From Marinobacter sp. es.042 (GTDB taxonomy: Bacteria > Pseudomonadota > Gammaproteobacteria > Pseudomonadales > Oleiphilaceae): a DNA stretch of 64,000 nt. The notes beneath the pieces were generated by a model. The model was not told the DNA's origin. It searched no databases and worked only from the letters and a program-made list of their open reading frames with translations. Every line of letters begins with the position of its first letter. The stretch's first letter is position 1. Position numbers and translations under genes: made by a program. This document shows positions 1 through 64,000 of this stretch, piece after piece. Where the stretch lies: contig NZ_LT897781.1 in assembly GCF_900188315.1 (NCBI RefSeq), forward strand, positions 2,108,001 through 2,172,000. The letters run 5' to 3'.

Positions 1-1389
1 ATTCGGAAAGCAGGCCACACCAATACTCGCCGTCACCTGCAACCTCAGTCGGCCCACCTCGAAGGTGCGGGACAGGTTGCCGGCCAGCGACACACAGGCT
101 TTTTCAACATCGTCGAGATTGGTGTTCGGGGTCAAAATGGCGTACTCGTCGCCACCGAGCCGGGCAAGATCGTCCCGGCTTTCAACCAGTTCGGCGAGCC
201 GACGACCGAACTCCAGAAGGGTTTCATCGCCGGTCTCCAGCCCAAAATGGTCATTGATGCCTTTAAAGTTATCAATGTTGATCACAATGAGGCAGAACGG
301 TTTTCTATCCGGAACCAGGTTGTCGAGGCGGTCCAGCAGCCCATTGCGATTCAACAGCCCGGTCAGATCATCGTGCCGTGACAGGTAGGAAAGCTCCAGA
401 CGCCGCTTCTTCTCAGCGTTGTCGATAATCCGGAACCCTTTGTAGAAAACGATTCCGACAACCAGGAACACTAGCAGATACTGCAACAGGGATTGGAGAA
501 ACTCCCGGTAAAGCGGAGCGAACCGGGTTTCCGAGATGGACCACAACTGGTAACGGGCGTTGAAGACAGCAGCCGTCAGATAATCCTCACCCTGGCGTCG
601 GGTTCGGATAACCACCGATTCACTGCCCTGCATGACCGCCTCTACGCTCAGACCGAGCGCCTTTTCGAACGCTGCCCGATTCGTCTCCCTCTGATCCATC
701 GGTATCCGGATTTGCGAATACTGTTGCGGGCCAACGCCGTCAGCCGACATGAACTGAACATAGCCATCGGTTTCCCGGAACAGCATTACGGTGTCAGAGT
801 CGTCGTCATGCAGGGTCTTGCCAAAAACCGAACCACGGCCATCAAGCCGCATGCCGGCTGTCATGACGGCAACGACTTCCCCAGTCGGGGACCGTATCGC
901 TTTCCGGATCGGTATAACCCACGCGCCCAGGGCGTCTACGAAATAGGTCCGGCCAACGACCATTGCATCGGAAGACAGTGCTCCCAGAAAACTGTCACGG
1001 GTCTCGGGATCGGTTCTCAGATTTGGCAGACTCGACAGATCGAGGTTGGTGCTGACACGAACCAGCGTACCGTCCGGCCTGGCCAACCCGAAGCCCACAA
1101 GCATGGGGTTGGCGGCGAGGATGCTGTCGAGCAAGGGGATCTGCCGACTGCCTGACAGGAGATTGTCCTGACGGAGCAACTCTCGGCCAATTACATCGAG
1201 AACCAGCTCCTGGGTTCGCAGGATGCTGTCGACTGACTGAGCAACCAACTCGACACGGGCGGTATGGTAAAGCTTCTCGTCTGAAATAAGGCCCTGCCAA
1301 CGAAAGAACAGAACGGTACTGAGGAGCAACACGCCACCGAGGAGGATAAGAGCGAAGAGTGTCCAAAGATTACGTTTGAGAATCGCCAA
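1..1389 (-). CDS. Membrane-bound diguanylate cyclase (GGDEF), 3' end beyond window
   Basis: Probably makes cyclic di-GMP from GTP at the inner membrane. Read on the minus strand, it has a first membrane helix (about residues 10-25), a periplasmic sensor region of roughly 270 residues like double-Cache domains, a second helix near residue 320, and a GGDEF domain whose signature reads GGDEY at about residue 412. The tail of the domain (ASIGVACF) runs off the left edge. There is no ATG after the in-frame stop at 1434-1432. I chose TTG at 1389 (product begins MAILKRNLW) because a weak GGA lies upstream and it keeps the first helix; the start is uncertain. Tyr for Phe in the signature is conservative, so activity is likely but unproven. 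Confidence 0.8.
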   Translation of the reverse strand, partial: MAILKRNLWTLFALILLGGVLLLSTVLFFRWQGLISDEKLYHTARVELVAQSVDSILRTQELVLDVIGRELLRQDNLLSGSRQIPLLDSILAANPMLVGFGLARPDGTLVRVSTNLDLSSLPNLRTDPETRDSFLGALSSDAMVVGRTYFVDALGAWVIPIRKAIRSPTGEVVAVMTAGMRLDGRGSVFGKTLHDDDSDTVMLFRETDGYVQFMSADGVGPQQYSQIRIPMDQRETNRAAFEKALGLSVEAVMQGSESVVIRTRRQGEDYLTAAVFNARYQLWSISETRFAPLYREFLQSLLQYLLVFLVVGIVFYKGFRIIDNAEKKRRLELSYLSRHDDLTGLLNRNGLLDRLDNLVPDRKPFCLIVINIDNFKGINDHFGLETGDETLLEFGRRLAELVESRDDLARLGGDEYAILTPNTNLDDVEKACVSLAGNLSRTFEVGRLRLQVTASIGVACFPN

Positions 1390-1615
1390 AAGCAGTTCCA
1401 GAAATTCAGGAGGTTGAACAACGGCTTTACGTCAGTATACGGGAGAGCCTGAAAAGCGCATTACTATTTACCGTTCATTTGTAGGTTGTTAATTCCCATG
1501 GAACTAAATGCGTCGATTCGTGACAACAAAGTAATTCCGCGTCCATCAGCGATCAGGGTATCGGGTGTACTATTCTGAAAAGCTGAACCGCAGTCGATCT
1601 TACAGGAGTGTGTTT

Positions 1616-2335
1616 ATGAACGTGATGTCTGTACTGAACCAGGTAATGAAGCAGGCCCAGGGTGGCCAGTCCCAGGGTAGTGGCATGGACGTCAACAAAA
1701 TGATGAACAGCCTTGGCAGTCAACTGAAGGGCAGCCAGGGACCCGGTTCAGGCATCGACGTAAAGAGCCTGCTCGGCGGCGGTGCACTCGGCATGATGCT
1801 GGGTTCCAAGCGCGGCCGAAAGATGGGCGGCAAAGCCCTCAAATACGGTGCCCTTGCGGGCGTGGGTGTCCTGGCCTGGAAAGCCTATCAGAACTATCAG
1901 ACCAACAGTCAGAGCCCGGCGCAACCGGCATTGGCACAGCAGGGCCAGCCACTGGAGCAACTGCAGGGCCAGGCGCAGGAACAACGGGGACTGGAAATAC
2001 TCCAGGCCATGATCATGGCAGCCCGCGCTGACGGCCACATCGACGCCAACGAGCGCGCGCTGCTTACCCAGGAGATTGAAAAACTGGGGCCAGATGACGA
2101 ACTTCACGCCTGGATTCAACAGCAGTTCGACGCCCCGCTGGACGCCACGGCCCTGGCACGCAATGCCGACTCGCCCCAGGCCAGCCGGGAAATCTACATC
2201 GTCAGCGCGGTAATGATCGACGAACAGAACCCCATGGAGCGGGCTTGGCTGGATCAACTCGCCAGCGCCCTCCAGCTCGACCCGGGTCTTGCCAGGGAAC
2301 TGGAACACCAGATCCAGAGTGCAACAGCGGGGTAG
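1616..2335 (+). CDS. DUF533/TerB-like inner-membrane protein (YebE family)
   Basis: Family of unknown function. The 239-residue protein has a Gln/Gly/Ser-rich N-terminus (1-50), a glycine-rich hydrophobic segment about 57-90 that may enter the membrane, a Gln/Ala-rich linker (100-135), and a TerB-like helical domain in the last 110 residues containing AARADGHID and the DEQNP motif typical of DUF533 proteins. The ATG at 1616 follows an AGGAG at good spacing; an in-frame ATG 51 bases upstream lacks one. It is a single gene flanked by the divergent GGDEF gene and the convergent yjdM, with only 3 bases between the two stop codons. Confidence 0.85.
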   Translation: MNVMSVLNQVMKQAQGGQSQGSGMDVNKMMNSLGSQLKGSQGPGSGIDVKSLLGGGALGMMLGSKRGRKMGGKALKYGALAGVGVLAWKAYQNYQTNSQSPAQPALAQQGQPLEQLQGQAQEQRGLEILQAMIMAARADGHIDANERALLTQEIEKLGPDDELHAWIQQQFDAPLDATALARNADSPQASREIYIVSAVMIDEQNPMERAWLDQLASALQLDPGLARELEHQIQSATAG

Positions 2336-2338
2336 TCG

Positions 2339-2677
2339 TCAGGCTTTCTTGACGAACTCGGATTTCAGTTTCATGGCACCAATACCGTCGATCTTGCAGT
2401 CGATATCGTGGTCGCCTTCCACCAGACGGATACTCTTTACCTTGGTGCCAACTTTAACCACGGAACTGGAGCCCTTGACCTTCAGATCCTTGATAACAGT
2501 CACCGAATCGCCATCCTGAAGTTCATTGCCGTTGGCGTCGCGAACCACCTTCGCGGCGTCAGCCGCGGCAGCTTCCGCCTCAGACCACTCATGCCCGCAC
2601 TCGGGACAAACCAGTTGAACGCCGTCCTCATAGGTGTACTCGGAACTGCACTGCGGGCATGGCGGAAGCTGCGACAT
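2339..2677 (-). CDS. yjdM: YjdM (PhnA family) zinc-ribbon protein
   Basis: A 112-residue soluble protein matching E. coli YjdM, formerly PhnA, whose function is poorly defined despite the phosphonate name. An N-terminal zinc ribbon is visible (CPQC near residue 8, CPEC near residue 26), followed by the family's compact C-terminal domain with the conserved [10 protein letters not shown] and [12 protein letters not shown] stretches. There are two ATGs 6 bases apart; the second (2677) has an AGGAA at better spacing and yields the usual MSQLPPCP start. The gene converges on the DUF533 gene and no phosphonate gene is nearby. Confidence 0.93.
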
Positions 2678-2717
2678 TATCATTTCCTGTTAATTGAATG
2701 GGCGCAGGATTATACCA

Positions 2718-3290
2718 TCAACGCCCGGGCGAGACCCTCGCCAGCACCGTCGGATCTTCCGACAGAGGCAGGGCGATAATCGCGCCCTCGTTCGACGATG
2801 GGAAAATCCCGGTCAGGCCCGTAATGTTCACCTGATGCGACACCATGATCACCGGTGCCCCGTCCTCCAACTCATTCACCAAAGCAATCGTCTGCCGCGT
2901 CTGCGCCGGACCATCGCCACGATTGCGAAAGAAAGAATTCAGCGACGGCCACTCCGTTACCTTCCCCATGTCCATCCCGGTTGCGGTATCCATGCAACGG
3001 CACCACTGACTGCTGAACACCCGCGCCTCCGGAATACCATGGTCCGCCAGAAACGGCTTCCACGCCCGAGCCTGCTCACGACCGACGTCGTTCAAATTCC
3101 GCTGGGTGCTGCAATCGTTGATATCAAAGTTGCCCGGATCACCGGTTCCAGGCGCCAATGCGTGACGCAGCATCAAAACCGCCCCTCCCTCTCGCAGGGC
3201 ATTCCAGGCTTCTTCGTTGTTATCGGCAGCAACGGCCGGTAACGAAACCAGAAGGGCTAACAGGCCTGAAAACAGAATTCGGCAAATCAT
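2718..3290 (-). CDS. Secreted histidine-phosphatase-superfamily protein
   Basis: Belongs to the phosphoglycerate-mutase-like histidine phosphatases; substrate unknown. The 190-residue product begins with a clear Sec signal peptide (MICRILFSGLLALLVSLPAVAA), so it should be periplasmic. The catalytic RH is in LMLRHALAPG near residue 40, a second family motif is VFSSQWCRC near residue 95, and the later active-site histidine is in VMVSHQVN-like sequence near 150. The ATG at 3290 follows GAGAGG at 8 bases. Transcription starts toward the left from a region holding the inverted-repeat element at 3348-3455. It shares the fold, but not the signal peptide, with the protein at 22144-22833. Confidence 0.82.
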   Translation of the reverse strand: MICRILFSGLLALLVSLPAVAADNNEEAWNALREGGAVLMLRHALAPGTGDPGNFDINDCSTQRNLNDVGREQARAWKPFLADHGIPEARVFSSQWCRCMDTATGMDMGKVTEWPSLNSFFRNRGDGPAQTRQTIALVNELEDGAPVIMVSHQVNITGLTGIFPSSNEGAIIALPLSEDPTVLARVSPGR

Positions 3291-3347
3291 CTCCAACACC
3301 TCTCTTAAAGGTTGCTGCGACCGCGGATAAACCACGGATGTCTGAGA

Positions 3348-3455
3348 GAGGCATTGGGGCCGTCGTTCCAAAAATGTAGAGGGCCAGGGATGGCCCGAAA
3401 CAAGCGCACATGGATGTGCTCGTAGCGGTTTTTGGAACGACGGCCTCAATGCCTC
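3348..3455 (+). repeat. Conserved-core hairpin element, copy A
   Basis: Arms at 3348-3374 and 3429-3455 are inverted complements over 26 of 27 positions. The 54-base core (3375-3428) holds two small hairpins: GGGCCA/TGGCCC around GGGA, and GCACAT/ATGTGC around GG. The core resembles those at 14884-14938 and 24847-24899, but the arms do not resemble the other arms. It lies in the divergent region between the phosphatase and yaiI genes, so it is not downstream of any gene and is unlikely to be a simple terminator. Confidence 0.85.
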
Positions 3456-3562
3456 AACCACTGAAGTCGAACCACACTCCTCAATACGCGGATACCAACT
3501 ATCAGGCTCATATCAACAAAAGGTAAACTCTGCACAGAACCACGCAAACAGAAGGAAACACC

Positions 3563-4015
3563 ATGCCAATCTGGGTCGACGCCGACGCCTGCCCCGTTCC
3601 AATCCGGGAAATCCTCTGCCGCGCCGCCACCCGCTGGCAAATCGACACCACCTTCATCGCCAACCACGCCATCACCCTGCCACCGAGCCCTTACATCAAG
3701 CGCCGACAGGTCCCCCAGGGCTTTGATGTGGCCGACAACGAAATTATGGACCAGATGCACGAAGGCGATCTCGTGATCACCCAGGACATCCCCCTGGCCG
3801 CCGAAGCCATAGAAAAAGGCGCCGACGTCTTCAATCCCCGCGGCCAGGCCTTCACCAAAGAGAATATTCGCCAGCGCCTGGCAATGCGCAACTTTATGGA
3901 AGAAATGCGCAATGCCGGCCAGGTCACCGGAGGCCCCGCCCCTTTCAGCCAGACCGACCGCAAGGAATTCGCCGACAAGCTTGACCGCTGGCTGCAAAGA
4001 AACAAACGCAGTTGA
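3563..4015 (+). CDS. yaiI: YaiI/YqxD family (UPF0178, DUF188) protein
   Basis: A 150-residue cytoplasmic protein of the UPF0178 family, related to PIN/NYN-type nuclease folds but without an established function. The hallmark N-terminus WVDADACPVP is intact, as are DNEIMDQM near residue 55 and VITQDIPLA near 75, which carry the family's conserved acidic residues. Length is normal. The ATG at 3563 has AAGGA upstream. The stop codon at 4013-4015 lies inside the Fur-box-like sequence of the following ABC gene, so the two transcription units abut directly. Confidence 0.93.
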   Translation: MPIWVDADACPVPIREILCRAATRWQIDTTFIANHAITLPPSPYIKRRQVPQGFDVADNEIMDQMHEGDLVITQDIPLAAEAIEKGADVFNPRGQAFTKENIRQRLAMRNFMEEMRNAGQVTGGPAPFSQTDRKEFADKLDRWLQRNKRS

Positions 4016-4032
4016 TAATGATTCTATTTTAA
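4014..4032 (+). promoter_or_regulatory. Fur-box-like site before the ABC exporter gene
   Basis: GATAATGATTCTATTTTAA shares its first 9 bases with the 19-bp Fur consensus and about 12 of 19 overall. It overlaps the stop of yaiI and lies 86 bases before the ABC gene. A nearly identical GATAATGATTC occurs at 5934 before fhuC, which supports iron control. A well-spaced -10 box is not obvious here. Confidence 0.6.
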
Positions 4033-4117
4033 AAGCTGGACAGATCCGCTACCCTTCCCGCCTTATTGTTTGCAGGCTCAACGCGGGCCTGCCTGATTCA
4101 AGGGAGAGAAGCGGAGT

Positions 4118-5920
4118 ATGTCCTCACACAGCCACCAAGCCACCAGCAGCTTTGCTGCCCTGGCCCGCCTGCTGAGATACGCCCGGGGATATCGCCGACA
4201 GATCATCGCCGCCACCACCTGCTCAATCATCAACAAACTCTTTGATATCGCCCCGGAAATCCTGATCGGTGTTGCCATTGATGTGGTCGTCAACCAGGAA
4301 GAGAGCTTTGTGGCTGGCCTCGGCTTCGAAACGGCCCAGGAGCAAATCACCATTCTGGCCGTACTCACCTTTTTCATCTGGGCCGGCGAATCCCTGTTCG
4401 AATACCTGTTCCAGATCTTGTGGCGCAACCTCGCCCAGCGTTTGCAATCGGACCTCCGGCAGGATGCCTACGAACATGCCCAGCGCCTGGACATGAGCTT
4501 CTTCGAGGCCCGCAGCTCCGGCCAGCTGGTGGCCACCATGAACGACGACGTTAACCAGCTCGAACGCTTCCTCGACGGCGGCGCCAACGCCATGATTCAG
4601 GTAGTGGTGACCGTGGTTGCCGTCGGCGCCGTATTCTTCGTGCTCTCGCCGCTCATTGCCCTGCTGGCATTCACCCCCATCCCCCTGATTATCTGGGGCG
4701 CCTTCTACTTCCAGCGCAAAGCGGGGCCGCTCTACGCCGACGTTCGTGAAAAAGTGGGCGACCTGTCCAGCCGGCTGGCCAACAATCTGGGCGGCATCGC
4801 CACCATCAAGAGCTTTACCGCTGAACAGCGGGAGGCAAAGCGTCTTAAAGAGAGTAGCGAAGCCTACGTGGAGGCCAACCGTCGGGCGATCCGCATCAGC
4901 TCTGCATTTATTCCGGTGATCCGGATGGCCATTCTGGCCGGCTTCCTGGCCACCTTTACGGTGGGGGGCATGATGGCCCTTGAGGGCAACCTGAACGTGG
5001 GTGCCTATGGCGTTCTGGTCTTTCTTACACAGCGCTTGCTGTGGCCCCTGACCGGCCTTGCCGAGGTGATTGACCTGTTCGAACGGGCCATGGCCAGCAC
5101 CCGTCGGATTCTGGACCTTCTGGCCGAGCCCGTACACGTGCGTGACGAGGGTGGCAAGGCACTGGCAGAGCCGGTGAAAGGCGATGTTGAGTTGGAAAAA
5201 GTAAGCTTTCACTATCGCTCTAGCGGCGCAGGAATCCGGGATATCAGCCTGACCGTGCCAGCTGGCAATACCCTTGCGCTGGTCGGCGCAACCGGTTCCG
5301 GCAAATCCACTCTGATCAAGTTGTTGCTGCGGTTCTACGATCCGAGCAACGGCCAAATCCGAATCGATGGACAACCCATTCGGGATCTCAGCTTGCAATC
5401 CCTGCGCGGCGCCATTGGGCTGGTGAGCCAGGATGTTTATCTGTTCGAGGGCACCATTCGGGAAAACCTTGCCTATGGAAATCCGGATGCCTCCGATGTC
5501 GAGATCATTGATGCAGCGAAAACCGCGGAAGCCTGGTCTTTTATTGAAGCGCTGCCCGAGGGCCTGAACACACCGGTGGGTGAACGGGGCGTTAGACTGT
5601 CCGGGGGACAACGCCAGCGACTGTCCCTCGCCCGTGCACTGCTGAAAGACCCGCCGATACTGGTGCTTGATGAAGCCACCAGCGCCGTGGACAACGAAAC
5701 AGAAGCTGCCATCCAGCGGTCACTGAAACGTATCGGCCATAATCGGACCGTGATCATGATTGCCCATCGGCTCTCCACCATCGTTGATGCCGACACCATC
5801 GCGGTCATCGAGGGCGGCAAAGTGCTGGAACAGGGAACTCACAGGGAGCTGCTCGACCAGGACGGCGCCTACGCCAACCAGTGGCGGGTGCAGACCGGGC
5901 AAATACAGGCAGCCATTTAA
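4118..5920 (+). CDS. ABC exporter-type permease/ATPase, probably iron/siderophore-linked
   Basis: A half-transporter of 600 residues that should act as a dimer in the inner membrane. The N-terminal 330 residues form an exporter-type membrane domain. The ATPase domain has Walker A GATGSGKST at 390-398, signature LSGGQRQR near 494, Walker B ILVLDEATS near 515 and the switch histidine in AHRLST. Exporter-type proteins in iron loci include siderophore exporters and the YbtPQ/IrtAB-type importers, and the sequence does not tell which applies. The Fur-box-like site upstream and the fhu genes downstream imply an iron role. Only 68 bases and a second Fur-like site separate it from fhuC. A generic drug or lipid exporter is the alternative. 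Confidence 0.85.
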   Translation: MSSHSHQATSSFAALARLLRYARGYRRQIIAATTCSIINKLFDIAPEILIGVAIDVVVNQEESFVAGLGFETAQEQITILAVLTFFIWAGESLFEYLFQILWRNLAQRLQSDLRQDAYEHAQRLDMSFFEARSSGQLVATMNDDVNQLERFLDGGANAMIQVVVTVVAVGAVFFVLSPLIALLAFTPIPLIIWGAFYFQRKAGPLYADVREKVGDLSSRLANNLGGIATIKSFTAEQREAKRLKESSEAYVEANRRAIRISSAFIPVIRMAILAGFLATFTVGGMMALEGNLNVGAYGVLVFLTQRLLWPLTGLAEVIDLFERAMASTRRILDLLAEPVHVRDEGGKALAEPVKGDVELEKVSFHYRSSGAGIRDISLTVPAGNTLALVGATGSGKSTLIKLLLRFYDPSNGQIRIDGQPIRDLSLQSLRGAIGLVSQDVYLFEGTIRENLAYGNPDASDVEIIDAAKTAEAWSFIEALPEGLNTPVGERGVRLSGGQRQRLSLARALLKDPPILVLDEATSAVDNETEAAIQRSLKRIGHNRTVIMIAHRLSTIVDADTIAVIEGGKVLEQGTHRELLDQDGAYANQWRVQTGQIQAAI

Positions 5921-5931
5921 CGCAATATATA

Positions 5932-5960
5932 TTGATAATGATTCGCATTTAAATTATTCT
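5932..5960 (+). promoter_or_regulatory. fhuC promoter with overlapping Fur-box-like site
   Basis: TTGATA (5932-5937) and TATTCT (5955-5960) are 17 bases apart, a plausible sigma-70 promoter. A Fur-like 19-mer, GATAATGATTCGCATTTAA (5934-5952, about 13 of 19 consensus positions), covers the -35 element and spacer, as expected for iron-dependent repression of fhuCDBF. Confidence 0.7.
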
Positions 5961-5988
5961 GCAGGCCCTCAGCATTCCGGGAGCCTGC

Positions 5989-6762
5989 ATGCCTGTTTTC
6001 TTCGACGTTTCCAATCTTGATGTCCGCATTGGCGACACCACCATACTTCAGAACGTGAACCTCGCTTTCGTTGAGGGTGAGGTAACAGCCCTGCTCGGGC
6101 ATAACGGCTCCGGCAAATCCACCCTGCTCAAGGTGCTTGCCCGCCAGCTTGCCCCCTCAACCGGTAATGTCCGGCTTCTGGGCAAATCATTCCGGAGCAC
6201 GGGTGCACGGGAATTTGCCCGCAATGTGGGTTATCTGCCCCAGCATACGCCGGGAACCGACGGTTTGACGGTTCGCGAGCTGGTTGCCCTGGGGCGCTAC
6301 CCCTGGCGCGGACCGCTGGGACGCTATAACGAGGAAGACCACCGGCTGATCACCCGGGCCATTGAGGACACCGGACTCGGCCAGTTCCAGCATCGCTCTG
6401 TCGATACGCTCTCCGGTGGTGAACGCCAGCGCGCGTGGATTGCCATGCTGCTGGCCCAGCAAACACGATGCCTGCTGCTGGATGAGCCCATATCCGCCCT
6501 GGATGTGAAACATCAGGTGGAAACCCTGCGCCTGGTCCATCGTCTCGCCGAACAGCGGGATCTAACTGTTGTCGTGGTGCTGCACGATGTGGATCTTGCG
6601 GCCCGGTTCTGCGACCGTCTGGTCGCCCTGAAATCCGGGCAACTGGTTGCCGATGGCAGCCCCCGGGTAATCATGGATTCCGGCATCCTGGAATCCATAT
6701 ATGGCGTGCCCATGGGCGTGATGGAGCGCGCGCCCGGACAGTGGGTGTCCTATGTCCACTAG
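5989..6762 (+). CDS. fhuC: Ferric hydroxamate ABC importer, ATPase FhuC
   Basis: The ATPase that powers uptake of iron-siderophore complexes through the FhuB channel. The 257-residue protein has Walker A GHNGSGKST at 37-45, signature LSGGERQR near 141, Walker B CLLLDEPIS near 160 and the switch histidine in VLHDVDLA, all typical of FecE/FhuC proteins. The ATG at 5989 has a GGGAG 5 bases upstream. It is the first gene of a tight operon: its end overlaps fhuD by 11 bases, indicating coupled translation. The Fur-like promoter at 5932 should switch it on under iron starvation. Hydroxamate specificity is inferred from the double-length FhuB and the FhuF neighbour. Confidence 0.92.
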   Translation: MPVFFDVSNLDVRIGDTTILQNVNLAFVEGEVTALLGHNGSGKSTLLKVLARQLAPSTGNVRLLGKSFRSTGAREFARNVGYLPQHTPGTDGLTVRELVALGRYPWRGPLGRYNEEDHRLITRAIEDTGLGQFQHRSVDTLSGGERQRAWIAMLLAQQTRCLLLDEPISALDVKHQVETLRLVHRLAEQRDLTVVVVLHDVDLAARFCDRLVALKSGQLVADGSPRVIMDSGILESIYGVPMGVMERAPGQWVSYVH

Positions 6763-7687
6763 GTCTGAACGCTGCTGGCGATACGGCGCGGCGCTGCTGT
6801 TAAGTCTGCTGCCGGTCTTTGCCGGCGCTGCAAGCTGGCAGCACGAACAGGGCACCCTGACTCTGGACAAGACTCCGGAACGCGTGATCGCTCTCAACTG
6901 GGCCGCCACCGAGGCGCTCTTGTTACTCGGTGTCACGCCCATCGGCGTTGCCGATCGGGATGGCTATAACGTCTGGGTCAGGGAACCGGAACTTCCAGAG
7001 GGAGTCGCCAACATCGGCACCCGCGTGGCGCCAAGTCTGGAAGCCATTGCCGAGCTCAAGCCGGATCTGATCGTTACCAGCTCCGAGATGGCGCCCGCGG
7101 CCAACCTATTAGAGCGCATTGCGCCCACCTATGTTGTCAGCGTTTACAAGCAGGGCTCCCGACCGTTCGAAAAGGCCAGCAGCATGCTTACAACTCTTGG
7201 TGAGATGCTGAACCGGGAGGAACGCGCAAAGGCAGTTCTTAACGACATTGACCAGACCCTGCAGGCTCAGCGCCGTCGTCTGGAGAATGCCGGCCTCACG
7301 GACCGACCGGTGGCGCTGGTGAACTTTCTGGACGACCGCCACGTTCGCGTATACGCACCCAACGGCCTTTTCCAGAGCGCCCTGGACGCCCTTGGCCTTG
7401 AGAACGCCTGGCCACACTCCGGGAATTACTGGGGATTCTCGGTCGTCGGGCTTGAGGCAATTGCGCCCTACCAGGACAGCCGGATTGTGGTGATTTCTCC
7501 GACCCTGCCCGGGTTGTCTGACACCCTGGCCGACAGCCCTTTCTGGACTTATCTGCCTCCGGTTCAACGCAATCAGGTGTACCAGATTGATCCGGTCTGG
7601 CCCTTTGGCGGGGTATTCCCGGTCAAGCGACTGGCGACACTACTCGCCGAAGGCCTGCTGGCAGGAGGATCAGACAATGTACGCTGA
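6752..7687 (+). CDS. fhuD: Periplasmic siderophore-binding protein FhuD
   Basis: Captures ferric siderophore in the periplasm and delivers it to FhuB. The 311-residue protein has an N-terminal signal sequence (basic CWRYG, hydrophobic LLLSLLPVF, cleavage probably after AGA near residue 26). The mature part has the BtuF/FhuD-type opening with PERVIALNWAATEALLLLG and the later LEAIAELKPDLIV. It starts within the end of fhuC and overlaps fhuB by 11 bases. I see no lipobox, so it is probably soluble as in other Gram-negative FhuD proteins. The exact siderophore cannot be read from the sequence. Confidence 0.9.
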   Translation: MSTRSERCWRYGAALLLSLLPVFAGAASWQHEQGTLTLDKTPERVIALNWAATEALLLLGVTPIGVADRDGYNVWVREPELPEGVANIGTRVAPSLEAIAELKPDLIVTSSEMAPAANLLERIAPTYVVSVYKQGSRPFEKASSMLTTLGEMLNREERAKAVLNDIDQTLQAQRRRLENAGLTDRPVALVNFLDDRHVRVYAPNGLFQSALDALGLENAWPHSGNYWGFSVVGLEAIAPYQDSRIVVISPTLPGLSDTLADSPFWTYLPPVQRNQVYQIDPVWPFGGVFPVKRLATLLAEGLLAGGSDNVR

Positions 7688-9707
7688 AACCGCCAACACC
7701 CCGGTCGCAAAACCTTCCCTGCCATCAAGACTCCCAGTGGCGGCAGCACTGATCTGGTGGGGCGCATTTCTCGCGAGCGCGGCACCCTGGCTTGGTCAGC
7801 TCAACCCGGGCGCTCTCATCGCCGCCTTCTGGACGTTTGAAGGCAGCGATTACGCTTCGGTACTGGCCCATTACAGCTGGGCCCCCCGGGTCGCCGTTGC
7901 CGTCCTCATCGGCTTTGGACTTGGTCTCGCCGGCGCGGTTACCCAACAGATCCTTGGTAACCCTCTCGCCTCCCCCACAACCCTGGGCGTGGAGGCAGGC
8001 GGCCAGTTCGGAATAACGGTGGCGACCATGTTCTTTCCCGGCCTGCTCGCCTTCAGCCCAGACCTGGTGGCGGTTTCCGGCGGGCTTCTGGCCATCGGAC
8101 TGGTCATCGCGCTCACCTGGCGCCTGGGCTTTTCACCGGTCACCGTGATACTGGCCGGGCTTGTTGTCACCTTTTTCCTGGGCGCCGTAAACATGGCGTT
8201 CCTGTTACTCAAAGGCGAATGGCTGGGGAACCTGTTTATCTGGGGCGCGGGTTCGCTGGTCCAGAATAACTGGCAACCGTTTATGGAGCTGTGGCCCCGA
8301 GTATTGGTGTTGGGCGTATTCATGGTCCTGCTGATGCGCCCGCTGCAGGTCATGCAACTGGGGCAGACCTCCGCCCGCTCCCTCGGCGCCAAGGTAGGAC
8401 TAATTCGCGTGCTGGCGCTGTTTCTGGTGGTTTTGATGAGTGCCACCGTGGTCAGCCGGGTCGGTGTCGTGGCCTTTATCGGTCTTGCGGCACCGGTGCT
8501 GGCAAGGCTGCTGGGCGCTCGCACCCTCTCTGAGCGCCTGATCTGGAGCAGTCTTCTGGGCGCGGGTCTGCTGTTGCTGGCAGATACCCTCGCCCATTGG
8601 GCATCCACCCGGGGCGACGGATCACTGGTGCCAACCGGCACGACCACCGCTCTGATCGGCGGGCCGATTATCCTGCTCGCCCTGCAGGGTTTGAAGAACA
8701 CCCATCATATGCCAGGGCAGGATGACAGCCCCGCCGGTTTCCTGCCAAAGAGGCGCTCTATTTTCCTGACTGGTGGGTTCATAGCGGCCCTTCTGCTGGC
8801 CACTATCGTAATCTCCATGGGTTGGTCTCCCGGGCTGGAAAAATGGAGCTGGACTCCTATCGCCCAGTGGCACGAGGCGTGGGTATGGCGCGGCCCGAGA
8901 TTGCTGGCAGCCATTCTTGCCGGTATGGCCCTGGGCCTTGCCGGCACACTGATCCAGCGTATGACAGGCAACCCCATGGCCAGCCCGGAAATGCTCGGCA
9001 TCAGCGGCGGCGCGGCGGTGGTCATGGTTCTGATCGTACTGTTTGGTGCCGATATTGGGCGCGCTGGACAGCTAGGCGCGGCCACCCTAGGTGCGGCAGC
9101 TGCGCTGGGGTTGCTGATCATGCTTGCCCGCAAGCACCGGTTTGCCGGCAACCAACTTCTGCTTGGCGGGCTCGCCCTATACGTGTTCATGGACGCGGGC
9201 CTTCGCCTGGTCATGGCTTCCGGTGGCACGGTCGCCTCTCAGCTTCTCAACTGGATGTACGGTTCCACCTGGCTGGTTTCAGAAGTCGAGGCCCTGGGGC
9301 TTCTGGCACTCATTGTGCTGATTTCGGCCGGCCTCCTGGTGATTATCCGGCCCCTGAGCATTCTTCCTCTGGGAGACACATCGGCCAGCTCACTGGGCTT
9401 GCCGGTGACGAAAGTCCGTCTGATGTTGCTTCTGTTGGCGGCGCTTCTGACCGCTGCGGCCACGGTCGTGATCGGCCCACTGAGCTTTGTGGGTCTTATT
9501 GCACCCCACCTGGCAAGAGTTCTGGGTCAGCAGACCGTTGGCCGGCAGCTTATTGTTGCTGCCCTTGCCGGGGGCCTGTTGCTGGGCGTTGCCGACTACC
9601 TGTCCAGAATAGTTGTTTATCCCAACCAGCTTCCGGCGGGGCTTTTGGCAGCTCTGGTCGGTGGCCTGTATTTCCTCTGGGGGCTGAGTCGTCATGGCAG
9701 AGCCTGA
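7677..9707 (+). CDS. fhuB: Double-length siderophore permease FhuB
   Basis: The inner-membrane channel of the importer. Its 676 residues are two fused FecCD-type permease units (about 1-340 and 350-676); the GNPLASPTTLG motif of the first half recurs as GNPMASPEMLG in the second, and each half ends with the FxGLxAP motif (AFIGLAAPVLARLL, SFVGLIAPHLARVL) that contacts the ATPase. This fused form is characteristic of FhuB rather than of FepD/FepG pairs. The ATG at 7677 has AGGAGG 7 bases upstream; an earlier in-frame ATG at 7587 lies inside fhuD and lacks a good site. It overlaps fhuF by 14 bases. Confidence 0.94.
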   Translation: MYAETANTPVAKPSLPSRLPVAAALIWWGAFLASAAPWLGQLNPGALIAAFWTFEGSDYASVLAHYSWAPRVAVAVLIGFGLGLAGAVTQQILGNPLASPTTLGVEAGGQFGITVATMFFPGLLAFSPDLVAVSGGLLAIGLVIALTWRLGFSPVTVILAGLVVTFFLGAVNMAFLLLKGEWLGNLFIWGAGSLVQNNWQPFMELWPRVLVLGVFMVLLMRPLQVMQLGQTSARSLGAKVGLIRVLALFLVVLMSATVVSRVGVVAFIGLAAPVLARLLGARTLSERLIWSSLLGAGLLLLADTLAHWASTRGDGSLVPTGTTTALIGGPIILLALQGLKNTHHMPGQDDSPAGFLPKRRSIFLTGGFIAALLLATIVISMGWSPGLEKWSWTPIAQWHEAWVWRGPRLLAAILAGMALGLAGTLIQRMTGNPMASPEMLGISGGAAVVMVLIVLFGADIGRAGQLGAATLGAAAALGLLIMLARKHRFAGNQLLLGGLALYVFMDAGLRLVMASGGTVASQLLNWMYGSTWLVSEVEALGLLALIVLISAGLLVIIRPLSILPLGDTSASSLGLPVTKVRLMLLLLAALLTAAATVVIGPLSFVGLIAPHLARVLGQQTVGRQLIVAALAGGLLLGVADYLSRIVVYPNQLPAGLLAALVGGLYFLWGLSRHGRA

Positions 9708-10515
9708 GCGTAACCCGGGGGTCGGTCCCCAGGGACGGGAATACCAACGTCTGTTGGGTCAGTCAGGGCTGGATGGTGAATCAGTTCTTAATGAGGCTCT
9801 CCAAACGACGGCAGGTTCGCGAAGCGGTCTCTTCTCGCTGGCCCAGTGCCTGGAGCAACCGTCGCTACTGCTCCGCCAGGCTGGCATCGAATACCCTGAC
9901 AACGCCGGACCCCGGACCCTGCGCGCGTATATTTCTGTGCTGCAGCAGGATCTGGCGCTCAGCGTGATTGCGCCGCTGACCCTGAGGCTGTTCCGCGACG
10001 GCCACGCGTCTTTACCGGATGCCAAACGAATATTCCTGGCTCCGGCGGACCACCCGAAACAAACCGTATCCCGTTGGTTTCAGCTGCCGGGCGGCGAGGA
10101 TGTTGATGAAGAAACGTTTGTCAGGTCGGCAGGAGTTGTGACCGCTGAGTGGTACCCTGTCTTCCGGCGACAGCTGGGAGTCAGCCCTGGCGCCTACTGG
10201 AGCAGTATAGGTCTTGGATTGGGGGCGCCGTTCTCAGCCTTGTGGAACCGGGTCGAACCGCAAGCGCTTTGCCAATTGGCGCAAGGCTGGCTGGAGCAAT
10301 TTCAAAACGATGCAAACCAGTTTATAGACTGGATTCCTGCGGTGTTCGGTGAGCAGGCCACGGCAATCCCCCAGCGAAAGGGGTGTTGCCTGAAATACCT
10401 GCTGCCGGAGAGCGGTTACTGCGGTACCTGTGGCATACATCGCAAGGAACGATTCGCCGCTCTCATGCCCCAAGAGCGGACGACAACACCAGGCCAATGG
10501 CAGCCAGGCCAATAA
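9694..10515 (+). CDS. fhuF: FhuF-like siderophore ferric-iron reductase
   Basis: Probably releases iron from imported ferric hydroxamates by reducing it, acting at the cytoplasmic side of the membrane. The C-terminus has the FhuF-type iron-sulfur ligand pattern, a Cys pair (GCCLKY near residue 230) and then CGTC about 11 residues later. The rest is poorly conserved, as usual for FhuF proteins. At 273 residues the length is normal. It is the last gene of the fhuCDBF operon, starting inside the end of fhuB. Its last 53 bases overlap an antisense small gene (10463-10573). Confidence 0.85.
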   Translation: MAEPERNPGVGPQGREYQRLLGQSGLDGESVLNEALQTTAGSRSGLFSLAQCLEQPSLLLRQAGIEYPDNAGPRTLRAYISVLQQDLALSVIAPLTLRLFRDGHASLPDAKRIFLAPADHPKQTVSRWFQLPGGEDVDEETFVRSAGVVTAEWYPVFRRQLGVSPGAYWSSIGLGLGAPFSALWNRVEPQALCQLAQGWLEQFQNDANQFIDWIPAVFGEQATAIPQRKGCCLKYLLPESGYCGTCGIHRKERFAALMPQERTTTPGQWQPGQ

Positions 10516-10573
10516 GCGCACCGGCCCCTGCTGCCAGTTTCAACCCTTCGATCATTTCCTGTTCGGGTGCCAT
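10463..10573 (-). CDS. 36-residue single-helix membrane protein under a Fur-like promoter
   Basis: No named family recognised. The reading frame encodes MAPEQEMIEGLKLAAGAGAL followed by a Gly/Ala/Leu/Ile-rich stretch to LSSALGA, that is, a short acidic head and one hydrophobic helix (about residues 12-34), so an inner-membrane miniprotein is likely. The ATG at 10573 has GGGAG 9 bases upstream. A promoter overlapped by a Fur-like site lies 39-67 bases before it. The 3' end overlaps the last 53 bases of fhuF on the other strand. Promoter, ribosome site and hydrophobic pattern together make it a credible gene. Function is unknown; a partner or inhibitor of the Fhu complex or another iron-starvation role is only a guess. 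Confidence 0.6.
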   Translation of the reverse strand: MAPEQEMIEGLKLAAGAGALIGLAAIGLVLSSALGA

Positions 10574-10611
10574 TCCCTTTTCTCCCGTTTGAGGTGAACC
10601 CAGTGGCCTTT

Positions 10612-10640
10612 ACTTTATTGCGAATCATTATTATTTGCAA
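10612..10640 (-). promoter_or_regulatory. Fur-box-like site inside a leftward promoter
   Basis: On the minus strand, TTGCAA (10640-10635) and TAAAGT (10617-10612) are 17 bases apart. The spacer holds AATAATGATTCGCAATAAA (10632-10614), matching the Fur consensus at about 12 of 19 positions and sharing ATAATGATTC with the sites at 4014 and 5934. It points to the 36-residue gene; an effect on the rightward sugar-dehydrogenase gene 127 bases away is possible. Confidence 0.6.
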
Positions 10641-10766
10641 CATGAGGCCACTGATCTGTAATCCAAAGGAAGCCCTATACTCCCGGTAGTGGGACACGCT
10701 TCGGCGAAGCCCGCTTTAGCTGCTACTCTGAATGTTCACACGGCACCGGTAGGAACGGAGGCTCCA

Positions 10767-11888
10767 ATGGGTATACTCAAACATCTTGTACTGACAGGCA
10801 CTTTAATGCTGGTTGCCGTTACGAGCATGGCAAACCCGACCTTTTCCTCCGACAAAACCGATTTCCGGCTCGAGACCATTGCACAAGGTCTCGAGCATCC
10901 CTGGAGTCTGGCGTTCCTGCCGGATGGCTCCATGCTGGTGACGGAGCGGGAAGGGCGGCTGCGAATCATCCGTAACGGCGCGCTGTTGAGTACCTCTATC
11001 AGCGGGCTACCAGAGCTCGTTGTCTTCGGCCAGGGCGGGCTGCTGGACGTGATTCTGCACCCGGATTTTAAACAGAATCAGATTCTGTTCCTGAGTTACG
11101 CCCACCGAAATCGCGACGGTACGACTACCCGGGTGGCTCGCGCTCGGTTGAACGAAGACAGCCTCTCGAACGTGGAAGTAATCTTTGAAGCACTCCCCCG
11201 CTCCAACGGAGGGCGCCACTTTGCCGGCCGTATGGAATTTGATCGTGACGGCAACCTCTACGTTGCGGTCGGCGACCGTGGAGACATGGACCGGGCCCAG
11301 GACAATGGTGATGATGCCGGTGGCGTTCACCGGATTACGACTGACGGCGGTCCCGCGCCCGGCAATCCTTTCCTCGAAACCAGCGGCGTTAACGATACCT
11401 TCTATACAACCGGTAACCGCAATATCCAGGGCATGACAATCCATCCGGAAACGGGCGAAATATGGAGCCACGAACATGGGCCCCGGGGTGGCGACGAAAT
11501 CAACATCATCCGGGCAGGAACCGATTACGGATGGCCGACCATCACCTTCGGCATCGACTATTCTGGCCTGCCCATCACTGACGAGACCGAAAAAGAAGGC
11601 ATGGCCCAGCCACTTCATTACTGGGATCCGTCCATTGCGCCATCTGGCATGGCGTTTTATACCGGTGACCTGTTCCCGGAATGGCAGGGGGATCTGTTTG
11701 TGGGGGCGCTAAAAATGCGCAAGCTGGTTCGCCTGCGCATTCAGGATGGGAAAGTGACGGAAGAGGAAGATCTACTGACCGATCTCGGCGAGCGTATTCG
11801 TGACGTACGCATGGGCCCTGACGGCGCCCTGTGGTTACTGACAGATTCACCAAGGGGCAAGGTCTATCGGATGGTACCGCTTCAGTGA
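10767..11888 (+). CDS. yliI: PQQ-dependent soluble aldose sugar dehydrogenase (YliI-like)
   Basis: Member of the glucose/sorbosone dehydrogenase beta-propeller family; the E. coli homologue oxidises aldoses in the periplasm using PQQ. The 373-residue protein has a signal peptide (about 1-23, ending SMA) and blocks characteristic of the family: LEHPWSLAFLPDGSMLVTER, VFGQGGLLDV, NGGRHFAGRM, VAVGDRGDMDRAQD and EHGPRGGDEIN. The catalytic histidine and calcium/PQQ ligand regions therefore look intact. The ATG at 10767 follows GGAGG at 6 bases. No pqq genes are in the window, so the cofactor must come from elsewhere. The stop overlaps the convergent GFA gene by 7 bases. Confidence 0.9.
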   Translation: MGILKHLVLTGTLMLVAVTSMANPTFSSDKTDFRLETIAQGLEHPWSLAFLPDGSMLVTEREGRLRIIRNGALLSTSISGLPELVVFGQGGLLDVILHPDFKQNQILFLSYAHRNRDGTTTRVARARLNEDSLSNVEVIFEALPRSNGGRHFAGRMEFDRDGNLYVAVGDRGDMDRAQDNGDDAGGVHRITTDGGPAPGNPFLETSGVNDTFYTTGNRNIQGMTIHPETGEIWSHEHGPRGGDEINIIRAGTDYGWPTITFGIDYSGLPITDETEKEGMAQPLHYWDPSIAPSGMAFYTGDLFPEWQGDLFVGALKMRKLVRLRIQDGKVTEEEDLLTDLGERIRDVRMGPDGALWLLTDSPRGKVYRMVPLQ

Positions 11889-12295
11889 GGGTCGTTGGTT
11901 CGTTCAGTCTTTTCGAACTGTGGCAGCTCGTCGGTAATCTCGAACCAGTCGGATTTTGAGCCGACAAAAACGTGCTGGGCAGCCCCTTTCCCCAGGGGCT
12001 CGTTGATCCAGCCTACCCGCAGCCGAAGAATCCCGGGAATGGCATCAACACGACTGTAAAGCTGGCTGCCGCAACGGCTGCAGAAGCCCCGGTATTTGCC
12101 GGGGCGAGATTCGAACTCGGTAATCCTGTCTTCGCCTGATACGAACCGGAACCGCACCTTTTGCACCGGAGCGCTGGCCGAGAACGCGCTGCCGTGGGCA
12201 CGCCGGCACTGGCTGCAATGGCACAGGGCCACCGGGCCAAGAGTGCCATCGTATTCAAAACTGATATCGCCACACAGGCAACGACCGGTGTACAT
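11882..12295 (-). CDS. GFA/CENP-V family zinc-binding protein
   Basis: A 137-residue protein of the glutathione-dependent formaldehyde-activating enzyme fold; most such proteins have no proven substrate. The zinc ligands are clear: CLCG near residue 6, CHCSQC near 29-34 and CSRCGS near 75. The start at 12295 (MYTGRCLCGD) gives the normal length, with GAGG 8 bases upstream. It is tail-to-tail with the sugar dehydrogenase, with a 7-base overlap, and divergent from dkgB. No formaldehyde-oxidation gene is nearby, so a formaldehyde role should not be assumed. Confidence 0.9.
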   Translation of the reverse strand: MYTGRCLCGDISFEYDGTLGPVALCHCSQCRRAHGSAFSASAPVQKVRFRFVSGEDRITEFESRPGKYRGFCSRCGSQLYSRVDAIPGILRLRVGWINEPLGKGAAQHVFVGSKSDWFEITDELPQFEKTERTNDPH

Positions 12296-12416
12296 GGGAC
12301 GGGCCTCACTGGTTCGGTCCACGGATTGATTCAGGCGCGATGATACCGGGCGGCCACTTGAAGAACCAGTGTGCCGGCACCACTTTAAGAACACACCATT
12401 CGCTAAGGAGGACATT

Positions 12417-13226
12417 ATGTCATTCAGCGCACTTCCGAAGATCGGCATGGGAACTTTCCGGCTCAAGGGCAACGACGCCCGTGATGCCGTCAAGAGCGCC
12501 CTGTCCCTGGGCTACCGCCATATCGATACTGCCCAGATGTATGGAAACGAAGCGGAAGTTGGTGATGGCATTACCTCCAGTGGTATTCCGCGTAGGGAAA
12601 TTTTCCTGACCACCAAAATCTGGCACGACCAGCTGCACGCCAGTGACCTGATCAACAGCCTCCGTGACAGTCTCGCACGGCTCAAGACCGACCATGTGGA
12701 TCTGGCGCTGATCCACTGGCCATCGCCCGATGACGAAGTGCCCATGAAGGAGTATCTGGGTGCCTTGAGGGATGCCCAGCGCGAGGGCCTGGCAGAGCAC
12801 ATCGGCATTTCCAACTTCACTTGCGCTCAGATGGATGAGGCGAAAGAGATTCTGGGCGACACGCCCATTTTCACCAATCAGGTCGAAGTGCACCCCTTCC
12901 TGGCGAACCGAAAGGTTGTGGAGCATGCGCAGAAGCTTGGCATAACCGTAACCGGCTATATGCCGCTGGCAGTCGGTAAAGTGATGGAGGACGAAACACT
13001 GCAGCGCATTGCCGCTGAGCGAAACCTGACGCCGGCCCAGGTGGCTATTGCCTGGGTGGCATCGAGAGGCGTTGTGCCGATCCCCTCCTCAACACGGCCC
13101 GGCCACCAGAAGGCTAACCTGGAGGCGCTGGTCATTGAGTTGAGCAAGGAAGAAATCCGCGCGATTGATGAGCTGGACCGCAACGAACGCATCGCTAATC
13201 CGGGCTTTGCGCCGGCCTGGGACTGA
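12417..13226 (+). CDS. dkgB: Aldo/keto reductase, 2,5-diketo-D-gluconate reductase B-like
   Basis: NADPH-dependent reductase of the AKR5 group, reducing aldehydes and ketones such as methylglyoxal or 2,5-diketogluconate. Its 269 residues match the usual length. Tetrad regions are visible: Asp and Tyr in YRHIDTAQMYGNE, Lys in FLTTKIW, and His in LALIHWP. The C-terminal IPSSTRPGHQKANL block binds the NADPH phosphate. The ATG at 12417 has an excellent AAGGAGG. Its last 32 bases overlap the end of the convergent DUF6064 gene. Confidence 0.92.
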   Translation: MSFSALPKIGMGTFRLKGNDARDAVKSALSLGYRHIDTAQMYGNEAEVGDGITSSGIPRREIFLTTKIWHDQLHASDLINSLRDSLARLKTDHVDLALIHWPSPDDEVPMKEYLGALRDAQREGLAEHIGISNFTCAQMDEAKEILGDTPIFTNQVEVHPFLANRKVVEHAQKLGITVTGYMPLAVGKVMEDETLQRIAAERNLTPAQVAIAWVASRGVVPIPSSTRPGHQKANLEALVIELSKEEIRAIDELDRNERIANPGFAPAWD

Positions 13227-13872
13227 GCCAGAATCCGGCTCCAACCAGCGTGAGAGTCGCCACCGGGGTAAGCAGCAACCACCAGGTCTGAAGCACCCAC
13301 AGGATGGCGGCGCTGAACAGACTCCACAACACCAGCAGCGGCAGGTATAGGAAGCGCCAGGTCCTGGTCATGAGGGCCAGCGCCAGCGCTCCAGCCGCTG
13401 CGGTCGTGCCGGGCGCTATGCCAAACAGTGCGACAGCCTCCCACTGGCCGGAATCAACGATTGCCAACCAGGGCAACCCACAGACTGCAATCAGCCAGAG
13501 TAATGCGAATCTCCCAGCCGGAAGCCCGCTGTTATGAACGCCACCTGAAAATACAGCAGCCGCAAGCAACGCGCCCTGGGCCACGAAGGCCCAGCCAAAC
13601 CAGGCCGCCGGCCAGTTAATGGGGCCGAAATAGCCCACCAGAAACCCGTAACCGCTGACAATCCAGGCAAGCGACATCAGGCCGACGGCCAAACGCCGTG
13701 CCGCCCTGCTCTGTCTGGAGATCAGCACGGGTATAAAAATGGCCATCACCACCGCCAGCAACTGCCAGGGCCATAGATCCTGGTTGATCCGGACAAACAG
13801 CCGCAGAAACACCTGCGGCCCGAACATCACAAAATCCTGTAGCGAGTAGCTCAGCCAGTCAGCCCCATTCAC
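13195..13872 (-). CDS. DUF6064 multi-spanning membrane protein
   Basis: A 225-residue integral membrane protein with about seven hydrophobic helices and the family's N-terminal pattern, a helix preceded by a short segment containing YSLQDFVMFGPQVFLRL. Function unknown. It begins with GTG at 13872, which overlaps the stop of the Tat-exported aldo/keto reductase as GTGA, so the two are probably translated together. A link between the exported reductase and this membrane protein is therefore plausible but unproven. The 3' end overlaps dkgB by 32 bases. Confidence 0.85.
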   Translation of the reverse strand: MNGADWLSYSLQDFVMFGPQVFLRLFVRINQDLWPWQLLAVVMAIFIPVLISRQSRAARRLAVGLMSLAWIVSGYGFLVGYFGPINWPAAWFGWAFVAQGALLAAAVFSGGVHNSGLPAGRFALLWLIAVCGLPWLAIVDSGQWEAVALFGIAPGTTAAAGALALALMTRTWRFLYLPLLVLWSLFSAAILWVLQTWWLLLTPVATLTLVGAGFWLSPRPAQSPD

Positions 13873-14804
13873 AGCGACCTCACGTAACCCGCCATCCGCT
13901 GGCGCTGATCGGCATCAGGCAATGTACCGTACATCGCGCCCATGTTTTCCTTCATGTGCTCGACCTTACTGGTCGCCGGAATCGCACAGGTCACCGCCGG
14001 ATGGGAAATAATGTATTTCAGGAAAAACTCCGCCCAGTTGCCAACACCGGCCTCCCCGGCCCAATCGGGCAGTGGCTCCGACTGGAACCGACGGAACAGC
14101 GAACCACCCTGGAATGGACGATTGACGATCACCCCGATTCCGCGCTCCCGGGCCAATGGCAGCAACCGGTCCTCAACCTCCCGGTCCAGAACGTTGTAGG
14201 TCAGCTGCACAAAATCCAGAGGCTCCCGCTCCATGATCTGCGCGAATTCCCGATGCCGGCGACCATGGGATGTGGTGATGCCGATATACCGAACCTCACC
14301 GTTCGCCTTCATCTGCTTGAGCGTTTCAAGATGCCCCTGCCACCCCAACAGATTGTGCACCTGCAACAAATCGAACCGATCAACACCCCAACGCCTGCTC
14401 GAACGCGCCGCCTCCGCCCGGGTTTCTGATTCATCGCCGGTCCAGATCTTGGTAGCTGCAAAAATCCGGTCGTGGCCGTCCAGAGCGTTCAGCGCCTCGC
14501 CCATGACATCTGCAGCGCTGCCATACATCGGCGAGCCATCGACCACCGTGCCGCCGAGCTCGAAAAAGGTTTTCAGAACCTCAGTCCGTTGCGCGATCAG
14601 CTGTTCATCGCCGCCAACATTGAAGGTGATCCAGGTACCCATGCCGATGGCAGGGATGGATTCGTCTGTGCCGGGAATCCGGCGCATGATGGGAGATGAA
14701 GATGGAGTTTTCGAGGTGTTTGCGAACAAAACCGGAGACTTCAAAGCGAGCCCGGCAAGCCCCGCAGTGATTAGAAACTGTCTTCTACTGAACCAGTCAG
14801 CCAT
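13869..14804 (-). CDS. Tat-exported aldo/keto reductase
   Basis: The 311-residue protein opens with a twin-arginine signal (SRRQFL at 6-11, then a hydrophobic stretch ending in FA), so it should be folded in the cytoplasm and moved to the periplasm. The remainder is an aldo/keto reductase: MGTWITF, Asp and Tyr in VVDGSPMYGSA, Lys in FAATKIW, His in LLQVHNLL. AKRs use NAD(P)H, which is scarce in the periplasm, so the cofactor supply or a tightly bound cofactor is an open point. The ATG at 14804 follows GGAGGG at 9 bases; the next ATG upstream in frame would place the Tat motif internally. Coupled to the DUF6064 gene. Confidence 0.88.
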   Translation of the reverse strand: MADWFSRRQFLITAGLAGLALKSPVLFANTSKTPSSSPIMRRIPGTDESIPAIGMGTWITFNVGGDEQLIAQRTEVLKTFFELGGTVVDGSPMYGSAADVMGEALNALDGHDRIFAATKIWTGDESETRAEAARSSRRWGVDRFDLLQVHNLLGWQGHLETLKQMKANGEVRYIGITTSHGRRHREFAQIMEREPLDFVQLTYNVLDREVEDRLLPLARERGIGVIVNRPFQGGSLFRRFQSEPLPDWAGEAGVGNWAEFFLKYIISHPAVTCAIPATSKVEHMKENMGAMYGTLPDADQRQRMAGYVRSL

Positions 14805-14859
14805 GCCTGCATTCCCTCCGCAACGAATTTCCGTGCGAATAGCACAAGGTGCCACAGCG

Positions 14860-14962
14860 TGGGCGGGTCATCCCTTTGCCAGACCGTGGAGGGCCAGGGA
14901 TGGCCCGACCGAGCCTACATGGAAGTATTTACGGCGTGTCTGGCAAAGGGATGACCCGCCCA
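14860..14962 (+). repeat. Conserved-core hairpin element, copy B
   Basis: Arms 14860-14883 and 14939-14962 pair perfectly over 24 bases. The core (14884-14938) carries the GGGCCA/TGGCCC hairpin around GGGA and a TAC/GTA hairpin around ATGGAA. It lies 36 bases after the stop of the GST-like gene and 55 bases before the Tat reductase start. No T-run follows on either strand. Confidence 0.85.
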
Positions 14963-14998
14963 TGCGACCACTCGAGAGCTGACAGTCTTAGTCGGAGG

Positions 14999-15769
14999 TC
15001 AGTTCCCGTAGTGAGCGTCAAGATATTTCAGAATACGGGCAGACTCGAACAGCCCTTCCCCGGTGTTGGGATCTTCAAGATAGGGCACCTGAACCCGCTT
15101 ATGCACCTGGAAAAACGCATCCCGCTTGCCTCCGGGAATCGGCGTATAAGGCCCCGGCTTGATGCGCTGCTTCGCTGGCCCGATCTCTGTCCAGTGCTCC
15201 TTGCCCAGGTTGTGCAAGGTATACGGAATTTCCAGCTCACACAGCCGCTCACGCACCAGCCGTGAAAACGGGCTGCCCTCGAAACTCCAGAGATGCAACG
15301 GCTGCTCCGGCCGCTTGCCCTGGCTGACCCTCAGCCCCCGCATGGCGCTGGTTACCGAGGCTACAGAGCCCAGGACCGGCTGCCAGACCCTACCACGATA
15401 GTAGGACGGTACCGACCGGCCGGCATATTGCCGGAACAGATACTCGATGATCTCCTCGGATTCGTACATGACCGTGCCCGTGTTCTGGTCCGCCAGCAAA
15501 GGGAACTGTTGCCGGCCTCCCAGCGCCTCCGCCTGGGCCCGGAAAACCGACCCGCCCTTCGGACAGGGCCGGATTTCCACATCCAGATTAAGGGCAGTCA
15601 GGGCTTCACGAACACGACGGCAGTACGGACAGCCCTCCATGTCATAGAGCACGATCGGCTTTTCCGGCTGGGGAACATTTTTTACCACCAGGCAACCGCG
15701 CCAGGCCGTGAGCGACGATGTGGCGACCGAGCCCAGCACGTGGACGTTATGAGAAAGCATATTCAACAT
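14999..15769 (-). CDS. Tandem glutaredoxin/GST N-terminal-domain protein
   Basis: The 256-residue protein contains two thioredoxin-fold GST-N units. The first (about 40-120) has a redox-type CPYC motif in YDMEGCPYCRRVREAL. The second (about 165-250) begins LWSFEGSPFSRLVRE and has lost the cysteines. The second ends with the GST-type ESARILKYL motif. An N-terminal hydrophobic segment (about 5-22) may tether it to the membrane. Such proteins are presumed to use glutathione in thiol chemistry, but no substrate is known. The ATG at 15769 has AAAGG 8 bases upstream; the ATG at 15799 is the alternative. Confidence 0.82.
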   Translation of the reverse strand: MLNMLSHNVHVLGSVATSSLTAWRGCLVVKNVPQPEKPIVLYDMEGCPYCRRVREALTALNLDVEIRPCPKGGSVFRAQAEALGGRQQFPLLADQNTGTVMYESEEIIEYLFRQYAGRSVPSYYRGRVWQPVLGSVASVTSAMRGLRVSQGKRPEQPLHLWSFEGSPFSRLVRERLCELEIPYTLHNLGKEHWTEIGPAKQRIKPGPYTPIPGGKRDAFFQVHKRVQVPYLEDPNTGEGLFESARILKYLDAHYGN

Positions 15770-16077
15770 AAACAAACCTTTTTTTGGAGACCACGCCATT
15801 ATCACGCAATCTGAAAATTTTCCATTGGCTCCCGAGATCGGCTCCCAAAATCGTTAAATTTTGTCCACCTAACCCCATGATTCACAAGGGCGCTTACATG
15901 GCGTCACAAAAGTTCAATACAAACAACGACACTACTGCCATTTTTTAACGTCATGTAGAGCTTTTCTGCATAGTACAAACGGTCAGGATGGGCTATTGTG
16001 GAATTATAAGAATCCACTGGATGGTGACCATGTTAATCCCGGGTATGCGACGCTCAGGCTCTATAGGAGCCGAAAAA
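15770..16077. other. Intergenic region between GST-like gene and dacB
   Basis: 308 bases of AT-richer sequence between divergent genes, expected to hold both promoters. I see a direct GGCTCCC repeat, 13 bases apart, near 15830-15850. I see no convincing -35/-10 pair, terminator or RNA gene. Confidence 0.5.
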
Positions 16078-17607
16078 ATGTATCCTCGATTCAGGCGGTC
16101 GTTAATGGCATCGCTTGTGGCCCTGTCTGTCACGGCTGGCCCATCCGTTGCCGCCGCAGATGGCGAGGACGCGGGATTTTCCGGCACTCGCCTCTGGTCC
16201 AATCAGTTGAAGGATTACGCCCTCCAGTCCCTTCATAACGAAAATGCCATGAGCATGGCCGCCATTCCGCTGAATGGGCCCGGCATTAATCAATACATCA
16301 ATGCCGATGCGCTGATGAGCCCCGGTTCCATCATGAAGCTGGTGACAACTTTTGCAGCGCTCGAGGTTCTCGGCCCCAACCACCATTGGGATACGGATTT
16401 CCTGACCGATGGTGTCATGGTCGGCGACACCCTTGAGGGTAATCTCTACGTCCGCTTCGGGGGCGATCCCAAGCTCACTATTGAACGCCTCTGGACCACA
16501 TTGGGCGAGCTGCGCAGCATGGGCATTACCAGAATCGAGGGAGACCTGATCCTTGATGGTTCCTACTTTCAGGTGGACGCTGGTTTTCCTGCGTTTGAGG
16601 ACAACGGCGACAACCCCCACGCACCGTTCCTGGTAGAACCTTCCGCCTATCTGACCAACCTGAACCTGATGCACTTCCAGGTTCGCGCCGACGAGCGTGG
16701 CACCCAGGCCTGGAGCACGCCTTCCCTGGGCGAAGTCGTCATCGATAACCGCGTGGTTGCAACCGCCGAAGGCCCTTGTCCGTCGCGAAGAAACTTCGAA
16801 TGGGAACCCATTGTTCATGAAGACCACCGAGTGACCGTTCGGGTAACCGGTGAGCTTCCTCAGGGCTGCCGAACCACCAGCTACCTGTCGCTGCTGCCCC
16901 ATGAGCAGTACAGCGCCTCGCTGATTCGTTCGTTGCTGGCTGACCTTGGCGTCGTGGTTTCGGGCGGAGACCTCAATGGCGTTACACCGGAAGACGCACG
17001 GCTGGTCATGAAAACCACCTCGCCGGATCTGGTTACCATGGTGAGGGATATCAACAAGTGGAGCAGCAACGTGATGGCGCGCCAACTGCTGCTCACCATT
17101 GGCGCCGAGAACCGCCTGGAAGACGAGAACGATGACCGAGTTGCCGGCATAAGGGTGCTCTACGACTGGCTCGAAGGCAAAGGCATTAACACGGCGGGCA
17201 TGGTGATCGACAACGGCGCCGGTCTCACCCGACACGGGCGGATCACCGCGCGCCAGGGCGCTCAGATACTGGAACACGCCTGGAACAGCGCCTACTCGGC
17301 AGACCTCATGGCCTCAATGCCTATCATCGCGATGGATGGCACCATGGCACGCCGCCTGCGCAATACCGGCATGGATGGCGAGGGTCGCATCAAGACCGGT
17401 TACCTGGAAAATGTGAGATCGATCGCCGGATTCACCCGCGATTCCAATAACACCACCTGGGCCGTGGTGGGGATGGTCAATAACGATCCTGCCTGGAACG
17501 GCCAGGCCGTGCTGGACCGGATTCTGTATTCACTGCATTTCCGGCCGCCGACAGGGACCGCCATTTCTCATGCAGCTTCCGGCACTTCTGAGACCAGCAT
17601 CCAATAA
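16078..17607 (+). CDS. dacB: D-alanyl-D-alanine carboxypeptidase/endopeptidase (PBP4)
   Basis: A peptidase of family S13 that trims and opens peptidoglycan cross-links in the periplasm. The 509-residue protein has a signal peptide (about 1-27, ending VAA). All three penicillin-binding motifs are present: SIMK (nucleophile serine at 84), SSN at 329-331 and KTG at 439-441. The ATG at 16078 has GGAG 9 bases upstream; the earlier in-frame ATGs would bury the signal peptide. The codons from 16880 onward, including SSN and KTG, are duplicated in tandem immediately downstream. Confidence 0.93.
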   Translation: MYPRFRRSLMASLVALSVTAGPSVAAADGEDAGFSGTRLWSNQLKDYALQSLHNENAMSMAAIPLNGPGINQYINADALMSPGSIMKLVTTFAALEVLGPNHHWDTDFLTDGVMVGDTLEGNLYVRFGGDPKLTIERLWTTLGELRSMGITRIEGDLILDGSYFQVDAGFPAFEDNGDNPHAPFLVEPSAYLTNLNLMHFQVRADERGTQAWSTPSLGEVVIDNRVVATAEGPCPSRRNFEWEPIVHEDHRVTVRVTGELPQGCRTTSYLSLLPHEQYSASLIRSLLADLGVVVSGGDLNGVTPEDARLVMKTTSPDLVTMVRDINKWSSNVMARQLLLTIGAENRLEDENDDRVAGIRVLYDWLEGKGINTAGMVIDNGAGLTRHGRITARQGAQILEHAWNSAYSADLMASMPIIAMDGTMARRLRNTGMDGEGRIKTGYLENVRSIAGFTRDSNNTTWAVVGMVNNDPAWNGQAVLDRILYSLHFRPPTGTAISHAASGTSETSIQ

Positions 17608-17684
17608 AAAACCCCGGCGTAAGCCGGGGCTTTTAAGCTCGATCTTGCTTCCGAGCCTACTCTATAACTGGAACAAAATCGTCC
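16880..17684 (+). repeat. 805-bp tandem duplication, first copy
   Basis: The unit runs from inside dacB (16880) through its stop, the shared terminator and the last codons of the facing DUF4397 gene. By eye it is identical to 17685-18489 for the first 385 bases and the last 73, and differs at about 24 sites between 17265 and 17611. Confidence 0.95.
17606..17634. terminator. dacB terminator
   Basis: The stem CCCCGGC/GCCGGGG (17612-17618 and 17623-17629) with loop GTAA is flanked by an A-run on the left and TTTT on the right, so it can work in both directions. The outermost pair is lost here (A for G at 17611) compared with the second copy. Confidence 0.85.
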
Positions 17685-18412
17685 GCTACCTGTCGCTGCT
17701 GCCCCATGAGCAGTACAGCGCCTCGCTGATTCGTTCGTTGCTGGCTGACCTTGGCGTCGTGGTTTCGGGCGGAGACCTCAATGGCGTTACACCGGAAGAC
17801 GCACGGCTGGTCATGAAAACCACCTCGCCGGATCTGGTTACCATGGTGAGGGATATCAACAAGTGGAGCAGCAACGTGATGGCGCGCCAACTGCTGCTCA
17901 CCATTGGCGCCGAGAACCGCCTGGAAGACGAGAACGATGACCGAGTTGCCGGCATAAGGGTGCTCTACGACTGGCTCGAAGGCAAAGGCATTAACACGGC
18001 GGGCATGGTGATCGACAACGGCGCCGGTCTCACCCGACACGGGCGGATCACCGCGCGCCAGGGCGCTCAAATACTGGAACACGCCTGGAACAGCGCCTAC
18101 TCGGCAGACCTGATGGCTTCCATGCCCATTATCGCGATGGATGGGACCATGGCACGCCGTCTGCGCAATACCGGTATGGATGGCGAGGGTCGCATCAAGA
18201 CCGGTTATCTGGAAAATGTGAGATCGATCGCCGGATTCACCCGCGATTCCAATAACACCACCTGGGCCGTGGTCGGGATGGTCAATAACGATCCTGCCTG
18301 GAACGGCCAGGCCGTGCTGGACCGGATTCTGTATTCGCTGCATTTCAGGCCGCCGACCGGGACTGCTATTTCACGTGCGACTTCCGGCACTTCTGAAACC
18401 AGTATTCAATAA
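17685..18412 (+). pseudogene. dacB 3'-half fragment
   Basis: Encodes the last 241 residues of PBP4, from YLSLLPHEQ to the stop, with SSN and KTG but without the signal peptide, the SxxK serine or a start codon at the break. An open frame does extend left to an ATG at 17570 inside the intact dacB, but that lies in another frame of dacB and has no ribosome site, so expression is unlikely. About 24 differences from the intact gene are almost all synonymous; the two amino-acid changes are His to Arg and Ala to Thr near the C-terminus. The fragment is therefore not decaying like a free pseudogene. Confidence 0.88.
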
Positions 18413-18439
18413 AAAGCCCCGGCGTAAGCCGGGGCTTTT
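18411..18439. terminator. Second copy of the dacB terminator
   Basis: GCCCCGGC/GCCGGGGC (18416-18423, 18428-18435) with loop GTAA and flanking A and T runs. It is a bidirectional terminator between the dacB fragment and the DUF4397 gene, and has a stronger stem than the first copy. Confidence 0.88.
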
Positions 18440-18461
18440 AAGCTCGATCTTGCTTCCGAGC

Positions 18462-19877
18462 CTACTCTATAACTGGAACAAAATCGTCCATGAGCGTTAC
18501 CGTGGCGACGCTTTCGGGCCCTTCATTCAACCGAGCTATGGCAGTGTAGACACCGCCAACTTCCAGATTGAGACTTGGGGATTTGTAAAGCACGGTAGCG
18601 CCATCCGCCGAAGTTATAAAGACAACATAGCTCCCCTCGGCAACGCCAAGGTAACCGGATGACTCAGCATAATTGAAGTCGTCCAGAGCAGGCATGGAAT
18701 TACCTATGAGCGTGTTCTCGGCACCCCCAGCGTCCGTCGGAATAAGGAACACATCGACTGTGGGCGCTTCAACCGCTCCATGTATAACCCTCAGTTTTGC
18801 TTCTGTGGCAATTCGACGATTGTTGTCAGCAAAAACCAAAGCATCAAGCCCCTCCGCAAGTACACCTGCGGCAACAACGGTGTTTAAATCGCCGTTCGCA
18901 AAATTCAAAGTTGCATCGATAGCAGTCGAAGCAGTCACTCCTGTAGCTGTGACTGCAACACGGTTGTCGCCGGCATCAAGGGGAACGTACTCGCCTGTTG
19001 ATGGCGCACCAGGCACTGTCTCACCAAATGCTAGATCAGTGGCCGCAGGCGATCCATCGGGCTCTTCGTTGAGATAAATGTCGACATTCGGAGTGGGAGC
19101 GGATGAATTATGAACTGCGCGGATACCAGCTCCCGTTCCAATATCGAGAAGTTCGGATACCTCAGCGCCGTTCAGAACCAAAAGACTCACAGGTGAACTT
19201 CCGAAGACCGTATTGTCAACAGCGCCTACCAGAAGGTCAGAACCCGCCGGCAACCCAATCTGTCCGCTGTCGTATACAACTCCGGTAGATCCTGCAGCGG
19301 TAACCCGGATCTGATAATCGTCCGATGCAGGCAGCTCCAGTGGGCCAACACTTTCTTTAAAGGAGAAGCTGAAGGTAGCTTCAGCAGGGAGCGGATCCCC
19401 AAATGCAGTCACATATACATCCACTGGACCAGCGGCAACGGTCTCGGCCTCGGGCGAAAGATGGGCAACCCTCAGACGTGCGCTGTTGGCATCATCACGG
19501 GCGCCATCGTCCGTCAAGATCAGCGGCTCGATGGTCTCGTCACCAACTTTGCCAACTGCGATCACGTCATAGTTGGTATCCGCACGGAGCGACACTCCAT
19601 CAGCGGAAATTACGGTCGCGGTCTCACCGCCCGGCAGCAATCCATCGACCGCGATGTCGGCAAGACCGGCACCCGGAGTGAGGACGGCAGCCTGCTTGTA
19701 ATCAGCGCCGGGAACGACAACATCACCGTTCACCCGGACATTCACCGCAGGTGCATCAGACGACGCATGCAGGACCCGAACACTGGTGGTTGCCGGATCA
19801 TCATCGTCATCAAGCCAACACCCGGATAGCATAACGCTACCCGCCAAAACCATCGGTAAAGCATATTTTGTATTCAT
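18462..19877 (-). CDS. DUF4397 lipoprotein
   Basis: A 471-residue lipoprotein, probably surface or periplasmic, of unknown function. The N-terminus has a lipoprotein signal with lipobox LSGC (Cys about residue 20), followed by an acidic WLDDDDD linker; the Asp after Cys-Trp-Leu does not sit at the +2 position. Two DUF4397 repeats follow, opening with VRVLHASSDAPAVNV near 34 and IRAVHNSSAPTPNVDIYL near 250, with a third partial unit LRVIHGAVEAPTVDVFL near 360. These are beta-sandwich-like repeats common in secreted proteins. The ATG at 19877 has GGGGAAT upstream. The last codons (DDFVPVIE and stop) are duplicated at 17659-17684. Confidence 0.87.
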   Translation of the reverse strand: MNTKYALPMVLAGSVMLSGCWLDDDDDPATTSVRVLHASSDAPAVNVRVNGDVVVPGADYKQAAVLTPGAGLADIAVDGLLPGGETATVISADGVSLRADTNYDVIAVGKVGDETIEPLILTDDGARDDANSARLRVAHLSPEAETVAAGPVDVYVTAFGDPLPAEATFSFSFKESVGPLELPASDDYQIRVTAAGSTGVVYDSGQIGLPAGSDLLVGAVDNTVFGSSPVSLLVLNGAEVSELLDIGTGAGIRAVHNSSAPTPNVDIYLNEEPDGSPAATDLAFGETVPGAPSTGEYVPLDAGDNRVAVTATGVTASTAIDATLNFANGDLNTVVAAGVLAEGLDALVFADNNRRIATEAKLRVIHGAVEAPTVDVFLIPTDAGGAENTLIGNSMPALDDFNYAESSGYLGVAEGSYVVFITSADGATVLYKSPSLNLEVGGVYTAIARLNEGPESVATVTLMDDFVPVIE

Positions 19878-20032
19878 TGTTTCTATTCCCCACTTGTCGA
19901 GGTTGATTACCAGGATTTTGATGGTTCGAACCTGCACAAATTCAATCCATGATTTATGCGTCAATGCATTTACGGGGAGTCAGAAAGAACGGATTTGCAT
20001 CTTTTAACATTTAAGCTTACATCTGTACGCAA

Positions 20033-20272
20033 TCAGTCAAATCTGCGCATGGTGAACTCAGTCATCTTCCCGGCAAGCGGCGCGATGAACGTCACCAGAG
20101 GAAAAGCGACGGCCCAGGCAACGAGAAAAGCCGGCCCCCACCGGTAGTGGAACTCGCCGTCGATGCCCGTGTTGATGAAGGTGATCACCCCGGACATCAG
20201 CAGCGACATAATTCCGGACATGTAAAAGCCAAAAATCAGCTGGCGTAGACGTGAAAGTCTCATTTTGCTCAT
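20033..20272 (-). CDS. DUF2798 small membrane protein
   Basis: A 79-residue protein with two membrane helices, about 12-35 (FGFYMSGIMSLLMSGVITFI) and 47-68 (WGPAFLVAWAVAFPLVTFIAP), in the pattern of DUF2798. Function unknown. The ATG at 20272 follows AGGAG at 7 bases. It is divergent from the lipoprotein gene at 20417 and lies 155 bases upstream of the DUF4397 gene; that gap shows no other feature. Confidence 0.85.
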   Translation of the reverse strand: MSKMRLSRLRQLIFGFYMSGIMSLLMSGVITFINTGIDGEFHYRWGPAFLVAWAVAFPLVTFIAPLAGKMTEFTMRRFD

Positions 20273-20416
20273 GACTTCTCCTGAAGAATGCTCCAGGGTT
20301 CCCCGGAGCAGCATCTGAAAGGCGTGATATGTCGTACATTGATATCACTCAAAGCTGAAATGATAGTGAGCTTGCAATCTTTTTTCGATAAGCCTTTTTA
20401 CCAAGACAGGTGGGCC

Positions 20417-21295
20417 ATGGATACTGCCAAAGACAGGGCACCCGGCTTTTTCAAACCGTTTGTCCTCATTCTGGTACTGGCGTTTGCTCTGGTTGGCTGC
20501 AGTTCAACCAAGCTCGCTTATCGATACGCGGACTGGGGCATCGTGTGGTGGGTAGAAGACTACGTGACACTGACGGCCGACCAGAAACAGCAGCTCAACA
20601 GCAATATTGAGCAACTGCGCCAATGGCATTGCAGCGCCGAACTGCCGCGCTACAAGGCCTGGCTGGATGAACTCGAATCTGATGTTTCCAGCAACCCACC
20701 CGACAAGGCCACCGTCGACTACCATCAACAACAGCTTTTCAGTTTCTTCCCGAGTCTTCTGGAAAAGGCAACGCCTGTCGCGGTAAACCTTCTCTCAAGC
20801 CTGAGCGATGAACAGGTTCAGGAGTTGGCGGACAACATGGCGCAAAGCCAGAGGGAAATGGAGGACGAATTCCTGGCCGATTCCCCGGAGGCGACAGCAG
20901 AAGCACGTGCAGAGAGAACCGCAGAGCGGGTTGAGCGATGGCTCGGGGACCTGAACAGCGAGCAGCGCGACATTGTGCGGCAATGGTCCGCCAATCGGGG
21001 CGAGCAGACTCAAATCTGGCTGCAGGGTCGAAGGAACTGGCAATTGGCCTTGCTGGAACTGCTGGAAAACAGAAACGCGCCGACGTTCGAGGCTGAGCTG
21101 GAATACCTGATTCTGAATTCCGAGGAAGTACGGGGCGAGGCTTACAAAGCCATGATGGCGGAGAGCCGCGTTGCCATGGCCTCCCTGACGCATGATCTGA
21201 TCCTTGCCGGTAGCGAAGAGACGCTTGCCCTCCTGAAGAACAGAGCCGTGGAGCTCAACAATGATTTTGAAACGCTGACCTGTTCGCCGGCCTGA
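20417..21295 (+). CDS. DUF6279 family lipoprotein
   Basis: A 292-residue lipoprotein of unknown function. The signal peptide has lipobox LVGC (Cys near residue 29), followed by SSTKLAYRYADWGIVWWVEDYV, which is characteristic of this family. The rest is predicted as long helices rich in Glu, Gln and Arg, including a charged stretch EATAEARAERTAERVERW near 160. The ATG at 20417 is preceded by AGGTGG. It converges on the SDR gene, with a perfect hairpin between the two stops. Confidence 0.83.
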   Translation: MDTAKDRAPGFFKPFVLILVLAFALVGCSSTKLAYRYADWGIVWWVEDYVTLTADQKQQLNSNIEQLRQWHCSAELPRYKAWLDELESDVSSNPPDKATVDYHQQQLFSFFPSLLEKATPVAVNLLSSLSDEQVQELADNMAQSQREMEDEFLADSPEATAEARAERTAERVERWLGDLNSEQRDIVRQWSANRGEQTQIWLQGRRNWQLALLELLENRNAPTFEAELEYLILNSEEVRGEAYKAMMAESRVAMASLTHDLILAGSEETLALLKNRAVELNNDFETLTCSPA

Positions 21296-21316
21296 TAATC
21301 GCGCTCGCGTGAACGT

Positions 21317-21346
21317 GGGGTCAGATGAAGGCTTTCATCTGACCCC
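21317..21346. repeat. GGGGTCAGATGAA hairpin between convergent genes
   Basis: A 13-base perfect inverted repeat (21317-21329 and 21334-21346) with loop GGCT, lying between the lipoprotein and SDR stops. There is no T-run, so it is at best a weak terminator. GGGGTCAGA-type palindromes recur in many gammaproteobacterial genomes, which suggests a dispersed repeat. Confidence 0.6.
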
Positions 21347-21355
21347 TGGTTAGCC

Positions 21356-22126
21356 TCAGACCGTCAAATAACCACCGTCGGCATTGATGCAGGCGCCCGT
21401 GGTGTAGCTGGAAGCATCGGAAACCAGATAGAGCACCGTACCCGCCATCTCGCCCGGATCGGCCACCCGCTTCATGGGGATATGGGCCATGGCCTGCTTC
21501 TTGATAGCTTCGTTGGTGGTCAGGGCGCTGGCAAACTTGGTATCGGTCAGCCCTGGCAGTAACGCGTTCACGCGGATTTTCTGCTGACCCAGCTCCATGG
21601 CGAAGGACTTGGTCATGGAGATTACGGCGGCCTTGGTGACCGAGTAAATGCCCTGATAGTGACCCGGATTGACGCCATTCACGGACGCCACGTTCACAAT
21701 GGAGCCGCCACCGGCTTTCTTCATCATCTGGGCGCCGCGGGCGCACATGAAGAAATAACCACGGATGTTCACATCCACGGTCTTGTTGAAGGCACCCAGA
21801 TCTGTGTCCTCGACCGGCCCGAAGTAAGGGTTGGCAGCGGCGTTGTTCACCAGGATGTCCAGCTTGCCGTGGGTCTGTTCAATATGCCCCCAGATGCTCT
21901 CGATCTGATCCATATCTCCGATGTGGCAGGCGTAGGCTTCGGCGCTGCCGCCGCCATCCCGGATTCTGCTGGCAACCGCTTCACAACCGTCAATCTTGCG
22001 ACTGCTTACGATGACGTGAGCGCCGTAATCGGCCAGGGTCCGGGCAATGCTCTCGCCGATGCCGCGGCTGGCACCGGTAATCAGGGCAACCTTGCCAGTC
22101 AGATCAAACAGGTTCTTGCTGCTCAT
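21356..22126 (-). CDS. SDR-family oxidoreductase (first of two)
   Basis: A 256-residue short-chain dehydrogenase. The NAD(P) motif is TGASRGIG near residue 17, the structural NNAAA near 95, the catalytic Ser in VASVNG and the YxxxK motif YSVTK near 164. NADP preference is suggested by SSRK after the second strand. It is the last gene of a leftward set (acyl-CoA dehydrogenase, SDR, phosphotransferase, histidine phosphatase, SDR), so a role in acyl-CoA or hydroxyacid oxidation is likely. The specific substrate cannot be read. Confidence 0.88.
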   Translation of the reverse strand: MSSKNLFDLTGKVALITGASRGIGESIARTLADYGAHVIVSSRKIDGCEAVASRIRDGGGSAEAYACHIGDMDQIESIWGHIEQTHGKLDILVNNAAANPYFGPVEDTDLGAFNKTVDVNIRGYFFMCARGAQMMKKAGGGSIVNVASVNGVNPGHYQGIYSVTKAAVISMTKSFAMELGQQKIRVNALLPGLTDTKFASALTTNEAIKKQAMAHIPMKRVADPGEMAGTVLYLVSDASSYTTGACINADGGYLTV

Positions 22127-22143
22127 TCGTTCACCTCAATTCA

Positions 22144-22833
22144 CTATCGGAATGTCACCAGGGCGGGATCATCCGCTTCCAGGTGGCTGTAGTTATTAAA
22201 AACGGCCAGGCTACGCCGGGGCCCCGAATACAGGACCCGCGACACGCTGGTGTTGGCGATCACCTCGTTCAGGCCAAGTGCCCGGGCGTCATCCAGGCCA
22301 AGCAGATGCTGGGCGATTACGGAAATCGGGCCGCCAGAGGTCGCCACCAGCACGTCGCCGCCATCGGCGTACTCAATCATCTCCTCGAAGGCCGCCAGAA
22401 CGCGGGCCTTGAAGTCCGGCCAGCTTTCCTCGTACTCGTGGTCAAACTCGCCAGAGGCCCAGCGATGCACCGCGTGCACAAAGGCCTCCTGGAACGCTTT
22501 GGCCGGTTTGGGAAACGCCTTGAGGTCCCGCGCCATCACGGCACGGTCACTCCACTCCGGGCGGTACCGGGCCACCACAGTGGTGTGATCAAACTCGTTG
22601 AAGCCGGGAACCACCTGCATATCGGGCAGTTTCACTCCGTACCCGGTGGCGATGGCTTCAACGGTTTCCCGGTGGCGTTCCAGATCGCCTCCGAAAACCG
22701 CTGCCGGTTCCACTTTGCCCGCCAGCCAGCGGCCAAGCACCCTGCCCTGCTCCCAGCCCGTGGGAGACAGTTGATCGTAGTTTTCTTTCCCGAAACTGGC
22801 CTGGCCGTGACGAACCAGATAAATCGTCGCCAT
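22144..22833 (-). CDS. Cytoplasmic histidine phosphatase family protein
   Basis: A 229-residue phosphoglycerate-mutase-like phosphatase with the catalytic LVRHGQASFG at the very N-terminus, no signal peptide, an arginine and Glu block typical of the family (GGDLERHRETVEAI) and the later histidine region replaced by SGGPISVIAQHLLG. Its ATG overlaps the stop of the phosphotransferase gene as TAATG, so the two are translationally coupled. That coupling to a kinase-like protein makes action on the same phosphorylated intermediate conceivable. Confidence 0.88.
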   Translation of the reverse strand: MATIYLVRHGQASFGKENYDQLSPTGWEQGRVLGRWLAGKVEPAAVFGGDLERHRETVEAIATGYGVKLPDMQVVPGFNEFDHTTVVARYRPEWSDRAVMARDLKAFPKPAKAFQEAFVHAVHRWASGEFDHEYEESWPDFKARVLAAFEEMIEYADGGDVLVATSGGPISVIAQHLLGLDDARALGLNEVIANTSVSRVLYSGPRRSLAVFNNYSHLEADDPALVTFR

Positions 22834-23897
22834 TACAGGAGGCTCTCCGCAATCAACCGCTGGCAGCGCTTCTCGAGATAATTAGCGGCATGGCCAAAGG
22901 CGGCGAAACGCTTGTCCTTGGTCTGGCCATGGTAGAACCGGTAATAGATCTGCTGGATGATCACTGCCAGCCGGAACAGGCCGTAGATCTCATAGAAGTC
23001 GAAGTTATCGACCTTGAAGCCGGACTGCTCCATGTAATATGCCACCACTTCCTTGCGGGTAAGCATGCCCGGGCGATGGGTCGGCTGGCGGCGCAGCATC
23101 TGGAACGGGCCTTCGTCGTCCGCCTCAATCCAGTAGGCCAGGCTGTTCCCCAGATCCATCAGCGGATCCCCGATGGTGGCCATCTCCCAGTCCAGCACGC
23201 CGATGACCTCAAACGGGTTGTCAGGGCTCAGCACCACGTTATCGAAGCGGAAATCGTTGTGGATCACCACCTGGGCAATGTCTTCAGGCATCTTGTCGTT
23301 GAGCCAGCTCATCACCTGCTCGAAGTCGCCCACATCGTCGGTGCGTGCCTTGCGGAAACGGTCACTCCAGCCGCCAATCTGGCGCTGAACGTAGCCCTCG
23401 CCCTTGCCCAGCTTGTCCAGGCCTGCTGCCTTGGCATCCACACGGTGCAGATCCACCAGCTTGTCGATCACATTCAGGCAAAGCTTGCGGGTATCGGCTT
23501 CACTGAGCTCGAAATCCTTCGGAAAGTCCTGGCGCAGGATGATGCCCTTCAACCGTTCCATCACGTAGAAATCGCAACCCAGCACATCGTGATCATCGCA
23601 AATGGCAATGATGTTGGGCACGTAGGGATAAACCGGTTTGAGCGCCCGCATGACCTTCGCCTCACGCAGCATGTCGTGGGCAGACTTGGCGATCTTGCCG
23701 AACGGCGGCCGCCGCAAGACGTAGGACCGGTCGCCGTAATCCACCTGGTAGGTCAGGTTTGAGGCGCCGCCCGGGTATTGACGAATCTCTGGCTCGCCTT
23801 GCAGATCAGGGATCGCCTCTTTCATGAACCGGTCTACAGCGCCAGTATCCAGCTCCTCGCCTTCCCGGATGTCCACGGCCTCGTCGATCTGGGTCAT
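22833..23897 (-). CDS. Kinase-like phosphotransferase (ACAD10/LvaA type)
   Basis: An APH/choline-kinase-fold protein of 354 residues. It has the nucleotide-binding N-lobe (YPGGASNLTYQVDY, then YVLRRPPFGK), the catalytic loop IHNDFRFDN near 205 and the metal-binding GVLDWEMATIGDP near 228. In this family the N-terminal domain of animal ACAD10/11 and the bacterial LvaA protein phosphorylate 4-hydroxyacyl-CoA. The acyl-CoA dehydrogenase in the same set makes that chemistry the best guess. An aminoglycoside kinase is unlikely. Confidence 0.85.
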   Translation of the reverse strand: MTQIDEAVDIREGEELDTGAVDRFMKEAIPDLQGEPEIRQYPGGASNLTYQVDYGDRSYVLRRPPFGKIAKSAHDMLREAKVMRALKPVYPYVPNIIAICDDHDVLGCDFYVMERLKGIILRQDFPKDFELSEADTRKLCLNVIDKLVDLHRVDAKAAGLDKLGKGEGYVQRQIGGWSDRFRKARTDDVGDFEQVMSWLNDKMPEDIAQVVIHNDFRFDNVVLSPDNPFEVIGVLDWEMATIGDPLMDLGNSLAYWIEADDEGPFQMLRRQPTHRPGMLTRKEVVAYYMEQSGFKVDNFDFYEIYGLFRLAVIIQQIYYRFYHGQTKDKRFAAFGHAANYLEKRCQRLIAESLL

Positions 23898-23948
23898 TCA
23901 GGACTCTCCTTTTGAATCTTCAGTTAAAGACAGTTAAAAACAGCGCCC

Positions 23949-24767
23949 TCAGGCCTTGCTGCCACCCATCTTGCTCATCCAGCGCTTGCTTTCCTGATGC
24001 ATCAGCCAATCGAAAGCCTTGGGCGCATGGCGCTTGAGCATCCACATACGGCGCTCCTTGGCATGGGGCAATACCCAGAAGCTCTTGTTTTCCACCGACC
24101 GGAAAATATCCTCGGCCACATCCTCGGCGGTCACCGTGGACCGCTTCATCAGCTTGTTCACATTCTGCTGAATGCCGGGGATATCTGAACGCATGCTGCT
24201 GGTCAGATTGGTCTGGAAAAACGCCGGGCACACGCAGCTCACATGAATACCCGCATCCCGAAGCTCCTGGCTCAGGGTTTCAGACAGGGCAATCACCCCG
24301 GCCTTGGTCACATTGTAGCTATCCATCAACGGCGCCAGCATGAGCCCGGCCATGGAAGCCACATTCACGAACGCCCCGGAGCCCTGCTGCTTGAACTGCG
24401 GCGTGAACGCCTTACAGCCGCGAACCACACCCAGCACGTTGATATCGAGAATCCACTCCCAATCCGCCATGGTGGTATCTTCAATGGAACCGGCCGAAGC
24501 AACACCGGCGTTGTTCACCACCACATCGACGCCGCCCCATTTCTTCACGAGATCATCGCGGACCTTTTCGAAATCGGTCAGGCGTCGAACATCGCACTCG
24601 ACGAAATAACCTTCGCCTCCGGCCGCATTAATCTCTTTCTCGACGCCAACACCTTGCTCCGGATTAATGTCGCCGATGCAAACTTTGGCGCCTTCTTTGG
24701 CATAACGCAGTGCTATGGCGCGGCCAAGTCCGCTCGCGCCGCCCGTGATGAATACTCTTTGTGTCAT
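23949..24767 (-). CDS. SDR-family oxidoreductase (second of two)
   Basis: A 272-residue short-chain dehydrogenase. Cofactor motif TGGASGLG near residue 8, NNAG near 88, catalytic Ser in VASMAG and YNVTK near 155. Asp in CIGDIN after the second strand points to NAD. The C-terminal extension (LMKRSTVTAEDVAEDIF and following) is the type seen in SDRs that act on bulky or acyl substrates. It lies between the phosphotransferase and acyl-CoA dehydrogenase genes, with repeat copy C on its upstream side. Confidence 0.87.
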   Translation of the reverse strand: MTQRVFITGGASGLGRAIALRYAKEGAKVCIGDINPEQGVGVEKEINAAGGEGYFVECDVRRLTDFEKVRDDLVKKWGGVDVVVNNAGVASAGSIEDTTMADWEWILDINVLGVVRGCKAFTPQFKQQGSGAFVNVASMAGLMLAPLMDSYNVTKAGVIALSETLSQELRDAGIHVSCVCPAFFQTNLTSSMRSDIPGIQQNVNKLMKRSTVTAEDVAEDIFRSVENKSFWVLPHAKERRMWMLKRHAPKAFDWLMHQESKRWMSKMGGSKA

Positions 24768-24823
24768 GGTGATTCCCGTTGTATCGGATTTTTAGTCAGC
24801 TTAACTCACAGGTATACGAGAGT

Positions 24824-24922
24824 GGGCGGGGCTGGCCTTCTGAAACTGTGCGGAGCCATGGATGGCGTAGCCAAGCGTACATGGACGTATTCACAGCGTG
24901 TTTCAGAAGGCCAGCCCCGCCC
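24824..24922 (+). repeat. Conserved-core hairpin element, copy C
   Basis: Arms 24824-24846 and 24900-24922 pair perfectly over 23 bases. The core (24847-24899) has GCCA/TGGC around TGGA and TAC/GTA around ATGGAC. It lies 17 bases after the acyl-CoA dehydrogenase stop and 56 bases before the SDR start, inside what should be one operon. It has the same orientation as copies A and B. Confidence 0.85.
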
Positions 24923-24939
24923 GCTCCGCCACCGAGCTA

Positions 24940-26151
24940 TCAGTTCTTGTACTTTCGCAATTCAAGACGGGCCACCATAGCCCGATGCACCTCATCCGGG
25001 CCATCCGCCAGGCGTAAAACACGGGCATAGGCAAACAGCTGTGTCAGCGGGAAGTCGTCATCGCTGACCCCGGCACCACCGTGAATCTGAATGGCCTGAT
25101 CCACAATGGTCTGCAGCATGGATGGAATCACCGCCTTGATCATGGAGACCTCCTGAAGCGCCCCCATGATGCCCTTGGTATCCAGTGCCCAGGCGCATTT
25201 CAGCGTGAGCAGACGGGCCTGCTCAATGGCCATGCGGGCATTGGCAATGATATCCGGATTGCCGCCCAGCTTGGCGATCGGCCGTCCGAAGGCCTCACGA
25301 GTCGTTGCCCGCTTGATCAGAATCTCCAGCGTGCGCTCTGCCGCACCGATCGCCCGCATGCAGTGGTGCACTCGGCCCGGCCCAAGACGGCCCTGGGCAA
25401 TCTCGAATCCGCGGCCCGGGCCGGCGATGAATGCGCTCTTGGGCAGCCGGACGTTGTCAAAAAGCACCTCGCCATGGCCATAGGGCTCATCATATTCACC
25501 GAATACCGGCAGCATACGCTCGATCTTGACGCCAGGCGTGTCCAGCGGCACCAGCACCATGGAATGTCGGCGATGCTTATGGGCGTCCGGATCGGTAAGT
25601 CCCATGAATATGGCAACCTTGCAATCCGGGTGTCCGATACCTGTGCTCCACCACTTGCGACCGTTCAGAACCACTTCGTCGCCTTCAACAACGGCCGTCG
25701 CCTCCATATTGGTGGCATCGGAAGAGGCAACCGCCGGCTCGGTCATACAGAAGGCGGAGCGGATCTCGCCGCTCAGCAGACGCGGTAACCACTCGGCTTT
25801 TTGCTCTTCAGAGCCATAGTGGATCAATACTTCCATATTGCCGGTGTCTGGCGCGTTGCAGTTGAAAATCTCCGGAGCAATGAAGCTGCGGCCGGTTTCC
25901 TCGGCAATCAGGGCGTAGTCGGAGTTCAACAGGCCACAGCCGTATTTTTCGTCCGGGAAGAACATATTCCAGAGGCCCTGGGCTTTGGCTTTTTCCTTCA
26001 GCTCCCGGATGACTGGCAGCACAACCCAGCGGTTATCCAGTGAAGCAAGCTCCTTGTGGTACTGCTCTTCAATGGGAAAAATCTCATCCTTCATGAACTG
26101 CTTCACGCGGTTGAGGTAATCCTGGCCTTTCTCGGAAATATTGAAATCCAT
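24940..26151 (-). CDS. ACAD10/11-like acyl-CoA dehydrogenase
   Basis: A 403-residue FAD enzyme with the usual three domains (helical about 1-125, beta 126-240, helical 241-403). Flavin/substrate signatures are CMTEPAVASSDATN and WWSTGIGHPDCK. Near the C-terminus, the position where classic acyl-CoA dehydrogenases have the catalytic Glu (EGT) reads LADGPDEVHR, with Asp, as in ACAD10/11 proteins. Together with the phosphotransferase this suggests a dephosphorylating or isomerising role on 4-hydroxyacyl-CoA rather than simple beta-oxidation. First gene of the leftward set; the LysR gene is divergent. Confidence 0.88.
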   Translation of the reverse strand: MDFNISEKGQDYLNRVKQFMKDEIFPIEEQYHKELASLDNRWVVLPVIRELKEKAKAQGLWNMFFPDEKYGCGLLNSDYALIAEETGRSFIAPEIFNCNAPDTGNMEVLIHYGSEEQKAEWLPRLLSGEIRSAFCMTEPAVASSDATNMEATAVVEGDEVVLNGRKWWSTGIGHPDCKVAIFMGLTDPDAHKHRRHSMVLVPLDTPGVKIERMLPVFGEYDEPYGHGEVLFDNVRLPKSAFIAGPGRGFEIAQGRLGPGRVHHCMRAIGAAERTLEILIKRATTREAFGRPIAKLGGNPDIIANARMAIEQARLLTLKCAWALDTKGIMGALQEVSMIKAVIPSMLQTIVDQAIQIHGGAGVSDDDFPLTQLFAYARVLRLADGPDEVHRAMVARLELRKYKN

Positions 26152-26304
26152 CGCCGTCTCCTCGCTAACGGTTGCACGGTGGCGTGCACGGAATCATCAC
26201 GTTGAGACCAGTCTAAGGATGACTTAACTATTACGCGACTGAATTATGCTTATCGTTTATTATTAACCAAACTTATTCAAATTCTCCAGAAACGGATCCC
26301 GCTC
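26152..26304. promoter_or_regulatory. Divergent control region of the acyl-CoA operon and LysR gene
   Basis: 153 bases between two start codons, with an AT-rich stretch around 26230-26285. LysR proteins usually bind such regions to control the divergent operon. I cannot define an operator with confidence. Confidence 0.4.
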
Positions 26305-27198
26305 ATGGCCCTCAACCGCCTGGACCTGAACCTGTTGCACGTGTTCGACACCATCTACCGGGAGGGAAGCCTGACTCGTGCAGCCAGGTCACTGCATCTC
26401 ACTCAGCCGGCTGTCAGTCATTCACTGTCGAGGCTAAGGGACCATTTTGATGACCCCCTGTTTACCCGTCAGGGCAACCAGATGGTTCCAACGCCACTGG
26501 CCCGGCGGTTCCTCGAGTCCATGCGGCCGGGTCTCACCCAGATCCAGGGCGCGGTAAATCAGTTTCATGCCTTTGATCCGGCCACCCAGCGTAAAACCTA
26601 TTCGCTCGGGCTACGTGACATTCTGGAATCGACCTTCCTGCCCCGCCTGATGGCGCGTCTGGACGCCTATCCGGAACTGGAAATTGTCAGCCAGAGGATC
26701 GCGAGGCGCGACATGGAGACGCAACTGGCGGCCGGCAAACTGGATTTTGCGGTGGATGTGCTGTTGCCCGTAAGTAACCAGACGTCCCACGAACTCCTGA
26801 GGCGCGACCGCCTGGTGGTTCTGGCCCGGGAGGGGCACCCGCTGGCAACAGAGTCACTGGATATGGAAGGGTACCTGTCCGCAAAACACGTGCTGGTATC
26901 CTCGCGTACCGAAGGACCCGGGATCGAGGACTTTGAACTATCGCGACTGGGGGTACAACGGAGTATCCGCCTGAGATGTCAGCACTACTATGCCGCTTGC
27001 CGGGTTGTGGAAGAGACCGATCTGTTGCTGACCATGCCAGAAGCCTACGCCAGAATTATCGCCGAGCGGGCCAACATCCGGATTATGGATCCGCCGGCGG
27101 ACCTGCCGTCTATCGACGTGCACCTGTATTGGCACAAGGCTTACGAGCGAGAGCCGGCGCTGATCTGGTTCCGGGAGCAGTTGAAGGCAATCAGCTGA
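26305..27198 (+). CDS. LysR-family transcriptional regulator
   Basis: A 297-residue regulator. The winged-helix DNA-binding domain is in the first 65 residues (DLNLLHVFDTIYREGSLTRAARSLHLTQPAVSHSLSRLRDHF), then a linker helix and a periplasmic-binding-protein-like effector domain (about 90-297). Divergent from the acyl-CoA dehydrogenase operon at 153 bases, so it probably controls that set in response to a pathway acyl compound. The start at 26305 gives the standard LysR N-terminus. Confidence 0.92.
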   Translation: MALNRLDLNLLHVFDTIYREGSLTRAARSLHLTQPAVSHSLSRLRDHFDDPLFTRQGNQMVPTPLARRFLESMRPGLTQIQGAVNQFHAFDPATQRKTYSLGLRDILESTFLPRLMARLDAYPELEIVSQRIARRDMETQLAAGKLDFAVDVLLPVSNQTSHELLRRDRLVVLAREGHPLATESLDMEGYLSAKHVLVSSRTEGPGIEDFELSRLGVQRSIRLRCQHYYAACRVVEETDLLLTMPEAYARIIAERANIRIMDPPADLPSIDVHLYWHKAYEREPALIWFREQLKAIS

Positions 27199-27201
27199 GC
27201 C

Positions 27202-27558
27202 TCAGTAGGCGCCGACTATCATCAGGAAACCGAAGAATCCGACAGCCGTGATCCCCAGGGACGCCACTACGATGCCGAGGCCCCACCAGACGGCGGCACC
27301 ATCGGATATCTCCACATCATGGCCCCTCAGGGTTCGGTAGAAAGCCCAGGGGCCCAGGACAAATGCACCGAGCACCGCGAATACCAGTCCGACGCTGATA
27401 CCGGCAAAGGTCCAGGTGGCCAGAACCATGGCGCGGTCTTTGACCTGGTCGGTGACACCGTGGTGATCGAGAAATTTCTTGCAGAAAAACCAGATCAGGG
27501 CGAACAGGATGATGACAAAAACCAGTCCGCCGACAATGGTGATCATTCGGTATAGCAA
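27202..27558 (-). CDS. Small membrane protein, three predicted helices
   Basis: No family recognised. The 118-residue protein has hydrophobic segments near 4-25, 50-72 and 92-115. The TTG at 27558 has AGGAAGG 5 bases upstream, better than the ATG at 27546, which would sit 17 bases away. Its stop is 4 bases from the LysR stop, tail-to-tail, and it follows the EAL gene on the opposite side without sharing its direction of regulation in any evident way. Confidence 0.7.
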   Translation of the reverse strand: MLYRMITIVGGLVFVIILFALIWFFCKKFLDHHGVTDQVKDRAMVLATWTFAGISVGLVFAVLGAFVLGPWAFYRTLRGHDVEISDGAAVWWGLGIVVASLGITAVGFFGFLMIVGAY

Positions 27559-27587
27559 GGTGTCCTTCCTGTCAGTTTAGAGGCCGG

Positions 27588-28358
27588 TTATGCCGGGAAC
27601 TCGGGCTCGGGAAGACATTCGAAACCGGGTTTGGCGAACAGATACCCCTGGTAGAAATGGATACCCTGAGAACGCAACCAGAAATACTCTTCCTTAGTTT
27701 CAACGCCTTCGGCAATGATGTCTCCGCCAAGCTGTTTCATCATGGTGATGATGCCAGCCACGACAGCCTGTTTGTTCGGTTCATTATGAATATTACGAAT
27801 GAGCGCCATATCCAGTTTAAGAAGATTCGGCGGGCTGGCTATCATGATATTGAAACGAGAAAATCCGGCCCCGAAATCATCAATAGCCGTGCTAAAACCC
27901 ATTTCCTGGTATGCCTCAATGATCGAAGCCAGATGCTCCACAGACGTGGAATTCAACTGCTCATCCTCGGTCAACTCAAAGATGATCTTGCGGGTATCGA
28001 AATTGTAGGTCTTGGCCGCAGCAAGAGTGGTACGAATACAGTACTCGGCCCGGTAGACAGCGTTGGGCATGAAGTTGATGCTTAACATCGACTTCATGCC
28101 CAACCTGGCGGCGAGTTTAACCGCCTTGACCCGACACACCTGATCAAACGCATAGCGGTTACGCTCGTTGACCTGCGAAAGAATACTCATAGCACCCTGC
28201 CCCTCGGTGCCTCTCACCAAGGCCTCGTAGGCGTAAACAGATTTGTTGATAACGTCAACAATAGGCTGGAACGCGAAGGTAAAGGAAAAATCCAACCCCT
28301 CTCCACAGGCACATTGCTCGCAATGAGACTCGTCAAACAGTACGGCGGGTTGGCTCAC
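27588..28358 (-). CDS. Stand-alone EAL-domain cyclic di-GMP phosphodiesterase
   Basis: Probably hydrolyses cyclic di-GMP. The 256-residue protein is almost only an EAL domain: EAL at 45-47, then SINFMPNA, FELTEDE, DDFGAGFS, LLKLD and AEGVET, so the metal and substrate residues look intact. A short N-terminal tail contains a CEQCACG cluster near 13-19 that could bind metal or sense redox state. The GTG at 28358 with AGGAG upstream is preferred to the TTG at 28472, whose leader lacks conservation features. Divergent from the dehydrogenase at 28551. Confidence 0.85.
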   Translation of the reverse strand: MSQPAVLFDESHCEQCACGEGLDFSFTFAFQPIVDVINKSVYAYEALVRGTEGQGAMSILSQVNERNRYAFDQVCRVKAVKLAARLGMKSMLSINFMPNAVYRAEYCIRTTLAAAKTYNFDTRKIIFELTEDEQLNSTSVEHLASIIEAYQEMGFSTAIDDFGAGFSRFNIMIASPPNLLKLDMALIRNIHNEPNKQAVVAGIITMMKQLGGDIIAEGVETKEEYFWLRSQGIHFYQGYLFAKPGFECLPEPEFPA

Positions 28359-28550
28359 TTCAACTCCTGAATCCACTTCTGGCGGTTTTGCTGTGTTTAT
28401 ACGGCTTAATTCAACCCAATATAGCCTTGATCCCCTCCCCGGTAAAACCACTTTCTGGTTAAAGCGTGTCAAACGGTGGCATCCCCTGCTTACATGACTA
28501 AACTGGGGTTTGTCGTTTATACGTGTCTGTCCACAAAAGGAGTTTCCCTA

Positions 28551-29705
28551 ATGGCCCAAACTACCCGCATCGCTGTAACCCCGGGCGACGGCATAGGTCC
28601 TGAAGTGGTGGCCGAGGCTGTGCGCTGCCTCGAGACCCTGCGCGCCAAACACGGCCTGGACCTTGAGTGGACTCGATTCCCCTGGCCATCCCACGCCTGG
28701 CACGAGGAGCATGGCGAATCCATGCCCGCGGATGCCCTGGCGCAGTTACAGAAGTACGATGCCATCCTTCTGGGCGCCCTTGGCGATCCGGGCCCCATGG
28801 ACGATCCGGACCGATACCTGCTTCCAGACAGCATCTCACTGGCGCCACTGCTGGACATGCGCAAAGGGTTCGACCAGTGGGTCTGCGAACGTCCGGCCCG
28901 GCTTCTGCCCGGTGCCCGCCAGTACCTGGCCGATGAGCGCGCCAAGGACATCGACATGCTGGTGATTCGGGAAAACTCCGAGGGTGAGTACGTCAGCCAG
29001 GGTGGACGTCTGCGCAAGGGCACGCCGGATGAGGTGGCCACCCAGATGGAGGTGTTTACACGCAAGGCAACCGACCGGATCATCCGCTACGGGTTTGAAC
29101 AGGCCCGAAACCGCGCCGCGGAAAGGGTTTCGGAGGGCCGCACACGAACATTCCGGACCCTGGATGGCAGAACCTGTGAAAGCCAGGTGTGCCTGGTCAC
29201 CAAGCGCAATGCCTTGCGCTACTGGGGCGACATGTACACCGAAGCGTTCGACGAGATAAGCAAGGAATACCCGGACGTGGCCACGCATCATGAGTTGGTG
29301 GACGCGGCCTGCATGAAGTTCGTGCAAAGCCCCTGGGCCTTTGACGTGGTCGTCGCGAGCAACCTCCAGGGGGACATTCTGACCGACCTCGCTGCGGTGC
29401 TGTCAGGTGGCATGGGCGTGGCACCCTCCTGCAACCTGAACCCGACGGATCCGGATATGCCGTCTATGTTCGAACCCACCCATGGCAGCGCGCCGGATAT
29501 TGCCGGCCAGGGCCTGGCTGACCCCACCGCCATGCTATTTACCGCCGCCCGCATGCTCGAGTGGCTGGGCCGCAAGGACCCTGCCATTGCCGCAGCTGGC
29601 AAGGAGCTGTTCGATGCAGTGGCTGCAGACCTTGCCGAAAACTCAGGAAGCCGACGAGGCACCCACGAGATCGGTTCTGCGATCTGCGAGCGGCTGTCCC
29701 GATAG
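28551..29705 (+). CDS. Tartrate/D-malate-type decarboxylating dehydrogenase
   Basis: A member of the isopropylmalate/isocitrate dehydrogenase family, oxidising and decarboxylating a 2-hydroxyacid with NAD. The 384-residue protein shows TPGDGIGPEV near 12, the ENSEGEY block near 143, the metal-binding Asp region FDVVVASNLQGDILTDLAA and the NAD site EPTHGSAPDIAGQ. This combination fits TtuC/DmlA-like enzymes better than LeuB or Icd. The ATG at 28551 has AAGGAG 8 bases upstream. Only 7 bases separate its stop from that of the convergent DUF1439 gene. Confidence 0.87.
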   Translation: MAQTTRIAVTPGDGIGPEVVAEAVRCLETLRAKHGLDLEWTRFPWPSHAWHEEHGESMPADALAQLQKYDAILLGALGDPGPMDDPDRYLLPDSISLAPLLDMRKGFDQWVCERPARLLPGARQYLADERAKDIDMLVIRENSEGEYVSQGGRLRKGTPDEVATQMEVFTRKATDRIIRYGFEQARNRAAERVSEGRTRTFRTLDGRTCESQVCLVTKRNALRYWGDMYTEAFDEISKEYPDVATHHELVDAACMKFVQSPWAFDVVVASNLQGDILTDLAAVLSGGMGVAPSCNLNPTDPDMPSMFEPTHGSAPDIAGQGLADPTAMLFTAARMLEWLGRKDPAIAAAGKELFDAVAADLAENSGSRRGTHEIGSAICERLSR

Positions 29706-29712
29706 ATCAGGG

Positions 29713-30285
29713 TTACTGGTCGGCCATGACAAACTCGAGCCGGCCAGGCGCCACCCGAACATCTACCGGCATCATACCGAACATACGCTGGGCGAAATCG
29801 GTTTCGTCCAGTCGGTACACCGGCATGGTCTCCAGCATCTGGGCAACCAGCCGCATGACCGTATCGGTTACAGGCTTCAGATCCCCTTTGAAGAAGGGCG
29901 AGTCAATACTGCTCTCAAGGAGCTGCAACCGCCGTATGAAGATGGCTTTCTCAGTGCTGTCGTAAACCGGCGCCCCTTCGACCTTCAAGGCAATATCCAC
30001 GGGTAGCTTCGCCATCAGCGCATTCAGCGCTACCTGACCCCGAACATCGATCACTGCCACATCGCGACCATCTGGCCCAAGGGTAATGTCGGCGTCGTCG
30101 AGACTCAGACTCAGTGGCGAACCACTATTCAGCTGGTTGCGGTCGAACTCGCGAACCACATCCTGAAGGTGCCGTTCCAGCTCGCCTTCGGAGATGGAAT
30201 AGGGCGACAGACTGGCACAACCACTGGCGAGCACCAGCAGCAGTGTCAGAAGCGCCCGAAGGGCGTAAATCGGCGTTCTATTCAT
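29713..30285 (-). CDS. DUF1439 lipoprotein
   Basis: A 190-residue lipoprotein with signal peptide and lipobox ASGC (Cys near residue 23), and the DUF1439 pattern ISEGELERHL followed by beta strands. The family is related to lipid-binding-like folds of unknown function. Its ATG at 30285 overlaps the end of the CPXCG gene by 8 bases, so the pair is probably co-translated. Confidence 0.87.
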   Translation of the reverse strand: MNRTPIYALRALLTLLLVLASGCASLSPYSISEGELERHLQDVVREFDRNQLNSGSPLSLSLDDADITLGPDGRDVAVIDVRGQVALNALMAKLPVDIALKVEGAPVYDSTEKAIFIRRLQLLESSIDSPFFKGDLKPVTDTVMRLVAQMLETMPVYRLDETDFAQRMFGMMPVDVRVAPGRLEFVMADQ

Positions 30286-30469
30286 TTTCAGCCCGAGCCT
30301 CGACATGAGGCGTAAGAGTGTCGTCAAAAACCACGTGTATCAAGATGGGCCTGCAGCAAACCTGGCAATCCTCGACATACTCCTGCTCCGGTACCGACGG
30401 GTCGACGCTGACATCCAGCGTCTCCCAGCAGTACGGGCACTGAATCAGTACCGAATCCAGGGCGGACAT
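30278..30469 (-). CDS. CPXCG-motif cysteine-rich protein
   Basis: A 63-residue protein of the CPXCG family, here with CPYC near residue 11 and CQVCCRP near 35, likely a small zinc-binding fold. Function unknown. It overlaps the DUF1439 gene by 8 bases and is 9 bases from the aminotransferase stop, so the three genes probably share a transcript. Confidence 0.9.
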   Translation of the reverse strand: MSALDSVLIQCPYCWETLDVSVDPSVPEQEYVEDCQVCCRPILIHVVFDDTLTPHVEARAENE

Positions 30470-30478
30470 GGCATCACC

Positions 30479-31705
30479 TCAGAACTGTTGCTTGGCCATC
30501 CAGGGAATGACGCGATCGAACGCCTCTTCCAGCTTCTCGCAGGTCGTGGAGAAACTGATCCGAACGGCGTTGGTGCATCCCTCGCCAAAGGCGTCACCGG
30601 GCACCATGCAGACGCCGGTTTCCTTCAGCATTCGCAAGGCCAGATCAGAGCCATCGACATGTGGTGGAAGGTCCGGGAAAGCAAAGAAGGCACCGCCAGG
30701 CTTGTAGCCGGTCATGTAGGGGGTCTGGTCGACCAGCTCGACCACCTTGTCCCGGCGCTCACGGTAGATATCTACCATATCGCGAACGCACTGCTGGTCA
30801 CCGGTCAGTGCTGCGACGCCGGCAAACTGGGACGGCGTGTTAGCCACGGAGGTGGTGAACATGTGGAAGCGACGCAGAGACTTGATGGCCGCCTGGCTGG
30901 CAATCACCCAGCCAACCCGCAGACCCGCCATGCTGTAGGTTTTTGAAAAACTGCTGATGCACATGATGTTGTCCAGATCCATCGAGCAGTTCAGCACGCT
31001 GGCGAAGTCTTCGTCATCAAAGATCAGGTGGTCGTAGACTTCATCGGCATACACCTGAATTCCCCGATAGGCGCATTCCTCCAGGATGGTCTCCACGGTG
31101 CTACGCGGGTAAACCGCCCCGGTCGGGTTGTTGGGATTGTTCAGGATCAGCGCATAAGTCCTGGGCCCCATGGCCTTGATGACCTCATCCGGATCCAGCT
31201 GGTGGTTATTCTCTGCCCGGGTCTGCACAAACTTTACTTCACCACCGTTCATGCGAATCAGCGGCGCATACAGCAGAAACGAAGGGTCCGTAACGATAAA
31301 CTGCCGCCCGGGCGCGGAGGTGGCGGAAATAGCCAGGTACATGGCCTCCGTGGCGCCGCTGGTAATCAGGATATTGTCTCGAGTCAGTTTCCGGTTGTAG
31401 CGTTTGCCGTAGTAGTCGCGCAAGGCTACCAGCAATTCAGGAAGGCCGGCATCCATGGTATAGCCGGTCTGCCCCGCGTTGAGCGCATCGATGTAGGCAT
31501 CGATGACGTGCTTTGGCGTCGGCAGGTCCGGCTGACCGATGGAAAGATGAATAACATCCTTCATGGTGGCCGCCATATTCACCATGCGACGGATACCCGG
31601 AACCGGAACCGCCTGCATGGCAGGGTTCCAACTGGCCTTGGTTTTCCGGTACTTCACTCTACGCGGTTTGTCCTGACCGGTTTCTTTGTTGGCGGCTTCT
31701 GCCAT
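30479..31705 (-). CDS. Class I/II PLP-dependent aminotransferase
   Basis: A fold-type I aminotransferase of 408 residues. PLP features are visible: NNPNNPTGAVY near 195, the Asp/Tyr pair in VYADEVYDHLIF and the Schiff-base lysine in SSFSKTYSMAGLRVGW near 258. A basic N-terminal extension of about 25 residues precedes the domain. The substrate is not evident; aspartate- or alanine-type specificity is possible. The ATG at 31705 has AGGAGG 5 bases upstream. Confidence 0.88.
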   Translation of the reverse strand: MAEAANKETGQDKPRRVKYRKTKASWNPAMQAVPVPGIRRMVNMAATMKDVIHLSIGQPDLPTPKHVIDAYIDALNAGQTGYTMDAGLPELLVALRDYYGKRYNRKLTRDNILITSGATEAMYLAISATSAPGRQFIVTDPSFLLYAPLIRMNGGEVKFVQTRAENNHQLDPDEVIKAMGPRTYALILNNPNNPTGAVYPRSTVETILEECAYRGIQVYADEVYDHLIFDDEDFASVLNCSMDLDNIMCISSFSKTYSMAGLRVGWVIASQAAIKSLRRFHMFTTSVANTPSQFAGVAALTGDQQCVRDMVDIYRERRDKVVELVDQTPYMTGYKPGGAFFAFPDLPPHVDGSDLALRMLKETGVCMVPGDAFGEGCTNAVRISFSTTCEKLEEAFDRVIPWMAKQQF

Positions 31706-31944
31706 AAACACCTCCTGCAAACGGGGCAAATAAGATCCACCCCTGCAGGTTAGTCAGTATGGATGGCCTCTACAAGACAAAAAATCATATAGATGATGTA
31801 CGTGAAAGTACCGCCATCAACGCTCTGAGTGGAAATTCTGGTGCCCCGCAAGTTGACCCGACAGAGCCTGCCGACCAGACTGTTATTACCCCTCGGGGCA
31901 ACGACCAGTTCAACGAAGTCATTCATCGAAAAGGCGGAGGCTCA

Positions 31945-32928
31945 ATGACTCAGCACAGCAAACCTGTTGTTACCGTTCTCACCGCGCCGGGAGAGCAGGA
32001 ACCGCCGGGAATGGACGCAGTGAGGGCCCGCGCTGATGTGCGCTTTGCCTGTGACGAGCCAACCCTTCGCGACACCCTGCCGGGCACCGATATCATGATG
32101 GTGACGGACTTTCGCACAGAGGCCCTCGCGGCCGCCTGGCACACCGCAGACAAGCTCCAATGGATCCACGCCACCAGTGCCGGCGTCGATGCCTTGATGT
32201 TCCCGGATCTGATCAGGGGCGATGTAACCGTCACCAACGCCCGGGGCATTTTCGACCGTACCATTGCCGAATACGTGCTGTGCACCATCCTCATGTTCGC
32301 CAAGGATTTCCCGAATTCCATCCGGCTACAGATGAAGCACCAGTGGAAGCATCGGGATACGGAGCGGGCAGAGGGCAAGCAGGTTCTGGTTGTTGGCGCA
32401 GGTTCGATCGGCCGGCAGATCGGCCGCCTGGTCGGCGCCGCCGGTTTGAAAGCACACGGCATCGCTCGCAAGCCCAGGAAGGAAGACCCCGATTTTGTGG
32501 CGGTACACGGCAATGACGACCTTTACGAGCAGCTCGGGCATGCGGACTTTGTAGTGATTGCGGCGCCACTAACACCTCAGACCGAAGGCCTGTTTGACGA
32601 AAAAGCCTTCAAGGCCATGAAAAAATCCGCCCGCCTGATCAATATTGGCCGCGGCCCGATCGTCAAAACCGATGATCTGATCACGGCCCTCGAAAATGGC
32701 GAAATTGCCGGCGCAGGACTCGATGTCTTCGAAGAGGAACCTCTGGCAGAAGATCATCCGCTCTGGGACATGGAGAATGTCACCATGACCGCCCATATGG
32801 CCGGCGACTTCATCGGCTGGAAGCGTGCACTGACGGATCAGTTCCTGGAGAACTTCGACCGCTGGCACAAGGGTGACGAGCTGTTCAATTTAGTCGACAA
32901 GGAATTGGGTTACGCTGGCAGCAAATAA
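31945..32928 (+). CDS. D-2-hydroxyacid dehydrogenase
   Basis: A 327-residue NAD(P)-dependent enzyme of the GhrA/phosphoglycerate-dehydrogenase-like family, reducing 2-ketoacids such as glyoxylate or hydroxypyruvate. The dinucleotide motif VVGAGSIGRQIG is near 148. The catalytic Arg is in INIGRGPIV near 240, the Glu in FEEEPLA and the His in TAHMAG. The ATG at 31945 follows GGAGG at 6 bases; an upstream in-frame ATG at 31759 adds a non-conserved leader. It is divergent from the aminotransferase across 239 bases in which I see no other feature, and ends at a strong terminator. Confidence 0.88.
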   Translation: MTQHSKPVVTVLTAPGEQEPPGMDAVRARADVRFACDEPTLRDTLPGTDIMMVTDFRTEALAAAWHTADKLQWIHATSAGVDALMFPDLIRGDVTVTNARGIFDRTIAEYVLCTILMFAKDFPNSIRLQMKHQWKHRDTERAEGKQVLVVGAGSIGRQIGRLVGAAGLKAHGIARKPRKEDPDFVAVHGNDDLYEQLGHADFVVIAAPLTPQTEGLFDEKAFKAMKKSARLINIGRGPIVKTDDLITALENGEIAGAGLDVFEEEPLAEDHPLWDMENVTMTAHMAGDFIGWKRALTDQFLENFDRWHKGDELFNLVDKELGYAGSK

Positions 32929-32953
32929 CCGTGCCTGGTACTCATCCAAAAAC

Positions 32954-32981
32954 AAAACGGGAGCCAAAAGGCTCCCGTTTT
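32954..32981. terminator. Bidirectional terminator
   Basis: AAAACGGGAGCC and GGCTCCCGTTTT pair perfectly over 12 bases around loop AAAA. Between the hydroxyacid dehydrogenase (rightward) and the response regulator (leftward); it should stop both. Confidence 0.93.
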
Positions 32982-33003
32982 ATATTCGAACCATCAAAAC
33001 CAA

Positions 33004-33669
33004 TCAGCTACCAGACAAGGACTGATCCGATGGATCAATTTCCATCTGCTGGATCGCAATCACCGCCTGAGTGCGATTCCGCACCCCAAGCTTCCGGAAC
33101 ACCGCCGTGATATGGGCCTTGATGGTGGCTTCCGATACATCCAGATCATAGGCGATCTGTTTGTTCAGAAGCCCCTCGGCGAGCATACCCAGCACCCGGA
33201 ACTGTTGAGGCGTCAGCGATGCCAGCTTTTCGGAAAAGTCGGTGGTATCTGAATGCATCCGCTCGATCTTGTCGGCCACTCCCTGCGGCAACCAGACGTC
33301 GCCTTCCAGAACCGCCTGAATCGCCTCGGTAATGGTTGGCAACGGCGCCGACTTCGGTATGAAACCGGAAGCGCCGTAGTCGATCGAGCGACGCATTACC
33401 TGCAATTCCTCGGATCCTGACACAACCACCACCGGCAGCCCCGGGTACTGGCCTCGCATGAAGACGAGCCCCGAGAAGCCGTGGGCACCCGGCATATTGA
33501 GATCCAGCAGAACCAGATCCGCATCCGGGTGCGACTCTACCGCCGCCTGCAGTGCCTTGATGCTGTCGACTTCCACCGTCTCGGCATCGGGCACCGCCTG
33601 ACTGACCGCCTGCTTCAATGCTGCGCGAAACAGCGGGTGATCATCAGCGACGATAATTGTTTGTGCCAT
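33004..33669 (-). CDS. LuxR-type response regulator (ErdR/CrbR-like)
   Basis: A 221-residue two-component regulator. Receiver domain 1-120 with acidic pair ADDH near 9, phospho-acceptor Asp in LVLLDLNMPG near 54, and Lys in PKSA near 105. The C-terminal LuxR helix-turn-helix (about 150-210) includes LAEGLLNKQIAYDLDVSEATIKAHI. It lies 44 bases after acs on the same strand. Regulators of this type (ErdR in Pseudomonas, CrbR in Vibrio) control acs, so it is the likely regulator here. No cognate sensor kinase is in the window. Confidence 0.88.
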   Translation of the reverse strand: MAQTIIVADDHPLFRAALKQAVSQAVPDAETVEVDSIKALQAAVESHPDADLVLLDLNMPGAHGFSGLVFMRGQYPGLPVVVVSGSEELQVMRRSIDYGASGFIPKSAPLPTITEAIQAVLEGDVWLPQGVADKIERMHSDTTDFSEKLASLTPQQFRVLGMLAEGLLNKQIAYDLDVSEATIKAHITAVFRKLGVRNRTQAVIAIQQMEIDPSDQSLSGS

Positions 33670-33713
33670 TCAACAGATTCCTTACAGGTACATGGCCTGG
33701 TAACACACAGGCG

Positions 33714-35663
<1,950 letters not shown>

Positions 35664-35934
35664 TGTGCTCCCCCTTTAGTCAGAGTCTGTTGTCATTGTC
35701 GGTTTTGGAATTCAGACGTTGAGGCCTCTCCGGCCCTTTAGACGGATAGTGGTAGTTCACCATGCTAGCCACTACACAATGAATTAGACTAACGTCCTAA
35801 TCCGCCTGAACTTTTAGCCCAAAAAGGTCGGTAACCCGCAAGAAAACAACGGTAAATTGCGCCGAACGAGAAGCTTTTTAAAGGATAGTTGGATTGGGGC
35901 CGATGGCAAACCCGGGGAGGAAACGACTACACAT
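35664..35934. promoter_or_regulatory. Upstream region of acs
   Basis: Expected to hold the acs promoter. Two inverted repeats are visible: TAGTGG/CCACTA (35747-35774) and an imperfect ATTAGAC/GTCCTAAT (35783-35801). Either might be a site for the LuxR-type regulator, but neither matches a motif I know. No gene seen. Confidence 0.35.
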
Positions 35935-35961
35935 AAAAAAGCCCGGTCGTTGCGACCGGGC
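35935..35961 (-). terminator. Terminator of the fatty acyl-CoA reductase gene
   Basis: The stem GCCCGGTCG/CGACCGGGC with a 3-base loop is followed on the minus strand by six T, 9 bases after the reductase stop. Confidence 0.92.
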
Positions 35962-35969
35962 TCCTGGGT

Positions 35970-37505
35970 TCACGCTGCCTTTTTTCGGGCCTTGGCAGAG
36001 CGCAGGCTGTATACCTTGCGCTCCTTGAGGGCGTATCGGTTCAGGCCTGCCAGGTGGATCTTGCGCAGATAGACCGACCAGTCAATCTGGCGGGCATCCA
36101 CCGGGAACAGCACCTTGTCCAGCTCACCCATCCTTGATGCCAGGGCCAGCAGGTCATCATTCCGGAAGATGTAGTCTGGCGCGGTGTAGAAACCGAAAAT
36201 GGTCGCCAGCGAGCGTGTCGTGTCCAGATTCCGGAGCACTTTCAGCTCGCGATTCTGGCCCAGCATGCGCAAAACCTTCCCGGTAATGCTCAGTGGCATG
36301 CGCACCCCGCCCACAACGGCATCGAACAGCCGGCGGTTGACTGCAATGAAGGGTTTGGTCGGCTGCCGGTAGAACAACTGATCATATTCGGCAAAGTTGG
36401 CTTTGGATTCCGCCATGAGGTGATCAATAAACTGCCCAAGGGAAACCGGGTTGGAGCTGCCACTGCAACACTGGTAAATCCGGTGACGCGGCGAATCAGC
36501 AACGGCTTCGGCCGCCGCCAGGATGATCGCATTGGCCACCAGATCCACTGGAATAACATCAATGACGCCAGCGCGTTTGCCAGGGAAGATCGTGACCTTC
36601 TCGCGGGCATAAGCGAGGATAATGGCATCGGCCACCTTCACACCTTCAATCCAGCCTGGCGCGGGTTCCTCGAGTGCGCTTTCAATAATGGATGGGCGCA
36701 CAATGGTCAGGGCCCGCCCTGACAGGGCCTTGAGCAGGAGTTGCTCACCCAGCCACTTGGTAAAGGTGTAGGTATCGCTCCAACCGTAATGGTTGGCTTC
36801 ACGGATGCCAAGATCCACCAGCTTCTTCTCCAGTGCCTTGCCGGAGTAACGGGAACGCACATCCGCTATCTTGTCCTCCAGCAGCCGGACCAGCTCCTCG
36901 ATCTCATAGTAGCCTTCCGTGCTCCGGGGAATGGATTCACCTGCCGGCTTGATCACGGTCTCCGTGATCTGCCCCGAATTCATACCATTTACATAGCAGG
37001 TGGAAACCTGAAGCACCGCCAGCGCCTTGTTCTGTCGGGCAAGCTCGGCGACGTTTTCGAGGCAACGAGTATTGATGGCAAGTGCTTTATCGAGCTCTTC
37101 ACGGAAGTTCACACTGGCGGCGGAGTTGACAACCACATCGATGCCTCCGGCCAGCTTGCGGAAACGGTCAGCGGACAGACCAAACAAGGGCTCGGTCACT
37201 TCCCCGGTTACGCAATGCACACGTTCTTCAATGAAGGTTTCGAAAGCCTCGTTGTCGTCCTGACGCAGACGATCGAAAACTGACGACGTGGCGATCTCCT
37301 CAAAAAAACGATCTCGCGCATCGGGATGGCGTTTGTTTCCACGGATCAGCAGGTGAATGCCGCCTATGTCCGGAACGGCGCGAATGAGCTTTTCCAGAAC
37401 CACCTTGCCGAGAAAGCCGGTGGTGCCGGTAATCAGAACGTGCTTGCCCCGGAGTCGCTCAAGTACTTTTGATGACGCCTCGGGATTCAGCTGCTGTGTT
37501 GCCAT
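35970..37505 (-). CDS. Fatty acyl-CoA reductase (alcohol-forming)
   Basis: Reduces long-chain fatty acyl-CoA with NADPH to the fatty alcohol, the alcohol half of Marinobacter wax esters. The 511-residue protein has the cofactor motif TGTTGFLGK at 26-34, the extended-SDR catalytic pair YTFTK (Tyr 246, Lys 250) and a C-terminal FAR/male-sterility domain. It closely resembles the characterised Marinobacter reductase as I remember it, a strong taxonomic marker. The ATG at 37505 has AAGGAG 8 bases upstream; the longer frame adds 52 residues without support. No wax synthase is adjacent. The 219 bases upstream hold no other feature. Confidence 0.95.
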   Translation of the reverse strand: MATQQLNPEASSKVLERLRGKHVLITGTTGFLGKVVLEKLIRAVPDIGGIHLLIRGNKRHPDARDRFFEEIATSSVFDRLRQDDNEAFETFIEERVHCVTGEVTEPLFGLSADRFRKLAGGIDVVVNSAASVNFREELDKALAINTRCLENVAELARQNKALAVLQVSTCYVNGMNSGQITETVIKPAGESIPRSTEGYYEIEELVRLLEDKIADVRSRYSGKALEKKLVDLGIREANHYGWSDTYTFTKWLGEQLLLKALSGRALTIVRPSIIESALEEPAPGWIEGVKVADAIILAYAREKVTIFPGKRAGVIDVIPVDLVANAIILAAAEAVADSPRHRIYQCCSGSSNPVSLGQFIDHLMAESKANFAEYDQLFYRQPTKPFIAVNRRLFDAVVGGVRMPLSITGKVLRMLGQNRELKVLRNLDTTRSLATIFGFYTAPDYIFRNDDLLALASRMGELDKVLFPVDARQIDWSVYLRKIHLAGLNRYALKERKVYSLRSAKARKKAA

Positions 37506-37724
37506 GGGAGAACTCCTTCTCACTTCAATTCGTTGTCGGCGCACACCTGCCAACAAAAGGAAAGTTTGGGAATCGGGTACGAACGATCCACTGCATATTG
37601 CGGGCCACGATTCAGATTTATGCTCAATCCTTGCACAACTTTGGTGACAGAGCGGTGACACACAGCAAACTTACGCTACAAAAAGTGTAAAAAAAATGAC
37701 GGAAAAGAAGGTAGGTTTTTCTGC

Positions 37725-39053
37725 CTATCGGGAGCCGCCATGGTCATTGCCCGAGAGAGATCGCAGAAGCTGATCCAGCGAGATATCTGCAGGCTGCTCC
37801 TTTAGTACGCGCACCAGGCGATCCTGCTCACCAAAGCTGATGCGATCGTAAAACGGCTCGCGGAGCACCGATTGGGTCGGCTCGGCGAGATCCGCTTTAC
37901 GTTCGGGGGGTGAAATCTGGTCCGCCAGCTCGCGAAGATGAATGGCCAGATGATTCTTTCGTTCGGGGCTGAGATTCTCCCACTGGAACGAACCAAGACC
38001 AGTCTGCACAATCTCGATGGCATCACTGTCCAGCGTGCTCCCCAGCAGTGCAAAAAGACGGGTAAACGCCTCATAACGCAGCATCGGATCGACCGGTCCC
38101 TCCTTGAAAATGGACTCAATCTCACTCACGGCCTGCAGGCACCGATCTTTCAGAGCCGGTGCTTCATTCCCGGTTTCTGGCTCCGGTTTGGTCAATTTTT
38201 TAGGGGAATTCGCGGACTCTCTTTTGGACACCTTGTGCCAATAGGCTGCAATGCCAGCCTTTCGTCTAGGCAACTGGGACAGCCGCACATCAAGCATATC
38301 CGCGAGGGTATGAAACTGGCGACAGGAAGGGTCTGAAACAGGCAGAAGCGCGACCGGCTTCTGGTTGAGAACCGACTGCCGAAGGGTCTCGTCCCGCCAG
38401 ATCCCACCCATGTAGTGGAGCGAGATTCCCAGGTGGCGCTGGGCAGCGGCGTCCAGGCGCTGGAACACGGACCGTGCCTGACTGGCGCCCTGGGCCATAT
38501 TCACCAGAATGCTCGGAATCCGGTTATAGCCCCTGCGCCGGAGAACCTTGATCAGGGAAAAGGCGTCGGTCAGGGACGCGGGGTCCGGGGTCACAACCAT
38601 GCAGGCCAGCTCTGTCGCGGCAATCATATGCAGCCCGGCAGCCTGCAGCCCGGCAGCCGTGTCGGTAATGACGTAATCGTAGCGGTTTTCCAGGTTATAC
38701 AGTGCCCGGAGTATGCGAAGGCTCTCCGTTGGCCCCATATCCATGCACTCCTGGACACCGGAGGCCCCCGGAACAATATGCAGGCCGTAGTCGGTCTCAA
38801 GGATGACGTCCTCCAGACGACACTCTTCGGCCATCACATTAGCGAGGGTTTTTCTCGGATAAAGACCAACCATGATGCTGACGTTGGCCAGATCCGTGTC
38901 GCCATCCAGCAACAGAACGCGGTTGCCCTGTCTTGCGAGAGTCAGCGCAAGATTCAGGGCGACCGAGGTCTTGCCCACACCACCCTTGCCACCCGTTATG
39001 GCGATGGTGCGAGGTTGGTTCGGATTGTGCTTGACAGGTTCTCTGGCGTTCAT
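37725..39053 (-). CDS. MinD/FlhG-like P-loop ATPase with C-terminal extension
   Basis: A 442-residue protein. The first 250 residues are a MinD/ParA-type ATPase with the deviant Walker A GGKGGVGKTS near 23, the switch LLDGDTDLANVS near 52 and DYVITDTAAGLQ near 130. The membrane-targeting helix of MinD is not evident. The C-terminal 150 residues form an unfamiliar, charged helical region (FKEGPVDPMLRYEAF). FlhG/FleN controls flagellar number, but no flagellar gene is nearby. Adjacent to the divergent HDOD kinase, so a role in placing or gating that signalling pair is plausible. TTG at 39062 with AGGGA upstream is an alternative start. Confidence 0.82.
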   Translation of the reverse strand: MNAREPVKHNPNQPRTIAITGGKGGVGKTSVALNLALTLARQGNRVLLLDGDTDLANVSIMVGLYPRKTLANVMAEECRLEDVILETDYGLHIVPGASGVQECMDMGPTESLRILRALYNLENRYDYVITDTAAGLQAAGLHMIAATELACMVVTPDPASLTDAFSLIKVLRRRGYNRIPSILVNMAQGASQARSVFQRLDAAAQRHLGISLHYMGGIWRDETLRQSVLNQKPVALLPVSDPSCRQFHTLADMLDVRLSQLPRRKAGIAAYWHKVSKRESANSPKKLTKPEPETGNEAPALKDRCLQAVSEIESIFKEGPVDPMLRYEAFTRLFALLGSTLDSDAIEIVQTGLGSFQWENLSPERKNHLAIHLRELADQISPPERKADLAEPTQSVLREPFYDRISFGEQDRLVRVLKEQPADISLDQLLRSLSGNDHGGSR

Positions 39054-39136
39054 CACCGGCAATCTAGGTCCCTGATTTTTCGGTTTTCTGTATTTTAACC
39101 TGTAAAAATTCTACACATATCACGGATCAGATAATA

Positions 39137-39159
39137 TATTGCTTAAAAAAAGAGCAATA
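39137..39159. promoter_or_regulatory. TATTGCT-N9-AGCAATA palindrome
   Basis: A 7-base inverted repeat around an A-rich centre, in the 156-base region between two divergent start codons (39053 and 39210). Position and symmetry suggest an operator for one or both genes. No known binding motif matches with certainty. Confidence 0.35.
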
Positions 39160-39209
39160 AGTATTTAATAACGACGGATTATTGTCTAAGCTCTTTTCGG
39201 AAAATAAGA

Positions 39210-41246
39210 ATGAACGCTCAGTCAATTAATGGTACGTTTCGCCGCACGGCAGGTAAGCCTATGCACATTGCGCCTGATTTACAGCTACCGAGTCTTCCGG
39301 AAGTTACCTTGCGGGCGCTTGATGCTTGTCATCAGGACGAGAGCTACCGAAAAATAAGCGAAATTGTCTCTGCCGATACCGCGCTGGTAGCTCGTATACT
39401 TGCACTCGCCAATTCCGCACTTTACGGCCCTTCTACTCCGATCCGCTCCGTCGACCAGGCACTCCTGAGACTCGGCACCCGACGGTTTCACACGCTGGTG
39501 CTAACCGCAGCCCTGCGCCAACTGCTTTTTGAGCTGGGCGGCGACGAATGGCAACAACTCAGAGATTTCTGGCGACACTCGCTGACTACCGCGTTGACAG
39601 CCCGAGCCCTGGCAACGCTGACCCGTTATCCAGAGCCTGACGAAGCCTTTATGTTGGGCATGCTTCACAACATCGGCGAGCTGATTGCTATTAAAACGCC
39701 AGCCACCGAAGCGAAGCAACACTATCTTGATCATCAGTCCGACATCGCCGCCGAACTCGTGGCCTCCTGGGGCCTCGGACCCATGGCCGCCGATGCCATG
39801 CGCTACCAGCAGGCGCTGCCCTCGGAGCTACGGGATGCCGGACATCTGGTGAAGCTGATCAGCCTGGCCACCCGACTGGCACTCTCCGATGCCGCCGGCA
39901 TCGCAGCGGCAGGCACGGTATTCGGGCTGAACGAGGAACTGACCCGGGAGATAAATCGCCGCATCGGCCACGAAGTATCGGGGATGGCTGCATCGTTAGG
40001 GATTCCGCTGGACGAGAATTACTGCGGCGAGAGCGCCTCGCGACAGCTGAAACAGACAATTCTGCGCCAGGCCATGGCAAACCAGGCGATCAACCTTGCC
40101 GATCTGACCGGAGAAACCGAGGACATTCTCGCCGAGACGGTCAACAGCCTCACGCTGATCACGGGCCTGCCGGCTCTGTGCTTCGGGCACACAGGCGAAA
40201 ACCTTGTGCTCCTGTCCGGGACCATCGGCGACATCCCCGACCTTGCGGTCACCGCCAAGCCCGGCGGCAGCGTCCTTACGGAAGCCTTCATTTCCGGCCT
40301 GCCAGTCAGCCTTGGTGATCGATCCCCGACAGTACTCGACCGACAGCTGCTGTCACTGCTCCATACGCCATCCATACTTGCAGTACCGGTTAACGGTGGC
40401 GGGGACTGCCCTGGTGTCTTCGCCCTGGGCACAGACAACGAGCATCTGCCGACAACCCTGGAACTGGCTGATATCTTCACTACTCAGTTGGCTTCGGTAC
40501 TGGCAGACCGGGCGCCGGCCCGAGCCGACGCCGAAGCCAGCACAGAAGGACTGGATCAGGAAATCGCCCGCGACCGACTGCGTAAACAGGTTCACGAAGT
40601 CAGCAATCCGCTGACCATTATCCGACAGTATATTTACCAGCTGCGAGGCAGACTTGAAGATGCCGGTGTCCAGCAGGAGCTGGACGTGATCCGGGATGAG
40701 CTGGATCGGGCCGGCAACCTTTTACTGCAAATGAGCCATACTGACACCGTGGATCAGGGCGATGACGGTGTTGAGCTCAATGCCGAACTGGAAAGTCTGG
40801 CTCGTATCCTTGAAGATAGTTTGTTCAGCTCCGATAGTCGCAGCCTTCGGTTATCGCTTTGCAGCGAGCCAACGCGGGTTACAGCTGGCCCCACAAGGAT
40901 TCGCCAGATTGTGATCAATCTGGTTCGAAATGCGGCGGAGAGCCTGGCGGATGATGGCGGCACGGTTGAAATGCGGACGTCTTCGCCAGTGTGGCAGAAC
41001 CACCGAACCTGGGTTGAGTTGGAAATCTCGGACACAGGCAGAGGAATACCCGGTGAGGTCAGAGACGCCCTGTTTTCACCGGTGAAAACCACAAAGGGAG
41101 AGGGCCACAGCGGTTTGGGCCTGAGCATTGTGAAACAGCTCGTTGATGACATGGAGGGCATCATTGCTTGTCGCACGGGGCAGGAAGGAACCACCTTCAG
41201 GATTCTGCTACCAGCGGCCAGCCACAAAAAGAATGAGACCGACTGA
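39210..41246 (+). CDS. HDOD-domain histidine kinase
   Basis: A 678-residue cytoplasmic kinase. An HDOD domain (about 20-220) with LPSLPEVTLRALD is a non-enzymatic HD-like fold. A GAF-like middle region (about 280-430) follows, then a HisKA-type H-box with HEVSNPL (His 462) and an ATPase domain with QIVINLVRNAAES, DTGRGIP and GLGLSIVKQL. No transmembrane helix, so it senses an internal signal or partner. The partner is probably the receiver-GGDEF-EAL protein 24 bases downstream. ATG 39261 is a later alternative start. Confidence 0.87.
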   Translation: MNAQSINGTFRRTAGKPMHIAPDLQLPSLPEVTLRALDACHQDESYRKISEIVSADTALVARILALANSALYGPSTPIRSVDQALLRLGTRRFHTLVLTAALRQLLFELGGDEWQQLRDFWRHSLTTALTARALATLTRYPEPDEAFMLGMLHNIGELIAIKTPATEAKQHYLDHQSDIAAELVASWGLGPMAADAMRYQQALPSELRDAGHLVKLISLATRLALSDAAGIAAAGTVFGLNEELTREINRRIGHEVSGMAASLGIPLDENYCGESASRQLKQTILRQAMANQAINLADLTGETEDILAETVNSLTLITGLPALCFGHTGENLVLLSGTIGDIPDLAVTAKPGGSVLTEAFISGLPVSLGDRSPTVLDRQLLSLLHTPSILAVPVNGGGDCPGVFALGTDNEHLPTTLELADIFTTQLASVLADRAPARADAEASTEGLDQEIARDRLRKQVHEVSNPLTIIRQYIYQLRGRLEDAGVQQELDVIRDELDRAGNLLLQMSHTDTVDQGDDGVELNAELESLARILEDSLFSSDSRSLRLSLCSEPTRVTAGPTRIRQIVINLVRNAAESLADDGGTVEMRTSSPVWQNHRTWVELEISDTGRGIPGEVRDALFSPVKTTKGEGHSGLGLSIVKQLVDDMEGIIACRTGQEGTTFRILLPAASHKKNETD

Positions 41247-41270
41247 CGCAGAGACAACGGACACAGACCG

Positions 41271-43445
41271 ATGGCACCTGAACATACTGATCAGCCTTTC
41301 AGTCACGGGTTAGCGGCACGGATACTGGTAGCGGATGACGAACCCCGCCTGCTGAATACCCTGGCTTCGCTTCTGCGCACCCAGGGTTATGTCGTTGCGG
41401 AAGCTCACGGGGGTCGAAAAGCGTGCGAGCTGATTGACCAGCAAACGTTCGATCTGGCTCTACTGGATCTCCGTATGCCCGAGATCACAGGTTTTGACGT
41501 GATGGCACATCTTGCCAACGAACAGCCGGATTGCGGCGTGATCGTGGTCAGCGGAGAAAGCTCATTCAGTGCAGTGAGCCGCGCACTGCGACGGGGCGCC
41601 CTGGACTACATCCGTAAACCCTTCGACCCTGAGGAATTGCTGGCCACCGTTGAGAGCGTTATCGGGAAAAAGTCACTTCTCGAAGCCCACGAACATGTCC
41701 AGATGCGGCTGGAGAAATCCGAGGCGCTGCATCGTTACATCGTTAACAGCTCTCCCGACATCGTGTTCATGCTTGATCAGGACGGCCACTTTTGCTTTGT
41801 GAACAGCAAGGTTGAGAGCCTGCTGGGCTACCAGCCGGCGGAACTTTGCGGGCAGCACTTCCGCCACATTCTTGACGACCGGGACGTGACCCGCGGGACA
41901 CTGGCCCTGAAGGGGCCAAACATCACCGCAGATAACCCACGAACCCTGGAAGTCCGCCTGAAAACCCGTGGCAGCCGTCGAGCAACCCGCCATTTCGAGA
42001 TAACCGCTTTTCCCATCGATCCGCAAACCTGGCCGCATTCCGGTAATACGCAGGGAGGCGGCAATGGCAACGGCGCCACCTATTATGGGACGGCCCGTGA
42101 CGTTACCGAGAGGAAGGAAGCCGAGGCCTTCATCAATTTCCAGGCCTACCATGACCTTTTAACGCGATTGCCGAACCGCGCACTTTTCAAGGACCGACTT
42201 GAGCTGGCGATTACCCACGCCAACCGCGGTGGCCAGAAGCTGGCGGTTATGTTTCTGGATCTTGACCGTTTCAAGGTCATCAACGACACCCTCGGACACG
42301 CGATGGGAGATCGGCTGTTGCAGGCAGTCACCCACCGGCTAGAGAAATGCCTGCGCAAGGGCGACACCCTTTCCCGGTTCGGTGGCGACGAATTTACCCT
42401 GCTCCTGCCCTCCATCCACAATCACGAAGACGCCAGACAGATCGCCAAGAAGTTGATTGATGCCCTGCGGGCACCTTTTCAACTGGGGGATCACGAAGTC
42501 TTTGTAGGTGTCAGTATCGGCATCGCAATCTTTCCCGAGGCCGGCGAGACCATGGACCAGCTGATCCAGAACGCCGACATTGCCATGTACCACGTCAAAG
42601 GCAAGGGAAAAGACGGTTACGGCTTCTATTCCGACAGCATGAGTATCGATACGGCCAACAGGCTGAACCTCGAGCGGGATCTGCGTCAGGCCCTTGAAAG
42701 GGACGAGTTGCGGGTGTTCTATCAGCCCCAGGTGTGCTCCAAAACCAACCGGGTCGTGGGTCTTGAGGCCCTGGTTCGATGGCAGCACCCGGAGCGGGGA
42801 CTGCTTTACCCGAGAGACTTCCTGCCCCTGGCGGAGGAAACCAAACTGATAGGCCAGCTCAGTGAGCGTGTTCTCGACCAGGCCTGCCAGGATGTCGGCC
42901 GCTGGATCCAGGAGGGCCACACCCACCTCCGGTTGGCCGTCAACCTGTCCCCCATACAGGTTGAGCATCCGCGGTTTGTAGAAACCCTGATGCAGCAGGT
43001 AAAGGCCCACAACTTCCCGGCCGGCAACCTGGAAATCGAAATCACTGAAAACGTGATCATGAACGATCTGGAACAGATCTCCCAGAAGCTCCGGGAACTG
43101 GCAGCTCTGGGTGTCCGGATCGCGATCGACGATTTCGGCACAGGCTATTCGTCACTGAATTACCTGCATCGCCTGCCCATTCACACCCTCAAAGTCGACC
43201 AGTCTTTCGTGAAAGCCATCCGCAGTGGCGACGACGGTGCGTGCATCGTAAACGCCATTGTCGCCATGGCCCATGGACTCAAGCTGGAGATCGTTGCAGA
43301 GGGCGTGGAAACCGACGAGCAACTGGACTATCTGCGGAGCCTGGGTTGCCACCAGGTCCAGGGTTTCTTCTACGGTCCTGCCAGGCCCGCCGCCGATATT
43401 TCCAGAACTCTCGGAACCACCAGAGCCAAAGCTGCCTCATTCTGA
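41271..43445 (+). CDS. Receiver-PAS-GGDEF-EAL response regulator
   Basis: A 724-residue protein with four domains: receiver (about 16-130, acceptor Asp in ALLDLRMPE near 66), PAS (about 150-270), GGDEF with intact motif at 371-375, and EAL with motif at 499-501 plus NLSPIQ, EITENV, DDFGTGYSS and AEGVET. Both GGDEF and EAL signatures are intact, so the protein may make and break cyclic di-GMP. Probably phosphorylated by the HDOD kinase 24 bases upstream. The 158 bases to the next gene show no clear feature. Confidence 0.92.
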   Translation: MAPEHTDQPFSHGLAARILVADDEPRLLNTLASLLRTQGYVVAEAHGGRKACELIDQQTFDLALLDLRMPEITGFDVMAHLANEQPDCGVIVVSGESSFSAVSRALRRGALDYIRKPFDPEELLATVESVIGKKSLLEAHEHVQMRLEKSEALHRYIVNSSPDIVFMLDQDGHFCFVNSKVESLLGYQPAELCGQHFRHILDDRDVTRGTLALKGPNITADNPRTLEVRLKTRGSRRATRHFEITAFPIDPQTWPHSGNTQGGGNGNGATYYGTARDVTERKEAEAFINFQAYHDLLTRLPNRALFKDRLELAITHANRGGQKLAVMFLDLDRFKVINDTLGHAMGDRLLQAVTHRLEKCLRKGDTLSRFGGDEFTLLLPSIHNHEDARQIAKKLIDALRAPFQLGDHEVFVGVSIGIAIFPEAGETMDQLIQNADIAMYHVKGKGKDGYGFYSDSMSIDTANRLNLERDLRQALERDELRVFYQPQVCSKTNRVVGLEALVRWQHPERGLLYPRDFLPLAEETKLIGQLSERVLDQACQDVGRWIQEGHTHLRLAVNLSPIQVEHPRFVETLMQQVKAHNFPAGNLEIEITENVIMNDLEQISQKLRELAALGVRIAIDDFGTGYSSLNYLHRLPIHTLKVDQSFVKAIRSGDDGACIVNAIVAMAHGLKLEIVAEGVETDEQLDYLRSLGCHQVQGFFYGPARPAADISRTLGTTRAKAASF

Positions 43446-43603
43446 CGTAAGATTATCGATTGTCAGACACTCCGATATAAAACCGCGATAGGGTTTGCAA
43501 AGTATTGCAGTACGTTACTTTGTGTATCCTGAAATGCGCATTACTGCACATATTTCTCCCACCCTGTTCTCTAAGCTCGAATCCATAGGCGCTGATTACC
43601 GGA

Positions 43604-44332
43604 ATGTCCGACATTCTCGGACCAATAACGACAAAAACGGTGACAGCATCCAAGGAACAAGAACAGGCAGCAGTCATCATGCGCGACAAGTACAAATACA
43701 TCGGTCCCGTCTACGATTTTCTCAGCAATCTCTATAGCGGCAAGAACATTCACCGCTGCAAAACCGCCATGCTGGATGTGGAAACCGTCCGGCCCGGAGA
43801 CAGGATTCTGTTTGCCGGAGTTGGCCATGGCCGGGACGCCATTCGGGCGGCCGAGCTGGGTGCAGACGTGACCGTGGTGGATTTGTCCGAAACCATGCTG
43901 CGGAAGTTTGCCGAAGCTCAGGAAAAAGAGGCGCCACACCTCAGGATCCGGCGCATCCATAGCGACATCATGAAAGTAGATGAGTTCGAGCAGTACGACA
44001 TGGTCGTGGCCAATTTCTTCCTGAACGTGTTCGATGAAGACATGATGGTCCGGGTCCTCGAACATCTGATACGGCTGGGCAAAGCCGAGGCCCGGGTCGT
44101 TGTTGGTGACTTTTCCTACCCCACTGGCAACCTGCTTTCCAGAATGTTCAAGAAGCTTTACTGGTACATGGCCGTCTTCATTTTCTGGCTGTTCGCCAAC
44201 AATGCCTTCCACAAAATCTACAACTATCCCGAGCACATGCAGCGGCTGGGCCTTCAGGTCACGGACAAGAAGCACTTCAAGCTTCTGAACATGAACTGCT
44301 ACTGGTCCATTCTCGGACGCAAGCAGGCCTGA
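43604..44332 (+). CDS. Class I SAM-dependent methyltransferase
   Basis: The 242-residue protein has the SAM motif ILFAGVGHGRDAIRAAELGADVTVVDLS near 65-90 and an acidic MVVANFFLNVF block near 135. A hydrophobic segment YWYMAVFIFWLFANNAF near 182 may associate with the membrane, which would suit a lipid methyltransferase. Start uncertain: 43604 has a GGA next to it, while 43679 (MRDKYKYIG) has no ribosome site. It is 48 bases before the DUF2156 gene and likely co-transcribed. Substrate unknown. Confidence 0.8.
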   Translation: MSDILGPITTKTVTASKEQEQAAVIMRDKYKYIGPVYDFLSNLYSGKNIHRCKTAMLDVETVRPGDRILFAGVGHGRDAIRAAELGADVTVVDLSETMLRKFAEAQEKEAPHLRIRRIHSDIMKVDEFEQYDMVVANFFLNVFDEDMMVRVLEHLIRLGKAEARVVVGDFSYPTGNLLSRMFKKLYWYMAVFIFWLFANNAFHKIYNYPEHMQRLGLQVTDKKHFKLLNMNCYWSILGRKQA

Positions 44333-44380
44333 GGACTTCGCTAGAGACTCACCCAACAAAAATAATCAGGGAGCAGCAGC

Positions 44381-45388
44381 ATGTCGGATCAGATACTCGC
44401 ACTGGAGAGGGTTGGCACACTTGAGAGCGGCTCATTCACGTTTACCGAGCGGGTCGGCTTCCTGAAGAAGTACGGTACCCATTCCCAGTCGTTTTCAACG
44501 CTCCAACCGGGCATGCAATATTTTGATGTACCGGGCATGGGGTATATCGCCTACATGCGCAAATGGGGCGCCACCTTCGTGCTCTCGGATCCCGTCTGTG
44601 CGCCGGAAGACTTTGGCAACCTGTTGGAGAACTTCCACCAGCGCTTTCCAAACGCCAGTTACATCCAGGTCTCCAAGCCCGTCGTCGATTTCCTGCACCT
44701 GCGATTTGGTCTCTACGGCACCCAGTTTGGCAGCGAATCCCGTATCGATCTGGGCCGCTGGTCCCTCAGCGGAAAGAAAAAACAGATCCTGCGAACCGCT
44801 TTGAACCAGGCAGAAAAGAACGGGATTACGGTGAAAGAGCGTTTCAGTGACGATCACACCCGTGAAATATCCGAGGCCTGGATTCGAACCCGCAAATGCA
44901 AAAGCAATGAAATCCGCTTTCTGATCCGTCCCATGGAAATGGACTATCGCGAAAACGAACGGCATTTCTACGCCTATCAGGACGGAAAGGCCGTTGGGTT
45001 TATCTATTTCGACCCGATTTATCGCAACAACGAGATCATCAGCTACGTGCCCAACATTTCCCGGGCCAACGCCGATTTCCGCCAGGGGATTTTCTATACC
45101 CTGATGGCCCATGCGATGGACGTTTTCAAGGCGGAAGGCGTGCCCTACCTGGATCTCGGGCTGATTCCCCTGTCACTGGATCCGGCAACAGAGCATCAGG
45201 AGAGCCGACTGCTGAAAGGCCTGCTGCACGGTCTCTATGAGAAAGGCAACTTCCTTTACAACTTCAAAGGCCTGGAATTCACGAAATCACGCTTTCGGGG
45301 GGAGAAATTCAAGACGTACTGCTGTCACAAACGGTCGATTCCGGCGCTAGAGTTTCTGGCCATGTTCAAGCTGACCCGGTTGCTGTAG
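44381..45388 (+). CDS. DUF2156 (phosphatidylglycerol-lysyltransferase C-terminal domain) protein
   Basis: A 335-residue protein corresponding to the catalytic GNAT-like domain of aminoacyl-phosphatidylglycerol synthases but without their membrane domain. Visible family features are FTERVGFLKKYG at the start, FGSESRIDLG near 113, and FKGLEFTKSRFRGEKF near the C-terminus. It probably transfers an acyl or aminoacyl group to a lipid, with acceptor unknown. It follows the methyltransferase closely. The last 23 bases overlap murI, which reads the other way. Confidence 0.82.
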   Translation: MSDQILALERVGTLESGSFTFTERVGFLKKYGTHSQSFSTLQPGMQYFDVPGMGYIAYMRKWGATFVLSDPVCAPEDFGNLLENFHQRFPNASYIQVSKPVVDFLHLRFGLYGTQFGSESRIDLGRWSLSGKKKQILRTALNQAEKNGITVKERFSDDHTREISEAWIRTRKCKSNEIRFLIRPMEMDYRENERHFYAYQDGKAVGFIYFDPIYRNNEIISYVPNISRANADFRQGIFYTLMAHAMDVFKAEGVPYLDLGLIPLSLDPATEHQESRLLKGLLHGLYEKGNFLYNFKGLEFTKSRFRGEKFKTYCCHKRSIPALEFLAMFKLTRLL

Positions 45389-46229
45389 CCCCCAGGGGCT
45401 CTCCCGGCCAGTGTTCGCTCACCCGTTTGGCCTCCAGCCCCAGGCCCGCCATGAAGGACGCGATGCCCTTCGGTGCCGGCCCTGAAAACAGCGCAGCGCT
45501 CACAGGTTGTTTCCCTGCGCCGGCAACTGAGCCTTGAGCAACATCAAGCCTACCAGTCTGTTCCAGCAGCCAGGCTACCCGTCGGGCAATGGCCTCACCC
45601 GAGTCCACCCAGAAACGAACCGTCGGCAGACTCGCCCTCAGACTCTCCAGTAACAGTGGATAGTGAGTGCAACCAAGCACCACGGTGTCCACACCGGCCT
45701 CTTTGAAAGGCCTCATGGCTTCGCTCAGCTCGGCAAGTGGAACCTCGATTCCGGAAACCAGGTCCTCTGCCCAGCGCACTAGCCCCGGATGGCCAATACG
45801 CTCAATCCTGCAATCGCCAGCGAATTCTTCGACCAGCCTGTCGAGATAAGGCCTGCGAACCGTGGCCGGTGTCGCCAGCAGCCCCATTCGCCGATTCACG
45901 GACTTTGCTGCCGCCGGTTTGATGGCCGGCACCACCCCCACAACCGGCACCGCCGTCATCGCACGTAAATGCGGCAGAACCACTGTACTGGCGGTATTGC
46001 AGGCCACCACGATGGCGTCTGACGGGTAGAGCTCTAGCGCTCTGGTGATCAGACCGCAACACCGGTCGATCACAACCGCCTCGGATTTGTCGCCATAGGG
46101 AAAGCCTGCGTTGTCTGCCAGATAGACGATCTCCAGGCCCGGCAGTTGCCGGTGAATGCAGGCCGCAACGCTCAGACCACCGACACCGGAGTCAAACACC
46201 AGAACCCTTGGAGGCGACTGCCTGCTCAA
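45366..46229 (-). CDS. murI: Glutamate racemase
   Basis: Converts L- to D-glutamate for peptidoglycan synthesis in the cytoplasm. Both catalytic cysteine blocks are present in the 287-residue protein: VACNTAS near 83 and LGCTHYPLL near 193, with FDSGVGGLSV at the start. A TTG start overlaps the nudC stop (TTGA), giving coupled translation. The 3' end overlaps the DUF2156 gene by 23 bases. Confidence 0.95.
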   Translation of the reverse strand: MSRQSPPRVLVFDSGVGGLSVAACIHRQLPGLEIVYLADNAGFPYGDKSEAVVIDRCCGLITRALELYPSDAIVVACNTASTVVLPHLRAMTAVPVVGVVPAIKPAAAKSVNRRMGLLATPATVRRPYLDRLVEEFAGDCRIERIGHPGLVRWAEDLVSGIEVPLAELSEAMRPFKEAGVDTVVLGCTHYPLLLESLRASLPTVRFWVDSGEAIARRVAWLLEQTGRLDVAQGSVAGAGKQPVSAALFSGPAPKGIASFMAGLGLEAKRVSEHWPGEPLGATATGSA

Positions 46230-47041
46230 ACCGGAATGCCTCCCCGGGAAATCTCGTTTTCCATGGCCCGGATCAATCGGCCAGAAATGGTGGTTTCCGG
46301 TGGTACCGGTGGCGTATCGCCCGGCAGGAACCAGTCGGCATCGGCAAGCTCGTCTTCCTGGAGAACCAGCTCGCCTCCGGCGTAATCGGCGAAGAAGCCG
46401 ACCATAAGCTGATGGGGGAATGGCCAGGGTTGCGAGGCGTGGTAGCGGATGTTGGTGACGTCCAGCCCGGTCTCCTCTTTCACTTCACGGTGCACAGCGC
46501 CTTCCAGACTCTCGCCCGGTTCAACAAACCCGGCGATGAGGCTGTAGAAGTGCCGTTTGACCCGAGAGGACTTCGCGAGCAGAAGCCGATCATCCCGGCG
46601 TATGACGACAATCACGCAAGGCGCCAGCCTCGGATACCAGGGAATGCCACAGGGTTCGCACCACTTGGCCCGCTCCCGCGGATGGAAACCGGTTTCCTCG
46701 CCGCAACGGCCGCAGAATCGGTGGTCGCGCCACCACTGCCAGACCTGAAAGCCGGTACTGAGCATGTCCGCCGGTGCATCGCCAACCATCAAAATTGCAT
46801 CCCGCAGCGGTACAACTTCCTGATTACCGACGCCGGTGTCCGGCAGTTCGGTCACGAATACACCGCGCCCATTGTAACTGCCCAGAGATACGGAATCGGG
46901 CAATTCGCCCCGGAAAAGGCTGCTGTCGCCACTGTGCAGCCAGCCGTTATCGGGCTTGACCACACCCGATCCCGACAGCGCGAGGATCAGATCGCCGTTT
47001 TCCGGCCGGCGGGTCGTCCAGCCCGGTATCCACTGAGTCAT
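46226..47041 (-). CDS. nudC: NAD(H) pyrophosphatase / RNA deNADding enzyme NudC
   Basis: A Nudix hydrolase that cleaves NADH and removes NAD caps from RNA. The 271-residue protein has the zinc ribbon (CGRCGEETGF, then WCEPCG), the Nudix box GFVEPGESLEGAVHREVKEETG near 175-197, and the NudC-specific SQPWPFPHQLMVGF following it. The ATG at 47041 has GGTG 7 bases upstream; an in-frame ATG at 47062 is possible. The longer frame reads into the plsB promoter region. Confidence 0.93.
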   Translation of the reverse strand: MTQWIPGWTTRRPENGDLILALSGSGVVKPDNGWLHSGDSSLFRGELPDSVSLGSYNGRGVFVTELPDTGVGNQEVVPLRDAILMVGDAPADMLSTGFQVWQWWRDHRFCGRCGEETGFHPRERAKWCEPCGIPWYPRLAPCVIVVIRRDDRLLLAKSSRVKRHFYSLIAGFVEPGESLEGAVHREVKEETGLDVTNIRYHASQPWPFPHQLMVGFFADYAGGELVLQEDELADADWFLPGDTPPVPPETTISGRLIRAMENEISRGGIPV

Positions 47042-47194
47042 TGCGATCACCATTCGATGCATCAACTGGGTTATTGGAAGATCAATCGGAAATGTACCAC
47101 ATTGCCGCACCGGCCAAGAATGGAAGGTCCACCTTTCCGCCCTGTACTCAACCAAGTAAACTTGGCACCTGTTTCGTCAACGGAGTTGCAATTT

Positions 47195-49663
47195 ATGCGT
47201 CTTTACCAGGGCATTCGCAGCCTGATCCTGACCCTTTTCCGCAAGATACTGTTTATCTGGGTCCGGACTGATGTCAGCGGCAACAGCGTTGAAGCCCTCG
47301 CCCTGGATCCCGACAAACCGGTTTGCTACGTGCTGCAGTACAGCTCCCTCTCGAGCCGTCTGGTTCTTGAGCAAGAAGTTATCCGGGCAGGACTTCCGGG
47401 CGCCACCGAAGCCCTGCCGGTGAAAAACGGCCCTTCGCACTCCTTCTTTTTTCTCTATCGCCGCATCGGTGGCTTTTTCAGGGGTCGCCAGGCGCCAGCA
47501 CCCACGAACGAGTTTCAGGCCCTGGTTCGATACGGTCTCGAACATCCGGACCAGGACGTCCAAATTGTTCCTGTGTCCCTGTTCTGGGGCCGCTCCCCGG
47601 ACAAGGAAAAGTCCCTGGTAAAACTGCTGCTGTCTGACACCTGGTCCATCGCCGGCCGGCTTCAGAAGTTCCTGATCATCATGGTTCATGGCCGCAACAC
47701 CTACGTTCAGTTCAACCAGCCGCTCTCCCTGAAGCAGGTGATCGACGAATACCGGCACAGCGAGGAGCGGGCCAACCGCAAGCTGGCGAGGATACTGAGA
47801 ACCCATTTCCGCCGGGTTCGCCAGGCCGTACTGGGGCCAGATCTATCCCATCGCCGCACCCTGGTGGCAGGCCTGGTGCGCACCCAAGCGGTCAAGGAAG
47901 CCATCCGGGAGACGGCTGCCAGAGACGACATACCACCTGAAAAAGTCCGCGCCAAGGCCTACAAATATGCGGATGAGATTGCAGCAAGCATGTCCGTTGT
48001 CACGATTCGATTCATGGAGGTACTGTTGTCGTGGCTCTGGAACCGGATCTACAACGGCATTGCCATTAACAATATCCGGGTGGTGAAGGAAGTGGCGCAA
48101 GACAATGCCGTGGTTTACGTGCCCTGCCACCGTTCACACATCGACTACCTGCTGCTGTCCTACGTGCTTTACAAGAATGGCCTGATGCCTCCGCACATCG
48201 CCGCAGGGATCAACCTCAACATGCCCATTGTCGGCCCGATCCTGCGCCGTGGCGGGGCGTTCTTTATGCGCCGCAGTTTCAAGGACAACCCGCTGTACGC
48301 CACCGTGTTCAATGAATACATGCACGTGATGTTCTCCCGGGGCTATTCCGTCGAGTATTTCATCGAAGGCGGCCGAAGCCGCACAGGCCGCATGCTGCAG
48401 CCCCGCCCCGGCATGCTGGCAATGACCGTACGCAGTTTCCTTCGGGACCATCGCAAACCCATCGTATTCGTGCCCGTGTACATCGGCTATGAAAAGGTGA
48501 TGGAAGGCCGCTCCTATCTGGGTGAACTTCGTGGCAAGAAAAAGGAAAAAGAAAGCGTATTCGGTCTTGCCAAGACCGTTCGCAAACTCAGCAACTCATT
48601 TGGTCGCGTTTCAGTCAACTTTGGCGAAGCCATTCATTTGTCTGAGGTTCTGGACGATGTTCACGGTAGTTGGCGCGACGTGGCCTACGACGCCGAGTAT
48701 CGTCCGAAGTGGCTTAACAGCGCGGTTTCAGAGCTGTCCTTCCGGGTAGCGTCGAACATCAACGCGTCGGTTGCCGTAAACCCGATCGGCATGGCCGCCA
48801 CGGTTCTTCTTGGCACCGAGCGACTGGCCATGGACGAGGGCCAGTTGATCCGCTTGATGGATCAATACGCCGCCCTGCTAAAGGCTTTCCCATATGCGGA
48901 AACGGTAACCCTGCCCGAGGGGTCCGGCAAGGACTGGATCGCCTACTGTGAAGGCATGGGCCTGGTGACTCGCCAGCCGCAGAAGCTTGGCGACATTATT
49001 GCCCTCGAAGGCAGCAACGCAATCCTGATGACCTATTACCGGAACAACATCCAGCACCTCTTTGCGCTGCCCTCACTGATCGCCAGCCTGTTCGAGAACA
49101 AGGATTCGCTGGGCCGGGACAAGATCGTATTCCTTGCCAGCGTGGCCTACCCCTACCTGCAATCGGAGCTGTTCCTGAAATACCAGCCCGATGAAGCCAG
49201 GAAGGTTATCAATCAGTGGATTGACGTTCTCATCGAACATGACTTGCTGAAGCCCCTGGACGATGACCGGATCGGTCGACCCGAGGAAGGTACCGAAGCC
49301 ATGCTGAGGCTCAGGGTTCTGTCCCGCTTCATCATCCAGACGGTTGAGCGCTACCACATCGCTCTGGGCATTCTCCGCAAATACGGCTCGGGCAAGATCA
49401 GCGCCGCCGAACTGGAAGAACAGAGCGCGCTGCTGGCCGAGCGGATGTCGATCCTGTTCGGCCTGAATGCGCCGGAGTTTTTCGACAAGAGCCTGTTCCG
49501 CAACTTCATTGCCAATATGCAGAACAATGGCGTTATCACCACCGATGACAATGGCCTGCTCTGCTATGGGGAGGGGCTGGATGAGGTGGCGGACGATGCC
49601 CGCCTGGTGCTGAGTGTCGAGAAGCGACAGGCAATCCAGCAGGTCACCATGCTGGGTGCCTGA
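47195..49663 (+). CDS. plsB: Glycerol-3-phosphate acyltransferase
   Basis: Adds the first acyl chain to glycerol-3-phosphate in the inner membrane, starting phospholipid synthesis. The 822-residue length suits PlsB. Acyltransferase motifs are CHRSHIDYLLL (catalytic His 312 and Asp), GAFFMRRSF, FIEGGRSRTGRM and IVFVPVYIGYE. The ATG at 47195 has GGAG upstream; the frame stays open for 329 codons further left through nudC, but that is only antisense. Its stop is 6 bases from the convergent rsmJ stop. Confidence 0.96.
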   Translation: MRLYQGIRSLILTLFRKILFIWVRTDVSGNSVEALALDPDKPVCYVLQYSSLSSRLVLEQEVIRAGLPGATEALPVKNGPSHSFFFLYRRIGGFFRGRQAPAPTNEFQALVRYGLEHPDQDVQIVPVSLFWGRSPDKEKSLVKLLLSDTWSIAGRLQKFLIIMVHGRNTYVQFNQPLSLKQVIDEYRHSEERANRKLARILRTHFRRVRQAVLGPDLSHRRTLVAGLVRTQAVKEAIRETAARDDIPPEKVRAKAYKYADEIAASMSVVTIRFMEVLLSWLWNRIYNGIAINNIRVVKEVAQDNAVVYVPCHRSHIDYLLLSYVLYKNGLMPPHIAAGINLNMPIVGPILRRGGAFFMRRSFKDNPLYATVFNEYMHVMFSRGYSVEYFIEGGRSRTGRMLQPRPGMLAMTVRSFLRDHRKPIVFVPVYIGYEKVMEGRSYLGELRGKKKEKESVFGLAKTVRKLSNSFGRVSVNFGEAIHLSEVLDDVHGSWRDVAYDAEYRPKWLNSAVSELSFRVASNINASVAVNPIGMAATVLLGTERLAMDEGQLIRLMDQYAALLKAFPYAETVTLPEGSGKDWIAYCEGMGLVTRQPQKLGDIIALEGSNAILMTYYRNNIQHLFALPSLIASLFENKDSLGRDKIVFLASVAYPYLQSELFLKYQPDEARKVINQWIDVLIEHDLLKPLDDDRIGRPEEGTEAMLRLRVLSRFIIQTVERYHIALGILRKYGSGKISAAELEEQSALLAERMSILFGLNAPEFFDKSLFRNFIANMQNNGVITTDDNGLLCYGEGLDEVADDARLVLSVEKRQAIQQVTMLGA

Positions 49664-49669
49664 TGGCAT

Positions 49670-50509
49670 TTACTGCGGTGGCAGCGCCCGGATGGCGTAC
49701 ACATCGTAGCGGCTGCTCTTGCCCTCAATGCGGGTGGTTGGCTCTGCTCCCTCAATGGCCGATGCCTTACGAGGTCGCTTGACCACCACCCGGTAACGGG
49801 CGCGCTCCAGAGCGGCCGCGAGCAATTGTGCGGAATCCTCGTCGTCTCCTACGATAGTGCGGAAAACCTGCATTTCCTTTTTTACCAGGGCCGACTTGTC
49901 CCGATGCGGAAACATCGGGTCCAGGTAGACAACATCCGCCGCCTCGGTGCCTGGTCGGGACAGCCATTCAACACTGCTGCCCTCCAGCAGTCGCATGCGC
50001 TCGACAATGCCGGCACAATCCACATTCAGGGCTGCCCGTGCGAGACCATCGGCCAAAAGCGCATGAATGACCGGGTTACGCTCGAACAGGGTAACCGTGC
50101 AGCCAAGGCTGGCAAGCACAAAGGCATCCTGGCCAAGTCCCGCCGTCGCATCAACGACATGCAATGCGGCCCGTGTTTTCTGCAAGCCGACCGCCTTGGC
50201 CACCAACTGGCCCGCGCCACCGCCGTGCTCCCGCCGATACCCCATCTTGCCGGTCACGAATTCTGCACGCACCGGTCCCGGCGCACCTTTGCCAGTCATC
50301 TGCAGGCCAAGGCCCTGCTCATCCAGGAATAGTAAAACCGGGAAGTCGCGGATGTCCCTGGGGCGGACGACACCAAGATTCGAGATCCCGAGCGAATCGG
50401 CAAGAGCATCGGCCTGCAATCGGTCACCCAGTGCACTGCGGGCAACAGAGACGATGTCCTGGAAAGGGGCAGGAAAGGCGGACGGAGCGGACGGGGACGA
50501 GTCAGGCAT
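49670..50509 (-). CDS. rsmJ: 16S rRNA (guanine1516-N2)-methyltransferase
   Basis: Methylates G1516 of 16S rRNA. The 279-residue protein shows VDATAGLGQDAFVLASLG near 130 and DVVYLDPMFPHR near 200, both characteristic of RsmJ, and KRPRKAS near the end. Its ATG overlaps the stop of the upstream unknown gene (TGATG), giving coupled translation. Convergent to plsB. Confidence 0.93.
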   Translation of the reverse strand: MPDSSPSAPSAFPAPFQDIVSVARSALGDRLQADALADSLGISNLGVVRPRDIRDFPVLLFLDEQGLGLQMTGKGAPGPVRAEFVTGKMGYRREHGGGAGQLVAKAVGLQKTRAALHVVDATAGLGQDAFVLASLGCTVTLFERNPVIHALLADGLARAALNVDCAGIVERMRLLEGSSVEWLSRPGTEAADVVYLDPMFPHRDKSALVKKEMQVFRTIVGDDEDSAQLLAAALERARYRVVVKRPRKASAIEGAEPTTRIEGKSSRYDVYAIRALPPQ

Positions 50510-50871
50510 CAGACCAGAATATCGATTCCGGCCAGGCTACCATTACCGCCATTTTCCTGACCGGCTGCGGCGACAGAGGCAAAGGTCGACAGCGCCCTCG
50601 CGGCCGGCAGGGACACTTCGTCTGCACGGAACCGCTCCAGAAGGGCGTCTTCAGCGGCACGACGGGCTTCTACACGCCGCTCGAGGCTTTCGGTCGCATT
50701 GCGGTCGCTGACAACACCCTGAGGGCCATCGGCAAGGTCACGACGGGCCGCGTCAGGTGTTTTTTCAGGCGTTGATGCCGGCGCACGCGCCACATCGCTG
50801 CGCTCCCTGACCGGGCTGTTGTTGCCGGTCTGGAAATTGAAATTGTTGCCCGGGTTAATTCCGCCAATCAT
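50509..50871 (-). CDS. Conserved-looking small protein, function unknown
   Basis: Not recognised. The 120-residue product is Ala/Arg/Glu-rich with an N-terminal MIGGINPGNNFNFQTGN segment, a charged helical stretch (ESLERRVEARRAAEDALLERFRADE-like) and a Gly/Ser/Ala-rich C-terminus. There is no signal peptide or helix long enough for a membrane. Stop and rsmJ start overlap, so it is probably a true gene in the same unit. No good ribosome site at its ATG. Confidence 0.65.
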   Translation of the reverse strand: MIGGINPGNNFNFQTGNNSPVRERSDVARAPASTPEKTPDAARRDLADGPQGVVSDRNATESLERRVEARRAAEDALLERFRADEVSLPAARALSTFASVAAAGQENGGNGSLAGIDILV

Positions 50872-51004
50872 GTTCAGATACCGCTGGCCGGATGACAGGA
50901 AATCGTGAAATTGAAGTATGGAAGATTATCGCACGGAAGAAAAGACAGTTGGTCAGTTTTTACCCAAAGCGGTTTGCCCGGATCAAACCAGGCGGCCGGA
51001 GTCA

Positions 51005-51700
51005 CTATCGACCAGGCAGTTTTTTCCAGGCCACTTCATCCCTGATGTAGACAGGTTGAGCCTGCTCCGCCGGCACCGCCTTGCCCTGCCCGAATGCGAT
51101 CACCGCCAGGCGCGCAACCCAGGCTGCTCGCAGCACCAGGGTCTCATTGACGGGATCAACGCGCTCTGACACCTGCGCTGGCATGGCGGAGCGGTATTGC
51201 CAGCCCGGCCCTGCTCCGCACCAGCGCTCGGGGCCCGCTGGCAGTGTGACTGCGTCGGGTGGACAGACCTGTTCCGAAGCCAACGCCTCAGGCAGTCCTG
51301 CCCGGGCAGCGAAGCAGCCCCAATATACCTCGCCCATGCGGGCATCAAAAGCTACCGCAATACCGGTTTCCTCGTGAGGCTCCAGAGCATCCATGGCACC
51401 CAGCGCCACGGCCTGCAGTGAAGACACCGGCACCACCGGAATGTCCAGCCCCCAGGCAAGACCCTGAACAACACCGGTCGCGATCCTGACACCGGTAAAA
51501 GAGCCCGGCCCGCAGGCAAAGGCCAGAGCATCAAGCTCTGCCGGAGCAAGATTCTTCTCCGCCAGAAGCTCCCGCACCATCGGCATCAATAGCCGGGTAT
51601 GGCCTCTGGGGGCAAGCTCAAAGCGTTCGGAGATTTCGCCATCAACAAGAAGGGCTGCCGAGCAGCCCTCTGATGACGTATCCAGTGCCAACAGTTTCAC
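51005..51700 (-). CDS. tsaB: tRNA threonylcarbamoyladenosine protein TsaB
   Basis: Scaffold subunit of the TsaBDE complex that makes t6A in tRNA. The 231-residue protein has the YeaZ fold with LALDTSSEGCSAAL at the start and FACGPGSFTGVRIA near 67. It lies 31 bases after adk on the same strand, so the two may be co-transcribed. The 133 bases to the left of it show no other feature. Confidence 0.93.
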   Translation of the reverse strand: MKLLALDTSSEGCSAALLVDGEISERFELAPRGHTRLLMPMVRELLAEKNLAPAELDALAFACGPGSFTGVRIATGVVQGLAWGLDIPVVPVSSLQAVALGAMDALEPHEETGIAVAFDARMGEVYWGCFAARAGLPEALASEQVCPPDAVTLPAGPERWCGAGPGWQYRSAMPAQVSERVDPVNETLVLRAAWVARLAVIAFGQGKAVPAEQAQPVYIRDEVAWKKLPGR

Positions 51701-51731
51701 CAGTGTGAAAACCTCAGGTCAGGATGCCAAT

Positions 51732-52406
<675 letters not shown>

Positions 52407-52586
52407 TCATTATCATTTGAAAAGCTGTGGCAAAAACCCGTGCCTTTGCGACAGCCTCTCCTGCACGGAACAGGTGTCAGCCGAAATCGGCGAAGGCGCA
52501 TTATACGAAGTCAGCCACGTCAGAGAAAGTCGACCTCCGTATCATGCACCGGAAGTCCGTATTTCCCAGCGAATAACGACAGGGTG

Positions 52587-53957
52587 TCAGGATGACAGGG
52601 AGCTGGCCAGTGCGTCCAGATCCGGAGCCACACGATCCAGTTCAGCATTCAGTTCTTCCACAACATTGGGCGTCAGTCCCAGGCCTTCCAGCAAAGCGGG
52701 CACGTCGTCGGGATTGAATTCATCGCCAATACCGCGGTCCTTCAACAGGGCGTTGGCCAGCTGTACCATCAAAACATAGTTCTCGTGCTCGCCATGATAA
52801 CCCGATTGTTGATGCACGCCGGCCGCCTTGACCACAGGATCAGGCAGTTGCCATAAACGGTGGAGGATACCGCCGATAGCGCCATGGCCCACCGACAGGA
52901 TTTCCTGGCCATTGCCCTGCCCGAACACCTGCTGCTCAAGCGAGTGCATGCTGGCCTCAGGATTCGCTTCGCGAAGCTCATTGAGCTCATCAAATTCGGC
53001 CGGGAACAGATGCCCGACCAGCAACAGGCCGAAGTTGTGCAACAGTCCGCAGAGATAGCCCAGCCCCTTTTCGGCGCCACATCGCGGCGCAATGATCTGG
53101 CAAAGGAACGCGCAGTACAGGGAGTGGCGCCAGAAATTGTCCATGCCCAGAATGCCGTGACGGGGTACTTCAAAGGCACGAACGGAGGCAATGCCCAGGG
53201 CGATGTGGGCCACACGATCGAAGCCCAGCACACGGGTGACCGCCTCCTGCACCGAATTGACCTGGCCGGGATAATTGAACAGTGCAGAACGGGCGTAACG
53301 CATGATCTGGGCCGTGAGACTGGGATCAAACTCAATCAGCTCTGCCAGCTCACGAGCCGTCGCATCGGTGTTGGCAGTCAGCCGCAAAATACGCAGCGCC
53401 AGGGCCGGCATGGGGGGCAGACGGTAAAGTTTCTGTAGCTTGTCGGCCACTTCCTCGAGCGTCAGCGCCTCGCGGTTGCCGTTACCCGGCCCCCGGATAA
53501 CCAGGTGGCCCGCCCTGGCACCGGCCAGGGCCAGACGGAAGGATCGGCCATCCATCTCTAGCAGGGAATGATCAGTGCCACCGGAAAACACGACCTTATC
53601 CGCCAGCATCACATCCTCGTCCACGATAACGGGCAGCTCGTAAGCCTGCCCGATGGGCGGGGTGAAGCCGGGATCACAGTCACTGAACAGGCGCATGGTC
53701 TGCCGTGCGGTCAGCGGCTGAAGACGGCGACCGGTCAACTGGTGAACGGCATCCGGGTCCAGGGAACTGTCGAACTTGTGCACGGCCATCACGACACCGG
53801 TAATGTCGATCAGCAGAGTGGCCTGCACAAAGCTGTCCTGAGGCATCCCCGAGGCAATCACTGCCGCATCCAGGCTGGTGACCTGATCTATCGGCAACTC
53901 CCGATAAGTGATGCCCTTGCGGGCGAGAAAACGTTCCAATCGTGCAGCCAGAGCCAC
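52587..53957 (-). CDS. YbaK-type deacylase domain fused to HDOD domain
   Basis: A 456-residue two-domain protein. Residues about 1-150 resemble YbaK/ProX editing domains that hydrolyse misacylated tRNA (opening LARKGITYRELPIDQ and VVFSGGTDHSLLEM near 125). Residues about 170-400 are an HDOD domain (LPPMPALALRILRLT and HSLYCAFLCQIIA). HDOD domains are regulatory and usually linked to signalling, so the fusion suggests a tRNA-editing-like domain used for sensing. Located between adk and ppc on the same strand. The ATG at 53957 has GGGAG upstream. Confidence 0.87.
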   Translation of the reverse strand: MALAARLERFLARKGITYRELPIDQVTSLDAAVIASGMPQDSFVQATLLIDITGVVMAVHKFDSSLDPDAVHQLTGRRLQPLTARQTMRLFSDCDPGFTPPIGQAYELPVIVDEDVMLADKVVFSGGTDHSLLEMDGRSFRLALAGARAGHLVIRGPGNGNREALTLEEVADKLQKLYRLPPMPALALRILRLTANTDATARELAELIEFDPSLTAQIMRYARSALFNYPGQVNSVQEAVTRVLGFDRVAHIALGIASVRAFEVPRHGILGMDNFWRHSLYCAFLCQIIAPRCGAEKGLGYLCGLLHNFGLLLVGHLFPAEFDELNELREANPEASMHSLEQQVFGQGNGQEILSVGHGAIGGILHRLWQLPDPVVKAAGVHQQSGYHGEHENYVLMVQLANALLKDRGIGDEFNPDDVPALLEGLGLTPNVVEELNAELDRVAPDLDALASSLSS

Positions 53958-54035
53958 AGCTTACTCCCTTTGTTCTTGGTCGGTGGCCAGACTACCCGGC
54001 CTTGTCCCGGCACTTTTTTCTATTCTGCTGCAAGG

Positions 54036-56681
54036 TCAGCCAGTATTTCGCATACCCGCAGCGATACCTGCCATGGTGACTTTAAGTGCTCTTTCCACCA
54101 GTTCCGGCACCTCGCCCTTGCCTTCACTTTCCCGGTCCCGCCGTAGCAATTCGGCCTGAAGGTAATGCAGTGGATCCGTGTATGGGTTACGCACCCTCAT
54201 CGAATGCGCAAAGACTGGCTCTCCCTCCAGCAGATCCGTTTGTTCCTTGAGTTCCAGAAGCCTCTCGATACAACCCTGGAGGCGCACGCGAAGACTCTCC
54301 CCAAGGGCTTTCAACCGATCATCGTCCAGCAGCGTCTGCTCATAATAGCTGGCGATGCGCAGGTCTGCCTTGGCCAGCACCATTTCCAGCATATCCACAT
54401 AGGTGCGGAAGAACGGCCAGCCCTGCATCATCTCTCGCAATACCGGGAGCCGGTGGTCCCGGGCCGCCTCCTCAAGCGCCACGTCACTGCCTAGCCAACT
54501 GGGCAGCATCAGCCGCATCTGGGTCCAGGCGAAGATCCACGGAATGGCCCGAAGGCTTTCCACGCCGCCAGTGGCCTTTCTCCGGGCCGGGCGACTTCCG
54601 AGCGCCAGTTTCCCCAGGGCCTGCTCCGGTGTGACCTGGCGGAAATAGGGCACGAAATCCGGATTCTCCCGGACCACGTCGCGGTAGGCTTTCAAGGACC
54701 GCTCGGTAAGCCAGTCCATGGTTTCCCGCCAGCTGTCCTCGGGCTGGGGTGGCGGGGCCAGGGTAGCTTCGATAACCGCCGTGGTGTAGAGCGTCAGGCT
54801 CTGAACCGCCAGCCTCGGCAAACCGAACTTGAAGCGGATCATTTCGCCCTGCTCGGTAATCCGGAAACTGCCGTTTACCGAGCCCGGCGGCTGGGACAGT
54901 ATCGCCCGGTTGGCTGGTCCGCCGCCACGGCCAACGGTACCGCCCCGGCCGTGGAACAGGGTCAGATGCACGCCATACTGGCGGGCAACGTGGGTTAGTT
55001 TCTCCTGGGCCTGGTACTGGGCCCAGGCCGCCATCAACTGGCCGGCATCCTTGGAAGAATCCGAGTAGCCGATCATCACTTCCTGCCGGCCCTGGCAATA
55101 CTCCCGATACCACTCAACCTCGTACAGCGCAGACATGCTGTCTGGCGCACCACGCAGGTCATCCAGGGTCTCAAACAGGGGCACAACCCGCATCGGAAAC
55201 TTCATTCCGGATTCCCTGAGTAGCAAAATCACGCTCAGTACATCAGAGGGCTTGCTGGCCATGGAGATAACATAGGACCCGAGGGCTTCCGGCGTTTGCT
55301 GCGCCACCACTTCACAGGTTGCCAGCACCTCGCCGACCGATTCCGAGGGCTCCCAATTTCGGGGGACCAGTGGACGCCGGCCCTGAAGTTCCTTCACCAG
55401 GAATGCCTGGCGCTCCTGCTCTGACCAGGACAGATAATCCCCCAGGCCAAGATAATCGACCATTTCGGCTACCGCCTCCGCGTGGCGGCTGGCCTCCTGG
55501 CGGATGTCCAGGCGAATCAAAGGCAGGCCAAAGGTATGCGCCCGACGGATGGTATCCAGCAGCGGACCATTGGCGATGTCCTCGAGTCCGCACTCAACCA
55601 GCGACCGGTAACAGAGCTCCAGGGGACCGGTGAAATCCTCGTTTTCAAAGAGAATATCGCTGGCATCCGCGGTCTCGCCGTTTACGCTCGCCTCTGCCCA
55701 GTCCCGGGTTCTGATCAGCCGCTCACGGAGTTCGGCGAGCACATGGCGGTAGGGTTCCCGGGAGTCACCAACAACGGCTTTGAGCTCGTCGCTGGCCTGC
55801 CACATGGACAGTTCGGCCCGCAGCGCCTGAATATCACGAAGATAGAGATCTGCTGCCATCCAGCGGCCAAGCAGGAAGACCCGGCGGGTCACCTTGTGGG
55901 TGACATTCGGATTGCCATCACGATCACCGCCCATCCAGGAGGCAATCCGGATGGGGGATGCCTGCAGGGGAAGGCCCTTTCCGGTCGCGTCTTCAAGCGA
56001 CGTATCGAGGCTCCTCAGAAACTGTGGCAGGGCCTGCCACAGGCTGTTCTCGATAACCGCAAAGCCCCATTTGGCCTCATCCACTGCGGTTGGTCGCTCC
56101 TGACGAATCTCGTCGGTGTGCCAGGCTTCGGTAACCAGTTGAGACAGGCGATTGACGATTTCCTCCCGTTCAGCAGGCATGAGGTCGTCATGGTCCAGAC
56201 GCGCCAGGCAGTCCGACATCTCGTCGTATTTCATAATAAGGGTGCGACGCGCCACCTCGGTGGGGTGGGCCGTCAGCACAAACTCGATTCGCAGATCCGC
56301 CACCCTCTGATGCAGTTCCTCCGGCGTGACATCACCTTGCTTGAGCCGCTCAAACACCTCCCCCAGGGATTCGACCATCAGATCAGACTGGTGCCCTCTT
56401 TTGCGACGAATACCATGGTACTGCTCGGCAAGGTTGGCCAGGTTCAGGAACTGGTTGAAAGCACGGGTCACCGGAAGCAGCTCATCATCGCTCAACTTGC
56501 GCAGCAGATTGACCAGTCGCTGGCCGGACCCGCTTTCCTGGCGACGGTCGGACTTGGCTGCCGCCCGAATTTCCTCAATCAGCTCGTAGCATTCCTGTCC
56601 GGGATACCGCCGTATGCTCTGGCCCAGAAGTTCACCCAGCATTCGTACGTTTTCTCGGAGTTCGGGATGTAGCTCAGTCAC
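54036..56681 (-). CDS. ppc: Phosphoenolpyruvate carboxylase
   Basis: Forms oxaloacetate from PEP and bicarbonate to refill the TCA cycle. The 881 residues include the catalytic His in VLTAHPTEVARR near 137, GYSDSSKDAG near 535, FHGRGGTVGRGGGP near 570 and the C-terminal MRNTG. All catalytic blocks are intact. Divergent from the small gene at 56786 with 104 bases between. Confidence 0.97.
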   Translation of the reverse strand: MTELHPELRENVRMLGELLGQSIRRYPGQECYELIEEIRAAAKSDRRQESGSGQRLVNLLRKLSDDELLPVTRAFNQFLNLANLAEQYHGIRRKRGHQSDLMVESLGEVFERLKQGDVTPEELHQRVADLRIEFVLTAHPTEVARRTLIMKYDEMSDCLARLDHDDLMPAEREEIVNRLSQLVTEAWHTDEIRQERPTAVDEAKWGFAVIENSLWQALPQFLRSLDTSLEDATGKGLPLQASPIRIASWMGGDRDGNPNVTHKVTRRVFLLGRWMAADLYLRDIQALRAELSMWQASDELKAVVGDSREPYRHVLAELRERLIRTRDWAEASVNGETADASDILFENEDFTGPLELCYRSLVECGLEDIANGPLLDTIRRAHTFGLPLIRLDIRQEASRHAEAVAEMVDYLGLGDYLSWSEQERQAFLVKELQGRRPLVPRNWEPSESVGEVLATCEVVAQQTPEALGSYVISMASKPSDVLSVILLLRESGMKFPMRVVPLFETLDDLRGAPDSMSALYEVEWYREYCQGRQEVMIGYSDSSKDAGQLMAAWAQYQAQEKLTHVARQYGVHLTLFHGRGGTVGRGGGPANRAILSQPPGSVNGSFRITEQGEMIRFKFGLPRLAVQSLTLYTTAVIEATLAPPPQPEDSWRETMDWLTERSLKAYRDVVRENPDFVPYFRQVTPEQALGKLALGSRPARRKATGGVESLRAIPWIFAWTQMRLMLPSWLGSDVALEEAARDHRLPVLREMMQGWPFFRTYVDMLEMVLAKADLRIASYYEQTLLDDDRLKALGESLRVRLQGCIERLLELKEQTDLLEGEPVFAHSMRVRNPYTDPLHYLQAELLRRDRESEGKGEVPELVERALKVTMAGIAAGMRNTG

Positions 56682-56785
56682 ATTGACGTCCTTTTGAATT
56701 GACGGAGGCGAAGTAAACTTACGATACTAAGGAACAGTCGAGAAAGTCTATTGGCGATTCAAGCCTGTAGCTGCAAGGAGTTATC

Positions 56786-57019
56786 ATGAAGGTCACTGAT
56801 TTGCCCAAACACTGGGAACAGCAAAAAGAGCCCGTGGAGCGCACCCACGATTATAATCTGCGCCTGCCGCTGGAAGATGCCGCACGCGTGGCCGCACTGG
56901 CGGAACTTTACCCGGACCGCAGTGAAAGCGATATTCTGAACGACATGATTGGTGCAGCTCTGGACGATCTGGTACGCCAGAGCCCACTGAAGGACAAGCT
57001 GGAAGGGAAAGACAAGTAA
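56786..57019 (+). CDS. Small protein, paralogue of the facing gene
   Basis: A 77-residue protein: MKVTDLPKHWEQQ, then YNLRLPLEDAARVAALAELYP and SESDILNDMIGAALDDL. This aligns with the first 70 residues of the convergent 57052-57396 product but lacks its C-terminal 45 residues. The helix pattern suggests a small helical DNA- or protein-binding fold, but function is unknown. The ATG at 56786 has AAGGAG 7 bases upstream. A hairpin (57027-57046) separates the two genes. Confidence 0.82.
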   Translation: MKVTDLPKHWEQQKEPVERTHDYNLRLPLEDAARVAALAELYPDRSESDILNDMIGAALDDLVRQSPLKDKLEGKDK

Positions 57020-57026
57020 ATAGCTG

Positions 57027-57046
57027 CGGGCAGCTTTCGCTGCCCG
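57027..57046. terminator. Hairpin between the convergent paralogues
   Basis: CGGGCAGC/GCTGCCCG around loop TTTC. There is no T-run, so terminator function is tentative. Confidence 0.45.
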
Positions 57047-57051
57047 TGTCG

Positions 57052-57396
57052 TCAGGCGACTGATTCCAGTTGACGAGCCTTGAGGCGCTGGATGTGCTTC
57101 TGGCTCAGGCTGACAAACTTGGGAGTCAGGCCCTGATCTTCGTAGATCTCGAAGCCATCCTCGTCGTACGCCACCACTTTAGTGCCCTGAACATACGGAA
57201 AGCTGGTCTCCATTTCGTCCAGAGCTGCAGAAATCAGATCCCGCATCAGATCCTGAGGCGACTTCATCGGGTAGAGCGCTGCGAGTTTCTCGAGACGCTT
57301 GTGATGCTGGTCAGACAACGCCATGAAGTAGGCGTCTCGGGTAAGCCGACCACGTGCATGCTTGTCCCAGTAATTGACCAGATCTTTGATTTTCAT
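57052..57396 (-). CDS. Protein annotated elsewhere as type 1 pili tip component
   Basis: A 114-residue protein like Pseudomonas proteins carrying that label, which has no evident basis. It reads MKIKDLVNYWDKHA, a conserved helical core with LAALYPMKSPQDLMRDLISAALDEME, then FPYVQGTKVVAYDEDGFEIYED and a C-terminal helix. No signal peptide or pilin domain is visible, so a cytoplasmic role is more likely. Paralogue of the facing 77-residue gene. The ATG at 57396 gives the family's standard start. Confidence 0.85.
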   Translation of the reverse strand: MKIKDLVNYWDKHARGRLTRDAYFMALSDQHHKRLEKLAALYPMKSPQDLMRDLISAALDEMETSFPYVQGTKVVAYDEDGFEIYEDQGLTPKFVSLSQKHIQRLKARQLESVA

Positions 57397-57532
57397 GGTG
57401 CCTTCACTCCTGCATCTTATTGATGGCGCACGGCGCACGAAAACTGTGCATCCGTTTCCGGAAGTGTAGACGAAGCCGTCGGTCCGGGGGCGAGAAAATT
57501 GGTAACGGATTGTACTTACCGATCCGCCATTC

Positions 57533-58390
57533 TCAGTGCTCGTTCTCTCCCCGCTCCACGCCTTTCACCGCCTGCCACACGGCATCCAGCGCCTCCAGAG
57601 ATTCTTCGTCCATATCGCGGCCCTCCCGTTCCAGCACACGTTCAATCGCCCGGAACCGGGCGTTGAATTTATGGTTGGTTCGATTGAGTGCCTGCTCAGG
57701 GTTAACCTTCATGAACCGTGCCAGGTTTACACAGACGAACAGGAGATCGCCGAGCTCATCTTCAACGGCATCGGGATCACCGGCGCCCGTCTGTGCGGCT
57801 TCCCATGCCTCCTTGAGCTCGTCGATTTCCTCGTGAAGTTTGTCGAAAACCGGGCCAACATTCGGCCAGTCGAAACCGTGCCGGGCTGCCCGTTTCTGGA
57901 GCTTCTCGGCCCGAGCCATTGCAGGCAGGGTCCGGGCAATGCCGTCAAGCCGACTGACCGGGGCGCTGGCTTCCGGTGCCGGCTTCATTGCCCGCTCCTC
58001 GGCCTTGATGCGCTCCCAGCTTTCCTTGATCCAGGCCTCATCCGGCCGGTTATCCGGATCAATGCGACTTTCCAGGGTCCCTTCCGGAAAAACGTGTGGA
58101 TGCCGCCGTACCAGTTTGCGCACGAGATGATCGACCACACCGTCAAAATCGAAATGGCCATCTTCCCGGCCAAGCTGGGTGTAGAAGATGACCTGGAACA
58201 GCAGGTCCCCCAGCTCGTCTTTCAGATGCGGATAATCCTCACGTTCAATGGCATCGGCAACTTCGTAAGCTTCCTCCAGCGTGTGCGGCACGATGGTCTT
58301 GTAGGATTGCCTGGTATCCCATGGACAGCCCGTCTCCGGATCCCGCAGCCGGGCCATCAGGGTTTTCAGATCGTCGATGGTATAGGTCAT
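57533..58390 (-). CDS. mazG: Nucleoside triphosphate pyrophosphohydrolase MazG
   Basis: Hydrolyses NTPs to NMP and PPi; in E. coli MazG is reported to lower ppGpp-linked effects. The 285 residues contain two MazG repeats, with CPWD near 22, EExxE-type EEAYEVADA near 37, DELGDLLFQV near 57, and a second DELGDLLFVCVN near 210. Starts within the relA stop (ATGA overlap), so the two are co-translated. Confidence 0.94.
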   Translation of the reverse strand: MTYTIDDLKTLMARLRDPETGCPWDTRQSYKTIVPHTLEEAYEVADAIEREDYPHLKDELGDLLFQVIFYTQLGREDGHFDFDGVVDHLVRKLVRRHPHVFPEGTLESRIDPDNRPDEAWIKESWERIKAEERAMKPAPEASAPVSRLDGIARTLPAMARAEKLQKRAARHGFDWPNVGPVFDKLHEEIDELKEAWEAAQTGAGDPDAVEDELGDLLFVCVNLARFMKVNPEQALNRTNHKFNARFRAIERVLEREGRDMDEESLEALDAVWQAVKGVERGENEH

Positions 58391-60624
58391 CCGCGTTTAC
58401 GCCTTACATCAATGATATTGGGCAGGTTACGGATCTGCGCCAGCAAACGCGCCAGCTGCTCGAGGCTGGAAATCTCCACCGTCACGGTCATGGTGGCCGT
58501 GTTCTCGTCCTTGTTGCTCAGGGTATTGAGCGACAGCACGTCACTCTTGGAGGCCGACAACACCTGGGTTATATCTCTGAGCAGTCCCGATCGGTCATAG
58601 GCTTCAATTTCAATGTCGACGGGATAGACAGCAGCCTGCCGGCCACCCCAGCTGACTTCAATTATCCTGTTGGGCTCGAACTCACGCAGATTCAGGAACG
58701 TCAGGCAGTCCTGGCGATGGACCGTAACCCCACGGCCAACCGTGATGTAGCCACCGATCGCGTCTCCGGGCAACGGTTTGCAACATTTCGCCACCTGGGT
58801 CTTGAGCTTGCCGACGCCCAGGATCTGGATATCCGATTCCGTATCGTAGGGCTTGCGGCGCTGGGCGCTGAGTTTCAGATCCAGTTGTTCGGACTTGGGC
58901 TCCAGCATCTGCTGGGCCACATTGGCGACATGCGTAGGGCGAAGGTCACCGGCTCCAGTGGCTGCAAACATGTCCTCCGCACTTTGGTAATTAACCTTCC
59001 TGGCAAGCTCACCAAGATCTACATCGTATAGCGACAGACGCCTGAACTCGTCCTCGAGAATGGCCCGACCGTCAACGATATTGCGACCACGATCCTGCTG
59101 TTTGAACCAGTGGGTTACTTTGGCGCGCGCCCTCGAAGTCTGAATGTAACCAAGGCTCGGGTTCAGCCAGTCGCGGCTTGGGGCCGGGTTGTTGGAGGTC
59201 AGAATAAACACCTGATCGCCGGTTTTCAGTGGATAGGTCAGCGGAACGATTCGGCTGTTCACCCGCGCACCGCGGCAGGCGTGGCCGATCTCCGTGTGAA
59301 CCCGGTAGGCGAAATCCACCGGCGTTGCCCCCTGGGGCATGTCCACCACGTGGCCCTCGGGTGTGAATACATACACCCGATCCGATGCGACATCGGATTT
59401 CAGGTGGTCGGCCAGCCCGGACAGGTCGCCCAGCTCCTCCTGCCACTCCAGAACCTGGCGCAGCCAGTTGATCTTGGCATCGTAGCCGGTCGACTTGTTA
59501 CCTTTGTCCATGCCCTTGTACAACCAGTGGGCACAAACGCCCAGCTCCGCCTCCTCATGCATGGTGTGGGTTCGGATCTGCACTTCCATGACCTTGCCCT
59601 CGGGCCCGATCACGGCGGTATGCAGGGACTGGTAACCGTTTTCCTTCGGGTTGGCGATGTAATCGTCGAACTCGTTGGGGATGTGGCGCCACAGCGTGTG
59701 GACAATACCCAGTGCGGCGTAACAGTCGCGAACTTCCGGAACCAGGATACGTACGGCGCGAACATCGTAAACCTGGGAAAAGTCGATGCCCTTGCGGCGC
59801 ATTTTTCGCCAGATGCTGTAGATGTGCTTGGCACGCCCGGACAGCTCGCCCTCAATGCCATAGGCTTTCAGTTCAGTTTGCAGGGTTTCAATCACCCGCT
59901 TGATGTAACCGTCGCGATCCAGGCGCTTTTCGTCCAGCAGTTTGGCGATCTTTTTGTAGGCGGAACCATGCAGGTACCGGAAAGAAAGATCTTCCAGTTC
60001 CCACTTGATGTGACCAATGCCAAGCCGGTGGGCCAGCGGCGCGTAGATATCAAACACTTCCCGGGCGACGCGCATGCGCTTTTCTTCCGGAGCATCCTTT
60101 ACCGCCCGAATGGCGCAGGTACGCTCCGCCAGCTTGATCAGGGCAACCCGGACATCGTCGATCATGGTGACGAGCATCTTGCGGACGTTGTCCAGCTGGC
60201 CTTCGCTCTGGCCCAGCACGTTGCCCTTCAGCGGGTGGTGGATGGACGAAATGGCCGCCATCTGCTGTACGCCGTTGATCAGGCCCGCCACCTCATCGCC
60301 AAATTCCTTGCGGATTGCCTCCAGGGGAACGCGCTCTTCACGCACGGCGCGATAAAGGATCGCCGCCACCAGGCTGGCCTGATCGAGGTGCAGCTCCGCC
60401 AGAACCTGGGCCATCTCGATGCCAATCCGGAAGCTGCTGGAACCAGGTGCCCACTGGCGATCCTGCCGGAAAGCCTGAAGATCGATTTCCGCTGCCTTTT
60501 CGCAGGCCAACCGGAACTGGTCAGCGTCGTCCAGGTGCGTTTGCGAGGCTATCTGGTTTACCCAGCCCTCGATATCCACCTGGCCGTCGCCAGTCATTGC
60601 GTAGTCTTCGCGAACTTTTACCAT
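58387..60624 (-). CDS. relA: (p)ppGpp synthetase RelA
   Basis: Ribosome-associated synthetase that makes (p)ppGpp on amino-acid starvation. The 745-residue length matches E. coli RelA (744). The hydrolase-like domain has lost the HD residues (ILYRAVREERVP near 80), as in RelA proteins. The synthetase core has DVRAVRILVPEVRDCYAALG, and the TGS (VYVFTPEGHVVDMP), zinc-finger (KCCKPLPGD) and ACT domains follow. I chose ATG 60624 (MVKVRED) over 60660 because it matches the family start. Confidence 0.95.
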   Translation of the reverse strand: MVKVREDYAMTGDGQVDIEGWVNQIASQTHLDDADQFRLACEKAAEIDLQAFRQDRQWAPGSSSFRIGIEMAQVLAELHLDQASLVAAILYRAVREERVPLEAIRKEFGDEVAGLINGVQQMAAISSIHHPLKGNVLGQSEGQLDNVRKMLVTMIDDVRVALIKLAERTCAIRAVKDAPEEKRMRVAREVFDIYAPLAHRLGIGHIKWELEDLSFRYLHGSAYKKIAKLLDEKRLDRDGYIKRVIETLQTELKAYGIEGELSGRAKHIYSIWRKMRRKGIDFSQVYDVRAVRILVPEVRDCYAALGIVHTLWRHIPNEFDDYIANPKENGYQSLHTAVIGPEGKVMEVQIRTHTMHEEAELGVCAHWLYKGMDKGNKSTGYDAKINWLRQVLEWQEELGDLSGLADHLKSDVASDRVYVFTPEGHVVDMPQGATPVDFAYRVHTEIGHACRGARVNSRIVPLTYPLKTGDQVFILTSNNPAPSRDWLNPSLGYIQTSRARAKVTHWFKQQDRGRNIVDGRAILEDEFRRLSLYDVDLGELARKVNYQSAEDMFAATGAGDLRPTHVANVAQQMLEPKSEQLDLKLSAQRRKPYDTESDIQILGVGKLKTQVAKCCKPLPGDAIGGYITVGRGVTVHRQDCLTFLNLREFEPNRIIEVSWGGRQAAVYPVDIEIEAYDRSGLLRDITQVLSASKSDVLSLNTLSNKDENTATMTVTVEISSLEQLARLLAQIRNLPNIIDVRRKRG

Positions 60625-60681
60625 ATCGGTCTTGTTATTCCTGATGGTTTCCGCAGCCATCCCTGACTGCCCACAACATCG

Positions 60682-62031
60682 TCAGCCGGAATCCCTCTCA
60701 AACAACGCGATGGATTCCACATGGGTGGTGTGGGGGAACATGTCCATCACACCTGCGCGCACCAGTCGATAGCCGTTGCGCACCATTACGCCTGCATCGC
60801 GCGCCAGGGTGGCCGGATTGCAGGAGACATAGACTATCTTTTGTGCCCCGAAGGCCGTGAGGTACTTGCAGATCTCCTCGGCACCGGAACGGGGCGGATC
60901 AATCAGAATCTTGTCGAACCCTTCTTTGGCCCAGCTCTGGGCCGTGAAGTCACCGTGCAAGTCGGCACCGTGAAAAGCGACATTGTCGAGACCGTTTAGT
61001 TCCGCGTTTTCCCGGCCCCGTACGACCATGGTCTCGTCGCCTTCCACGCCAACAACCTGCCCGCCTCGCGTGGCAAGCGGCAGAGTGAAATTCCCCAGAC
61101 CACAGAACAGATCCAGGACTCGCTCGCCAGGCTGGACATCCAGCCATTCCACGGCCCTGTGTACCATTGCGCGATTGATGCCTGCATTGACCTGGGTAAA
61201 GTCCATGGGATGAAATTTCATGGTCAGGTCGAATTCATCCAGTCGGTAGCTCAGCCGTTCATCATCCCGGCCCGCTGACTCGGGCCAGATCCGATGGACG
61301 GTGTCGGGCCCTTTCGGCTGCAGGTAAATATGCAATTCGTGGGCCTGACCAAAGGCGATGAGTTTTTCCCGATCACCAACCGACAGCTCATCCATGTTAC
61401 GGAACACCATCACGGCAACGTCGTCGCCACAGGCAATTTCCACCTGGGGGATTCGGCTGTAGGCCTCCAGATCGTGAAGCATGTTGCGCAGCGGCAATAT
61501 CCGCTCGCCAATGCGCGGATCCAGCACCACGCATCGATCGATGTCGGTCAGGAAACTGTTACGTTTCTCCCGGAAGCCAACCAGGACAGACTCCCGGGCC
61601 TTGACGTAACGAACACCCAGGCGAGCCTTTCGACGGTACCCCAGACTCTCTTCCGAGCGCAGGGGGGCAATCCATTCTTCGGGCTCGATGCCCCCGAAAT
61701 GGGCAAAATGTTCCCGCAGGGTGTTTTCCTTGAACTCGATCTGGGCATCGCCACTCATGTGCTGAAGGCTGCAACCACCACACAGGTCGGCAAACTCGCA
61801 GGGGGGCGCCTGGCGACCGGGGGCAGCGTCCAGAACCTCTTCGGTACGCAATTCATCGAACTTGCTTCGACTGGACACCACTTTCGCCATCACGGTTTCG
61901 CCCGGCAGGGCGCCATCGACAAATTGGGTTTTGCCGTCCTGACGGGCAATACCCCGGCCATCATGGCTCAGGGTTTCAATCTCACAGCGCACGGGCTCTT
62001 TTGGAAGAACCTTCCTGCGTCGTCTGCTCAT
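60682..62031 (-). CDS. rlmD: 23S rRNA (uracil1939-C5)-methyltransferase
   Basis: Methylates U1939 of 23S rRNA. The 449-residue protein has a TRAM domain at the N-terminus, iron-sulfur ligands [14 protein letters not shown] near 78-90, the SAM motif [16 protein letters not shown] near 305 and catalytic Cys in [12 protein letters not shown] near 407. Lies between cysM and relA on the same strand. Confidence 0.94.
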
Positions 62032-62057
62032 AATTGGGTCTCTTGATAAAGTCGTAT

Positions 62058-62951
62058 TCAGGCGCCGGGGAACACACCGGTGGAAAGATAGCGGTCGCCG
62101 CGGTCACAGATGATGGCCACGATGATGGCGTTTTCAACCTGCCGGGAGAGCTTGAGCGCGGCTGCAATCGAACCGCCGGAGGATACGCCACAGAAAATGC
62201 CCTCTTCGGAAGCCAGGGCCCTCATCGTGGTCTCTGCTTCTTCCTGACCTACGTCCAGCACCTGGTCGACGCGGGCCGCGTCGTAGATTTTCGGCAGGTA
62301 AGCTTCGGGCCAGCGCCGGATCCCGGGGATCGAGGCGCCCTCTTTTGGCTGCAAACCGATGATACGGATATCCGGGTTGCGCTCCTTGAGGTAGCGCGAC
62401 ACCCCCATAATGGTGCCGGTGGTGCCCATGGAGCTGACAAAATGGGTAACCCGCCCGCCGGTCTGCTCCCAGATTTCCGGGCCGGTAGTACGGTAGTGCG
62501 CCAGGGGGTTGTCCTGGTTGCTGAACTGGTCCAGCACGGTACCCTTGCCTTCCGCCTGCATCTTGAGGGCCAGGTCACGGGCCGTTTCCATGCCTTCTTC
62601 CCTGGTGACCGTGACAATCTCCGCACCATAGGCGCGCATGGATGCCCGGCGCTCCTCACTCATGTTCGCGGGCATGATGAGCACCATGCGGTACCCCTTG
62701 ATCGCCGCCGCCATGGCCAGAGCGATGCCGGTATTGCCGCTGGTCGCCTCAATCAGCGTATCCCCTGGCTTGATGTCGCCCCGGCGCTCCGCTTCCTGAA
62801 TCATGCTGATGGCCGGGCGATCCTTAACCGAGCCGGCAGGGTTGTTGCCCTCCAGCTTGGCCAGAATCACGTTACTCGTCTCACCGGGGAGACGCTGCAG
62901 GCGAACCAGAGGGGTGTGCCCGACATAATCTTCAATGGTGGGAAAATGCAT
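62058..62951 (-). CDS. cysM: Cysteine synthase B
   Basis: Makes cysteine from O-acetylserine and sulfide or thiosulfate. The 297 residues carry PLP lysine in [11 protein letters not shown] near 42, the substrate loop [12 protein letters not shown] near 70, and PLP phosphate loop [10 protein letters not shown] near 178. Its 5' end faces gacS across 225 bases that show no other feature, in the same arrangement as Pseudomonas. Confidence 0.95.
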
Positions 62952-63176
62952 ATGATAACCCTGTGGTACACTTTTGGCTTCGCATGATACGCGTTATCGC
63001 CCCGGTCTCCCAATACAGCTTCTCGCTATATCCATGACCGGCAGCTATATCCGCCAAGGGATTTTCCGGTACTGTCGGGACTGATACCACAGTTATCCCT
63101 TTCCGGATCAGCTATTCTTAACACGGACGTTTTCCGCTCTGCGACGCGGACAAAAGCAATAATTCAGGATCACGGT

Positions 63177-64000
63177 ATGCGACGTTGGGGCATTCGCAAG
63201 AAAGTGTTGGTGGTAACGCTGGTTCCCACCCTGCTGACCACCCTGATGCTGGGGCTGTTCTTCACCTACAGCTGGGTTAACAATATAGAAAGCCTGCTGA
63301 AGGATCGGGGCGAATCACTCTCCCGTCAGCTCGCCGCCGGTTCCGAGTATGGCCTGTTTACCGCCAATCGCAGCCTGCTCAGCAGCCTCTCCAATGCCCT
63401 TCTGGAAGAGCAGGACGTCCGCTCCATCACGTTCTTTGGCAGCGACGGCTCCCGACTCCTCCATACGGGGCCGGGAAGCTCGGAAACCGTGCAGTCCGGG
63501 GAACTCACTGCCGGGCACGCAACCCGGATATCCCGGGAAAACAGCACCCGCTTCATTACCCCCGTTTTTCTCCAGGATCTGATGATCGAGAGCATGCTGG
63601 ACCCGGATGCTCGTCAGTCGATGTCGAATCTGCGGGAGCCTCTGGGCTGGGTGGTCGTGGAAATGTCACATATCCGCACCGAAAAAGAGACCTACAAAGC
63701 CCTGCTGATCTCCCTGCTGCTGGTTCTCGGCGGCGTGATTCTGAGCATGGCCATTGCGCTGCGGCTGAGCCGGGCGTTCACCAATCCGGTGTTCGAACTC
63801 AACGAAGCCGTAGCCAGGCTCAAGGAAGGCAAGCTGGATACCCGCGTCTATACCGGCGCAGGCCCCGAGTTCGAGCAGCTGGAATCCGGCCTTAATGCCA
63901 TGGCCGAGGAGCTGAGCAAGGCCCAGGCTGAAATGCAGCAGAACATTGATCAGGCCACCGAAGATCTTCGGGAAACGCTGGAGACCATCGAAATCCAGAA
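63177..64000 (+). CDS. gacS: GacS/BarA hybrid sensor kinase, N-terminal part only
   Basis: The membrane sensor of the Gac/Rsm system. The 274 codons in the window include a first helix (about 9-32, KVLVVTLVPTLLTTLMLGLFF), a periplasmic region of about 145 residues, a second helix (about 178-200), a HAMP domain (about 200-252) and the start of a coiled coil. The kinase and receiver domains lie off the right edge. The ATG at 63177 has AGGA 8 bases upstream. Identification rests on the N-terminal sequence and the cysM/rlmD/relA context. Confidence 0.88.
   Translation, partial: MRRWGIRKKVLVVTLVPTLLTTLMLGLFFTYSWVNNIESLLKDRGESLSRQLAAGSEYGLFTANRSLLSSLSNALLEEQDVRSITFFGSDGSRLLHTGPGSSETVQSGELTAGHATRISRENSTRFITPVFLQDLMIESMLDPDARQSMSNLREPLGWVVVEMSHIRTEKETYKALLISLLLVLGGVILSMAIALRLSRAFTNPVFELNEAVARLKEGKLDTRVYTGAGPEFEQLESGLNAMAEELSKAQAEMQQNIDQATEDLRETLETIEIQ

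Follow-up and report, generated by a model that had tools for sequence, protein, structure and literature searches.

Many dispersed copies of a TwoAYGGAY-class element with predicted CsrA-binding loops in Marinobacter

The genome of Marinobacter sp. es.042 carries some 82 copies of an element in which a long, almost perfectly matched stem presents two small hairpins, both with GGA in their loops. It is probable, judging from sequence, that the elements are TwoAYGGAY-class RNAs (Rfam RF01731) which bind CsrA, are dispersed in many copies and would buffer or titrate the protein. The RNA class and the CsrA hypothesis are already known; what is added here, as far as the searches show, is the copy number, the dispersed spread, the strand polarity and the outward-facing geometry of neighbouring pairs.

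Three elements in the window

The window, which is the whole analysed stretch of 64,000 nucleotides, contains the elements A (3348-3455), B (14860-14962) and C (24820-24926), all on the + strand and in the same orientation, each made of an arm of 25-27 nt, a core of 53-54 nt and a matching arm. The initial annotation had described three elements with a shared core and complementary arms, and they are found where it placed them, with arms that are slightly longer than it gave. In element A the 5' arm (3348..3374, 27 nt) pairs at 26 of 27 positions with the 3' arm (3429..3455). Hairpin 1 of this element (3381..3396) holds the loop AGGGAT at 3386-3391, which is closed by a C-G pair and has the form CANGGANG, and hairpin 2 (3406..3419) holds the loop ATGGAT at 3410-3415, also closed by C-G. 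Element B has a 5' arm at 14860..14884 and a 3' arm at 14938..14962 that match at 25/25 positions. Its hairpin 1 (14891..14906) has the loop AGGGAT at 14896-14901, and its hairpin 2 (14916..14927, loop ATGGAA at 14919-14924) is placed from the alignment and is absent from B's own minimum-energy fold.

Element C, with arms at 24820..24846 and 24900..24926 (26/27 pairs), has both hairpins assigned from the alignment, its own minimum-energy fold pairing the core otherwise; these are hairpin 1 at 24855..24866, with the loop ATGGAT at 24858-24863, and hairpin 2 at 24878..24889, with the loop ATGGAC at 24881-24886. Its neighbours, both on the - strand, are a short-chain dehydrogenase gene (23949..24767) and an acyl-CoA dehydrogenase gene (24940..26151), the stop codon of which is 13 bp from the 3' arm. 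RNA folding gave z-scores of -9.0, -9.6 and -8.0 for A, B and C, and none of 200 shuffles of each was equally stable. A finder based on structure only, requiring two ANGGA motifs and arms, returned exactly A, B and C from the window and nothing from the reversed window, and in 17 loci, each roughly 20 kb long, it returned 88 elements forward versus 7 in a reversed control that retains palindromic arms.

Copy number and spread

The host genome is a single contig of 3,936,136 bases. A genome-wide search with a covariance model, which had been proposed along with the initial annotation, gave 84 matches at E<=1 with model R2, 82 of these at E<=1e-3, in a scan that scored 150 of 2,596 first-look candidates. 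A pattern scan allowing up to three mismatches found 67 matches (0 and 1 in controls), and a looser pattern combined with an arm requirement on the fetched host loci gave a set of 64 elements, none of which lies within a gene as judged by a hexamer-based gene caller.

In a pattern search of named genomes at least 119 stretches were found, and all 80 among the matches listed belong to Marinobacter. The covariance model reaches further: in an order-level sample, 115 of 293 genomes and 57 of 118 genera have R2 matches at E<=1e-3, and in a class-level sample 69 of 369 genomes and 62 of 272 genera have them at E<=1e-5, the copies per genome being lower bounds with 16 and 13 candidates scored per genome, respectively. 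No element match was seen in plasmids and phages (blastn with one query) or in viral contigs (one exact degenerate pattern) at the sensitivities used.

Stem, core and covariation

Across the family the arms span 21-31 bp. In a model-free comparison that counts G.U, an arm pairs with its own partner at 0.991 of positions versus 0.597 between the arms of different copies, and for the outer arms alone the values are 0.987 and 0.501. The initial view that the arms have no common sequence stands for the outer part, where the outermost 12 nt in 54 of the 64 host copies have a mean pairwise identity of 0.398 against 0.370 when shuffled, but has to be given up for the inner 10 nt, which follow a common pattern, roughly YTYCC-RRR-A-M, with an identity of 0.62. 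Host cores of 54 nt (n=34) have a mean identity of 0.839.

Covariation was assessed on an alignment of 113 copies, 108 of them distinct, which leans toward the structure because it was fitted to the model. In this alignment 94.6% of cells are paired versus 74.4% in shuffles, two-sided changes occur in 499 cells versus 157.6, and the covariation score is 0.585 against 0.220 for shuffles and at most 0.176 when the partner is slid by 1-3 columns. Two of the five measures are not clearly above the shuffles, namely the number of pairs changed on both sides (15 versus 13.9, reached by 87 of 500 shuffles) and the number of further pair types (45 versus 40.5, reached by 10 of 500); of 105 sequences, 60 do not form the outermost pair of hairpin 1. 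The earlier proposal of a folded core with two NGGA loops under selection on structure is borne out by covariation well above both shuffles and slid controls, and the outcome it had named as contrary, covariance no better than in shuffled cores, was not seen. The core also occurs in a long form, with roughly 80 bp of additional hairpins built into hairpin 2, in the host near 558551-558619 and at the M. flavimaris site orthologous to 560780.

The loops and CsrA

Both hairpin loops read CANGGANG in 106 of the 113 aligned copies, and the variation is almost wholly at the two N positions; the match is partly favoured by the collection of these copies with ANGGA-aware searches. Hairpin 1 lay outside the first search pattern and nevertheless has this loop in 64 of 64 host copies, while hairpin 2 has it in 63 of 64, the remaining copy having ATGAAT. 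The commonest single form of each loop is ATGGAT, with position 2 often G or A, a departure from strict AYGGAY. The published CsrA/RsmE consensus is given as (A/U)CANGGANG(U/A) (PMC6692469). One pair further out from the CANGGANG motif, 59 of 63 hairpins 2 have A-U but 53 of 63 hairpins 1 have C-G, which means that the outer letters of the consensus are often missing from hairpin 1. The two GGA motifs are separated by 22-40 nt, with a median of 23 (298 copies), and a CsrA dimer is described as bridging sites 10-63 nt apart, with an optimum above 18 (PMC7652899).

The host genome has one CsrA match, a protein of 65 amino acids with a canonical sequence, for which the best PDB match is 1vpz_A, with 2jpp, 2mf0 and others matching too. 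CsrA is present in 36 of 40 element-bearing genomes versus 35 of 37 element-free genomes, and co-occurrence is therefore uninformative as evidence. One genome of the class-level sample (G505, 98% complete) has eight element matches and no CsrA match.

Which strand is active

Arm mismatches are strongly polar. Read on the strand that carries GGA, the 64 host copies have 37 G.U and 2 A.C mismatches (binomial 2.8e-9), 74 copies in relatives, taken from 14 loci, have 35 and 3, and a pool of 298 copies, which includes the host and the relatives' sets and in which related copies are not independent, has 164 and 11. The bias does not depend on the direction of the flanking genes, the host G.U:A.C counts by gene context being 11:0, 11:2, 7:0, 7:0 and 1:0. 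A palindrome that mattered only as double-stranded DNA should have G.T and A.C mismatches in near-equal number, and the excess of G.U over A.C indicates that the GGA strand acts as a single-stranded nucleic acid. The simplest reading is that this nucleic acid is RNA; the same tolerance of G.U would arise in single-stranded DNA as well. A DNA-only palindrome, shaped by conversion or drift, is argued against by the strand-specific mismatches.

Gene context and neighbouring pairs

Context was recorded for 252 distinct elements at 173 loci, 241 of them with flanking genes, a set that includes orthologous copies so that the counts are not independent. Convergent genes flank 73 of the 241 elements and divergent genes 27, and of those between tandem genes, 71 have GGA on the sense strand and 70 on the antisense strand. 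Among spacers of at least 100 bp in those loci, 81 separate convergent genes, 396 tandem genes and 186 divergent genes. The near equality of the two tandem orientations means that many copies are not simply parts of mRNAs, and a plain mRNA 3' UTR element finds no support in it.

Neighbouring elements less than 400 bp apart are outward-facing in 30 of 30 pairs of the 252-element set, as they are in 9 of 9 pairs among the 64 host copies. The 17 loci outside the genus hold two outward pairs and one inward pair, the latter at 1297-1404 (+) and 1485-1590 (-) of locus L127, from a genome of another family; it is the sole exception seen, and the outward rule is thus not universal. The sequence AGGCTA lies downstream of the element in 14 of 64 host copies versus 0.5 expected. 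In addition, CAGGCTAGG or close forms are observed about 15-30 nt past the 3' arm (e.g. L009, L016), often at outward-facing pairs, and a REP-like repeat of the GTAGGTCGGGTTA...TAACCCGAC type is located between the paired elements of some outward-facing pairs (L004, L009, L016).

Orthologous sites and the origin of the arms

A host stretch of 440 kb, containing 27 elements, was compared with M. flavimaris LMG 23834 and Marinobacter sp. BW6. In M. flavimaris 20 of the 27 sites have an element in the same orientation and one has it flipped, two lack flanks in the compared stretch and four have none detected, of which two are not absences, the element at 442296 being present with mismatched arms and that at 560780 with a longer core. 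In BW6 there are 17 counterparts in the same orientation and 10 sites with none detected. The arms of shared elements have changed mainly in matched fashion: in the three pairwise comparisons of these genomes, which overlap and ignore indels, there are 70, 100 and 83 two-sided changes that keep Watson-Crick pairing versus 26, 21 and 18 one-sided changes, along with 2, 5 and 5 other double changes and 441, 333 and 239 unchanged pairs. At host position 445258, for example, one C-G pair is replaced by T-A in BW6 with flanks that are closely similar, and the arms at 405715, 479235 and 435026 differ along with the adjacent intergenic sequence. Shared sites and matched arm change together indicate that most elements are old residents. 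They speak against the origin suggested in the initial annotation, where new arms were to come from insertion of the core into hairpin loops or from fold-back copying.

Empty orthologous sites had been put forward as the place where such an insertion would be visible. Ten host sites where the element is missing from one or both relatives were examined; at none of them does the stretch present only in the host coincide with the ends of the element, and none displays an insertion of core and arms. At 500924 the limits of the stretch fall within the arms, at 515202/515354 and 529074 it extends from one member of a pair into the other, and at 368463, 520207 and 699812 it reaches beyond the element into the flanks; these stretches look as deletions would leave them. 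No clear element remnant is left at 368463 in both relatives and at 699812 in BW6, and insertion may have occurred at these two. An unsystematic look at the aligned absent sites revealed no target duplication. Insertion into hairpins, or fold-back, is not supported even at host site 500924, which comes closest to what the initial annotation predicted: both relatives keep outer pieces of the arms, and a short direct repeat, GAG, at the ends of the missing stretch means that a simple deletion explains the reduced site.

Standard and long cores have been swapped between two neighbouring loci in the host relative to M. flavimaris, an exchange that points to recombination between copies. At one site between convergent genes (host 375795, M. 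flavimaris 95506) the element is in opposite orientation, as if the core had been flipped between its arms, and the arms differ too.

Relation to TwoAYGGAY and other known systems

The element, which the initial annotation did not recognise, belongs to a family covered by Rfam RF01731, TwoAYGGAY. At gathering cut-offs Rfam gave no match in the window and none in 20 loci; at a relaxed threshold TwoAYGGAY matches one of eight further loci with 35.4 bits. Over element C there is a full-length match (24815..24931, + strand) that scores 26.6 bits, where the cut-off is 43. Some vertebrate microRNA models score equally well or better at element C (best 38 bits, cut-off 72), which is put down to the long hairpin. 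When 38 genomes were searched with RF01731, 24 had matches at E<=1e-3 and 7 passed the cut-off, compared with none of 14 control genomes. The host is among the 38 and not among the 7, its best two copies scoring 41.4 and 35.7 bits, below the cut-off of 43, and coinciding with R2 matches. Four of the above-cut-off loci were fetched, of which three, from related Marinobacter (L264, L266, L267), pass again and belong to the element family by R2 and the finder, while the fourth (L265), from another family, falls below the cut-off in the repeat Rfam scan and has a weak R2 match of 23.9 bits.

In architecture the elements resemble TwoAYGGAY (clan CL00106) in having two adjacent hairpins, with loops of C-AYGGAY-G type, carried by an outer stem that is long and little conserved, and in giving full-length matches to it. 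The terminal loops have the wider form ANGGAN, those of element C fitting AYGGAY itself, and the outer stem is defined by its own pairing rather than by shared sequence. Unlike TwoAYGGAY as modelled, the window copies score below the cut-off, the arms are near-perfect and unique to each copy, and there are about 82 copies in the host. The 2010 discovery paper tabulates the motif for human gut, gamma-Proteobacteria and Clostridiales (PMC2864571), and CsrA binding was proposed in 2014 for TwoAYGGAY, then of unknown function (PMC4333381). No description of TwoAYGGAY as a high-copy repeat was recognised in the literature searched, although one may exist.

With CsrB/CsrC and RsmX/RsmY/RsmZ the elements share GGA in hairpin loops and a predicted binding and sequestration of CsrA/RsmA, but each of those is described as a dedicated small RNA with several sites (PMC7652899), as opposed to many dispersed copies with two sites. 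A search for RsmZ (RF00166) in 12 genomes, the host among them, found none, and none of the 14 controls reached the cut-off of that family either. A search with a GacA box pattern gave no signal, with 38 matches versus 60 in the control. REP/BIME sequences are dispersed palindromic intergenic repeats, frequently placed at gene 3' ends and arranged as inverted pairs. The present elements are likewise dispersed, palindromic and intergenic, but are longer and differ in their CsrA-type loops, strand-specific tolerance of G.U and unique arms.

Mechanism and alternatives

Each element would be a structured RNA of the TwoAYGGAY class, made from the strand that carries GGA, in which the long and locally unique stem presents two hairpins with CANGGANG loops about 23 nt apart. 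The loops are predicted sites for the dimeric CsrA/RsmA, at a spacing that may let one dimer hold both, and the host copies jointly would form a distributed CsrA-binding set that buffers or titrates the protein. Structure, covariation, strand polarity, loop match, copy number and spread are seen in the sequence itself, and transcription of the elements, binding of CsrA and titration are what we infer. Titration alone leaves the outward-facing neighbouring pairs unexplained, and the joint role of the copies may be titration or local control of RNA ends.

Such local control is rather unlikely, yet is the strongest of the alternatives. Here the element would be read by transcripts heading to the end of the neighbouring gene, and predicted CsrA binding would gate termination, for instance by Rho at a T-poor stretch past the 3' arm, or stabilise the 3' end, thereby checking antisense or read-through RNA. 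The enrichment between convergent genes and the outward-facing pairs both fit this, as does a T content on the GGA strand of 16% in the first 20 nt past the 3' arm of host copies (14-19% across four contexts), and CsrA-gated Rho termination is known at pgaA (PMC7652899). Over 30 nt in the wider set, however, T ranges from 12 to 24% by group, so that the low-T bias is weak in single copies; the only terminator-like site near element C lies outside it, with none at C itself, and copies in tandem spacers have no preferred orientation. That the elements are self-standing small RNA genes with their own promoters, a many-copy counterpart of RsmX/RsmY/RsmZ, is less probable again. A promoter-like motif precedes 46 of 241 elements versus 26 and 18 in control windows (38 versus 26 and 23 on the opposite strand), and an excess of TATA, TATC and TAAC is seen 16-20 nt before the 5' arm, mainly in the convergent context (22 of 73 versus 8 and 5). 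No -35 element is conspicuous there, though, and the other contexts are little enriched, with 7 of 71 versus 4 and 5 for tandem GGA-sense, 13 of 70 versus 11 and 3 for tandem GGA-antisense and 4 of 27 versus 3 and 5 for divergent copies. No sigma-70 promoter was found around element C, and a sigma-70 promoter belonging to each element is, with this modest enrichment, weak at best.

Two further explanations treat the element as DNA or as a by-product of it, and both are very improbable. A mobile DNA element acting as a single-stranded hairpin, like the REP/RAYT and attC families, and taking its matched arms from the target on insertion, would account for copies that are dispersed, intergenic and strand-asymmetric, for the flipped core at one orthologous site and for the two sites that lack a clear remnant. 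It sits badly with sites that are mostly common to more than one species, with host-only stretches that mismatch the element ends and in several cases end inside arms or span element pairs, with the lack of plasmid, phage or viral-contig matches at the sensitivities used, and with loops whose conservation follows a protein-RNA motif. Marginally less probable still is a functionless repeat whose copies stay similar only through recombination among themselves, with palindromes restored by template switching, for which the exchange of standard and long cores and the matched change of arms could be cited; template switching or conversion, expected to be strand-blind, would not give the pooled excess of G.U over A.C, nor does it yield loops fixed at CANGGANG.

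The preferred reading of a dispersed CsrA-binding RNA can be extended, more tentatively and with some doubt, to a distributed CsrA buffer of about eighty two-site decoys. Free CsrA would then be set by total transcription activity and not by a few dedicated small RNAs; the cores would be kept alike by exchange between copies, the stems rewritten locally under strand-specific selection on RNA, and convergent genes would come to hold outward-facing pairs.

The number of copies in one genome, together with matches in 115 of the 293 genomes of the order-level sample, makes the CsrA hypothesis testable in marine bacteria. It also raises the question of whether CsrA is titrated by dispersed sites, beyond the dedicated small RNAs, and the element family itself provides a natural record of matched arm evolution.
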